DNA from: Bacillota bacterium
GTDB taxonomy: Bacteria > Bacillota > Sulfobacillia > Sulfobacillales > Sulfobacillaceae
Direction: 5' to 3'
Length of the DNA stretch: 44,021 nucleotides
Assembly (NCBI GenBank): GCA_021795465.1
Contig: JAJYPK010000010.1
Span: 1-44,021 of the forward strand
Shown piece after piece: positions 1 through 44,021 of this stretch (positions are counted from its first letter, which is position 1; each line of letters begins with the position of its first letter). The notes under the pieces were generated by a model. The model was not told the DNA's origin, made no database searches, and was given only the letters and a program-made list of their open reading frames with translations. The translations under genes were made by a program, and so were the position numbers.

Positions 1-78
1 GAACCCCGTCAGGCCCGGAAGGGAGCAGCGGTAAGCGGGCACGTTGTGGTGCCGCGGATAGCCTAATCGGTGCCGCCC
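1..78 (+). ncRNA. ffs: signal recognition particle RNA (partial, 3' part)
   Basis: The first bases carry the invariant SRP RNA apical domain: GTCAGGCCCGGAAGGGAGCA with the GGAA tetraloop and the asymmetric-loop AGCAG that bind the Ffh M domain. The RNA scaffolds Ffh for co-translational membrane targeting. The 5' part lies outside the window. The 3' end is not sharply defined; I place it before the dnaX promoter. The order SRP RNA then dnaX-ybaB-recR is the classic Bacillus arrangement, which supports the call. Confidence 0.9.
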
Positions 79-98
79 TATGGCCTTTGTTTACTGAA

Positions 99-107
99 TG
101 GTACAAT
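99..107 (+). promoter_or_regulatory. extended -10 promoter for dnaX
   Basis: TGGTACAAT is an extended -10 element (TGn-TACAAT) that would start transcription near 114, about 33 bases before the dnaX start codon. No convincing -35 hexamer lies 17 bases upstream, as is usual for extended -10 promoters. Read-through from the SRP RNA gene is also possible. Confidence 0.4.
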
Positions 108-146
108 AGGGAAGAGGATGTGTTTCCGGAGGAAGGGAATCCTGTT

Positions 147-1745
147 ATGTCTCGGCAAGCCCTTTATCGCCAATATCGACCCCGAACGTTTGCAGACGTC
201 GTCGGGCAGTCGCGGATAGTCTCGACGCTTAAAGAAGCTGTGCGTCAGGGGCGTGTAACGCATGCCTATTTGTTTTCCGGACCGCGCGGTACCGGCAAGA
301 CCAGCGTGGCTCGCATTCTCGCCAGGGCGGTCAATTGCAGAGACTTGACCGATAGCGGGGATCCGTGCCTTCAATGCGATTCTTGTGTAGCACTAGAGCG
401 TGGCGCTCATTTGGATGTGATTGAGATCGATGCGGCGTCCAATCGTGGGATCGACGAAATTCGTGATTTGCGTGAACATATTGGGCAAGCGCCAGTGATG
501 GGAAGGCAGCGCATTTACATCATTGATGAGGTTCACATGTTGACCGAACCTGCCTTTAATGCGCTTTTGAAAACTTTGGAAGAACCTCCGACGCATGTCT
601 TATTCATTTTGGCCACGACGGAAGCTCACAAGTTGCCCATTACGGTATTATCGCGGTGCCAGCGCTATGAATTTCAACGGTTTCGGGTGCCCCAGATTCA
701 AGATCAACTGGCCCGAGTTGCCAAATCTGAGGGTATAGAGGCGGAGCCAGAAGCCCTTGAGCTGCTAGCGGAATTTGGGGATGGCGCGATGCGTGATGCC
801 TTGAGCCTTTTAGATCAAGCCGTGTCGTTTGGCGGTACGGTGACGCGTCAAGGCATCGAAGATATGGTGGGGTCGCTCAGTCCTCAACTGTTAGAGCAGA
901 TTGTGATGAGTTTAACGGAACGAAGAACCCTCCAAGATCTTATCGGAGTGGTCGACGAGGCTCTCACCGAAGGGCGCGACCCGCGGCAGATGCTACGGGA
1001 TGTGGCGCGCGAAATCAGAAACTTAATCGTGTGGCGGCAGGCCGGTGCGAAACGCTTTCCTCGCTATCGTCGCGCCTGGCTCGAAAAATTGGATGACATG
1101 GTGCCTAGTTCCGTGGACATAGAGGCTTGGTTTCGGGCGTTGGAAACGGTCGCGGAGGGGGAGGCCCGCCTAAAGAGCGGGTTTGCCCCGCAACTCGTGT
1201 TAGAACTTGCCTTATTTCAAGCCCGCCAACAACTCTTGGGGATGGCAGAAGCCAAGGCGGCTCCCCCTTCGGAACCGACCCCGAGTGTACCGTTACGACC
1301 GGTGTCGGAAGCACCGATAAGGGTGGAACCTGAGAAGCAGAAGGTGCTACCATTAGATGAGGACGATACGACAGGGGACGATCGTTTTCGTCAGGTGTTG
1401 GAATTGGTGCGCCGTGAACGGCCCTCAACACATGCGCTGATTAAAGAGGCACGATGTCACCTGACTGACGCCGGAATTACGATTTGCTTCGCATTCCCCG
1501 CGCATGTGGATATCATCAAGACGGGACCACATCACGATTTATTGGAAAAATCGTTGCGATCGATTTTTGGACCAGAGGTCCAATATACTTTGATGGCAGA
1601 CTGTCCACCGCCAGGTTCCTCGAAACCGAGAGTGCCGGACGTAGCGGAGTCGGAATCCGAGCCTTTGCCCGAAAATCCCCGGGATTTAAAAGCCGAGGTG
1701 CGCGAGTGGTTTGGACCAGATGTCCGACTGGTAGGTTTTGAATAA
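147..1745 (+). CDS. dnaX: DNA polymerase III subunits gamma and tau
   Basis: This is the clamp-loader ATPase that opens the beta clamp and couples polymerases at the replication fork. From the ATG at 147 the product is 532 residues. It begins SRQALYRQYRPRTF, typical of DnaX, and has a Walker A GPRGTGKT at 45-52, four zinc cysteines (64, 74, 77, 80), a Walker B IIDEVH at 125-130, a sensor-1 ATTE near 156 and the SRC arginine-finger motif at 169-171. The last ~150 residues are the variable tau region. An in-frame ATG at 87 exists, but the GGAGGAAGG 8-10 bases before 147 and family alignment favour 147. I see no A-rich slippery site for the programmed frameshift used in E. coli, so tau only is likely. 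First gene of a Bacillus-type dnaX-ybaB-recR operon. Confidence 0.96.
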   Translation: MSRQALYRQYRPRTFADVVGQSRIVSTLKEAVRQGRVTHAYLFSGPRGTGKTSVARILARAVNCRDLTDSGDPCLQCDSCVALERGAHLDVIEIDAASNRGIDEIRDLREHIGQAPVMGRQRIYIIDEVHMLTEPAFNALLKTLEEPPTHVLFILATTEAHKLPITVLSRCQRYEFQRFRVPQIQDQLARVAKSEGIEAEPEALELLAEFGDGAMRDALSLLDQAVSFGGTVTRQGIEDMVGSLSPQLLEQIVMSLTERRTLQDLIGVVDEALTEGRDPRQMLRDVAREIRNLIVWRQAGAKRFPRYRRAWLEKLDDMVPSSVDIEAWFRALETVAEGEARLKSGFAPQLVLELALFQARQQLLGMAEAKAAPPSEPTPSVPLRPVSEAPIRVEPEKQKVLPLDEDDTTGDDRFRQVLELVRRERPSTHALIKEARCHLTDAGITICFAFPAHVDIIKTGPHHDLLEKSLRSIFGPEVQYTLMADCPPPGSSKPRVPDVAESESEPLPENPRDLKAEVREWFGPDVRLVGFE

Positions 1746-1810
1746 GGTTGAGTCGACGATGATTGAGAGTGCGGAAACGGGATCATGAGGGATAAAAGGA
1801 GACGATCACT

Positions 1811-2140
1811 ATGGGATTCAACCCCAATAACATGCAGAAAATGATGAAACAAGTCCAGAAAATGCAAGCGGACGTGGCCCGGGTACAAGAAGAATTACAG
1901 TTCGAAACGGTGGAAGTTGAGTCGGGGGGTGTGGTCAAGGCGGTATTTAACGGCCATGGGGACATTGCCTCGATTACGATTGACCCGCAGGCGGTTGACC
2001 CATCGGATGTGGAGATGTTGCAAGATCTCATCTTAACGGCGGTACGCGAAGGTCAAAAAAAGGCTCAAGAGTTGGCATCGTCACGAATCGCAGCCGTGAC
2101 CGGTAACATGAACATTCCCGGGATGCCAGGACTTTTCTAA
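1811..2140 (+). CDS. ybaB: YbaB/EbfC family nucleoid-associated protein
   Basis: This 109-residue protein opens with the family's GFNPNNMQKMMKQVQKMQ helix, then the central strands (ETVEVESGGVVKAVFNG) and ends with the flexible MNIPGMPGLF tail. The family forms tweezer-like dimers that bind DNA, and it is nearly always encoded between dnaX and recR. AAAAGGAGA at 1796-1803 is a good ribosome site. The stop codon is immediately followed by the recR start, so the two are probably translationally coupled. Called yaaK in Bacillus. Confidence 0.95.
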   Translation: MGFNPNNMQKMMKQVQKMQADVARVQEELQFETVEVESGGVVKAVFNGHGDIASITIDPQAVDPSDVEMLQDLILTAVREGQKKAQELASSRIAAVTGNMNIPGMPGLF

Positions 2141-2737
2141 GTGTTGTATCCAACACCTATTCAGGACTTAGTGAACGAACTAGGGAAGTTACCGGGTGTG
2201 GGTCCGAAGACGGCGCAACGCTTGGCCTTCTTTTTATTGAACATGCCCCAAGGTGAGGCAGAACTATTGGCTAATGCCATCGTCTCCGCGCGATCCCGCA
2301 TTCGTTATTGCTCTGTATGTTTTAATTTTACAGATCAAGACCCCTGCACCATATGTCGTCATACCGGCCGTGATGGAAAGATTATTATGGTGGTAGAACA
2401 ACCTAAAGATGTAATCGCGATGGAAAAGACCCGAGAGTTCCGGGGGCGTTATCATGTGCTACACGGTGCAATCTCTCCGATGGAGGGCATTGGCCCCGAT
2501 GACTTGAGAGTCAAAGAACTTTTGCGACGAATTAGCCAAGAAACCCCAGCAGAGCTCGTGATCGCCACGAGCTCGAATCTAGAAGGCGAGGCCACAGCAC
2601 TGTATTTAGGCCGCCTTTTGAAACCGATGGGACTTCGAGTTACCCGAATTGCTCGAGGTCTGCCTATGGGTGGAGACCTCGATTACACCGATGAGGTTAC
2701 CCTTACTAAAGCACTGGAAGGCCGCCAAGAAATATAG
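2141..2737 (+). CDS. recR: recombination protein RecR
   Basis: RecR works with RecO and RecF to load RecA on single-stranded DNA at gaps. The 198-residue product has the usual order: a helix-hairpin-helix (LPGVGPKTAQRLAF, about 17-30), a C4 zinc finger (Cys 57, 60, 69, 72) and a Toprim domain from about residue 80 with Glu in VVEQPKD. The length matches the family. It starts with GTG directly abutting the ybaB stop; no strong ribosome site precedes it, which fits coupled translation. A TTG at 2144 is an alternative start. Confidence 0.96.
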   Translation: MLYPTPIQDLVNELGKLPGVGPKTAQRLAFFLLNMPQGEAELLANAIVSARSRIRYCSVCFNFTDQDPCTICRHTGRDGKIIMVVEQPKDVIAMEKTREFRGRYHVLHGAISPMEGIGPDDLRVKELLRRISQETPAELVIATSSNLEGEATALYLGRLLKPMGLRVTRIARGLPMGGDLDYTDEVTLTKALEGRQEI

Positions 2738-2810
2738 CCACCAAAAACATCCAAAGTGTCCAAACGCCCAGGCAGGAATATCATGCCAATTAAGGAAAGG
2801 GTGTGAAACC

Positions 2811-3194
2811 ATGGATGTTTTTGTCGTCCTCGCCGAGTGGATCGACTTAGGCCTGGGCGGGCTCGGTATTGCTGGGGGCCTCTTTATTTATCGCCGCCGT
2901 TATTTGATTCGAGAATCGCTATGGTGGTGGGGATCTCAAAATCGACTTCGTTGGCTCAAAATCTACTTAGATGCCCTGCCAGCCCATACAGGGGGAAGCG
3001 CCGCCGTGGAAGAATTGTCGCGCATGCTACGTCAAATGGGGCATCCTCTCAATCAAGCCGAACTGGAATTTGCCGTAAATTACCAAAGTGGCAAGATGTG
3101 GCATACTATGGATTGTAAGTCACAATGGGGAGTGGGGGAAGATGCGAGAACCAGGCAGAAAAACCCGGCGAATCCAAAACCAGGAACCGATTGA
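2811..3194 (+). CDS. unrecognised 127-residue membrane-anchored protein
   Basis: I do not recognise this family. The ATG at 2811 follows AAGGAAAGGG at a suitable distance. An upstream in-frame ATG at 2649 would overlap recR and is not favoured. The N-terminal ~26 residues form one hydrophobic helix (LGLGGLGIAGGLFIY) followed by a basic YRRRYLIR stop-transfer stretch, so the rest is probably cytoplasmic. The middle is Trp-rich (WWWGSQNRLRWLK). The last ~18 residues are hydrophilic and lie over the start of the next gene by 53 bases. It sits between recR and the yaaL-bofA pair, so a link with sporulation or envelope function is possible but is inference from position only. Confidence 0.6.
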   Translation: MDVFVVLAEWIDLGLGGLGIAGGLFIYRRRYLIRESLWWWGSQNRLRWLKIYLDALPAHTGGSAAVEELSRMLRQMGHPLNQAELEFAVNYQSGKMWHTMDCKSQWGVGEDARTRQKNPANPKPGTD

Positions 3195-3375
3195 TCCCCC
3201 AGGGTGGGGAGACCAAGAGCTTCGGGCGGCTTATCGGAATTGGGTGCAGCAACAGGAGTTTTTTCAAGAAGCTACCGAACAGGAATCGGTAGACAAGGCG
3301 ATCCGAGGATGCCAAGAGGCAGAAATACGCTACCGCCAATGTCTTAAGCGGATTCGGGCCCACAGGGGATTCTAG
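3142..3375 (+). CDS. yaaL: YaaL-like DUF2508 family protein
   Basis: The 77-residue product has the pattern of the short, helical DUF2508 proteins: a charged N-terminus, then ELRAAYRNWVQQQEFFQEAT and a C-terminal helix with RYRQCLKRIRA. The function of the family is unknown. Its position between recR and bofA is exactly that of Bacillus yaaL. The ATG at 3142 follows a purine-rich GGGAGTGGGGGAAG; an in-frame ATG at 3088 lacks a ribosome site. It overlaps the preceding frame by 53 bases. Confidence 0.75.
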   Translation: MREPGRKTRRIQNQEPIDPPGWGDQELRAAYRNWVQQQEFFQEATEQESVDKAIRGCQEAEIRYRQCLKRIRAHRGF

Positions 3376-3410
3376 AGGTTGTCCTTCCCGCATAGCGTGG
3401 TGGTGGGGGG

Positions 3411-3689
3411 ATGACCATGCTTTCGGCGAGGATCATTTTGGCGGGCGGGTTTGGCCTCGTCCTTGCCTATCTCGTGGCGCGGATGTTCGTGACGCCTACC
3501 AAATGGATCATGAAGACCTTGGTGAACGTGGCGATCGCGGTCGTCGTAATTTGGAGTTGGGATCGGGTAATGGGGTCGACGGGATTTCTTATTGGTCTCA
3601 ATCCCGTAACCGCAGGTGTGGTTGGTGTCCTTGGGGTGCCAGGCTTTCTCTTGGTGTTGGCCGCGCGTGCCCTCATCATCGGGTGGTGA
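3411..3689 (+). CDS. bofA: BofA-family pro-sigma-K processing inhibitor homologue
   Basis: In Bacillus, BofA sits in the outer forespore membrane with SpoIVFA and holds back the SpoIVFB protease that activates sigma K. This 92-residue protein has an N-terminal hydrophobic helix (about 4-25), a second one (about 33-50) and the C-terminal BofA signature LNPVTAGVVGVLGVPGFLL. The recR-yaaL-bofA order supports orthology. G-rich sequence at 3404-3410 serves as ribosome site; ATG at 3417 is an equally possible start. Its presence implies an endospore former. Confidence 0.82.
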   Translation: MTMLSARIILAGGFGLVLAYLVARMFVTPTKWIMKTLVNVAIAVVVIWSWDRVMGSTGFLIGLNPVTAGVVGVLGVPGFLLVLAARALIIGW

Positions 3690-3756
3690 CGCGTGTCGTC
3701 GTGTTCATCGTTAGGGCGTGCCTTCGCGGTGAGGGAGATACCTCCAGGAGGATTTC

Positions 3757-3785
3757 TTGACCGGGCATTGGGCCTTGGCTACACT
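3757..3785 (+). promoter_or_regulatory. sigma-A promoter for gltX
   Basis: TTGACC at 3757-3762 and TACACT at 3780-3785 are separated by exactly 17 bases. Transcription would start near 3792 and give a ~113-base leader before gltX. It separates gltX from the bofA block. Confidence 0.65.
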
Positions 3786-3811
3786 GTGAGTAGGCCATGG
3801 ACCGAAAAGAT

Positions 3812-3848
3812 ACACCGTTTAATCGATATGGGGACCCCCAAACGGTGT
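3812..3848 (+). promoter_or_regulatory. stem-loop in the gltX leader
   Basis: ACACCGTTT at 3812-3820 pairs perfectly with AAACGGTGT at 3840-3848. The 19-base interval contains a second short GGGG/CCCC pairing. It starts ~20 bases after the predicted transcription start. There is no T-box sequence and no U-run, so it is neither a T-box leader nor an intrinsic terminator; it may stabilise the mRNA 5' end or bind a regulator. Confidence 0.4.
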
Positions 3849-3904
3849 TTGGATCAGGCAATTCTCACAGGCATGACAAAATTTTGGTTTAGGAGCGACT
3901 CTTT

Positions 3905-5368
3905 TTGGTGAGAACACGTTATGCACCGAGCCCAAGCGGAACCTTACACATTGGGGGTGCCAGGACGGCATTATTTAGCTATTTGTTTGCCAAGCATCAC
4001 GGAGGAAAATTCGTGCTCCGGGTTGAAGACACAGATCGGGCCCGGTTGGTTGAAGGGTCCGAATCTGCGTTAATGCGGTCTTTGCAGTTGTTGGGTATTC
4101 AATGGGACGAAGGTCCGGATCGGGAGGGGTCATTGGGCCCTTACCGTCAATCGGAACGTCTAGCATTACATCAACACTATGCGGCACAATTACTAGAGAA
4201 GGGTCTGGCCTACCGCTGCTATTGCACGCCCGACGAGCTCAAAGCGTTACGTGAAGCACGGATGGCTCAAAAATTACCCCCGCGTTACATGGGAACCTGT
4301 CGTCAGCGCTCCGCGGATGACCCTATTCACACCAGTCGGCAACCTTACGTGGTTCGCCTTAAAGTGCCCCTTGATGGGGTGACGGTTGTTGACGACTTGA
4401 TCCGCGGGCCGGTCACGTTTGAAAATGGGCTCTTAGACGACTTCGTGATCATGAAAGCGGATCACACGCCGACCTACAATTTTGCTGTGGTGATAGACGA
4501 TTGGGGAATGCAGATTACGCATGTGACACGGGCCGAGGAGCACCTTTCCAATACCCCTAAGCAAATATTAGTCTATCAAGCATTAGGCCTGGAACTGCCA
4601 CAATTTGCCCACATCCCGATGGTTTTGGCACCTGACCGGTCCAAATTATCGAAGCGCCATGGGGCCACGGCGGTCGAGGAATATCTAGAGCAAGGCATTC
4701 TCCCCGAAGCCCTGGTGAATTATTTATTGTTGCTGGGATGGTCAGCCCCCGATGGTCGAGAATTCATGACCGTGTTGGAGGCCATTCCATTGTTCACCTT
4801 GGATCGGGTACAGCACACGGCGGCCGTCTACGACCAAAAAAAGCTCGAGTGGATGAATGCACAGTATCTGAAAGACTTGCCGGTCGAACACGTAGCCACC
4901 GCGGTTCGCCCATTTGTGGAGAAGTTGGGGATAAATTGGGGACAAGGCTCGACTTTAGAAGAAGGGGTAGCGCTTGCTCGAGAGCGGTCCCATACTTTGG
5001 TGGACCTAGCCCACGCCATGAGATTTTTATGGCAAAAACCGGACGCTTTTGATCCCAAGGGTGTTCAAAAGCACTTTGGTGCACCCGAAGTATCGAGCCG
5101 TCTCCAAGCTTTGGCCGACGCATTGAAGCAAGCCGAATCGACATGGACGCATGATGAGATCGCGGAGACCTTTGATCGCGTGGCGGAGACACTCGAGATA
5201 AAACGAGCTGCATTGATCCATCCTTGTCGTCTGGCCTTAACCGGTACCACGGTAGGCCCGGGACTCTTCGAATTGGTCCAAGTTTTAGGACAACAGGAAA
5301 CGGTGGCGCGCTTACGGCAGGTTGCCACAGATCTCCAACAGGAATCCTTAAAGGTTATCCAGCCATGA
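3905..5368 (+). CDS. gltX: glutamate--tRNA ligase
   Basis: GluRS charges tRNA-Glu in the cytoplasm. The 487-residue product is of normal length. It has the class I HIGH-type motif (PSPSGTLHIGGAR, about 9-20) and the KMSKS-type motif KLSKR at 247-251, followed by the alpha-helical anticodon-binding region. TTG at 3905 lies 9 bases after AGGAG (3891-3895) and is my preferred start; the next codon, GTG at 3908, is the alternative. The gene has its own promoter. It converges on selD. Confidence 0.96.
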   Translation: MVRTRYAPSPSGTLHIGGARTALFSYLFAKHHGGKFVLRVEDTDRARLVEGSESALMRSLQLLGIQWDEGPDREGSLGPYRQSERLALHQHYAAQLLEKGLAYRCYCTPDELKALREARMAQKLPPRYMGTCRQRSADDPIHTSRQPYVVRLKVPLDGVTVVDDLIRGPVTFENGLLDDFVIMKADHTPTYNFAVVIDDWGMQITHVTRAEEHLSNTPKQILVYQALGLELPQFAHIPMVLAPDRSKLSKRHGATAVEEYLEQGILPEALVNYLLLLGWSAPDGREFMTVLEAIPLFTLDRVQHTAAVYDQKKLEWMNAQYLKDLPVEHVATAVRPFVEKLGINWGQGSTLEEGVALARERSHTLVDLAHAMRFLWQKPDAFDPKGVQKHFGAPEVSSRLQALADALKQAESTWTHDEIAETFDRVAETLEIKRAALIHPCRLALTGTTVGPGLFELVQVLGQQETVARLRQVATDLQQESLKVIQP

Positions 5369-5374
5369 GTCGTC

Positions 5375-5400
5375 GGAGCTGTCCCAAAAGAGACAGCTCC
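5375..5400 (+). terminator. hairpin between convergent gltX and selD
   Basis: GGAGCTGTC (5375-5383) and GACAGCTCC (5392-5400) form a perfect 9-bp stem with an 8-base loop just after the gltX stop. Neither strand shows a good U-tract after it, so as an intrinsic terminator it is atypical. It may serve both convergent genes or act in RNA end protection. Confidence 0.45.
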
Positions 5401-5433
5401 CCAGTGTACGTGTAGCCCGGGCCGATTTACCGT

Positions 5434-6477
5434 CTAATTGGTCACAATCAGGTTGGGGGACGAGGACGAGACGACCTCACCAATCGCATACAGAGAAAGG
5501 CCCCGCTCGGAAAAACTCCTTTCGACTCGTTGTACGTCTTTCGCAGCCACGGTGAACAGAAGGCCGCCCGACGTTACGGCATCGGCACAAAGCTTCACCT
5601 GTGCGCTGTCGACATTGACGGTCTTAAGATGCGGTCGCACATAATCCAGATTGCGGCGACTGCCAGCAGGGAACTTATCGGCTTGGGCCAGGTTAAGGGA
5701 TCCGGGTAGCAAGGGGACCCGTGCGGTTCTGATGTGAAAACTCGTTCTGGACCCAGACGCCATTTCCCACGCGTGTCCTAAGAGGCCAAATCCCGTAACA
5801 TCCGTAGCTGCAGTCGGTTGACAGGCGACCTCGATGGCTTCTTTGGCTTGGCGATTGGAGGTTATCATCATCTCGATGGCCGGGTCGATGACGTGGGAGT
5901 CCTGAACGCCATCTTTGATGGCTTTAATAATCACGCCAGTACCGATCGCTTTGGTTAAGAACAGGATGTCCCCAGGCTTGGCGGTGCTATTGCGCCAAAT
6001 CTTATCGGGATGGACGGTTCCCGTCACAGCATAGCCCATTTTGGGCTCCGGGTCGTCGATGGAATGACCTCCTAAGAGCGCCGTTCCAGCCTGCCGCAAA
6101 ACCGATTCCCCACCCTTTAGCATGTGCCCAATGACATCGGGACTTAATATCCCATCGGGGATGGCTAATAGGTTCAATGCGGTCAATGGGGTTGCCCCCA
6201 TGGCGTAGATGTCGGACAGCGAATTCGTCGCGACAATTTGGCCAAAAATATAAGGATCGTCTACGACAGGAGTCATGAAGTCGACCGTCTGAACCAGAGC
6301 CTCGTTAGAATTCAAGCGAAACACCCCAGCATCATCGAGCGTTTCGGTGCCGACTAAGATCCGAGAATCCGATTCGGTTTGGGGCATTAAAAATTTGAGT
6401 GCGGCGGATAGGTCCTCCGGACCTAATTTGCACCCTCAGCCGGATTTTTGGGTCATTTCGGTAAGACGTTTTGCCAT
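5434..6477 (-). CDS. selD: selenide, water dikinase, a selenoprotein (in-frame UGA)
   Basis: SelD makes selenophosphate from selenide and ATP for selenocysteine and selenouridine synthesis. A plain ORF starts only at 6387 and lacks the catalytic N-terminus. Reading upstream in the same frame gives MAKRLTEMTQKSG, then TGA at 6438-6436, then GCKLGPEDLS running into the ORF. This matches the family's G-C/U-G-C-K motif exactly, so TGA encodes Sec14, followed by Cys16 and the essential Lys17. With the ATG at 6477, preceded by GGAGAG at a good distance, the protein is 347 residues, the standard SelD length. A hairpin fitting a bacterial SECIS follows the TGA. The ATP-binding LLGGHSIDD and the C-terminal TDVTGFGLLGHAWEM are intact. 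Automatic annotation would probably call a truncated protein from 6387. selA, selB and selC are not in this window. Confidence 0.93.
6409..6438 (-). promoter_or_regulatory. UGA selenocysteine codon with bacterial SECIS-like hairpin
   Basis: On the minus strand the TGA (6438-6436) is followed by 10 bases and then a perfect 7-bp stem TAGGTCC/GGACCTA (6425-6419 and 6415-6409) closed by the loop GGA. Bacterial SECIS elements are short hairpins roughly 10-11 bases after UGA with G residues in the apical loop, where SelB binds. Spacing and loop agree; the fold has not been computed. Confidence 0.7.
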
Positions 6478-6657
6478 GTGATTTCTCTCCGATTCCACGT
6501 TATTCCACCTATCCTCAATCCTATCCATTTTGTCCAAGAGGTGGTAGCCAGGGCAACTAGTTGAGATAAAAGCGCCGACACGGACGGATTCCGGCCCTGA
6601 CAATCTTGCTCTGGTTATATACCTTAATAGCATAGGGGACAATGACCTATCGAAAGG

Positions 6658-7950
6658 ATGCATAGGCGGGGCATGAAGTCTTGGTGGGGGTCACTTGGGG
6701 TTTTGGGCACGGTTGCCATACTGACAGGTTTGAATGGAGGTGCGATCCCGTATCGGCGGCCAATTATCCAAGCTGCAACCAAGCCTCAGATCGTAAAGAT
6801 GCGTCTGACAGCCGATCGCACCCCATCACGTCTCTTAACGAAGCCCGCGGCAAGAAAGTTACCCGATTCGAAGACTTTGGTGCCTGGTGTGGTCGCCAAG
6901 CCGTCGCACGCGGCCACCCCGCGTGTGTCACAAGCGGTCGGCGCTACGCCGACGTCGCGCCCAGCAACGCCTGGGTCGTCCAGTACGAGGACACCGGTCC
7001 CTCCACCCTCTCAAAATTCCGCAAGACCATGGGTCTTAGGATACTATACGCAGTACAGTCCAAATTCAGTCACATCCCAAGCCAGTCTATCCGCTAATCT
7101 GAGCACCATTACCGATATTGCGCCCCTGTGGTATACCCTTCGGGCCAATGGAAGCCTCCATACCATGGGATACAACCGGGCCGCAATACGTCAATACGCG
7201 ACGTCCCACGGGATTGGGGTTTATCCCTTAGTCACCAATGCAGGCGCCAATGCCACCATCTTGACTAACCTCGCTATTCGGAACCACGTCGTGACTAGTC
7301 TTACGCAGTTAGCCGTTCGAGACCACTATCCCGGTTTTAACATAGACTTCGAGGGCCTTAATTATTGGGATCGCCAAGGAATGTCTGCCTTCGTGATCGC
7401 GCTGGCCCAACGTCTTAAGCCCTTGGGTAAAGTAGTGACCGTAGCCGTCATTCCCAAGACCGTTACCGATCCGTACGGACGGGCCTATAATTTTCGCGTT
7501 CTCGGTCAATATGCTGCGAAGGTAGTCCTTATGACCTACGACCATCACGATATTGGATCGCCGCCAGGACCGGTGGCCCCAATGGGTTGGGTGACCGGGG
7601 CCGTCCAATATGCCTTGACCCGAATGCCCGCCAAAAAGATTGTGTTGGGTCTTGCCGCCTATGGATATAACTGGGGATCCAACGGGACAACAGTAGAAGT
7701 GCATGATCTTCAGGCGGTGAATTTGGCGCATCAAGAGGGCACACCCATCCAGTGGAATAGTACCTACGGGGAAGCAACATTTCAGTATACCAAGGGTGGC
7801 GTGAGTCACACGGTGTGGTTTGAAAACGGGTATAGCAATGCGGCCAAAATTGCTTTGACTAAGGCCGATCATTTAGGCGGGGTCGCCATTTGGCGTCTCG
7901 GGGACGAGGATCCGCATCTCTGGACGGTGCTTCAACAATACGGCTATTAA
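6658..7950 (+). CDS. secreted glycoside hydrolase family 18-like protein
   Basis: The 430-residue product begins with basic residues and a hydrophobic segment (WWGSLGVLGTVAILTGL), a likely signal peptide or anchor. A low-complexity Pro/Thr/Ser linker follows up to about residue 120. The rest is a GH18-type TIM barrel: WVLGYYTQYSPNS, the active-site strand FNIDFEGL with the catalytic Glu, VVLMTYDHHD, KKIVLGLAAYGYNW and GGVAIWRLGDEDP. It resembles the YaaH/SleL group of spore-cortex or peptidoglycan N-acetylglucosaminidases, but it has no LysM repeats. The first Asp of the usual DGxxxDxE motif appears replaced by Pro. ATG at 6673 is a possible alternative start. Likely role: cell-wall or spore-cortex glycan processing. 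Confidence 0.82.
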   Translation: MHRRGMKSWWGSLGVLGTVAILTGLNGGAIPYRRPIIQAATKPQIVKMRLTADRTPSRLLTKPAARKLPDSKTLVPGVVAKPSHAATPRVSQAVGATPTSRPATPGSSSTRTPVPPPSQNSARPWVLGYYTQYSPNSVTSQASLSANLSTITDIAPLWYTLRANGSLHTMGYNRAAIRQYATSHGIGVYPLVTNAGANATILTNLAIRNHVVTSLTQLAVRDHYPGFNIDFEGLNYWDRQGMSAFVIALAQRLKPLGKVVTVAVIPKTVTDPYGRAYNFRVLGQYAAKVVLMTYDHHDIGSPPGPVAPMGWVTGAVQYALTRMPAKKIVLGLAAYGYNWGSNGTTVEVHDLQAVNLAHQEGTPIQWNSTYGEATFQYTKGGVSHTVWFENGYSNAAKIALTKADHLGGVAIWRLGDEDPHLWTVLQQYGY

Positions 7951-8051
7951 AGGGGCGAGCGCACGGCTTTTTGTACCCACCTTATTCTGTTGACGATCGG
8001 AACCCTCTGCTATTCGGTTATACTACCTCATTATGAGGGAGGTTCAGGTCC

Positions 8052-9239
8052 ATGGCGGGAAATGAAACGGTAGTGCGTTTAAAGATTAAGGAAGGTCGAG
8101 TCTTAGAAGGATCCCCTTGGATTTACCGGGGGCAATTTGATGCGCCGCATGGGGATGTGACTCCCGGTCGTGTCGTGACGGTGACGGACCGTACCGGACA
8201 CTTTGTGGGTCGGGGATTTTATAATCCTCACTCGGTTATTCAAGTGCGTCTCCTAAGTCGGCGTAAAGATGAGGTTATCGACGAGGGATGGTTTTCCAGG
8301 AAGGTCGCCGAGGCCATTGCGAGCCGCACTCTATGGGTGGGCGCACGGGATGCCTATCGTGTGGTTAATTCGGAAGCGGATGGTTTACCGGGGCTTATCG
8401 TGGACAAATATGGTCCCATGCTCGTAGTTCAAGTGTTAAGCATGGGTCTTGGAGCATTTATGTCCCCTATTCTGGAGACTCTCGTCCAGCACTATCAGCC
8501 CACAGGCATCTACGAGCGTGGGGATGTGGCGGTGCGGGATCGGGAAGGCTTACCGCGAGTGGACCAGTTAGTCTTCGGTCGTCTGGAATCTCCCGTAGAG
8601 ATTCACGAGCATGGTGTCACGATGAGTATCGACATCGCGGGTGGACAAAAGACCGGACACTTCTTGGACCAATATGAAAACCGAGGACGCGTGGCAAGCT
8701 TTGCAGGTGGAGTCAAAGCCTTTGATGCTTTTTCCCATACCGCGGGATTCGGATTGGTTTTGGCTCGGCATGGGGCAGAAGAAGTGACGGCCATTGATAT
8801 TGACCAAGGCGCCACGAGCCAAGCTGAACGCAATGCGGAACTCAACCAACTTCAGGATAAAATGCGGTTTGTTACGGAAAATGCCTTTGATTGGCTTCGT
8901 CGACAAAGCGATTTGGGTCCCCAGTATGACTTAGGAATCTTGGATCCACCCGCCTTCACGAAATCGCGGGATGCGGTGGCCGGTGCTCTTAAAGGGTATA
9001 AAGAAATAAATTTACGCGGCATTAAACTGATCCGTCCGGGGGGTCTCTTAGTGACCTCGAGTTGCTCTTATCACGTGTCTGAAGCGGACTTCATTGGGGT
9101 GGTCGGCCAGGCGGCTAAAGATGCCCGACGCCATGTGAAGATCCTAGAAATACGGGGCCAAGCGCCCGATCATCCAATGCTTCCAGCCCTGCCGGAATCT
9201 CGGTATTTGAAGTGTTTAATCCTCCAAGTGGGTTCTTAA
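8052..9239 (+). CDS. rlmI: class I SAM-dependent rRNA methyltransferase, RlmI family
   Basis: The family methylates C5 of a 23S rRNA cytidine. The 395-residue product has an N-terminal PUA domain (about 5-85, with GSPWIYRGQFD), the linker domain with VVNSEADGLPGLIVDKYG, then a Rossmann methyltransferase domain: FLDQYENRG, KAFDAFSHTAGFGLVLARHGAEEVTAID (SAM-binding motif I) and the catalytic-loop LDPPAFTKS. The CSYHVS segment supplies the candidate catalytic Cys. GAGGGAGG at 8035-8042 is the ribosome site. The gene stands alone between the GH18 gene and an MFS transporter. Confidence 0.9.
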   Translation: MAGNETVVRLKIKEGRVLEGSPWIYRGQFDAPHGDVTPGRVVTVTDRTGHFVGRGFYNPHSVIQVRLLSRRKDEVIDEGWFSRKVAEAIASRTLWVGARDAYRVVNSEADGLPGLIVDKYGPMLVVQVLSMGLGAFMSPILETLVQHYQPTGIYERGDVAVRDREGLPRVDQLVFGRLESPVEIHEHGVTMSIDIAGGQKTGHFLDQYENRGRVASFAGGVKAFDAFSHTAGFGLVLARHGAEEVTAIDIDQGATSQAERNAELNQLQDKMRFVTENAFDWLRRQSDLGPQYDLGILDPPAFTKSRDAVAGALKGYKEINLRGIKLIRPGGLLVTSSCSYHVSEADFIGVVGQAAKDARRHVKILEIRGQAPDHPMLPALPESRYLKCLILQVGS

Positions 9240-9249
9240 GAAGTCTGCC

Positions 9250-9274
9250 GGTTGTTAATGCAATCTTAACAACC
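9250..9274 (+). repeat. inverted repeat downstream of rlmI
   Basis: GGTTGTTAA (9250-9258) and TTAACAACC (9266-9274) form a perfect 9-bp inverted repeat with a 7-base spacer, 11 bases after the rlmI stop and ~85 bases before the MFS start. No U-tract follows, so it could be a weak terminator for rlmI or an operator for the transporter. Confidence 0.4.
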
Positions 9275-9357
9275 TCTTAAAGTCATCGTAATCCAAACGG
9301 GGCATGATACAGCTAAAGAAAAGAAGCGATCAACCAGACATCACTAGGAGGAGACTC

Positions 9358-10794
9358 ATGCCGACCGACACCGATACCCTTCATGGAATGTTAGATAATG
9401 CGCAATTAAACCGGACTCACTGGAAAGTCTGGTTTCTTTCTGCTATGGGCGTGTTCCTCGATGGATTTGATCTCTTTATTATTGGAGTAGCGTTGCCGCT
9501 TATTTCCCACAGCATGGGCATCACCAAGGAGTGGATCGGGTTGGTGGGCGCTGCCGCCCCTCTCGGTGCCATGGTGGGGGCTTTCACCTTGGGTCGATAT
9601 ACGGACAAGCTGGGCCGAAAAGCGATGTATCTTTTTGATTTAGTGTTCTTTGTGGTTTTCGCCGGGTTGTCCGCAATCGCTTGGAATGTCGGTTCGTTGT
9701 TGGCGTTTCGCTTCCTCTTGGGGATTGGCATCGGAGCGGACTATCCCATATCGTCTACGTACGTCTCAGAATTTATGCCAAAAAAGATTCGCGGTCGCAT
9801 GCTTTCGGGAGCCTTCAGTTTTCAAGCCCTGGGGGCGCTGTTTGGCGCGGCCGTAGGATTGGGAATCCTTATGCTTCATCCGGCGCCGGATGCCTGGCGG
9901 TATATGCTGGCCATTGGGGTCATTCCCGCCATCATCGTGATGGTGTTACGGACTTCGGTACCAGAAAGTCCGCGTTGGTATCTAGCTCAAGGCCAAGTCG
10001 ACAAAGCGGGAGCAGTCGCAGAGAAATTGACGGGGAAAGTGGCCGCAGTAACCGCCGCCGCAGAATCGCCATTACGCTACAAGGTCCTCTTTAGTCGGCA
10101 ATACCTTCGCCGCACGATTTTAGCGACAGTTCCTTGGTTTCTGATGGACATCGGGCTTTACGGAATCGGGGTATTTACCCCCACAATCTTGGCCGTGATG
10201 GCGTTTACCGGACACGGGAGTTTCATTCACAAGGATGTCCTCTCTACCCAAGGTGCGGTATTTTTAGACATCTTCTTGGTCGTTGGGTTTGCCTTAAGCA
10301 TTCTCTTGATTGAACGTTGGGGCCGGATTCGCCTCCAATGGCTAGGATTTTTGGGGATGACCGTGGCCATGGTGTTGCTGGCGTTGGTGGGTGTGCCTAA
10401 AGGAGCGAGTGGAGGAACCGTCGCGCTCATCTTTATCGGGTTTGCTCTCTTTAACCTCATGGTAAACATGGGACCCAACGCGACCACATGGATTCTTCCG
10501 ACGGAAGTCTTTCCAACAAGTCTAAGGGCTTCGGGTCATGGGCTCGCAGCGGCCTCGGGGAAATTCGGTGCGGCCATCGGTATTTTCCTTCTGCCGGTCA
10601 TCGAAAAGAGTCTTGGAATCGGGTGGACTTTGGCTATGGTCGCTGTAGCTTCGTTTCTTGGGCTGATCATCACCTGGCTATTCGGCGTCGAAACCCAGGG
10701 TCAGTCCCTCGAAGATACGGGATCGGTTGTACCGACACTGAGGCAGCCGAACCGTGGGTCGCGGGGGACCGCGCCGGCTGTGAGCAAGTTATAA
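9358..10794 (+). CDS. MFS transporter, metabolite:H+ symporter type
   Basis: The 478-residue product has 12 predicted membrane helices in two six-helix halves. The first helix carries FLDGFDLFIIGVALPLI, the loop between helices 2 and 3 has the MFS signature GRYTDKLGRKA, and the PESPRWYLAQGQ motif after helix 6 places it in the sugar/metabolite:H+ symporter group (sugar, aromatic-acid or phosphate transporters). The substrate cannot be told. The start at 9358 is chosen because AGGAGG lies 6 bases upstream; an in-frame ATG at 9304 has no ribosome site. A strong terminator follows. Confidence 0.87.
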   Translation: MPTDTDTLHGMLDNAQLNRTHWKVWFLSAMGVFLDGFDLFIIGVALPLISHSMGITKEWIGLVGAAAPLGAMVGAFTLGRYTDKLGRKAMYLFDLVFFVVFAGLSAIAWNVGSLLAFRFLLGIGIGADYPISSTYVSEFMPKKIRGRMLSGAFSFQALGALFGAAVGLGILMLHPAPDAWRYMLAIGVIPAIIVMVLRTSVPESPRWYLAQGQVDKAGAVAEKLTGKVAAVTAAAESPLRYKVLFSRQYLRRTILATVPWFLMDIGLYGIGVFTPTILAVMAFTGHGSFIHKDVLSTQGAVFLDIFLVVGFALSILLIERWGRIRLQWLGFLGMTVAMVLLALVGVPKGASGGTVALIFIGFALFNLMVNMGPNATTWILPTEVFPTSLRASGHGLAAASGKFGAAIGIFLLPVIEKSLGIGWTLAMVAVASFLGLIITWLFGVETQGQSLEDTGSVVPTLRQPNRGSRGTAPAVSKL

Positions 10795-10805
10795 AGGTAA
10801 AGCTC

Positions 10806-10843
10806 AAAAAAAGAGTTCTCCGAGAGTGGAGAGCTCTTTTTTT
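10806..10843 (+). terminator. intrinsic terminator after the MFS gene
   Basis: AGAGTTCTCC (10812-10821) pairs with GGAGAGCTCT (10828-10837), one wobble, loop GAGAGT, followed by seven T. A run of A precedes the stem, so it could also stop transcription on the minus strand. Confidence 0.9.
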
Positions 10844-10982
10844 GGCCATTCAGAGGAGCCGATAATATGGTGCCTTCATTCTCCTCCGACTTCATTGGTA
10901 ATCCCCTGTAAACTCCAAGCCGGTGGTTAAGACGTTCACCCAACAGCCTCTGCCAGGGAGCGTTAGATGGCTTTGACGCGGG

Positions 10983-11438
10983 TTATTTTCGAGCTAGAAT
11001 CCGCGACAGTTGCGGATACCGGAGATGTAACACCACTGAACGTACTCCCCAGACGATCGCTATCCCCAAGGCAATCTCCCAGGTGACGATCGTCGTCTGA
11101 TGTAACACGACCGCGATGACTCCCTGTAACGCAAAAATTACCAGCCAACTCACAAGATAGTGCCAATCGCCCTGAAGCACCCATTGCCCGTCCTTCTCGT
11201 AGAGTCGCGTAAAATACCCTTGCAGGATTGCAAAAGGGATCGACACCCCGACAGACATCAGGGTGACCCAGATTTGTACGGTGGGGACCGGGTGGGGCAG
11301 GGTCCGATAGGTCCAGTACAGACCCAGGATGGGGAGAATATAAAATCGAAATCGCGTGGGTCGTCGGGGCGTGACTTGACGAATAATGAAGAACACGACC
11401 AATGTTAGACCCAAGACGTCGTACACCAGATTAGGCAT
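10983..11438 (-). CDS. small integral membrane protein, CcdC/DUF1453-like
   Basis: The 151-residue product has about five hydrophobic segments: LVYDVLGLTLVVFFII, then after a basic RQVTPRRPTRFRF linker FYILPILGLYW, IWVTLMSVGVSIPFAI, WLVIFALQGVIAVVL and IALGIAIVWGVRSVVL. The layout, with RxxxPRRxRxRR after the first helix, resembles DUF1453/CcdC membrane proteins; this is a weak family call. ATG at 11438 lies 12 bases after AGGAG; the GTG at 11447 is only 3 bases away and less likely. It stands alone, with nothing to hint at its job. Confidence 0.6.
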   Translation of the reverse strand: MPNLVYDVLGLTLVVFFIIRQVTPRRPTRFRFYILPILGLYWTYRTLPHPVPTVQIWVTLMSVGVSIPFAILQGYFTRLYEKDGQWVLQGDWHYLVSWLVIFALQGVIAVVLHQTTIVTWEIALGIAIVWGVRSVVLHLRYPQLSRILARK

Positions 11439-11505
11439 GATAAGCACACTCTCCTACGTCAATTTTTTGTGTAAATCCTGGCTAGTTGCTTGCTTAGACT
11501 TTTGT

Positions 11506-13009
11506 TCAATCCCGGACCCTCTGCACCGGTTCGCCCGTTTGAGGTGTTCGGATGGCCACGGCGAGAAGGAAGCCGACCAGGCTAATACCCGCAATGATGC
11601 CAATTACGTCGTGAAACCCCGACGTCTCGGCATTCTGAACTAAATGGACAACGACGGCTGATGCGTGCGCAGGGTGGTTCACGGCGGTAAGCACTTGAGA
11701 GGACGATAGGTGGTGTTGACTGGCCGCCGCTTGCACTTGAGCCTTTTCGCGCACTGTGAACAGACTGACCAAGAGACCAATTCCCACGGTGCCTCCCACC
11801 CGTTGGACGATGTTAAACAAGGTGGTCCCATCAGGAATACGGTCCTCGGGAAGAAATCCCATCAGGCCATTTAACAGCGGCTGAATGACCAAGCCGATGG
11901 CAAAACCGCGCCCAATAATGAACAGGGCCGTGACCCATGCGGGCGATGTCACGGTAACGGCATAGAGAGCAAGCGTGCTCGCCGTTAAGAGGGCCATGCC
12001 GAGTAGAACCGTGGAGCGGGTACCCCATCGGCGGGGCAATTGATTCCCGATCACAACGCCGACACCCGGTCACAAGTCCTTGCGGTAATAGCGTCAATCC
12101 CGCGACCAACGGTGTACGCCCCTGAATGGCTTGCATAAACACCGGCACCAGAAAGATTACCCCAAATGTGACCACCGACACCAGGGCGGATAAAATCAGG
12201 GCGAGGACAGCTTGCCCGTTTGCCATTAAGGAGACATCCACGATGGAATGGCGACGATGTCGTGCCCACCAGCCGTATATGATGAAGAGCAACAGTCCGC
12301 CGACCCAGATAGGCCACACGGAAACCGCCCACCAACCACGTTGGGGACCTTTTACAGCGCCATACGTCACGGCGGTCAAGGCCACGGCCAGCCCCAGGAA
12401 CCCTGCGCTATCGAACCGTGGCACAATCGCATGGGGCAGTCCTCCCAACTCCGGCGGGATGTGCCGGACCCCGACCAAGGCGAGAATCCCGACCGGCACG
12501 TTGATCAGAAAAATGAGCGGCCAGCCTCCCCAGTGAATCAGCACACCGCCCAAGGCGGGTGCGATCGCGGGTGCCAGAAACAACACCATACCTGCCATGG
12601 CCGGCATCTGTTTTTGCGTTTGGCCGTCTCCGCCAAACATCATATTCATCGCCAAAGGGACTAATGGACCCCCAAAAAGGCCTTGGGCAACCCGCGCTGC
12701 AATCAGCCAGGGGAGTGAAGGTGCCAGGGCACTCAGGCCAGACAGCAGCGTGAATCCGAATAAACTCACGGTATATAAGCGCAACGAACCCCAGCGTTTA
12801 GCCCCGTCCGCCACTAAAGCCAGGGTGAGTCCCAAGGACAAAAGATAGGCGGTCGCCACCCACTGCACGTCCCTGAGCGAACTATGTAAACTGGTGGCGA
12901 TAGCGGGGAGACCCACATTGACAATACTGCTGTCCACCATGGTCAAAAAAGGACCGGCCAAGAGCCCGACTAAAACCCATCCCCGCAGCGACCGTTGCTG
13001 AGCGTGCAT
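11506..13009 (-). pseudogene. DHA2-family (EmrB/QacA) drug exporter with a frameshift
   Basis: The gene reads normally from the start near 13009 through about 315 residues: WVLVGLLAGPFLTMVDSSIVNVGLPAI (motif D1 of 14-helix exporters), WVATAYLL, LALVADGAKRWG and the motif C-like region. After LTLLPQGLVTG the frame breaks at about 12064. One extra base turns GGG-GTC-GGC into GGG-T-GTC-GGC; the remaining ~185 residues (VIGNQLPRRWGTR to the end) continue in another frame. It encodes a proton-driven multidrug exporter that would be truncated. It could be a real mutation or a sequencing error. It lies just downstream of its probable TetR regulator on the same strand. TTG, GTG and ATG starts occur at 13015, 13012 and 13009. 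Confidence 0.82.
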
Positions 13010-13032
13010 CACCAATGGTTCCTTTCTGTACT

Positions 13033-13052
13033 TTGACCGACTGATCGGTCAA
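13033..13052 (-). promoter_or_regulatory. TetR-type operator before the exporter
   Basis: TTGACCGA and TCGGTCAA (8-bp arms, 4-base centre) form a perfect palindrome between tetR and the DHA2 gene, just before the exporter's ribosome site. It shares the TGACCG/GGTCAAT core with the site before tetR. Confidence 0.65.
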
Positions 13053-13072
13053 TATTAGAATAAAAAATAAGA

Positions 13073-13681
13073 TCACGTGACCGATGCGCTGTGCCGTCCT
13101 GTAAAAAGGCTAATGAGCGCTTCGGTGACTGGAGGCACGGTACCTGCCATAGCATGGCTGATGGCCAACCCTTGGATGCAGGAACCCAATAACAAAGCCA
13201 ACTGCTCGGGTTCGCCGACAATCACTTCGCCCGCCTGTTGGCCCGCTCGGATAAAGTCTCGCATCAACTCCTGGGTATGATGAGCAAATCCAATGGCCTG
13301 TTTACGGGCTTTGATGGGCACGGCATCACTCACCAAAGCTTGCAGGACCACCATGAACATGTCGGGCTGCTCGGTGAGCCCCTCTAAGGTTTGAGTCACG
13401 AGCCACCGCAACCGTTCGGTGGCCGTGCCCGGACGATTCATGGCCTCTTCGAAGAGTTGGACTGTGCCACGACTGGCACGGTCGACCAGGGTAGCATAGA
13501 GCTCCGCCTTACTCCCAAAATAGTGATAGAGAAGACCTTTGCTCATAGAGACGGTGTCCGCGATGTCCTCAATGCGGGTGCCAACGTAGCCGTTATGGGC
13601 AAACAAGTGTGCGGCACTAGCCCGAATCTCCGATTGACGTTGTTCACGGATCGTTTGGTTCGCTGACGGTGTCCGTGGCAT
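13073..13681 (-). CDS. TetR/AcrR family transcriptional repressor
   Basis: The 202-residue product has the TetR N-terminal DNA-binding domain: EIRASAAHLFAHNGYVGTRI then EDIADTVSMSKGLLYHYFGSKAELY, with the recognition helix around residues 40-50, and a mostly helical ligand/dimer domain. ATG at 13681 is preferred, 11 bases after AAGAAGG; a GTG at 13693 overlaps that site. It very likely represses itself and the adjacent DHA2 exporter, because matching palindromes lie before both genes. The exporter is frameshifted, so the regulator may now have little to control. Confidence 0.9.
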   Translation of the reverse strand: MPRTPSANQTIREQRQSEIRASAAHLFAHNGYVGTRIEDIADTVSMSKGLLYHYFGSKAELYATLVDRASRGTVQLFEEAMNRPGTATERLRWLVTQTLEGLTEQPDMFMVVLQALVSDAVPIKARKQAIGFAHHTQELMRDFIRAGQQAGEVIVGEPEQLALLLGSCIQGLAISHAMAGTVPPVTEALISLFTGRHSASVT

Positions 13682-13703
13682 CGAAATGTTCACCTTCTTA
13701 GAC

Positions 13704-13717
13704 TGACCGTTTGGTCA
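13704..13717 (-). promoter_or_regulatory. TetR-type operator before tetR
   Basis: TGACCGTTTGGTCA is a 5-bp-arm palindrome with a 4-base centre. It sits immediately downstream of the predicted -10 of the tetR promoter, so bound repressor would block initiation. It shares TGACCG and GGTCAATA with the site at 13033-13052. Confidence 0.6.
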
Positions 13718-13746
13718 ATAATATATCGCGTGAGTGGAGAAGTCAA
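13718..13746 (-). promoter_or_regulatory. sigma-A promoter for tetR
   Basis: On the minus strand, TTGACT (13746-13741) and TATTAT (13723-13718) are separated by 17 bases. The operator abuts the -10 element. Confidence 0.6.
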
Positions 13747-13920
13747 CCTCTCTATCACCCTGGCGTCCTTTGTTTCAAGCGCCTGATCCCAGACGGGAGG
13801 TGGTGAGGCAGAGGCTAGACTCTTGGCTGTCGTATACCACGATCGGACCTAGGTGCAACTCGGTAATACAGTTCGGCCCGAGTTTTTCTTGGGCTAGTTC
13901 CGGGAGAGCCGATATAAGCT

Positions 13921-14784
13921 CTAGCGACCTTTCGTGGGACGTCCCGCAAGGATGGCTCCTGAGACGGTAAGCGTACCTCCTATCAATTCAGCAACGCTTA
14001 TGGATTCATGAAGGAGGCTCATGCCCAATAGGAGTGTCCATACCGGTAGGAGATTCATGAACGGTCCTGACAACGCGGCCCCAACGCGGGACACCCCAAC
14101 GGTCCACGCCACGTACGCAATAACGGATGCCGCCGTACTAATGTAAGTGACTGCAAGAATGCCCGTAGAGGTTAGATGAATCGCGTGTGGATGCCACGTC
14201 CAGATCGATGCGGTGACACTGAAGAGGGCTCCGATGAGGGCTGCCCCCGCAGTGAGTGTCAGGGCATCCATCGATTGTCCCCACTTTTTGGCTAACACCG
14301 TGTAAAGGGACCATGCCATGGCCGCGCCAATCAGTTCGAGGTCACCCCCGGATAGAGGGGTGTGCGTCTGACCACGATTCCCGACGATGAACGAGACGCC
14401 AATGACAGATAATCCAACCCCGAGCCAAGCAAGGCGCTGGGGTCGGTCTCGGAGGATGATTACACTACTGACCATGATGAGGACCGGCATCGTCCCGGAA
14501 ATGATTCCGGCTTGCGCAGCAGAGACTGTCTTTAGTCCGATGTACGTCAGGCTCGAAAACGCAAACATGCCGAGAAAGCCAAGAATTAGCAAATGATGCC
14601 ACTGACTCCAAGGCACGCGGCGGCCGGATAGTCTTACCATCACGAGTAAAATGATGGAAGAAATGACCCATCGTACTGCATTTAGCGTCAGTGGAGGGAT
14701 TTGGTTGGATAAAAATCTTCCAGCCACGTAGTTTCCCGACCACAATAAGGTGGCTAGCATGAGCCACCAAAACCCTTTCCGCAT
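13921..14784 (-). CDS. EamA/DMT-superfamily transporter
   Basis: The 287-residue product has ten hydrophobic helices in two EamA repeats: WWLMLATLLWSGNYVAGRFL at the N-terminus and the second repeat from about residue 150 (LELIGAAMAWSLYTVLAKKW). These proteins export amino acids, nucleobases or other small metabolites; the substrate is not evident. ATG at 14784 follows AAGGGGA at a good distance. It lies 78 bases downstream of the HisA-like gene on the same strand, with a large inverted repeat between them. Confidence 0.88.
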   Translation of the reverse strand: MRKGFWWLMLATLLWSGNYVAGRFLSNQIPPLTLNAVRWVISSIILLVMVRLSGRRVPWSQWHHLLILGFLGMFAFSSLTYIGLKTVSAAQAGIISGTMPVLIMVSSVIILRDRPQRLAWLGVGLSVIGVSFIVGNRGQTHTPLSGGDLELIGAAMAWSLYTVLAKKWGQSMDALTLTAGAALIGALFSVTASIWTWHPHAIHLTSTGILAVTYISTAASVIAYVAWTVGVSRVGAALSGPFMNLLPVWTLLLGMSLLHESISVAELIGGTLTVSGAILAGRPTKGR

Positions 14785-14816
14785 CCACGAATCCCCTTAT
14801 GATCGAGCCTATTGTG

Positions 14817-14851
14817 CCCATTGGTTCGGCAAGAATTGATGAACCAATGGG
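14817..14851 (-). repeat. 11-bp perfect inverted repeat between the HisA-like gene and the DMT gene
   Basis: CCCATTGGTTC (14817-14827) and GAACCAATGGG (14841-14851) flank 13 bases. No U-tract follows on either strand, so an operator or a mRNA-processing hairpin is as likely as a terminator. Confidence 0.5.
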
Positions 14852-14862
14852 GACTCCGGTAT

Positions 14863-15555
14863 TTATGACGTTTCTAGCGACTGGAGGTCAGTGTAACATA
14901 AATCACCGTCATAAAAAGCCTTACCGATAATCACACCGGATACGCCGAGATCCTTCAAGGTCAACACGGTGTCGCGATACCTAATACCTCCCGCAATCCA
15001 TACCTCAAATCCTTCTTCTTGAAATTGACGGATGGTACGGCGCTGGGAGGGGAATATGCTGGGGGCCTGCCATGGGCCGCCCAATAAGACGCGACGCACA
15101 CCACTTTGACGCGCGACGTCGAGGCTTTCGCTTGTGAACGGGTTGAGTTCGGCATCCATTTTTAAGGCTACCATGATTTGGGGACCCGGGACGACATCCA
15201 AAATCCTTGAGAACTCGACCGGGTCGCACAACGATCGCCCTAGGACTAGGGTGTCTGCACCGTGGGTGGTGAGAAGGCTTGCGGTGCGCGCATCGCGAAT
15301 ACCTCCACCCACTTGGATGGCGTTGTGGATCGAATGACATCCCAACAACAACGCCGGCAGTGTGGGGGCCAGATTGAGTCGGGAAGGATCACTGAGTTCT
15401 TCAACGTGAATCCGATGGGCTCCCTCTGCGATCCAGTGCCACACCAAAGCTAAGGGATTTGGGCTTTTTACGTGGCCATTGCTATAGGGTGGTCGCGCGT
15501 TACTCACCAATCGACCATAGGCGATTGAGATAGATGGAACAACGTGAAAGGACAT
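14863..15555 (-). CDS. HisA-like TIM-barrel protein lacking the catalytic aspartates
   Basis: The 230-residue product has the HisA/HisF half-barrel repeats. The phosphate-binding loops are intact: IQVGGGIRDARTA, DTLVLGRSL, VWIAGGIRYRD and SGVIIGKAFYDGDL. The catalytic Asp of HisA strand 1 (PALDL in E. coli) reads PSISI here, so Ser10 replaces it. The second catalytic Asp (ALDV in E. coli) reads ALKM, with Lys. Thus ProFAR isomerase activity is doubtful although a phosphorylated ligand may still bind. It is not in a his operon; its neighbour is a DMT transporter. AGGTGG lies 7 bases before the ATG at 15555. It may be a divergent HisA paralogue with another substrate. Confidence 0.75.
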   Translation of the reverse strand: MSFHVVPSISIAYGRLVSNARPPYSNGHVKSPNPLALVWHWIAEGAHRIHVEELSDPSRLNLAPTLPALLLGCHSIHNAIQVGGGIRDARTASLLTTHGADTLVLGRSLCDPVEFSRILDVVPGPQIMVALKMDAELNPFTSESLDVARQSGVRRVLLGGPWQAPSIFPSQRRTIRQFQEEGFEVWIAGGIRYRDTVLTLKDLGVSGVIIGKAFYDGDLCYTDLQSLETS

Positions 15556-16088
15556 CAGGGTGCCACCTCGTGTTTTTCTTCATTATATGTCATGTTTTAA
15601 GATAAAGAAAGAGTTCCGTGTGAGGTTTTTGGTACTATACAAACTTCTATGTTAGGTAAATTGGTGGTGTTGAATTAAACATGGGTCGAATAAGTCAGGA
15701 ATCTGAAGGTTTGCGTGACCGACTTGCGGTGGAAGGGAAGCGATCGACTGATTAAAATTCGGGAAGCAAAGACAATGGGGAGTACACGCCCTGGCGCATC
15801 AGCGTTTGCCCCCCTTGTATCGCCTTCCATGCATGGCACCCATCTTAGGAAGCCAGATCTGGTTGGAGTCGTAAAACACTCGCGGGCACGATTAAATTTA
15901 CTCGCATGACGCATTTCCTTTTCCGCCGTTCGTTTTGTGCCGGTTCGCGCGTCTCAATTCCGGATCCGCCGCTGATTTTCATTGTCATGCGCAACAAACG
16001 AACGTCATTACTATCAATTATATAGTATCATAGCCATATCAGGTCATCGGTCACCACATCGGCATCCTCCAAGGAGGGAGGCTACTCA
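15556..16088. other. 533-base gap, no supported gene
   Basis: No frame here has a convincing start, ribosome site or recognisable protein. The one structure noted is a spaced inverted repeat, CGTTCGTTT at 15927-15935 and AAACGAACG at 15996-16004. The last ~70 bases are AT-rich and probably carry the promoter of the following MFS gene. The gap borders the CTG-rich MFS-HxlR pair and could be a decayed junction. Confidence 0.5.
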
Positions 16089-17360
16089 ATGATCAGGCTA
16101 CGGAAAGAAGAAACCCAAGAAGACCGCAAGGGGGCAGGACGCCCTCCCGCGTCCCGCTGGATTGCCTTAGTGTGGATCACGCTAGCTGAACTACTGGCGA
16201 TGAGTGTCTGGTTTAGCGCGTCGGCGGTCACCGGCGCGTTAACGCGCCAGTGGCATCTATCAGGCACAGCCGTTACCTGGCTTACGTCATCGGTCCAACT
16301 GGGATTTGTTGGCGGGGCATTGATCAGCGCGACACTGGGGTTGCCCGACCGGATTCGTCCGCGGACGCTGATGGCGTGGGGCTCCATGGGAGCCGCACTG
16401 TCCACCGCGGCCATTCTGGGATTTCCCTACGGCGGTTTGTGGCCTTTTGTATCGCGGAGCCTGACGGGAGCTTTCTTGGCCGTGGTCTATCCCATTGCCG
16501 TGCAGTGGGTGGCCAGTTGGTTTCCCCGCCAGCGTGGACTGGCTGTAGGCATTCTGATTGGCGGTCTGACACTGGGGTCCGCACTGCCCCATATCCTGGT
16601 GGGCCTTCCTCTCCTGGAGAACTGGCAAGGGGTCATGCTCGGAAGCGCTGGGCTGGCCGTGGTATCATCGGCGTTGGTGTGGTGGGTTGTGCCAGAACAG
16701 CCGGGCTCGTTTCACCCTCCCGCGTTTCATTGGGACCGGGTGGGCTCTGTCCTGCGGGATGCCCCTGTCATGTTGGCTAATCTGGGATACTGGAGCCATA
16801 TGTGGGAACTGTACGCCATGTGGACCTGGTTGCCGGTGTTTTTTCTCGCCAGCTGGGCTCCATATGTGCACGGTGAGGCCTTGGTGCGCTGGGCTGGTGG
16901 CGCCAGTTTCGTGGTGATCGGCCTGGCGGGCGTCGCCGGCGCGCTGACGGGCGGGTGGGCAGCAGACCGTTGGGGACGCACCCGGGCAACCGCCTGGGCT
17001 CTGGGAATAAGCGGCAGCATGGCCCTGCTCATTGGTTTTACGTATCGGCAGGCGCCTTGGCTGACGCTCGTACTGGGATTGATCTGGGGATTTAGCGTGA
17101 TTGCGGATTCCGCGCAGTTTTCCGCAGCGGTGACAGAACTCAGTTCCTCGTCCCTGCAGGGAAGCGCCCTGACACTGCAAATGGCCGTCGGGTTTCTGGT
17201 TACCATTGGTTCAATCGATGTGGTTGGTTGGTTGCAGCCGGTCATCGGCTGGAGCCACATTCTCATGCTGTTGGCCCTGGGACCGGCGGTGGGGATTTGG
17301 GCCATGCACCGCTTGCGCCAGCGTCCTGAAGCCCTCAAGATGGCACACGGGCGCCGGTAG
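16089..17360 (+). CDS. MFS transporter (nitrate/cyanate-like NNP/CynX type layout)
   Basis: The 423-residue product has 12 predicted helices. An early WITLAELLAMSVWFSASAVTGAL helix, LPDRIRPRTLMAWGS between helices 2 and 3 and GGWAADRWGRTRAT between helices 8 and 9 are MFS motifs. The FSASAV start and WFPRQRGLAVGILIGGLTLGSALPH resemble transporters annotated as cyanate/nitrate or YNFM-type exporters; the substrate is unknown. AAGGAGGGAGG precedes the ATG. Leucine is coded largely by CTG, unlike neighbouring genes rich in TTA, TTG and CTT. It is followed 30 bases later by an HxlR regulator, probably in the same operon. Confidence 0.85.
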   Translation: MIRLRKEETQEDRKGAGRPPASRWIALVWITLAELLAMSVWFSASAVTGALTRQWHLSGTAVTWLTSSVQLGFVGGALISATLGLPDRIRPRTLMAWGSMGAALSTAAILGFPYGGLWPFVSRSLTGAFLAVVYPIAVQWVASWFPRQRGLAVGILIGGLTLGSALPHILVGLPLLENWQGVMLGSAGLAVVSSALVWWVVPEQPGSFHPPAFHWDRVGSVLRDAPVMLANLGYWSHMWELYAMWTWLPVFFLASWAPYVHGEALVRWAGGASFVVIGLAGVAGALTGGWAADRWGRTRATAWALGISGSMALLIGFTYRQAPWLTLVLGLIWGFSVIADSAQFSAAVTELSSSSLQGSALTLQMAVGFLVTIGSIDVVGWLQPVIGWSHILMLLALGPAVGIWAMHRLRQRPEALKMAHGRR

Positions 17361-17390
17361 CGGTTGGACGGGAGAGAGGAGGATGCAGAG

Positions 17391-17831
17391 ATGAAAGATC
17401 TGCAGACTATTGTATGCCCTATTCAGCGAGCTGCAACACTGGTCGCGGATGTGACGGTCATAATCATTATCCGGGAGTTGCAGGCGGGCCCCCGCCGATT
17501 TGGGCAATTGCTCGTCCCGGGGCTGAATCCTCGCGCTCTTTCCGATCGACTACGTCGCCTAACCCAGGAGGGGATCTTGGAGCGGATACCGTACGCCGAG
17601 GCACCACCGCGTGTCGAATACCGCCTAACAACAAAAGGACAGGCCTTAGGGCCCATCCTAAAAGCCCTTCAGGGATTTGGAGAAACCTGGTTACCCGTCG
17701 CAATTCCGGATCTGAACTCTGCTCAGAACCCGGACCTCGCGGACCCTCAGGAAATCTTGTGCCCTGAAAATAAAGCAGTTCTGTCATCCACGTCACAAGC
17801 CATGCCGGGGACTACGGACGGACCGCATTGA
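17391..17831 (+). CDS. HxlR-family winged-helix regulator
   Basis: The 146-residue product starts with the HxlR pattern: CPIQRAATLVADVTVIIIIRELQAGPRRFGQL, with the conserved Cys at residue 8, then NPRALSDRLRRLTQEGILER (recognition helix) and the wing PRVEYRLTTKGQAL. It is longer than most HxlR proteins by a ~40-residue hydrophilic C-terminal tail containing one Cys (CPENK). GGAGAGAGGAGG before the ATG at 17391 decides the start over an in-frame ATG at 17364. The Cys suggests redox or electrophile sensing as in HypR/YodB, but that is inference. It probably controls the MFS gene just upstream. Confidence 0.88.
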   Translation: MKDLQTIVCPIQRAATLVADVTVIIIIRELQAGPRRFGQLLVPGLNPRALSDRLRRLTQEGILERIPYAEAPPRVEYRLTTKGQALGPILKALQGFGETWLPVAIPDLNSAQNPDLADPQEILCPENKAVLSSTSQAMPGTTDGPH

Positions 17832-18099
17832 CCCTCGGGCGCGAAGATCGTGGTGGATTATGGGAGGGGTCGATTCCATGACCCCCGCTGACAGAGGTCG
17901 GTCCCCACGGCGGGCGCCCTTCCCGTTGTTTCTCTGCTTTCACTTTCATCATCGACCGTCTTTGTCCAAATCCTGATAGCTCGACGGGGCTCCCTTTTCC
18001 CGCACCCGATTTTCTTGCTGTAGACTTCATCGGGAATTCTAGTCTAGCCTCGAGGATATTGTGGTATCTTGGGAAAGCGATACTAAGGGGGCGTAATCG

Positions 18100-19026
18100 G
18101 TGGCAGAGGTGATTGTGGCCGAAAATCTAATCAAGCGATACGGGAACTTCGAGGCGGTCCATGGCATCGATTTTTCGGTATCCGAAGGTGCCTGTTTTGG
18201 ACTTTTGGGTCCTAACGGGGCGGGAAAGTCGACGACAATCCGGATGATTTGCTGTTTGGCTGAAATTTCGGGAGGGCGCCTGTCTGTGTTGGGGCACGAT
18301 GCGCATCCCGGAAATCTGATGATAAAGCGGCAACTGGGGGTGGTGTCGCAAGAAGATTATTTGGACCCATCCCTAACGGTTCGGGAAAATGTTGAACTGC
18401 ATGGAAGATTTTATGGCATGGGCTATAGGCAGGCGAAAATTCGAGCCCAAGACCTCTTGGTCTTTTTGCAGTTAGAAGACAAGGGACGCGAGCAAGTCCG
18501 CTCTTTATCCGGCGGGATGCGTCGTCGGGCGGTTATTGCCCGAGCGCTGATGGGAACCCCTCGGATCTTAATCTTGGACGAGCCCACGACAGGGCTTGAC
18601 CCCCAGGCGCGACTTTTAGTATGGAGTAAGATTCGAGAGTTAAAGCAGGAGGGCGTGACCATTCTCTTGACCACGCACTATATGGATGAGGCCCAACGTT
18701 TGGCGGATGACTTGGTGGTCATCGACCACGGCAGGATCCTAGAACGAGGGACCCCGGACGACCTGATCGCCCGTGTGGTGGGAACCGATTGCTTGGAAAT
18801 TGCCGAGTGCGATCCCAGCTTTGGCCAGACTCTCGTCGAACGGATCCAACCTTTGGGGATCATTAGTGATTGGCAGGGGGATAGCCTCATGCTGTTTTCC
18901 TCGGACATGGATCCGGTGCTTGCACAGTTGCAAAAAGAAAAATGGCTGCCCGCGCAATATTATCGGCGCCGGGCCAGCCTGGAAGACGTCTTTTTGCGCT
19001 TGACGGGGAGGGATTTGCGCGAGTGA
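18100..19026 (+). CDS. ABC transporter ATP-binding protein, DrrA/NodI type
   Basis: The 308-residue product is the nucleotide-binding subunit of an ABC-2 exporter. It has Walker A GPNGAGKST at 37-45, the Q-loop VVSQEDYLDPSLTV, the signature LSGGMRRR, Walker B LILDEPTTGLD and the switch His in TTHYMDEA. The ~90-residue C-terminal extension ending SLEDVFLRLTGRDLRE is typical of the DrrA/NodI drug, lipid or polyketide exporters. The GTG start follows AAGGGGG. The stop overlaps the start of the permease gene by four bases. Confidence 0.93.
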   Translation: MAEVIVAENLIKRYGNFEAVHGIDFSVSEGACFGLLGPNGAGKSTTIRMICCLAEISGGRLSVLGHDAHPGNLMIKRQLGVVSQEDYLDPSLTVRENVELHGRFYGMGYRQAKIRAQDLLVFLQLEDKGREQVRSLSGGMRRRAVIARALMGTPRILILDEPTTGLDPQARLLVWSKIRELKQEGVTILLTTHYMDEAQRLADDLVVIDHGRILERGTPDDLIARVVGTDCLEIAECDPSFGQTLVERIQPLGIISDWQGDSLMLFSSDMDPVLAQLQKEKWLPAQYYRRRASLEDVFLRLTGRDLRE

Positions 19027-19796
19027 ATGTCAATCAACAATGGCGCCATGGAGCCCTCATGGTATTCCGACGTAATTTTCTGTCTTGGGTAAAATATTAC
19101 AGGAGTTCGATTCTCCTCAACTTTGGAGAGCCCTTAACCAACCTCTTGGCCTTGGGTTTTGGTCTAGGCGCATATGTGGCCACCATGGCCGGTGTGCCCT
19201 TTGTCGATTTTATTGGTCCGGGCTTACTGGCGGTCACCGCCATGAATGCGGTGACATTTGACATGACGTTTGAAGCCTATGATCGTTTGAATGAGAACGG
19301 CATTTACCAGGCTATGATTACCGCGCCATTAACGGTCCCGCAAATTGTTGCGGGAGAATATCTTTGGGAGGCGTTTCGAAGCCTCTTGTATGGTTCGGTA
19401 TTTCTCTTGGTATTACTACTACTAGGATTGGTTCACTCCTGGTGGGCGTTGGTGGTCCCGCTGCCCCTTCTCGTTACCGGAATCATGTTCTCGGGCCCCG
19501 CTCTCTTGGTGGCATCGCGGGCGCGTAACCATGAGCAGCTCTTTTATTACTTTACGTTGGTGATCACACCGATGTTTATGTTTTCTGGCGTGTTTTTTCC
19601 GATTGCTCGACTGCCCGTTTTGATCCAAGATTTCATTGTTTTGACCCCTTTATTCCATGTAGTAAATGTCGTGAGAGCGTTGGTCTTAGGCCATTTATCC
19701 GCGGGGCTTGTATGGGATGTGGTGTGGATCTTGGGCTATACCGTATTGTTTAGCTGGCTACCCATTCGTAGCTTGAGGCGACGACTAACGGGCTGA
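19023..19796 (+). CDS. ABC-2 type permease
   Basis: The 257-residue partner of the preceding ATPase has a cytoplasmic N-terminus (WRHGALMVFRRNFLSWVKYY) and six hydrophobic helices, the usual ABC-2 layout, with the conserved GLLAVTAMNAVTFDMTFEAYDR region and LIQDFIVLTPLFHVVNVVRAL near the C-terminus (NodJ-like). The GTG at 19023 overlaps the ATPase stop (GTGA) and has GGGGAGGG about 10 bases upstream; an earlier ATG at 18942 would overlap far into the ATPase and is rejected. Substrate unknown. Confidence 0.9.
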   Translation: MNVNQQWRHGALMVFRRNFLSWVKYYRSSILLNFGEPLTNLLALGFGLGAYVATMAGVPFVDFIGPGLLAVTAMNAVTFDMTFEAYDRLNENGIYQAMITAPLTVPQIVAGEYLWEAFRSLLYGSVFLLVLLLLGLVHSWWALVVPLPLLVTGIMFSGPALLVASRARNHEQLFYYFTLVITPMFMFSGVFFPIARLPVLIQDFIVLTPLFHVVNVVRALVLGHLSAGLVWDVVWILGYTVLFSWLPIRSLRRRLTG

Positions 19797-19835
19797 ACGC
19801 TAAAAGAGTACATAATGAACAGGAGGCGCGTCGTA

Positions 19836-20747
19836 ATGCGAGAGATTCATCCAGTCCAACCTTACCCCTATACCTTTGGGAAGTATCACGAACCGATTGC
19901 CCAGGTGAAACCTGGGGAGACGGTGGTGCTGTACACGGAAGATTGTTTCGAGGGTCGCGTCAAGCTAGAAACCGACCTGCCGAGCCAAGTGGCGGGGCAT
20001 TACTTAAATCCCCAAACGGGTCCCCTCTATGTGGAGGGCGCTGAGGCAGGGGACATGCTCATGGTACATATTGACGATATTGAACTGACTCGAGATTGGG
20101 CGGTGAGTGCACAAATTCCATATTTCGGAGGACTGACCGCGACGACGCTGACTGCGACATTACAGGACCCCTTACCCGAAAAGGTTTGGATTTACCGTAA
20201 ACAGAGCGATGGACGCTTTGCGTATTCCGATCGGTTCGCCATCACTCCGCATCCCTTTATGGGGACCATGGGAACCGCACCAGATTTGGAAGCCCTGTCA
20301 GCACTTACACCATTCACGCATGGCGGCAACATGGATGTCCCCGACGTCAAATCTGGCAACATTGTATGCCTCCCGGTGAAAGTCGACGGGGCATACTTTT
20401 CCACCGGGGATTGTCATGTGGCACAAGGCGAGGGGGAAGCTTGTGGAGTTGCCTTAGAGATCTCCGGGAAGGTCACGCTTTCATTTGAAGTGGTGAAGCG
20501 TCACCCGATTGCCTGGCCCCGGATTATCTCACCGAGTGAAATTATGACCGTGGGTAGTGCGCGTCCGATGGAAGATGCGGCTCGCATCGCCTATAGCGAA
20601 CTGATTCAATGGCTTATTCGCGAGTATCACTTCGACAAGTGGGACGCTTACCAGTTAGCAAGCCAAGCGGGGAAACTTTATGTAGGCAACATGGTCGATA
20701 CCTACTATAGCCTGGTCGCCAAGTTAAGCCGAAATTTTTTGGAATAA
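19836..20747 (+). CDS. acetamidase/formamidase family protein
   Basis: The family hydrolyses short aliphatic amides to ammonia and the acid. The 303-residue product shows the FmdA_AmdA features: PGETVVLYTEDCFEG, the GPLYVEGAEAGDMLMVHIDDIE strand pair, FTHGGNMDVPDVKSGNIVCLPV and FSTGDCHVAQGEGEACGVALE, which carries likely metal-binding Asp/His/Glu residues. AGGAGG at 19821-19826 points to the ATG at 19836, not the one at 19815. It follows the ABC exporter by 39 bases, possibly co-transcribed, and ends at a strong terminator. Confidence 0.9.
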   Translation: MREIHPVQPYPYTFGKYHEPIAQVKPGETVVLYTEDCFEGRVKLETDLPSQVAGHYLNPQTGPLYVEGAEAGDMLMVHIDDIELTRDWAVSAQIPYFGGLTATTLTATLQDPLPEKVWIYRKQSDGRFAYSDRFAITPHPFMGTMGTAPDLEALSALTPFTHGGNMDVPDVKSGNIVCLPVKVDGAYFSTGDCHVAQGEGEACGVALEISGKVTLSFEVVKRHPIAWPRIISPSEIMTVGSARPMEDAARIAYSELIQWLIREYHFDKWDAYQLASQAGKLYVGNMVDTYYSLVAKLSRNFLE

Positions 20748-20750
20748 AGC

Positions 20751-20795
20751 GGCGAACGTCGTGGGTGAATGGGGCCGACGTTCGCCTCCTTTTTA
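20751..20795 (+). terminator. intrinsic terminator after the amidase gene
   Basis: GGCGAACGTCG (20751-20761) pairs perfectly with CGACGTTCGCC (20776-20786) across a 14-base loop, followed by TCCTTTTT. It lies between convergent genes and touches the stop codon of the permease on the other strand. Confidence 0.9.
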
Positions 20796-22223
20796 CCCCG
20801 GGTCTTTATCGTGGTTGGTGTCCGTGGTAATGAGGCCCGCGTTGCGAATCCTCTCGGGGTTTTTGCGAAAGATCCCCCATAGGAGGGTTAGTCCCGCTAA
20901 AAGCCACCCGAGCAAGAGGTACGGGGGGATGTTATCAGGGAACGGGGGAACCGGGAAGAGGGTGAAATAAATAGGTAAGAGGTAGAGAAGGGTAGCAATA
21001 GCGGGGAATATGCCGTGGACCAACCAGCGAAATGATCCGATCCTTCGGTAGTACCGTGTCAGCGAGACATTGGCCATAATGTGCACAATTAAGGTGGAAA
21101 GGGTCATCAATTCACCAAGAAAGACAAATCCCGCAAAACTTCCCAACCAAAACCCTACCCCGGTGACAATGATTATGCTAAGGATGGATTGAAATCGAAT
21201 GGCTTCGTGAGGGGACCGATAGACTGCGTGCGTTTGAGCCATCCGATAGGGCACCAGAATGCGGTCGCGGCCCAAGGCATAGAGGACACGGACCTGCGCG
21301 TTATGGATGGCGGTAATGCAGGCCACGGTACCGTTAATCACGAGGATGGCGAGGAGCCAAAACCAGAGCGATCCTAACGTATGTTGGGCCATCGTCATGA
21401 GCGGCAAGGGCAAAGAGGCGTAGCTACCCATTTTATGGATCCCCCAACCCACCGTAGATGCGTACCCGATAAATACGTAGTAGAGTCCCACCACTAAGAC
21501 CGCAATAAACACGGCACGCGCGATGGTGTGTTTGGCATTCTTGGCTTCTTCTCCAAGCGGAGCAGCGGCACCATACCCAGCGAAAGAAAATAGGCCAAAC
21601 ACCATGGCTAAGCCAATGCCGGACCATCCAGTCGGTGAGGTCCCTGGTCGAAACGGGCTGAGGGAATTGTGGGGGCCCGCTTTGGCAATGAGAACTACAC
21701 CTAAGATGACGAATACGACAAATTCGATGAGGCCGGCAACCATGGAGTACTGTAATGAGGGTCGAATACCTTTGACAGAGATGTACCACACGAATAGGGC
21801 CGCTATCAGGGAAAAGGGCCACCAACTCCAACTCGGCAGATGGATGCCGAGTCCCATGTCGAGAATAGACTCGATAAGAAATCCGAAAAACAGGATCATC
21901 GCTGGGGCGTTAATCCCTTGGTAGAGGAGATAAATCCATCCCGTATAGACCCCCGTGCGCGCACCGGAACCCTGTGCGACAAATGTATAATAACCTCCTG
22001 CGCTGGAAATTTTCTTGGAAAACTGAATGAGCGTGTTGGCCCCAAACAAGGAGGCGATGAGTGCCAAGAGGATGCCGAGTGGCATGGCCCCCGCCGCAAA
22101 ACTTGCGGCCGCGGTAAGCCCCGAGACGGCTGAGAGTCCGGGACCCATTTGGGACACCGATTGAAAAAGGACTTGCCAAAATCCGATGTGATTTTCAGCG
22201 AGACGCCCGTAGGCGTGTGGCAT
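20793..22223 (-). CDS. APC-family amino acid permease
   Basis: The 476-residue product has about 12 hydrophobic helices of the APC fold. SQMGPGLSAVSGLTAAASFAAGAMPLG holds the unwound helix-1 substrate site; FSKKISSAGGYYTFVAQGSGARTG and FGLFSFAGYGAAAPLGEEAKNAKHTIARAV are the typical second and sixth helix motifs, as in the EutP/YcjJ-like amino-acid or amine transporters. The substrate is unknown. It lies downstream of kdpE on the same strand (91 bases) but has its own leader. Confidence 0.88.
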   Translation of the reverse strand: MPHAYGRLAENHIGFWQVLFQSVSQMGPGLSAVSGLTAAASFAAGAMPLGILLALIASLFGANTLIQFSKKISSAGGYYTFVAQGSGARTGVYTGWIYLLYQGINAPAMILFFGFLIESILDMGLGIHLPSWSWWPFSLIAALFVWYISVKGIRPSLQYSMVAGLIEFVVFVILGVVLIAKAGPHNSLSPFRPGTSPTGWSGIGLAMVFGLFSFAGYGAAAPLGEEAKNAKHTIARAVFIAVLVVGLYYVFIGYASTVGWGIHKMGSYASLPLPLMTMAQHTLGSLWFWLLAILVINGTVACITAIHNAQVRVLYALGRDRILVPYRMAQTHAVYRSPHEAIRFQSILSIIIVTGVGFWLGSFAGFVFLGELMTLSTLIVHIMANVSLTRYYRRIGSFRWLVHGIFPAIATLLYLLPIYFTLFPVPPFPDNIPPYLLLGWLLAGLTLLWGIFRKNPERIRNAGLITTDTNHDKDPG

Positions 22224-22314
22224 GCCTTTTCACCATCCTTTCAAAGCCATATCGTCCCCGGGTTTTGAGAGAAACATGCTTAGGATAACCGGGTGTGATT
22301 TCCGAGAATGGTGG

Positions 22315-23016
22315 TCAATTATCCGACGCATCGGGTGCCAGCAAGCGATACCCAACTCCCGGCTCGGTAATGATCAGTTGGGGCCGCGTCGGATCTTCCT
22401 CAATTTTTTTTCGCAAGTGACCAACATAGATCCGTAAGTAATGACTTTCAGACTCGTAGCTTTGCTCGCCCCAGACTTGGCGGAGTAACTGACGATGGGT
22501 CATCACACGCCCTCGGCTAAGGGCCAATACACGCAACAACGCGTATTCGATAGGCGTGAGTTTTACGGATTCGCCCTTGCGTTCCACGATGCGATGAATG
22601 AGGTCGATTTTGAGATGGCCCACCGTCAGAATGGGATCTTCTGGAGATAGGGCGACATGACGTAAGGCCACCCGGACGCGGGCCATGAGTTCACCCATGC
22701 TAAAAGGTTTGGTGATATAGTCATCGGCACCATGGTCGAGGGCGAACACTTTGTCGGTTTCGTCATCGTGGACGGTCAGGATAACGACAGGCACGTTGGA
22801 CCAACCTCGAATCTGGTTTAAGACCGCAGTGCCTTTTATGTCCGGCAGACTTAAGTCTAATATGATCAAGTCGGGCCGTAGTTGCTCGGCCATCGTTAAC
22901 CCTTCATGGCCGGTGCCTGCCTCTTCGGTTGTGTAGCCGTGAGCCTTTAAGGTCACGGTCAGGAGTTTTCGGATCTGCACTTCGTCGTCTACGATAAGAA
23001 TGCGGGCTTTATTCAT
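22315..23016 (-). CDS. kdpE: response regulator KdpE
   Basis: The 233-residue OmpR-type regulator has a receiver domain with acidic pocket D10/D11, phosphoacceptor Asp54 (LILDLSLPD) and Lys103 (ITKPF). It is followed by a winged-helix domain with LTPIEYALLRVLALSRGRVMTHRQLL and YLRIYVGHLRKKIEEDP, the KdpE pattern. It activates the kdpFABC promoter when phosphorylated by KdpD under potassium limitation. Its ATG overlaps the kinase stop by four bases, so the two are co-translated. Confidence 0.93.
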   Translation of the reverse strand: MNKARILIVDDEVQIRKLLTVTLKAHGYTTEEAGTGHEGLTMAEQLRPDLIILDLSLPDIKGTAVLNQIRGWSNVPVVILTVHDDETDKVFALDHGADDYITKPFSMGELMARVRVALRHVALSPEDPILTVGHLKIDLIHRIVERKGESVKLTPIEYALLRVLALSRGRVMTHRQLLRQVWGEQSYESESHYLRIYVGHLRKKIEEDPTRPQLIITEPGVGYRLLAPDASDN

Positions 23017-24650
23017 GACTCCTTCTCCTTCATCAAACGAGTCTCTAACGGGAGTTCGATGGTCATGACCGTACCCCGTGGCGTTCCTCGTCGGGCCTTA
23101 ATGGTTCCTCCATGAGCACGAATAATCCCCTTGCATATGGCGAGTCCCAGACCCGTACCGGGTATATGCTGGACGGTAGGTGAACGGTAAAATTTATCGA
23201 AGAGCTTATCCGCTTCCATCGGCTGGATACCAATCCCGAAATCCTGGATGGCGAGCGTCATGGTGTCCGCGGAAAATTCTACCTCAATGTTAATTTCGCT
23301 GCCGTCTGGCGAATATTTGACCGCGTTACTAAGAAGATTCGTGAGCACCTGATCAATTAGCACATCATCGACGTCAAGCGGCGGGAGATCATCCGGGATG
23401 TTGACCGTGACGCGGCGACGGGATAAAGCATCCTGCACTTGGCGTAGCGCAACCCCAATCATATCAGCCATATCGTTAGACTGCCGATGTAGTCGCAACA
23501 TGCCGCTTTCGAGTCGGACCATCCCCAATAAGTTGGTAATCAACCGGTTCATCCGCATAGATCCCTCGCGAATCGTGGCTAAGAGTTCGCGTTGGTCTGC
23601 CAGACTCAGGATATCCATGCCTTCAAGCAGGCCCGTCACGGACCCAATAATGGTCGCTAAGGGCGTGCGGAGTTCATGCGAAATGGAGTCTAAGAGAGCC
23701 GTGCGGAGTCGTTCCGATTCCGCCATCAAATGAGATAACTTCGCTTCTTCCTCATAGTGCATCCGGGCAATAGACACGGCGGCCACCCCGGCCAAAGCCT
23801 CGACGATGCGCAGTTGCTCTGAATTGAACACCGTGCCTACCCCATATTCTCCGATGCACATAACGCCATGGACCTTATTCTCAGTCTTTAGCGGAATATA
23901 GAGGAGTTCGGTGTTTTTGTTTTCTCCAAATCCAGCTTGTTCGCCATGACGATAGACCCATTCCAACACATTCGCATTCACCCGATAGCCGGAGTCGATC
24001 ACGGGAGTCCTCACGGCAATTCGCAATTGGTCATGGGCGTCGGGAAGGGCGATCATAACCGGGACGGGGGTGGCAAAGGTACGCGATACATGCCGGGCGA
24101 CTTCATCCAATAAGGTCTCAAGATCCCGCACCGCGGCCATTTGGCGGCTTAATTCATAGAGTGACGAAGTCAGGGCTTCCCTTCGCAGGGCCTCATGCAT
24201 TTGTCGTCGCAAGGTTCCTGCTAGGCTCGCAGTTAAGGCGGCCACGGCCAGGAATACCGTGAAGACAATCAGGTAGCGAAAATCCGCAACGGTGTAGCGA
24301 AAAACGGGCGGAACAAAAAGGGAGTCGAAGACCAGAACCGCGAGACCGGCCGCATAAATCGCGGGCCAGATCCCCCACCGAAGGGCCACGATCAGGACCG
24401 GCAGCAAGTAAAGGAGGGCAATATTGATGATCAGAAACACGTGACGCGACTCCCATAGTATTCCGGTAAGGATGGCGACTAATAGCGTCGCGGCCAGGAA
24501 TGCGCGCCCCTCGAACCACGATCCAGGACGAGTCGGAGCGCTCACGACCACCCAAGGCATTAACGGCGATCGCACGACGCGCCATTTTGGGGTGTATGTC
24601 CGAGATTTGTTACGATTTTGTCGTGTCCTTCCACTAGGCCTATATTTCAT
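23013..24650 (-). CDS. kdpD: KdpD C-terminal half: membrane/GAF/histidine kinase protein
   Basis: The 545-residue protein is the transmitter half of KdpD. After a basic N-terminus come four membrane helices of the DUF4118 module (about 48-145), a GAF domain (about 165-300), the phosphorylated His325 in SISHELRTPLATIIG, and the ATPase domain with NLLSNAVKYSP, DFGIGI and GTGLGLAICKGI. The KdpD and USP input domains that normally precede the membrane part are missing; they are encoded separately at 29754-30902 on the other strand. The start is uncertain: the ATG at 24650 has no clear ribosome site, and the ATG at residue 31 (near 24560) lacks one too. It is transcribed with kdpE. Confidence 0.9.
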   Translation of the reverse strand: MKYRPSGRTRQNRNKSRTYTPKWRVVRSPLMPWVVVSAPTRPGSWFEGRAFLAATLLVAILTGILWESRHVFLIINIALLYLLPVLIVALRWGIWPAIYAAGLAVLVFDSLFVPPVFRYTVADFRYLIVFTVFLAVAALTASLAGTLRRQMHEALRREALTSSLYELSRQMAAVRDLETLLDEVARHVSRTFATPVPVMIALPDAHDQLRIAVRTPVIDSGYRVNANVLEWVYRHGEQAGFGENKNTELLYIPLKTENKVHGVMCIGEYGVGTVFNSEQLRIVEALAGVAAVSIARMHYEEEAKLSHLMAESERLRTALLDSISHELRTPLATIIGSVTGLLEGMDILSLADQRELLATIREGSMRMNRLITNLLGMVRLESGMLRLHRQSNDMADMIGVALRQVQDALSRRRVTVNIPDDLPPLDVDDVLIDQVLTNLLSNAVKYSPDGSEINIEVEFSADTMTLAIQDFGIGIQPMEADKLFDKFYRSPTVQHIPGTGLGLAICKGIIRAHGGTIKARRGTPRGTVMTIELPLETRLMKEKES

Positions 24651-24695
24651 CCAACTGTGCGGGAAACCTTGACCATCAAGGAGGGAAGGGATAGC

Positions 24696-24797
24696 ATGGT
24701 GAATCTCGCTGGCCCCATTCCCGCTTCTCCTTTCTGTCGAGCCGTCAGCCCGTTATCCTATCGCCGTACGGGTTCCTCCCCATGCCACCTTATTTAA
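24696..24797 (+). CDS. possible 33-codon ORF with a strong ribosome site
   Basis: AAGGAGGGAAGGG ends 5 bases before an ATG that opens 33 codons to TAA (Pro/Ser/Arg-rich, three Cys). The peptide is not recognised and not hydrophobic. It lies antisense to the leader of the kdpD kinase half and faces the kdpC terminator. It could be chance; only the ribosome site supports it. Confidence 0.2.
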   Translation: MVNLAGPIPASPFCRAVSPLSYRRTGSSPCHLI

Positions 24798-24844
24798 AGG
24801 GGCTTGCCAAGCAGTGTACCATGTCTTTGGGACCAACTCGAAAT

Positions 24845-24876
24845 GAAAAGCGGGCCTCTTGTCGAAGAGGCCCGCT
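24845..24876 (-). terminator. intrinsic terminator of the kdpFABC operon
   Basis: AGCGGGCCTCTT and AAGAGGCCCGCT (24849-24876) form a perfect 12-bp stem with a 4-base loop. On the minus strand it is followed by TTTTCATTT, so it ends the kdp operon 20 bases after the kdpC stop and separates it from kdpDE. Confidence 0.92.
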
Positions 24877-24895
24877 CGGTCTGTCTGGTCTGGTA

Positions 24896-25471
24896 TTAAG
24901 GGTGTAAGAGCTTGAACACCGCCAGGTTGAGATCGACCACGTTCACATGAGATCGACCAAAGATACCCAATTGCGGCCTGACGATGTGCTGGGTAACGAT
25001 GCGCCTCAAGGTGGCGCTCTGAATCCCCGTCGCTTTGGCGATGCGAGGAATTTGAATGAGCGCGGATTGCACCGTGATATCGGGATCTAGACCGGACCCA
25101 GAACTTTCCACCATACTAGCGGGAATCTGGTTCACCTTTAGACCTGGTGTGGTTTTGAGCAACAGGGCCACCCGGGCTTTGATGTGCTGAATTAAGAGCT
25201 TGTTGGTCGGTCCCAGGTTACTGGGAGACGACGCTTCCGGGTTATACGGTGGGCTGGTTGCCGAGGGCCGACCCCAAAAATATTGAGATTGGTCAAAATA
25301 TTGTCCGACATGGGCCGATGCCACGACTTTACCATTCAACTTGACTTGGCTCCCATTGGCCTGGTAGGGAAAGATGACTTGACTAATTCCCGTCATGGCT
25401 AAGGGGTAGGCGAGTCCGACGAGGACCCAAAGACCCACGCTTACTCCAATCACTGCGCGTAAAACCTTCAT
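24896..25471 (-). CDS. kdpC: potassium-transporting ATPase subunit C
   Basis: KdpC is the single-span subunit that stabilises the KdpFABC complex and helps ATP binding. The 191-residue product has one N-terminal helix (AVIGVSVGLWVLVGLAYPLAMTG) and the family motifs GQYFDQSQYFWGRPSAT, NLGPTNKLL, SSGSGLDPDI and IPRIAKATG. It is 18 bases after kdpB and closes the operon. Confidence 0.96.
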   Translation of the reverse strand: MKVLRAVIGVSVGLWVLVGLAYPLAMTGISQVIFPYQANGSQVKLNGKVVASAHVGQYFDQSQYFWGRPSATSPPYNPEASSPSNLGPTNKLLIQHIKARVALLLKTTPGLKVNQIPASMVESSGSGLDPDITVQSALIQIPRIAKATGIQSATLRRIVTQHIVRPQLGIFGRSHVNVVDLNLAVFKLLHP

Positions 25472-25489
25472 ATCGTTCTCCTCCTTCCC

Positions 25490-27502
25490 TTAGGCCAAAC
25501 CAAATAGGCCAAGAATACGGTCGATACCCCATATACCGACGAATGGGATGATGACCCCTAACACACCCCAGTTAAAGATATTACGTCCCAGCATCTTGTC
25601 TGCGCTCTCGGCCCGATACTTGACCCCGCGAATGGCAAAGGGGATTAACGCCGGAATAATCAGGGCGTTGAAGATGAGCGCGGATAGGATGGCCCCATGT
25701 GGGGTTTTCAAGTGCATGATATTTAGGGCTCCCAAAACATGCAATGCGGGTACCGCAGCAAACATCGCGGGGATAATGGCGAAGTATTTCGCCACGTCGT
25801 TCGCAATGGAAAAGGTGGTTAAAGATCCCCGGGTAATGAGGAGCTGCTTACCCACCATCACGACTTCAAGGAGTTTGGTCGGGTTGGACTCGAGGTCAAT
25901 CATGTTGCCGGCCTCTTTGGCCGCCATGGTCCCACTATTCATGGCGAGCCCAACATCGGCTTGCGCGAGAGCCGGCGCGTCATTGGTGCCGTCTCCCGTC
26001 ATGGCCACCAATTTCCCTTCGGATTGCTCCTTCTTAATGAGCTCGATCTTGTCTTCTGGCTTGGCTTCGGCGATAAAATCATCCACGCCGGCCTCGGCCG
26101 CGATGACTCCAGCGGTGATCCGATTATCCCCGGTGGCCATCACCGTCCGGATACCCATCGACCGAAACTCCGCGAACCGTTCTTTAAGACCGGTTTTTAC
26201 GATGTCTTTCAAGCGGATGATTCCGAGCGCTTGACCATCGATCTCCACGCCCAGAGGGGTGCCTCCGTCGCGAGCAACCATATCCGCCTGCTCTTGCAAT
26301 TCTTTCGGCGTGTTGTCCGTTATTTCGGAAATGGCACTGACCGCTCCCTTACGGACGTTTCGGCCATCTTCTAAGTCAATTCCACTCATCCGCGTGGTAG
26401 CGGAAAACGGGATGGGCTCCCCCTCATACTCGGGGAGTTCGGGCATTTTTAAGACCTTTTGTGCCAACTCTACAACGGAGCGTCCTTCGGGCGTCGTATC
26501 GGCCAGCGACGAGATGAGAGCGGCCTCGGCCAATGTTTCTAGACTCACGCCGGGAACCGGAAGAAACTCGGTAGCCATACGGTTTCCAATCGTGATGGTC
26601 CCCGTCTTATCCAAGATGATCGTATCGATGTCCCCGGCCGCTTCCACCGATCGTCCACTCTTGGCGACGACGTTGTGCAAAGAGACTCGGTTCATTCCGG
26701 CGATACCGATGGCCGATAACAGTGCACCAATGGTGGTCGGAATGAGACAGACCAGAAGTGCCACCATGGTTGTGGTGTTCGTCGCGTGCGGACCAAAGTA
26801 GCTCGCAATCGGCACCAACGTGACGACTACGAGGACGAAGATTAAGGTTAACACCCCAAGTAACGCCGACAATGAAATTTCGTTGGGGGTCTTTTGACGC
26901 GAGGCACCCTCGACCAAAGCAATCATGCGGTCCAAGAAGGTTTCCCCGGGATTGACCGTAATCTCCACGACTAATCGGTCGGATAGCAGGACCGTGCCGC
27001 CGGTAACGGCATCTTCTTTCGATTTCACCACCGGGGCTGATTCACCGGTGATGGCGGATTCGTCGACCGACCCGACTCCTTCGACGACCACTCCATCGCC
27101 GGGCAGGGTGTCACCCGCTTCGACCACGATGTGAGAGCCCTTCACGAGTTCGGAGGACTCCACCAACACGGTGGATCCATCTTTTTGCATGAGGCGCGCC
27201 CGGGTGGAAGATTTCGTGCGACGCAGGAAGTCGGCCTGCGCTCGGCCCCGAGCCTCAGCATACGCTTCGGCGAACGTGGCGAACAATAGAGTCACGAATA
27301 AAATTACTGTGACGAGCCAGTCGTAGCTCTGTGCGGAAGCGGTGTTGGCCACAATGGCGAGCCAAGCGACCACAACCGTACCGACTTCGACCACAAACAT
27401 CACTGGATTGTGCAACATTTCTCGCGGATTGAGCTTGGAGAACGTTGCTTTAAGAATCTCCCCGCTATAGTTGCGCTGTGCCGGCATTTCTCCTACAGCC
27501 AT
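25490..27502 (-). CDS. kdpB: potassium-transporting ATPase subunit B
   Basis: KdpB is the P-type ATPase that powers high-affinity potassium uptake. The 670-residue product has the phosphorylated Asp298 in DKTGT, the actuator TGES at 152-155 (Ser155 corresponds to the Ser whose phosphorylation inhibits E. coli KdpB), the IPTTIG membrane motif near 255 and TGDGTNDAPALAQADVG. AAAGGAG precedes the ATG. It lies 51 bases after kdpA. Confidence 0.97.
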   Translation of the reverse strand: MAVGEMPAQRNYSGEILKATFSKLNPREMLHNPVMFVVEVGTVVVAWLAIVANTASAQSYDWLVTVILFVTLLFATFAEAYAEARGRAQADFLRRTKSSTRARLMQKDGSTVLVESSELVKGSHIVVEAGDTLPGDGVVVEGVGSVDESAITGESAPVVKSKEDAVTGGTVLLSDRLVVEITVNPGETFLDRMIALVEGASRQKTPNEISLSALLGVLTLIFVLVVVTLVPIASYFGPHATNTTTMVALLVCLIPTTIGALLSAIGIAGMNRVSLHNVVAKSGRSVEAAGDIDTIILDKTGTITIGNRMATEFLPVPGVSLETLAEAALISSLADTTPEGRSVVELAQKVLKMPELPEYEGEPIPFSATTRMSGIDLEDGRNVRKGAVSAISEITDNTPKELQEQADMVARDGGTPLGVEIDGQALGIIRLKDIVKTGLKERFAEFRSMGIRTVMATGDNRITAGVIAAEAGVDDFIAEAKPEDKIELIKKEQSEGKLVAMTGDGTNDAPALAQADVGLAMNSGTMAAKEAGNMIDLESNPTKLLEVVMVGKQLLITRGSLTTFSIANDVAKYFAIIPAMFAAVPALHVLGALNIMHLKTPHGAILSALIFNALIIPALIPFAIRGVKYRAESADKMLGRNIFNWGVLGVIIPFVGIWGIDRILGLFGLA

Positions 27503-27553
27503 TCCTAGAGGCTCCTTTGAACAAATTTTTTAGTGTCCGGTAATCCACCGGCA

Positions 27554-29248
27554 CTAAAAGAGGTGATGCGCCATCATTAAGTACTGCTCTGCGATCGGAC
27601 CAAGTGCCATGATGGGGAAGAACGTTAAGGCGTTTAAGATCACGATGGATCCTAAAAGCACTCCTCCAAAGAGCACGGTATCGGTGTGCATGGTGCCGGC
27701 CGATTCGGGTACCGCCTTTTTCTGCAAGAGCGATTGGCCGATGAAAAGCATGGCAATAATCGATGCGTAGCGGCCAATTACGACCACGATTCCGAGTGCA
27801 ACTTCATAAAACGGCAACGCCGCCCCGAGACCGCCGAACGCAGATCCGTTGTTGGCCGCGGCCGAGGTAAACCCGTAGATAATCTCCGAGAGTCCATGAG
27901 GACCGGGATTAAAGACACCGGCCATCCCAGCCGGCGTAGCCACGGCGAGTGCCGTTCCCGCCAGGATTAAGAGCGGATGGATCAAAAACGCCACGGAGGC
28001 TAAGGAGACTTCTTTGGCCTCGATCTTCTTGCCCAGAAATTCCGGTGTCCGTCCTACCATGAGACCAATCAGGAATACGGTAATGATGACAAACATGAGC
28101 ATATTGAGTAGCCCGACACCCTTGCCGCCAAACACCATGTTCAGGAACATGGCCATGTAAAAGGCGATCGACGATATTGGCAGAAAGCTATCGTGGGCAC
28201 TCGCCACAGATCCGGTCGTAAAGGCCATGGTAGAGGTACTGAAGATGGCAGTGCCACCGATACCAAAACGGGTCTCTTTACCCACCATGTTGGCGTGTGT
28301 GTGAAGCCCAATCGCGTTAATGATGGGATTTCCTGCAGCTTCCGGGAAGTACAGTAACGCCAACATGACCAGGTACAGCACGCCGGCGACCCCAATTAAG
28401 GTCCAGCCTAGACGGCGGCGTCCCGTAATCACGCCGAACGCATAGAAGAATGCCACGGGCAAAAGTCCCATCGCAATGGTTAGGACCACGTTGGTAAGTG
28501 CCGTAGGACTTTCCAAGGGGTTGGCGCTATTCGCATTGGTATACCCGCCGCCGTTTTGACCTAGATGCTCGATGGCCTCCCATGAGGCGATCGGACCACG
28601 GGGCACCACTTGGGTTTGACCCACGATACTATGAACATGCAGATACGGGCTTAACGCCTCCGGAATTCCTTGCGCCACCAAGATCAGGGTCACGATAATC
28701 GACAATGGGAGCAAAAGACGCGTCGTCATTAAGGTGAGATCGACAAAGAAGTTACCAAGCTTGCGACCGGATAGCGTTCGTAAGAACGCAATGCCCGCGG
28801 CACCTCCGGTTGCCGGTGTGACAAATTGCAAATAAGACAACACCGCAAATTGGGAGAAGTACGACATCGTACTCTCACCCGCATAGGCCTGCCAGTTGGT
28901 GTTGGTGGTAAAACTCGTGGCCGTGTTAAACGCCAACTGGGGGTTAACCGCCCCGAAATGTTGCGGATTAAATGGCAACTGTCCCTGCAACCGCAGAAGA
29001 ATATAGGCCCCTACTGCCCATGCGAAGTTCGTTAAAATCAACGAAAGACTATATTCTTTTGCAGACATACTGCTTTCGCGATCGACACCGATCACGCGAA
29101 AGATGAAATTTTCGATAGGCTTTAGGGGTCTATCTAAAATTGTGGGCTGAAACGTAAAAACGCGGACCATATAGGTCCCTAATGGTTTGAGTGTCACGAG
29201 AAAGACCCCAATGACGACCGCCCACGTCAAGATTGTCTGAATAGACAA
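27554..29248 (-). CDS. kdpA: potassium-transporting ATPase subunit A
   Basis: KdpA is the potassium channel-like subunit that binds the ion. The 564-residue product has ten membrane helices and the four SKT-type filter segments, including NTATSFTTNTNWQ, EHLGQNGGGYTNANSANPLE and TSAAANNGSAFGG. A TTG at 29248, 5-6 bases after GAGGGAGGG, is the best start (MSIQTILTWAVV); the ORF extends to a TTG at 29269 without a ribosome site. Confidence 0.96.
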   Translation of the reverse strand: MSIQTILTWAVVIGVFLVTLKPLGTYMVRVFTFQPTILDRPLKPIENFIFRVIGVDRESSMSAKEYSLSLILTNFAWAVGAYILLRLQGQLPFNPQHFGAVNPQLAFNTATSFTTNTNWQAYAGESTMSYFSQFAVLSYLQFVTPATGGAAGIAFLRTLSGRKLGNFFVDLTLMTTRLLLPLSIIVTLILVAQGIPEALSPYLHVHSIVGQTQVVPRGPIASWEAIEHLGQNGGGYTNANSANPLESPTALTNVVLTIAMGLLPVAFFYAFGVITGRRRLGWTLIGVAGVLYLVMLALLYFPEAAGNPIINAIGLHTHANMVGKETRFGIGGTAIFSTSTMAFTTGSVASAHDSFLPISSIAFYMAMFLNMVFGGKGVGLLNMLMFVIITVFLIGLMVGRTPEFLGKKIEAKEVSLASVAFLIHPLLILAGTALAVATPAGMAGVFNPGPHGLSEIIYGFTSAAANNGSAFGGLGAALPFYEVALGIVVVIGRYASIIAMLFIGQSLLQKKAVPESAGTMHTDTVLFGGVLLGSIVILNALTFFPIMALGPIAEQYLMMAHHLF

Positions 29249-29282
29249 CGAATACCCTCCCTCGACCAAAGTTCAACGCAGA

Positions 29283-29366
29283 TTAGAATTTTTCCGGGCG
29301 CACTATGACATACATCAGGTATGCCATGATGAGCACCGAGAGAATCAAAAGAATCCAACCGCCCAC
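29283..29366 (-). CDS. kdpF: KdpF, 27-residue subunit of the Kdp ATPase
   Basis: A GTG at 29366 follows AGGAGGGG by 6-7 bases and opens 27 codons: one hydrophobic helix (WILLILSVLMMAYLMYVIV) ending RPEKF. That ending and length match KdpF, the small lipid-like peptide that stabilises KdpABC. It is just upstream of kdpA (34 bases), the expected place. Too short for usual gene finders. Confidence 0.85.
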   Translation of the reverse strand: MGGWILLILSVLIMAYLMYVIVRPEKF

Positions 29367-29382
29367 AGCGATCCCCTCCTTG

Positions 29383-29466
29383 TTATACGCGGCCAAACAA
29401 CCTTATCAAATACACTAAGCCCAAAAACAGTATGACAGTGAGGCCAATCATTTCTATGTCGAGCAT
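29383..29466 (-). CDS. second 27-residue membrane peptide upstream of kdpF
   Basis: An ATG at 29466, 5-6 bases after GGGAGGGAGG, opens 27 codons: an acidic start (MLDIEM), one hydrophobic helix (IGLTVILFLGLVYLI) and a basic end (RLFGRV). It has the same length as KdpF but not its RPEKF ending. It ends 16 bases before the kdpF start, so it is first in the operon. It could be a KdpF-like regulator or subunit. I do not know a name for it. Confidence 0.65.
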   Translation of the reverse strand: MLDIEMIGLTVILFLGLVYLIRLFGRV

Positions 29467-29516
29467 AATGACCTCCCTCCCCTCTTACCAATATAAGGTT
29501 CTACCGGTTCCTCGGT

Positions 29517-29522
29517 ATTATA
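29517..29522 (-). promoter_or_regulatory. -10 element of the kdp operon promoter
   Basis: A perfect TATAAT lies ~50 bases upstream of the first small ORF. The -35 position holds TTTAAG with an 18-base gap, a poor match to TTGACA. A weak -35 is expected for a promoter that needs phosphorylated KdpE. No KdpE box was identified with confidence. Confidence 0.5.
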
Positions 29523-29610
29523 CTGCCCGGATTCCTGTCCCTTAAAGTAAAAAACCCGTAAAAATGGCCTCGCGATGAGTCTGGCGGGGTTGTCAGGAAG
29601 GGAGGTATTA

Positions 29611-29631
29611 ATGAAGCAATATCGCTCCTAA
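29611..29631 (+). CDS. six-codon minigene (possible leader peptide)
   Basis: GGAAGGGAGG is followed 5 bases later by ATG and the codons for MKQYRS then TAA. It lies 123 bases before the KdpD sensor gene on the same strand. The ribosome site is stronger than that of the gene itself. It may be a leader peptide or chance. Confidence 0.25.
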   Translation: MKQYRS

Positions 29632-29753
29632 GATGCACAGACGAATCGCAATATGCTACGTTGAAGGGGTAAAATATTGAAATCGGGGTACGAATCCACC
29701 GAAGCGTGTGGCCTTATTTTGGAGAAAATCTATTTCAGAGGAGCCCGATAGCT

Positions 29754-30902
29754 GTGGCGCATACTTTTAAGAGGCGATCACCCGAAGAAATCTTGGAGGA
29801 CATTCGACGTGCCAGCCGCGGCAAACATCGGGTCTACCTCGGCGCAGCGCCGGGGGTGGGAAAAACCTTTACGATGTTGGCGGATGCCCACGTGGCTCGC
29901 TCCCAAGGCCTTGATGTGGTGGTAGGATCGATTGACACGCATGGTCGGGAAGAAACGGCCCACGCCATCGGCGATCTGGAAATCATTCCATTAAGGCCTA
30001 GTACCTATAAAGGAAAACAAGTAGGAGAGCTCGACGTTGGAGCTATCATGGTCCGTTGTCCGGACCTGGTTCTGGTGGATGAATTAGCCCATAGTAATGC
30101 GGAAGATTCTCACCACGCCAAACGTTTTGAGGATGTCGAGGAGCTCTTGTCGTCCGGTATTAACGTCTGGTCCACGATGAACGTGCAACATTTGGAATCG
30201 CTAAACGATACGGTTCGGCAAATTACGGGGATCCGGGTGCGCGAAACCGTACCAGATTCCTTTGTTAAAGATGCAGACGAGATTCGCCTCATTGATTTGA
30301 CCCCGGAAGCCTTAATCGAGCGTCTAAAACGAGGTAAGGTATATCAGGGGCCTAACATTGATCAGGCACTCCAAAATTTTTTTCGTAAAGGGAATATCAC
30401 GGCGTTGCGTGAGTTGTCGCTACGCGCGGTCGCCGATGACACCGATGATCGGCTTGAGGTCTACATGAACCGCCATGCGATTGAGGGCCCGTGGCCCACC
30501 CATGATCGCATCATGGTCGCGGTGACACCGTCGCCGAATGGGGCGCGGCTCTTAAGACGAGGGTATCGGGTGGCGCGCCGACTCAAAGCGGATTTTACGG
30601 TCCTGATTGTCTTGCCTCCGGGACAACAAAACATGCGGGAACAAGACGCGGCCACTTTGAAGTCTCATGTGACGCTGGCCGAACAGCTCGGAGCTACCGT
30701 CGTCCAACTTCATGAAGTAAACGTTCCCAGGGCGCTCGTGCGCTACGCGCTCGAACATCATGTAACCGAAATCATCATGGGAGAGTCCAGGCGTTCTCGG
30801 TGGCATGAAATTTGGCGTGGTTCGGTCATTAACGAAGTCTTACGGCTTAGTAATAATATTGATATTCTTGTGGTCGGTAATGAACGGACCGCTGCAGACT
30901 GA
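29754..30902 (+). CDS. kdpD: KdpD N-terminal sensor protein (KdpD plus USP domains only)
   Basis: This 382-residue soluble protein is the input half of KdpD. The KdpD domain has RVYLGAAPGVGKTFTML (Walker A at 30-38), GSIDTHGREET, LVLVDELAHSN and NVWSTMNVQHLESLND. A universal-stress-protein domain follows from about residue 240 (HDRIMVAVTPSPNGARLLRRGYRVARRLKADFTVLIV) to the end (SVINEVLRLSNNIDILVV). No membrane helix or kinase domain is present. GTG at 29754, 10 bases after AGGAG, is preferred over the ORF start at 29706. It is divergent from kdpFABC. It probably acts in trans on the kinase half encoded at 23013-24650, or alone as a repressor-like partner. Confidence 0.9.
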   Translation: MAHTFKRRSPEEILEDIRRASRGKHRVYLGAAPGVGKTFTMLADAHVARSQGLDVVVGSIDTHGREETAHAIGDLEIIPLRPSTYKGKQVGELDVGAIMVRCPDLVLVDELAHSNAEDSHHAKRFEDVEELLSSGINVWSTMNVQHLESLNDTVRQITGIRVRETVPDSFVKDADEIRLIDLTPEALIERLKRGKVYQGPNIDQALQNFFRKGNITALRELSLRAVADDTDDRLEVYMNRHAIEGPWPTHDRIMVAVTPSPNGARLLRRGYRVARRLKADFTVLIVLPPGQQNMREQDAATLKSHVTLAEQLGATVVQLHEVNVPRALVRYALEHHVTEIIMGESRRSRWHEIWRGSVINEVLRLSNNIDILVVGNERTAAD

Positions 30903-30915
30903 GTGGAACCCAACA

Positions 30916-30943
30916 TAAAAGGCCCCAACACTGGGGCCTTTTA
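30916..30943. terminator. bidirectional terminator between kdpD-N and the Fe-S carrier gene
   Basis: AAAAGGCCCCA and TGGGGCCTTTT form a perfect stem of more than 10 bp with loop ACAC (30917-30942). A and T runs on either side suit termination on both strands, as the flanking genes converge. Confidence 0.88.
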
Positions 30944-30955
30944 TGACATTCGGAA

Positions 30956-31312
30956 CTAGTGACTGCAAGCATTTGCTGCACCGGACTCATCTTTGGTCCG
31001 GAATGAATTCCCACATCCGCACGCAGACACCGCGTTGGGGTTGTTGATTGAAAACCCACCCCCCATGAGGGAGTTCACATAGTCGACCTCGATGCCGTCA
31101 AGGTAAGGGGCACTATTGGGATCGATCACGACTTGAATGTCGCCGAACCGGAATAAGTTGTCCGTGTCTTGCGGCGCATCTAAAGCCATCCCATAACTAA
31201 AGCCACTGCATCCACCCTTGCTAATGTAAATGCGAAGGGCTAGATCTTCACGGTCCTTAGAGGCCATGAACTCCTTCACTTTGTCCGCAGCCGAATCAGT
31301 AAGCGTAACCAA
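30956..31312 (-). CDS. A-type iron-sulfur cluster carrier (IscA/ErpA family)
   Basis: These proteins carry and deliver [Fe-S] clusters to apo-enzymes. The 118-residue product begins MVTLTDSAADKVKEF from a TTG start, 11 bases after AGGAGG; the GTG at 31324 overlaps that site. The three ligand cysteines are Cys35 (GGCSGFSYGM), Cys98 and Cys100 (ACGCGNSF), spaced as in IscA. A short C-terminal tail adds a fourth Cys (ANACSH), which is unusual. No isc or suf genes are nearby. Confidence 0.9.
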   Translation of the reverse strand: MVTLTDSAADKVKEFMASKDREDLALRIYISKGGCSGFSYGMALDAPQDTDNLFRFGDIQVVIDPNSAPYLDGIEVDYVNSLMGGGFSINNPNAVSACGCGNSFRTKDESGAANACSH

Positions 31313-31413
31313 TCTTAGGACCACCTCCTTTGCGCATAGAATGAAACTTAGGTTACCCTATTATACGATAATATTCCTACTTTTCAAGATGTCGAGGGGG
31401 CCTCGCGATAATC

Positions 31414-31899
31414 TTACGCTAAGGGATCGGGAGGTTTTTCCATCTTGGCTTCATGTTCCATGGCGGAAAATACCGAAAGCAGGGCGGAAAGTCCCTCGAC
31501 CAAATTGTTTCGATCCAAGGGATCCATGCGTTCCGCGAATCGCGTAAATTGGGCTTGACGCCGGGCAAGCACGAGCTCCGCTAACTGCTTGCCATAGGAT
31601 GACAGATGGACGCGGACCACACGTCTGTCCACACCATCGCGTCCGCGGCGCACCAGATTCATATTTATGAGGCGATCCACCAATCGTGTTGCGGCAGATT
31701 CTGTCAACCCCAGAATTTCCGCGAGTTCTCCCATGGGAAGATCGTCCCGGCCATACAACGAGACCAGCGCATTCATTTGTGAAGGAGTCACTTCGAGCCC
31801 GATCAATTCGCGAGAGGCTTCAGCATCAAGATAACGCATAATGCGTGGAAATAGTCGTTGGATTTCATCCACGAACGGCTGAATGGTATTGTCGGCCAT
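31414..31899 (-). CDS. MarR-family transcriptional regulator
   Basis: The 161-residue product has the MarR winged helix: LEVTPSQMNALVSLYGRDDLPMGELAEILGLTESAATRLVDRLINMNLVRRGRDGVDRRVVRVHLSSYG, with the DxRxxRV wing at about 92-98, between dimerisation helices. GGGAGG precedes the ATG. It is divergent from the beta-oxidation operon starting at 32228 and is the obvious candidate to regulate it, as MarR-type regulators do for fatty-acid or aromatic catabolism elsewhere. Confidence 0.9.
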   Translation of the reverse strand: MADNTIQPFVDEIQRLFPRIMRYLDAEASRELIGLEVTPSQMNALVSLYGRDDLPMGELAEILGLTESAATRLVDRLINMNLVRRGRDGVDRRVVRVHLSSYGKQLAELVLARRQAQFTRFAERMDPLDRNNLVEGLSALLSVFSAMEHEAKMEKPPDPLA

Positions 31900-32026
31900 G
31901 AGGAGCCTCCCGAGCAGTTTTTACTCATCATACCAAAAGTCGGACCTTATCGTGTCAATCAGTTGCGAGATCAGGATAGATAGACGTTCCGGTGATCCTC
32001 AATGGATAAAGATAAAAAGCTTGCCG

Positions 32027-32056
32027 TTGACAAATATTGCGCATCGGGATTACGAT
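32027..32056 (+). promoter_or_regulatory. promoter of the beta-oxidation operon leader
   Basis: TTGACA (32027-32032) and TACGAT (32051-32056) are separated by 18 bases. The start point near 32063 would give a ~165-base leader before the dehydrogenase gene. Confidence 0.55.
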
Positions 32057-32061
32057 ATTTG
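32031..32061 (+). promoter_or_regulatory. inverted repeat overlapping the promoter, candidate MarR operator
   Basis: CAAATAT (32031-32037) and ATATTTG (32055-32061) flank 17 bases and cover the -35 to -10 region. Half-sites about two helical turns apart on a promoter facing a divergent marR gene fit an operator, though MarR sites are usually more compact. Confidence 0.35.
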
Positions 32062-32086
32062 GTGTCTATGGAGGGGAGGTCCGACC

Positions 32087-32191
32087 ATGGCTCATCGAAG
32101 GGAAATAGGGCATCCATGCGCCCCTAATAGAGGCCTTAGAGCGTGCGCGGTGCCTGCCGTTGCGCGTTTTTTTATGCGCCTCGGAAGATAG
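32087..32191 (+). CDS. 34-codon leader ORF of the beta-oxidation operon
   Basis: GGGGAGG ends 7 bases before an ATG that opens 34 codons to TAG. The peptide is basic and rich in Arg, Ala and Pro, with no similarity known to me. Its 20th-28th codons lie over the terminator hairpin at 32145-32173, so ribosome position could decide whether the hairpin forms. It ends 36 bases before the dehydrogenase start. Confidence 0.45.
   Translation: MAHRREIGHPCAPNRGLRACAVPAVARFFMRLGR
32145..32173 (+). terminator. intrinsic terminator/attenuator in the operon leader
   Basis: GCGCGGTG (32145-32152) pairs with CGTTGCGC (32158-32165), three wobble pairs, loop CCTGC, followed by G and seven T. It lies after the predicted promoter and before the first large gene, so it would act as an attenuator rather than an end-of-operon terminator. 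Confidence 0.5.
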
Positions 32192-32227
32192 GATTACTGT
32201 CATCAGGTGTAATGGGAGGGATAAGCC

Positions 32228-33073
32228 ATGTATGTCAAGAAAATAGCGGTAGTCGGCGCTGGGACGATGGGTGCGGACATCTGTTATACCATTGCGACGC
32301 GCGGAATCCCGGTGGTTTTGCGCGATGTCGATGAGGCACAATTAACCCGTGCCAAAAAACATATCCAAGAACTATTTGATGGTAGGGTCGGAACCAACAA
32401 GATGACGCTGGCAGATGCTCAAGATCGGATGGGGTTTATTACCTTCAGTAGTCGACTCGAAGATCTTGATGGAGTCACATTGGCCATTGAGGCCGTGACG
32501 GAACAGATAAGAGTCAAAGAGGCGGTGTTTCGCGAACTCGATCAGACGTTATCGTCGATGGCCCTCATCGTATCCAATACCTCGGCCTTAAGCATTTCCC
32601 ATCTGGCGGAGGTTACGGGACGTCCAGATCGTGTGGCTGGGATGCATTTTTTCTATCCGGCTCACATGATGAAACTCGTTGAGGTCATTGCGGGAGACCA
32701 GAGCAGTGACGAGACGATAGACACGGTGATGCGACTGGCGGAGGAGATTCGGAAGATTCCCGTGCGTGTCAAGGAATGTCCGGGTTTCGTGGTGAACCGG
32801 GTGCTGATGGCCTCTATGGCAGAAGTCCTCCGATTCAAAGAGGAGCACGACATCGCGGCGGCTGAGATCGACCAAGCCATTACCGAAGCGAAGATCGCAC
32901 CGATGGGCCCGTTTTTCTTAGCGGATGCACTAGGGCTCGATGTCGCCTACGAAGTGGCTCAATATCTCACCCAGGCGTTGGGCGCCCGATTTCGACCCAG
33001 TGATGAATTGAAGAATATGGTAGCTGAAGGACACTTAGGAATGAAGACGGGCCACGGCTTCTATTCGTATTAA
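32228..33073 (+). CDS. 3-hydroxyacyl-CoA dehydrogenase
   Basis: The enzyme oxidises 3-hydroxyacyl-CoA to 3-ketoacyl-CoA with NAD+ in beta-oxidation. The 281-residue product has the Rossmann GAGTMGADI (about 10-18), the DVDE acidic end of strand 2, IEAVTEQIRVKEAVF, catalytic His in GMHFFYPAHMMKLVEVI, SNTSALSISHLA, and the C-terminal domain with CPGFVVNRVL, MGPFFLADALGLD and GMKTGHGFYSY. Length and ending are those of the short 3-hydroxybutyryl-CoA dehydrogenase type. GGGAGGGAT precedes the ATG. The next gene encodes another copy of the C-terminal domain. Confidence 0.93.
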   Translation: MYVKKIAVVGAGTMGADICYTIATRGIPVVLRDVDEAQLTRAKKHIQELFDGRVGTNKMTLADAQDRMGFITFSSRLEDLDGVTLAIEAVTEQIRVKEAVFRELDQTLSSMALIVSNTSALSISHLAEVTGRPDRVAGMHFFYPAHMMKLVEVIAGDQSSDETIDTVMRLAEEIRKIPVRVKECPGFVVNRVLMASMAEVLRFKEEHDIAAAEIDQAITEAKIAPMGPFFLADALGLDVAYEVAQYLTQALGARFRPSDELKNMVAEGHLGMKTGHGFYSY

Positions 33074-33098
33074 TGAGAATACAAGGAGGGGCAGAGGC

Positions 33099-33416
33099 AT
33101 GACGGCAGAGACGAAGACAGCATTACTGACCCGGTTCCAATTGGCCACATTTTTAGAGGCGGTACGATTGGTAGATGAAGGAATCGCCAGCGCCAGGGAT
33201 ATCGACATTGCGATGCGGGCCGGAGCCGGACTCGTGGTGGGGCCATTAGAGTGGGCCGACACAACCGGCCTCGATGTGATTGTTCAACAATTAGAGCAAA
33301 TGCAAGAGATTATCGGAGAACGGTTTAAACCACCGGCGTCATTGCTAACGAAAGTCGCCCGTGGGCAGCTCGGAAGGAGCACGGGTCAGGGGTACATGGC
33401 TTACCACGGGAGTTAG
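33099..33416 (+). CDS. stand-alone 3-hydroxyacyl-CoA dehydrogenase C-terminal domain
   Basis: The 105-residue product aligns with the all-helical C-terminal domain of the dehydrogenases: TRFQLATFLEAVRLVDEGIASARDIDIAMRAGAGLVVGPLEWADTTGLD and the closing GQLGRSTGQGYMAYH. It has no NAD-binding domain and no catalytic His. In longer family members (about 500 residues) this domain is present twice in one chain; here the second copy is a separate gene 25 bases downstream, with its own AGGAGGGG site. It probably forms a complex with the product of the preceding gene. Confidence 0.85.
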   Translation: MTAETKTALLTRFQLATFLEAVRLVDEGIASARDIDIAMRAGAGLVVGPLEWADTTGLDVIVQQLEQMQEIIGERFKPPASLLTKVARGQLGRSTGQGYMAYHGS

Positions 33417-33490
33417 CAACTTCTAGAACGTGCGAACGGATCAACTTTGCGAGAAGATGTGGTTTATTAGAGGCTTGGGAGATGATGCGA

Positions 33491-34249
33491 GTGGCGATTA
33501 TTGTTGTCGAGCAACGGGGGGCTGTGCAAATTTGGACGCTAAATCATCCTCCGGTCAATACGATTAGCCTAGAACTTTTAGAAGAACTTTCTCGGTTGAT
33601 GGAATCCGTCGAGGCCAATGAGGAGACGCGCGCCATCGTAATCACGGGGGCAGGAATGGCTTTTGCTGCAGGCGCAGATGTGGGTGGCGTGATGAAATTG
33701 GGGGGTCAGTTATCCCAATTCTTAACGCTAGGAGCCGAGACCTTCCAGCGCCTAGAAACATTTGCCAAACCCATCGTGGCGGCTATTAATGGAATTGCCT
33801 TGGGGGGCGGTAACGAACTTGCGATGGCGGCAGATATCCGGATTGCATCCACCGAGGCCCGATTTGGGCAACCCGAAGTAAACTTGGGAATTATCCCGGG
33901 ATGGGGCGGCACCGTGCGTATGGCACGACTGGTGGGACGAACCCATGCGGCCCAGCTTATTCTTACCGGAGATCCTATCGATGCGAACGAGGCTTACCGA
34001 ATTGGGTTGGTAAGCCAAGTGGTGGCTCCGGATTTACTCATGGAATATGCGTTGAATCAGGCGGAGAAACTAGCGAGCCTCCCACCGTTAGCCTTGGCCA
34101 GTATTAAGGGCCTATTGGCCAATCCTAATCCGGAAGGAGCCCAAGGGCGAGAAACTCGGGAGATCCTGCGCCTCATGACCACCGGAGATGCCATGGAGGG
34201 TGTCTTAGCATTCATGCAAAAACGCCGCCCACGATTTGGAGGTAAATAA
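33491..34249 (+). CDS. enoyl-CoA hydratase/isomerase
   Basis: This crotonase-fold enzyme hydrates trans-2-enoyl-CoA. The 252-residue product has HPPVNTISLELLEEL, the oxyanion-hole segments AGMAFAAGADVGGVM and AINGIALGGGNELAMAADIRIAS, and ARFGQPEVNLGIIPGWGGTVRMARLVGR, which contains the first catalytic Glu position (PEVNLGIIPG) of active hydratases. A GTG at 33491 lies 9 bases after GGGAG; the ATGs at 33482/33485 overlap or abut that site. It shares the operon with the dehydrogenase and ends 2 bases before the ligase. Confidence 0.92.
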   Translation: MAIIVVEQRGAVQIWTLNHPPVNTISLELLEELSRLMESVEANEETRAIVITGAGMAFAAGADVGGVMKLGGQLSQFLTLGAETFQRLETFAKPIVAAINGIALGGGNELAMAADIRIASTEARFGQPEVNLGIIPGWGGTVRMARLVGRTHAAQLILTGDPIDANEAYRIGLVSQVVAPDLLMEYALNQAEKLASLPPLALASIKGLLANPNPEGAQGRETREILRLMTTGDAMEGVLAFMQKRRPRFGGK

Positions 34250-34251
34250 CA

Positions 34252-35892
34252 ATGGAATCCGCTTCCCTACAACGTCCGTGGCGTCTCTTGTATGGTGCGA
34301 TTCCGCACCATTTATCCGAGCCTCCCGCACCTCTCTACTCGATTTTGGAGGGGCACGATCCTGCTTCGGTGGCTTTGATATTGAATGAGATGTCCTTAAC
34401 GTATGGAGAGTTATGGAGCCAGACCGCACGCATCGCTTCCACCTTGGCACAGCATGGGATCGCGGTAGGGGATCGAGTCGTGCTGCTTTTGCCCAATAGC
34501 TTTGGGTTTGTTCAGATGTATTTTGGAGCTTTGCGCCGAGGCGCCGTAGTCGTGGCCTTGAACCCTCTCTATACTACAAGCGAACTGGTCGGTCTTTTGA
34601 CCGACGCAGCGCCCAAAGTCTTGGTGGTTCCCGTGGAGGCAGTGCAGAGACTTCCACCCGACCTCCCGTTCTACGTGGTGTTTGCTGATACCATGGGAAA
34701 TGCGGAACGCGAGCATGAGGCCGCCCAGGCCTATCCCGGGGCGTTTTGTCTCTCAGATTGGTTGGCCCAGGGGAAATCCGAATGGCAGAATCCTGTAGTG
34801 AGCCCCGAACAAGACCTCGCGGTACTCCAATATACGGGAGGCACGACGGGGCTCCCCAAAGGGGCCATGTTGACGCATTGGAATCTCCTATCCAATGCAT
34901 TTCAGGCTCGGTGGTGGATGAGTCCTATTGTGGAAACGGATAATCAGAACACGGTGTTGATTGGACTGCCGTTGTTTCATGTCTATGGGATGACCGTTGG
35001 AATGAACTTGGGATTATCGATTGGGGCCAGGCTTATCCTCTTGCCACGATTTACACCAGAGTCTGCCGTAGAGGCCGTTAAACGCCATCGCCCAAATTTA
35101 TTTCCCGGAGCCCCGACCATGTATGTGGCCCTCGAGACCCATGCGCGCCAAAGTCACGTGGATCTGTCGTCGATTCGAGGCTGTCTTAGTGGGTCAGCTC
35201 CGTTGCCGGTATCTGTTCAAGAGTCGTTTGAACGAGCTACCGGAGGGAAGCTTGTGGAGGGTTATGGTTTGTCGGAAGCATCCCCGGTAACCCATTGTCA
35301 ACCGCTATGGGATGTGGACAGGAAAGTAGGCATTGGTATCCCGCTTCCTGACACCGATGCCAGGATTGTGAATGATGAAGGCGAGGACATGCCCGTTGGA
35401 GAAGTAGGAGAGCTTTTAGTGCGGGGCCCGCAGGTGATGCAAGGATATTGGAACCATGAGGAAGAGACCAAGAATACACTACGTGATGGATGGCTTTGGA
35501 CTGGGGATGTGGCGGTGATGGACCCCGAAGGGTACTTTCAAATTGTGGACCGAAAAAAGGACCTCATCATCTGTTCGGGATTTAACGTGTATCCACGTGA
35601 AGTCGAAGAGGTGATCTATCGGTTTCCCGGGATATTAGAGGTGTCCGTCGTTGGCGTCCCTGACCCCTATCGAGGAGAAACGATTAAAGCGTATGTGGTG
35701 GTCCGTCCCCCGTCTGTCATCGATGTGGACGAACTCACCGCTTATTGTCGGCAGAATTTGGCTGGATATAAAGTTCCGCGCTTTTATGAAGTGGTGGATA
35801 GCCTACCCAAGTCGGCGGTCGGTAAGGTCCTTCGCCGAGCTTTACGGGACGCGAATCGTGACGCAGCCCCAGGAACACTAAAAACACCATAA
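34252..35892 (+). CDS. long-chain fatty-acid--CoA ligase (AMP-binding family)
   Basis: The enzyme activates fatty acids to acyl-CoA through an acyl-adenylate. The 546-residue product has the AMP-binding P-loop YTGGTTGLPKGAMLTH, GYGLSEASPVTH, GWLWTGDVAVMDPEGYFQIVDRKKDLI and the C-terminal catalytic Lys in PKSAVGKVLRR. The length matches FadD-type ligases. GGAGG precedes the ATG. It is the last gene of the operon, and its 3' 158 bases are overlapped by an ORF on the other strand. Confidence 0.93.
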   Translation: MESASLQRPWRLLYGAIPHHLSEPPAPLYSILEGHDPASVALILNEMSLTYGELWSQTARIASTLAQHGIAVGDRVVLLLPNSFGFVQMYFGALRRGAVVVALNPLYTTSELVGLLTDAAPKVLVVPVEAVQRLPPDLPFYVVFADTMGNAEREHEAAQAYPGAFCLSDWLAQGKSEWQNPVVSPEQDLAVLQYTGGTTGLPKGAMLTHWNLLSNAFQARWWMSPIVETDNQNTVLIGLPLFHVYGMTVGMNLGLSIGARLILLPRFTPESAVEAVKRHRPNLFPGAPTMYVALETHARQSHVDLSSIRGCLSGSAPLPVSVQESFERATGGKLVEGYGLSEASPVTHCQPLWDVDRKVGIGIPLPDTDARIVNDEGEDMPVGEVGELLVRGPQVMQGYWNHEEETKNTLRDGWLWTGDVAVMDPEGYFQIVDRKKDLIICSGFNVYPREVEEVIYRFPGILEVSVVGVPDPYRGETIKAYVVVRPPSVIDVDELTAYCRQNLAGYKVPRFYEVVDSLPKSAVGKVLRRALRDANRDAAPGTLKTP

Positions 35893-36196
35893 ATGAGATG
35901 ATCAAGAGTAGCATGCCCCACCCGAAGGCGATGACACCCGTGTGAGTCAAGGCGAGCACGAGCTCCCCGAATGAGGCAATCCAGGGGAGGGCTTGTTGGG
36001 TGGACCGCACGGACAAGGTTACCAAAATTACGCCAAGAAAGATGTAGCCTGCCCACCAGAGTGCTCCGTCCGCAAAGGTGAGCAGGCTAAACACTAGGGC
36101 GATAAGAATGAGACGGCCTAGGCTAGTAGGGTTAACCCGGCGGCCACCGTTCTTTTTGGCAGGTTTTCTCTTAATCCGGATTTGCATAGATGTCAT
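35735..36196 (-). CDS. unrecognised membrane protein, coupled to nagZ
   Basis: The 153-residue product has a basic N-terminus (IRIKRKPAKKNGGRR), then about four hydrophobic segments (LGRLILIALVFSLLTFA, ALWWAGYIFLGVILVTL, ELVLALTHTGVIAFGW, MLLLIISFMVFLVFLGL) and a ~40-residue hydrophilic tail. I do not recognise the family. Its ATG overlaps the nagZ stop (ATGA) with GGAGG 10 bases upstream, a strong sign of real translation. The last ~50 codons are antisense to the end of the acyl-CoA ligase gene, which is unusual. Confidence 0.65.
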   Translation of the reverse strand: MTSMQIRIKRKPAKKNGGRRVNPTSLGRLILIALVFSLLTFADGALWWAGYIFLGVILVTLSVRSTQQALPWIASFGELVLALTHTGVIAFGWGMLLLIISFMVFLVFLGLRHDSRPVKLGEGPYRPPTWVGYPPLHKSAELYIQPNSADNKR

Positions 36197-37728
36197 CGAT
36201 TGCGCACCTCCAAAGTAATCGGCCAATGGCCCTTTATTGCAATTTGTCCGCGCAACGCTTTGGATATGGCTCGTTGCGCTTCGATGCTGGGATCGAAGGC
36301 CGTCAGTCCCACACTGCCGACCGGGATTCGTTTTAAGTCATAGGGAGAACTTAAAGCGATGGCCACGATAGGGCCCGCCGTCCATTGACGATTCAGCAGG
36401 AGAAGCTGTTCTGGATGCTGCAAGGCGTTGTCCAATGCCACGACCAGGGGCATGCCGTGGGACTCTCGATGCACCTCTTCGATGTCATTGGGCGTGGGCT
36501 TTAGAGGGAGAGAAAAATGTTGATGGACTTGATCATGTAAGAACTCGGCCAGGGGGTGCGCCGACGCCGCTCCGCGGTCGTCGGCGGGACTGCGTGGGAT
36601 GCTTTGGAACGTGACCAGAGTCAAGGGCCCTTTGAGCGGCAGTCGGTCTAACGCACCGACACCAGCCACCGCGGATTCCCAGATCTCTTCCGCTAATCGA
36701 TACGCCTCCTCGGAATCGACGGCACCCTCAGGATGACCGATTAAGGCTTTGGTTTCACTGACCGTCCGTACGGCCTCTTTTAGGCGACTCGAGGCGATCT
36801 CACCGTGGGCTACAGCTCGAGATAGTCGTTCGTAGCTTTGGTGTTGCAGGGAGCCAGAATGCGAAATCAGGACCTGATCGGCACCGGCGCTGATGGCACG
36901 GAAGGTGCCTTCTGAGGTACCTACGCCATCGTGGATGGCCGCCATCTCCATACAGTCGGTGACAATCATGCCGGAAAAGCCCAGTTCTTGCCTCATGAGG
37001 TTTCCCAAGATTGCGGCAGAAATGGTGGCAGGCTGATGCGGAATGGGATCAAACGCCGGGAACACCACGTGTGCGCTCATGAGGGCTCGAATCCCGGCGG
37101 CGATGGCGGCCCGAAACGGCAACAGTTCTATCGCTTCTAACCGGATTCGGTCATGGGGGACGAGCGGCAACGCGCTATGCGAATCTTGATCGGTGTCGCC
37201 GTGTCCGGGAAAGTGTTTGCCAGTGGCAATCATCCCCGCGTCTTGCATCGCGCGAATATACAATTGTCCCCATCGGGCGCAAGATTCGGGGTCTTCTCCG
37301 AAAGAGCGAATTCCGATGACCGGATTGAGGGGGTTATTGTTGACATCTAAAACCGGTGCATAGTTTTGGTTGATACCCAGATTCATCATTTCTAATGCCG
37401 ATAAATAGAGGAGGCGTTGGGCCGACTCCACTTGGCCGCTGGCGGCCATGGCCATGGCACTGGGCAAGGGCACAAAGCGGTCTCGCAGTCGTCTTACGGC
37501 TCCCCCTTCTTGGTCGATCGCAATGAATAGGGATGCGTGCCCACCAAGGGCTGCGGCCTCTTGCAACTCGCTGGTGAGCGTACGTAGTTGCAAGACGTCA
37601 CGGACATTTCGACCGAAAAGGATAACTCCCCCGACTCGACCCTGGCGGATTGCCCCGAGAAGAGACGGAGGAGCTTCGAAACCATCAAAGCCTACCGATA
37701 ACAGTTGCCCGATATCCTTAGGTGTCAC
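36193..37728 (-). CDS. nagZ: beta-N-acetylhexosaminidase, glycoside hydrolase family 3
   Basis: GH3 NagZ enzymes remove N-acetylglucosamine from peptidoglycan fragments during cell-wall recycling. The 511-residue product has GGVILFGRN, FIAIDQEGGAVRRL, the KHFPGHGDTDQDSHSALP motif holding the Asp-His acid/base pair of this subgroup, LMSAHVVFP and the nucleophile region GMIVTDCMEMAAI. A C-terminal ~150-residue domain follows the catalytic barrel, as in Gram-positive members. No signal peptide is seen, so it is probably cytoplasmic. GTG start after TGGAGG. Confidence 0.92.
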   Translation of the reverse strand: MTPKDIGQLLSVGFDGFEAPPSLLGAIRQGRVGGVILFGRNVRDVLQLRTLTSELQEAAALGGHASLFIAIDQEGGAVRRLRDRFVPLPSAMAMAASGQVESAQRLLYLSALEMMNLGINQNYAPVLDVNNNPLNPVIGIRSFGEDPESCARWGQLYIRAMQDAGMIATGKHFPGHGDTDQDSHSALPLVPHDRIRLEAIELLPFRAAIAAGIRALMSAHVVFPAFDPIPHQPATISAAILGNLMRQELGFSGMIVTDCMEMAAIHDGVGTSEGTFRAISAGADQVLISHSGSLQHQSYERLSRAVAHGEIASSRLKEAVRTVSETKALIGHPEGAVDSEEAYRLAEEIWESAVAGVGALDRLPLKGPLTLVTFQSIPRSPADDRGAASAHPLAEFLHDQVHQHFSLPLKPTPNDIEEVHRESHGMPLVVALDNALQHPEQLLLLNRQWTAGPIVAIALSSPYDLKRIPVGSVGLTAFDPSIEAQRAISKALRGQIAIKGHWPITLEVRNR

Positions 37729-38162
37729 AGAATTTCCTCCATCAATCAGTTCCCTAAAGGATACCCGGAAGCTAAGACGCTATTCTTATGATTTCCGGGG
37801 CACCTTTTGAGGCAATGGTTCGCTTGGGGCACGGTAGCGTGTTCCAAATGAAATGGACTTAGCCCATCTTACTCTCGCGAGTGATTCAGCGATAATTTAA
37901 GTCTAGAAGCGTCTTGAGGGAGAGTCAAGAATATAGCTGGTATTTGGGGTTGCGGGTCTGAAGATTTTAGAGAAAAAATGTAAGACGGGGATGCATGGAT
38001 CTCGACGACATCGGGAAAAAATTTTAGGAAGGGACCTCTTGAGCTAAGGTTTTGGAACTGGAGATGATATAATACTCGGGAACTGGAACTGCGATGCCAG
38101 AAAGACATTCTACGAGAAGAAACCACGGAGATGTACTTAATGAGGCCGATGGAGGTTGATCC
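37729..38162. other. 434-base gap between nagZ and rpoE
   Basis: No supported ORF. It holds the divergent control regions: an extended -10 promoter for rpoE at 38065-38073 (TGA-TATAAT) and presumably the nagZ promoter near 37750-37850. Nothing else recognisable was seen. Confidence 0.5.
38065..38073 (+). promoter_or_regulatory. extended -10 promoter for rpoE
   Basis: TGATATAAT combines a TGn extension with a perfect TATAAT. No good -35 lies 17 bases upstream. The transcription start would be near 38080, about 80 bases before rpoE. Confidence 0.55.
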
Positions 38163-38453
38163 ATGCAGACAACGGATGCTGCCTATCAAGTGTTGAAAAA
38201 ACATGGCGACGCAATGGATGTGCATGACCTGCTGGACGAAACCCTAGCGCTACTAGGGTTAGACCGCGAGGCGAGCACAGCCGCTAGAATATACACGGAT
38301 ATCAATTTAGACGTGAGATTTCAATATCGGGGCAAGTCGCAATGGGGCTTAAAGGACTGGCTCCCTAAAACACCCGGAAAATCGGGGGGGTCCGGAGCCT
38401 CTCGAGACCGCGAAGAAGACGACGGAGAAGAACTTGAGGAGGACGAGGGGTAA
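38163..38453 (+). CDS. rpoE: RNA polymerase delta subunit
   Basis: Delta is a Firmicutes-specific RNA polymerase factor that raises recycling and specificity. The 96-residue product has the N-terminal HARE-HTH domain (DAAYQVLKKHGDAMDVHDLLDE, INLDVRFQYRGKSQWGLKDW) and a short, strongly acidic tail (DREEDDGEELEEDEG). It is shorter than the Bacillus protein, mainly in the tail. The position directly before pyrG is conserved in Firmicutes. GGAGG lies just before the ATG. Confidence 0.88.
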   Translation: MQTTDAAYQVLKKHGDAMDVHDLLDETLALLGLDREASTAARIYTDINLDVRFQYRGKSQWGLKDWLPKTPGKSGGSGASRDREEDDGEELEEDEG

Positions 38454-38476
38454 ATCCCTACGGACTCCTCGTCTTT
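38442..38476 (+). terminator. hairpin at the end of rpoE, terminator or pyrG attenuator
   Basis: GACGAGG (38442-38448) pairs with CCTCGTC (38467-38473), followed by only three T. The left arm is inside the rpoE coding end. It can reduce read-through into pyrG; Bacillus pyrG is also controlled by a leader terminator, but no matching reiterative-initiation site was identified here. Confidence 0.45.
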
Positions 38477-38524
38477 ATGTATCGCCGTGCCAAGAACGCG
38501 AGAAAGAATATAGCAGGAGGCTAA

Positions 38525-40400
<1,876 letters not shown>

Positions 40401-40466
40401 AAAGAGCACCTCCTCTATGACAGTGTGCCCGTACGAGCGGTCCGTGATGTGCGTGATGAGGAGTCT

Positions 40467-40496
40467 TTGACAACGTTTTCTGTATCGGAATATACT
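40467..40496 (+). promoter_or_regulatory. sigma-A promoter for pspA
   Basis: TTGACA (40467-40472) and TATACT (40491-40496) with an 18-base spacer, the best promoter match in the window. It gives a leader of about 80 bases before pspA. Confidence 0.7.
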
Positions 40497-40583
40497 TGAG
40501 ATAATCAATAGGGAGGACTCAAGAGAGACCTCGAAATTCGCACTCACCTAACCACCAAAATTTTTCAGAGGAGCGGTTTGCCC

Positions 40584-41300
40584 ATGGGCTTGATGTCACG
40601 CGTGTCCACGATTTTTAAATCGAAGGTTAATAACGTCCTTGACAAGGCCGAGGATCCCCGTCAGACCTTGGAGTATTCCTACCAGAAACAAGTTGAGCAA
40701 CTGCAAAACGTACGCCGTGGCGTGGCTGAAGTGGTGACTTCTAAGAAGCGGATCGAACTGCAGTTGAATCGCCTAGAACAATCCGCAGAGCAATATGGCC
40801 AAGATGCGCGGGATGCCGTCAAAGCCGATCGCGACGACCTGGCACAACAGGCGTTGAATAGCAAACAAGCGATCGTCAACCAGATGGATGGGTTGAAGAC
40901 ACAAGTTGGCGATTTGGCTCGTGAAGAGCAACGGTTGGTTGACTTGCAACATAAGTTAACCGCCAAAGTTGAAGCATTTCGTACTCAAAAAGAAGTGATT
41001 AAGGCGCAATATTCTGCGGCACAGGCTCAAGTTAAGATCGGGGAGGCATTTTCGGGTCTGGGTGAGGATATGGCAGATGTGAACATGGCGGTTCAGCGGG
41101 CGCAGGATAGAACCCAAGCCTTACAAGCTCGAGCCCAAGCCATTGATGAGCTATCGGTAACGATGGCCCTGGAGTCACCCGTAGCGTCAAGTGGGGATGC
41201 CGTGCGCGACGAGTTGAACCGGATAAAAGCGCAAACCGGGGTGTCTGACGAGTTAGCTCGGCTCAAGTTGGAAATGGGTAAGGAGGATAACCCTTCATGA
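40584..41300 (+). CDS. pspA: PspA/IM30 family phage-shock protein
   Basis: PspA is an ESCRT-III-like peripheral membrane protein that coats and repairs damaged cytoplasmic membrane. The 238-residue product is almost all coiled-coil. It starts with the amphipathic helix GLMSRVSTIFKSKVNNVLDKAEDPRQTLEY and has the SAAQAQVKIGEAFSGL motif, then a C-terminal helix (DELARLKLEM). ATG at 40584 is chosen over a TTG at 40578 for its spacing from AGAGGAG. Its stop overlaps the pspAA start (ATGA). Confidence 0.93.
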   Translation: MGLMSRVSTIFKSKVNNVLDKAEDPRQTLEYSYQKQVEQLQNVRRGVAEVVTSKKRIELQLNRLEQSAEQYGQDARDAVKADRDDLAQQALNSKQAIVNQMDGLKTQVGDLAREEQRLVDLQHKLTAKVEAFRTQKEVIKAQYSAAQAQVKIGEAFSGLGEDMADVNMAVQRAQDRTQALQARAQAIDELSVTMALESPVASSGDAVRDELNRIKAQTGVSDELARLKLEMGKEDNPS

Positions 41301-41566
41301 TTATTCGCATTATGTCAGAGGGTCAGTACGAGGTGGATGGGGAGACATTGGACCGCATCAAAATCCTCGACGAGCACCTTATGGCCGCCATTGAGCGGGA
41401 TGATGAAGCGGGATTTAATCAGGCTTTTCATGAAGTAGTCGGGTTAGTGAGGACGGGCAGCGTATTAGAACACCATCAATTGACCGAATCGGACTTAATC
41501 TTGCCAGCTTCAGATACCACTTTGGTAGAAGCAAAGCTGCTCTTTAGCCAGCATCCAATCGAATAA
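41297..41566 (+). CDS. pspAA: PspA-associated protein PspAA
   Basis: The 89-residue product has the PspAA pattern: IIRIMSEGQYEVDGETLDRIKILDEHL, an acidic middle (ERDDEAGF) and the LTESDLILPASDTTLVEAKLLF ending. In actinobacteria and some other lineages it is encoded with PspA and is thought to modulate it. Four-base overlap with pspA indicates translational coupling. Confidence 0.88.
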   Translation: MIIRIMSEGQYEVDGETLDRIKILDEHLMAAIERDDEAGFNQAFHEVVGLVRTGSVLEHHQLTESDLILPASDTTLVEAKLLFSQHPIE

Positions 41567-41584
41567 CGCGAAAGCGTCTCGCTT

Positions 41585-42139
41585 CTAAAATGGGGGATCC
41601 CATAGCGCATAGCGTCGGTCGGGATCCTTTTCTATGGGCATATATGGCTTCAAGGTTTCGGTAATGCGGAATTCGCGGGAATCGTTACGATCATGTCGAG
41701 ATTGAGGCACAAAGGGATAAAAGTTTCCGCGACGATAACTGTAAATCAGATACCACGACGAAAAATCAAACATCGCGGCCAAGAGGCTATCGCCGTAGCC
41801 TCCTTCGAGGAGGAGGTCTGCCGTGAGATGCATGGCCGTGATCACATCATCGGCCTCGGTGCCTTCAACAATAATCCACCGGAACCCCTCGTTATCATCG
41901 ACATGGCGGGTGGTAACCGGCATGTCTTTACCGCCTAAGTGCAGGGAGTCATTGACGTCTTTTTCGATGGACTCAAAATGGTGGTTATCGACCGTCCGCA
42001 ACACCAATGCGGCTTTCTTGTTAAACGGCGTGGAGAGGCGTGTCTCGATGTCAAGCAGCGCCGTGGATAGCGCAAAAAGTTGGTCGGTTTTTCCGACCGG
42101 GATCTTGGTTCGTCCAAAAAGTGAATCGAAAAACCCCAT
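41585..42139 (-). CDS. pspAB: PspA-associated protein PspAB
   Basis: The 184-residue product matches PspAB: MGFFDSLFGRTKI start, DQLFALSTALLDIETRL, ending with SREFRITETLKPYMPIEKDPDRRYALWDPPF. The function is unknown; the family occurs with PspA/PspAA and HtpX-like proteases. It converges on pspAA, 18 bases apart, and lies just downstream of htpX (14 bases), so htpX-pspAB form one operon. Confidence 0.87.
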   Translation of the reverse strand: MGFFDSLFGRTKIPVGKTDQLFALSTALLDIETRLSTPFNKKAALVLRTVDNHHFESIEKDVNDSLHLGGKDMPVTTRHVDDNEGFRWIIVEGTEADDVITAMHLTADLLLEGGYGDSLLAAMFDFSSWYLIYSYRRGNFYPFVPQSRHDRNDSREFRITETLKPYMPIEKDPDRRYALWDPPF

Positions 42140-42153
42140 TCCCTATGACCTCC

Positions 42154-43074
42154 CTATTTTTTATCCATTTCGGCTTGAAGTTTTTCCAAATACTGTATAC
42201 GGTGCTGGAGACTCGGATGCGTAGATAATATTTCCATCACGCTATTCTTGCGAACAGCGGGAAAAATAAAGAAGGCGTTGAAGGCTTCCGCTTTACGGAG
42301 ATCTCGACGCGATGACCGATTCATGCTGGTATTGATTTTTTGCAATGCACTAGCGAGATAACCGGGGTGCCCCGTAATGATAGCGGAGCCTCGATCGGCA
42401 GCAAATTCGCGATAGCGGGAAAGGGTACGAATGAGTACAAAGCTTACGGCCCAGACGACGATCGAGGCAAGCCAGATAAGCATGATGGCTTGGCCGCCGT
42501 TGCCTCGGCCTCGACCCCCTTCTTCGCCCTCGAGAGCAAACCCAAAGAACAAGAATTGCTGAACGATGAACGAGGCAATCATCGCAAAAAAGCTGGCGAT
42601 GGTGATCACCGCAACATCTCGATTTTTAATGTGGGTCATCTCATGGGCTAACACGGCTTCCAATTCGGGGCCATCAAGACGGTCTAAAAGTCCTTGGGTG
42701 ACCGTAATCACCGCGGTTTTAGGGTTCCTTCCTGTGGCAAAAGCGTTAGGCATCCGAGTGGGCATCACCGCAACGCGAGGTTTGGGGATGTCCGCTAGTT
42801 GTGCAATGCGCTCAATCATTTTGTGGAGTTCTGGCGCTTGCTGTGCCGTCACCTGACGAGCTCCGGTAGATAAGAGCACGAGTTGATCGGAAAAGAAATA
42901 TTGGCTGAATAGCAGGGCTCCTATGATCACGACAAGAATGGGGATCCCTACTTTCAACGCGACCAGTACGGCGATAAATCCTAAATACAGTAGAGCCAGT
43001 AAAAACATCGTGAGAAACATCCGAAACGAGAGGCCATAATCATGGCCGTACCATGGTTGACTTGCCTTAGACAT
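42154..43074 (-). CDS. htpX: HtpX-type membrane zinc metalloprotease (M48)
   Basis: HtpX degrades misfolded membrane proteins. The 306-residue product has two N-terminal helices (about 19-40 and 43-62), the zinc-binding HEMTH at 144-148, two further helices (about 155-180 and 195-215) and the third ligand Glu in SRYREFAADRGSA. The C-terminus ends STHPSLQHRIQYLEKLQ. AAGGGAG precedes the ATG. Together with pspA, pspAA and pspAB it forms an envelope-stress locus. Confidence 0.94.
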   Translation of the reverse strand: MSKASQPWYGHDYGLSFRMFLTMFLLALLYLGFIAVLVALKVGIPILVVIIGALLFSQYFFSDQLVLLSTGARQVTAQQAPELHKMIERIAQLADIPKPRVAVMPTRMPNAFATGRNPKTAVITVTQGLLDRLDGPELEAVLAHEMTHIKNRDVAVITIASFFAMIASFIVQQFLFFGFALEGEEGGRGRGNGGQAIMLIWLASIVVWAVSFVLIRTLSRYREFAADRGSAIITGHPGYLASALQKINTSMNRSSRRDLRKAEAFNAFFIFPAVRKNSVMEILSTHPSLQHRIQYLEKLQAEMDKK

Positions 43075-43560
43075 GTCCGTTGCTCCCTTCTTCCCAATTA
43101 TAGTGTATGTCGTTATAGTACCCTGCTCAAGTTTTTCTTAAAATTTGCGATTTGGAAAATATCGGCGCTTTACGTCCGTCTGGTTCGTCGATGTATGGTT
43201 ATATCCTCTCATTCTGCTGCTGATCCACCAAACTATTCTGCCGTTCCGGGTTTGCTGCAAGAAGACTCTTTTCGGCGGTATTGGATGGGGCGGTCCGGAC
43301 TGTCCCGCCCCCACGTATGGCGCAAATTGTGGAGTAACGGTAGAAGATCCACGCAACGGGTCTTCTTTCCTGTTCTTGGTGCTACAAGACAACATCGCCG
43401 ACACATTTCCGTGCCAGAAAACTTCATCAAAACGTCATTAATGGCCAATGCCTCGCGGACAAAGTCCCACTTACTACTAGGGAGTGCGTTCACAACTTGT
43501 ATAGGGATATGGGAATTGGCTCAGTCTAAACACCACGAGAGGAGGTTATTTTTATTATTG
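43075..43560. other. 486-base gap between htpX and the truncated nucleotidase gene
   Basis: Several frames are open but none has a ribosome site with a recognisable protein. The left end must carry the htpX promoter; a TATAAT on the minus strand (43102-43097) is a candidate -10 without a good -35. A GAGGAGG at 43539-43545 serves the next ORF. Confidence 0.45.
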
Positions 43561-44021
43561 ATGGCTATAAAACATCTGACGATTATTCAGCAAAATGACA
43601 CACATGGCTACTTATGGCCTCATTCTGAACTATTTTGGATGGACCCCAATCCTGTATTTTCAATGAATATTGGAGGATACGCACGCACGGCTGTCGGACA
43701 GGTCTTTTGTCACGAGGCCGTCGACGGGGTGGAGCGAGAAATGAGCAACGGTGGATTCGAAAAGGATCGCCAAACGTTAAAAAAACGCTGTCCGGCGCAC
43801 ACCGCGGGCACGACGCGCGCAGGACAGGCTCAATGCCCCGCGGCATCCGGACTCGGGATTCCGCTCAAGGTGGATCGCCGCGTTTTTACGCCCATCGACC
43901 GCGCGAGCTATCAGTGGGATCGCGAGTACAAATATCGCACCGCCGTCGAACGGGTCAATAGTCGGCTCGATGTGTCGTTTGGCTTTGAACTCCATACCAT
44001 TCGAGGATTGCAAAAAATGCA
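43561..44021 (+). pseudogene. 5'-nucleotidase/metallophosphatase N-terminus joined in frame to a transposase fragment (partial)
   Basis: Residues 1 to ~45 (KHLTIIQQNDTHGYLWPHSELFW, then GGYAR) are the start of a 5'-nucleotidase-type metallophosphatase, with the metal-binding NDTHG motif. After about 43690 the same open frame reads as the C-terminal part of a DDE transposase: a GFEKDRQTLKKRCPA segment, then VDRRVFTPIDR, YKYRTAVERVNSRLD and HTIRG. The change coincides with a rise in GC. The rest of the phosphatase, including its other metal ligands, is missing, so it is broken. No insertion-sequence end is visible at the junction, so a deletion or recombination event is likely. The frame is still open at the window edge. 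The spacing from GAGGAGG to the ATG is long (15 bases); TTG at 43558 is an alternative start. Confidence 0.72.

Follow-up and report, generated by a model that had tools for sequence, protein, structure and literature searches.

The selD locus and its reading frame

The stretch of DNA analysed here (the window, 44,021 nucleotides of one contig from a member of the Sulfobacillaceae) carries on its minus strand, at 5434-6477, the gene selD for selenide, water dikinase (selenophosphate synthetase), which begins with an ATG at 6477-6475, ends with a TAG at 5436-5434 and spans 347 residues when an in-frame UGA at 6438-6436 is read as codon 14, the predicted selenocysteine (Sec). On translation of the minus strand, the readthrough frame reads MAKRLTEMTQKSG, then the TGA, then GCKLGPEDL and onwards. 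Under translation table 11 only a 317-residue frame is obtained, from an internal ATG at 6387-6385, and it is devoid of the catalytic N-terminus, as the original prediction had stated; its further claims, that readthrough restores the 347 residues with G-U-G-C-K in register and that a ribosome site precedes the ATG at 6477, are likewise borne out, the latter by a Shine-Dalgarno-like GGAG at 6490-6487, 9 nt 5' of the start codon.

The readthrough product matches the family model TIGR00476 over its full length (E 4.4e-107, 357.9 bits against a cut-off of 125) and comprises an AIRS and an AIRS_C domain. The closest solved structures are 2yye (E 2e-71) and 3u0o (E 5e-67), which we take to be the SelD proteins of Aquifex aeolicus and Escherichia coli, respectively. 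In the alignment, the motif KSG-U-GCK places the UGA in register with the catalytic Cys17 of E. coli SelD, while K17, D49, D66, D89 and D226 are aligned with 3u0o and invariant in 16/16 aligned sequences of the class (Sulfobacillia); in the E. coli enzyme, Lys20, Asp51, Asp68, Asp91 and Asp227 presumably serve in ATP and Mg binding. At the very start of the window, on the plus strand (1-71) and upstream of dnaX, lies the 3' part of a bacterial small SRP RNA (Rfam RF00169), cut by the window start.

Conservation of the UGA codon

SelD was found above threshold in 37 of 46 genomes of the class. Each of these 37 genes contains exactly one TGA, always at the identical position, in KSG-U-GCK or a variant of it (one sequence, L056, was placed by alignment, as GUAAK); neither TGC nor TGT was seen at the Sec14 codon among the class relatives read. 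This pattern bears directly on the view that the TGA is a nonsense mutation or an error of sequencing or assembly, selD being then a pseudogene or a misread Cys gene. Such a view would fit a gene that is broken under table 11 in an assembly as fragmented as this one (252 contigs), but the same TGA recurs in all 37 genes, from separate genomes and down to about 44% identity, the rest of the selD frame is intact and conserved, and the hairpin that follows is under selection (see below). It is thus extremely improbable, and was rejected on account of the conservation of the TGA across the class.

Alternatively, translation might start at the internal ATG 6387, giving a 317-residue protein that lacks the catalytic loop and might be an SPS1-like non-synthetase, and this is indeed the open frame that table 11 offers. 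However, a Met is present there in only 3 of the 37 class members, while L5, T6, G13, Sec14, K17 and P20, all upstream of it, are invariant in the 16 aligned sequences; moreover, the source genome has a complete Sec machinery, and the search of it yielded a single SelD locus. Given the rarely conserved Met and the invariant upstream residues, the internal start was rejected as very improbable.

The nearest named relative is the SelD of Sulfobacillus benefaciens AMDSBA1 (58% identity), which is the same protein as that of a genome of the window's family (G038); the family therefore includes this Sulfobacillus. Among 79 SelD genes read outside the class, 54 have TGA and 25 have TGC or TGT, and in the SelD tree the Cys forms fall into several separate groups, mainly Paenibacillaceae and part of Bacillaceae, a mixed-phylum group, and some Lachnospiraceae. 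No sign of a mobile origin of SelD emerged, the plasmid and phage collections yielding only homologues under 60% identity.

Two genomes of the class, G003 and G012, are without SelD, yield no SelB or tRNA-Sec match that passes the family cut-offs and show no formate dehydrogenase match, so that the whole Sec trait looks to have been lost in them. A third, G006, of the same family as the window, has SelB above the cut-off (3.6e-98), but SelD and a formate dehydrogenase match are missing and no tRNA-Sec reaches its cut-off; either its assembly has a gap, or its Sec system is part-way through loss.

A SECIS hairpin under selection

Ten nucleotides, GGGUGCAAAU, separate the UGA from a hairpin at 6425-6409 (minus strand), in which a perfect 7-bp stem, UAGGUCC paired with GGACCUA, encloses the apical loop GGA (6418-6416), the presumed contact of SelB. 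The 7-bp hairpin had already been noted at just this distance, as expected of a bacterial SECIS. For the segment 6440-6390 the folding energy is -18.2 kcal/mol, with a z of -2.4 relative to dinucleotide shuffles, and only 11 of the 1305 TGA triplets of the window, counted on both strands and in all frames, precede a similarly placed, perfect 7-bp hairpin. Considering that the UGA matches the register of the SelD catalytic site and is conserved class-wide, a chance origin of UGA and hairpin together is untenable. In the bSECISearch model, the apical loop contains G and lies some 16-37 nt past the UGA; that of selD, at +18 to +20, falls inside this range, its synonymous sites are under selection, and nearly all class members have a GGN-containing loop. 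An Rfam scan of the window returned no SECIS family match to the hairpin.

The constraint on the RNA was separated from that on the protein by reshuffling synonymous codons within the same gene and refolding the 45 nt after the Sec or Cys codon. The mean z is -1.79 in the Sec genes of the class (37 genes), -1.49 in Sec genes of other bacteria (n=55, two of which repeat class sequences) and 0.01 in Cys genes (n=25); Sec and Cys genes differ with a p of about 1e-5, a value that ignores shared ancestry. The window hairpin has seven stem pairs, of which a mean of 6.35 are formed in the class, 5.0 in the other Sec genes and 3.6 in the Cys genes. Natural Sec genes of both groups fold better than their shuffled versions, the hairpin being kept there through the choice among synonymous codons, and Cys homologues do not.

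Classical covariation is limited, and the RNA argument is therefore carried by the synonymous-codon test. Stem pair 14-24, which is G-C in 27 class genes, G-U in 6 and C-G in 2, is the one pair with a compensatory swap, the C-G form arising from a joint change of Gly19 to Ala and Asp22 to Glu; the remaining pairs are mostly invariant or vary on one side. Constraint is weak, with z near 0, in four relatives (L018, L034, L037 and L053), and in another (L055) the hairpin is without the standard register. In 7 of the 37 genomes (L023, L024, L025, L026, L028, L035 and L036), the best simple stem is shifted downstream by about one codon, its loop still being GGA or GGA-containing, which fits with SelB recognising a GG-bearing loop with some freedom in its distance from the UGA.

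Sec machinery and other predicted selenoproteins

The source genome is a 3.58-Mb draft of 252 contigs, listed as 100% complete. The original prediction, which expected selA, selB and selC as well as further selenoproteins in it, is upheld on both counts. A tRNA-Sec on contig 135 scores 71.9 bits, the gathering score being 47, and ARAGORN reports it as tRNA-SeC with anticodon tca (UCA); SelB, on contig 184, has 631 aa and includes a SelB beta-barrel domain as well as SECIS-binding SelB winged-helix domains; SelA, on contig 84, scores 549 bits. Together with selD, the four selenium genes occupy four separate contigs, the window itself containing no tRNA.

These genes also bear on the proposal that the UGA is read as Trp or by non-specific readthrough. 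TGA terminates 12 of the 37 main genes of the window, in which TGG occurs 197 times, and is internal in selD only, exactly at the Sec/Cys position of the protein; with TGA in use as a stop and tRNA-Sec present in the genome, this proposal was rejected as vanishingly improbable.

Other genes of Sec type were sought by named families. The alpha subunit of formate dehydrogenase (FdhA; L064, contig C217:2954-4840) has a Sec-like UGA in SCNRT-U-HAPSV, followed by a hairpin with the loop GGUCU, also found in the hairpin of E. coli fdhF. The peroxiredoxin PrxU (L069, contig C207) has a UGA at the peroxidatic position, LAWTPV-U-TNEM. A third candidate (L155, contig C130:18175-18483) is a membrane-anchored AhpC/TSA (TlpA-like) protein that ends at the contig edge, with the UxxC motif YETDT-U-SAC and the hairpin CAACU-GGUCG-AGUUG after the TGA; since the same UxxC is present in four relatives from another family (L156-L159), it is probably a thioredoxin-like selenoprotein. 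As regards a second use of SelD, selenouridine is not evident, since no match to YbbB/SelU (2-selenouridine synthase) above the cut-off was obtained in the source genome.

Two side observations may be added. In a genome of the same genus (G001), the FdhA homologue (C35:40866-42785) has two in-frame TGA codons. In the window, a HesB/ErpA-like protein encoded at 30956-31324 on the minus strand is of the Cys form; other bacteria are known to have HesB-like proteins with Sec.

Relation to known systems

Sec-SelD/SPS2 occurs, for instance, in Haemophilus influenzae, Clostridium and Aquifex aeolicus. In many species SelD contains Sec (PMC4561486), the distribution of its Sec form in bacteria has been described (PMC4561486, PMC1794560), and among bacterial selenoproteins none are more widespread than SelD and FdhA (PMC1794560; PMC13188914). 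The window's gene resembles these bacterial forms in the UGA at the catalytic N-terminal position, the AIRS/AIRS_C fold, the SECIS hairpin directly downstream and the presence of selA, selB and selC in the genome; there is no substantial difference, save that it represents a divergent lineage conserved class-wide. Cys SelD proteins (E. coli, Paenibacillaceae and part of Bacillaceae) share the same enzyme fold and the GxGCK loop, but have TGC or TGT in place of the UGA and show no selection on a hairpin (25 homologues).

That Sec-containing SelD is known from other organisms had been noted beforehand, and it is in fact common in Bacillota generally. Selenoprotein use had also been regarded as little described in this group; this does not hold, for Sec-containing formate dehydrogenases have been published for all Sulfobacillus genomes studied (PMC4378227), and a Sec peroxiredoxin, PrxU, features in the proteomics of Sulfobacillus thermotolerans (PMC7409299). 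These publications, identified by a search of a partial library for papers on Sulfobacillus and selenocysteine, deal with formate dehydrogenase and PrxU and not with SelD.

Proposed mechanism

The product of selD is almost certainly a Sec-containing selenophosphate synthetase, the UGA at codon 14 being decoded as Sec by SelB at the hairpin. SelB and Sec-tRNA-Sec, bound to the hairpin past codon 14, would insert Sec at the UGA and so yield the 347-residue SelD. Judging from characterised homologues of SelD, Sec14 may handle selenide in a mobile N-terminal loop, and the AIRS-type ATP site (Lys17, Asp49, Asp66, Asp89, Asp226) would make selenophosphate, which SelA would in turn use to convert Ser-tRNA-Sec into Sec-tRNA-Sec. 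An autocatalytic loop would thus be formed, in which SelD is at the same time a supplier and a consumer of the 21st amino acid, and the yield of SelD should on this account depend on selenium.

It is conceivable, though unlikely, that the early UGA and the hairpin also form a switch that senses selenium and autoregulates the Sec system as a whole, and that the class also records a SECIS moving along the gene. In the absence of selenium, such a switch would let translation stop after 13 residues, and SelD would not be renewed; the class would then be a natural record of SECIS shifting, with 7/37 hairpins displaced downstream and the G-C to C-G swap in two genomes.

Significance

To sum up, the Sec reading of selD, as judged from the genomes compared here, is almost certainly correct and is strongly supported, and Sec-SelD is a known and widespread kind of gene in bacteria. 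Standard annotation would yield a 317-residue SelD without its active site, an error that the present finding corrects. The comparison of Sec with Cys genes provides a clean test of selection on the hairpin separate from that on the protein. The organism is marked as a selenocysteine user, and every SelD found in this class of acidophiles would be a selenoprotein, Cys versions being common elsewhere in Bacillota.
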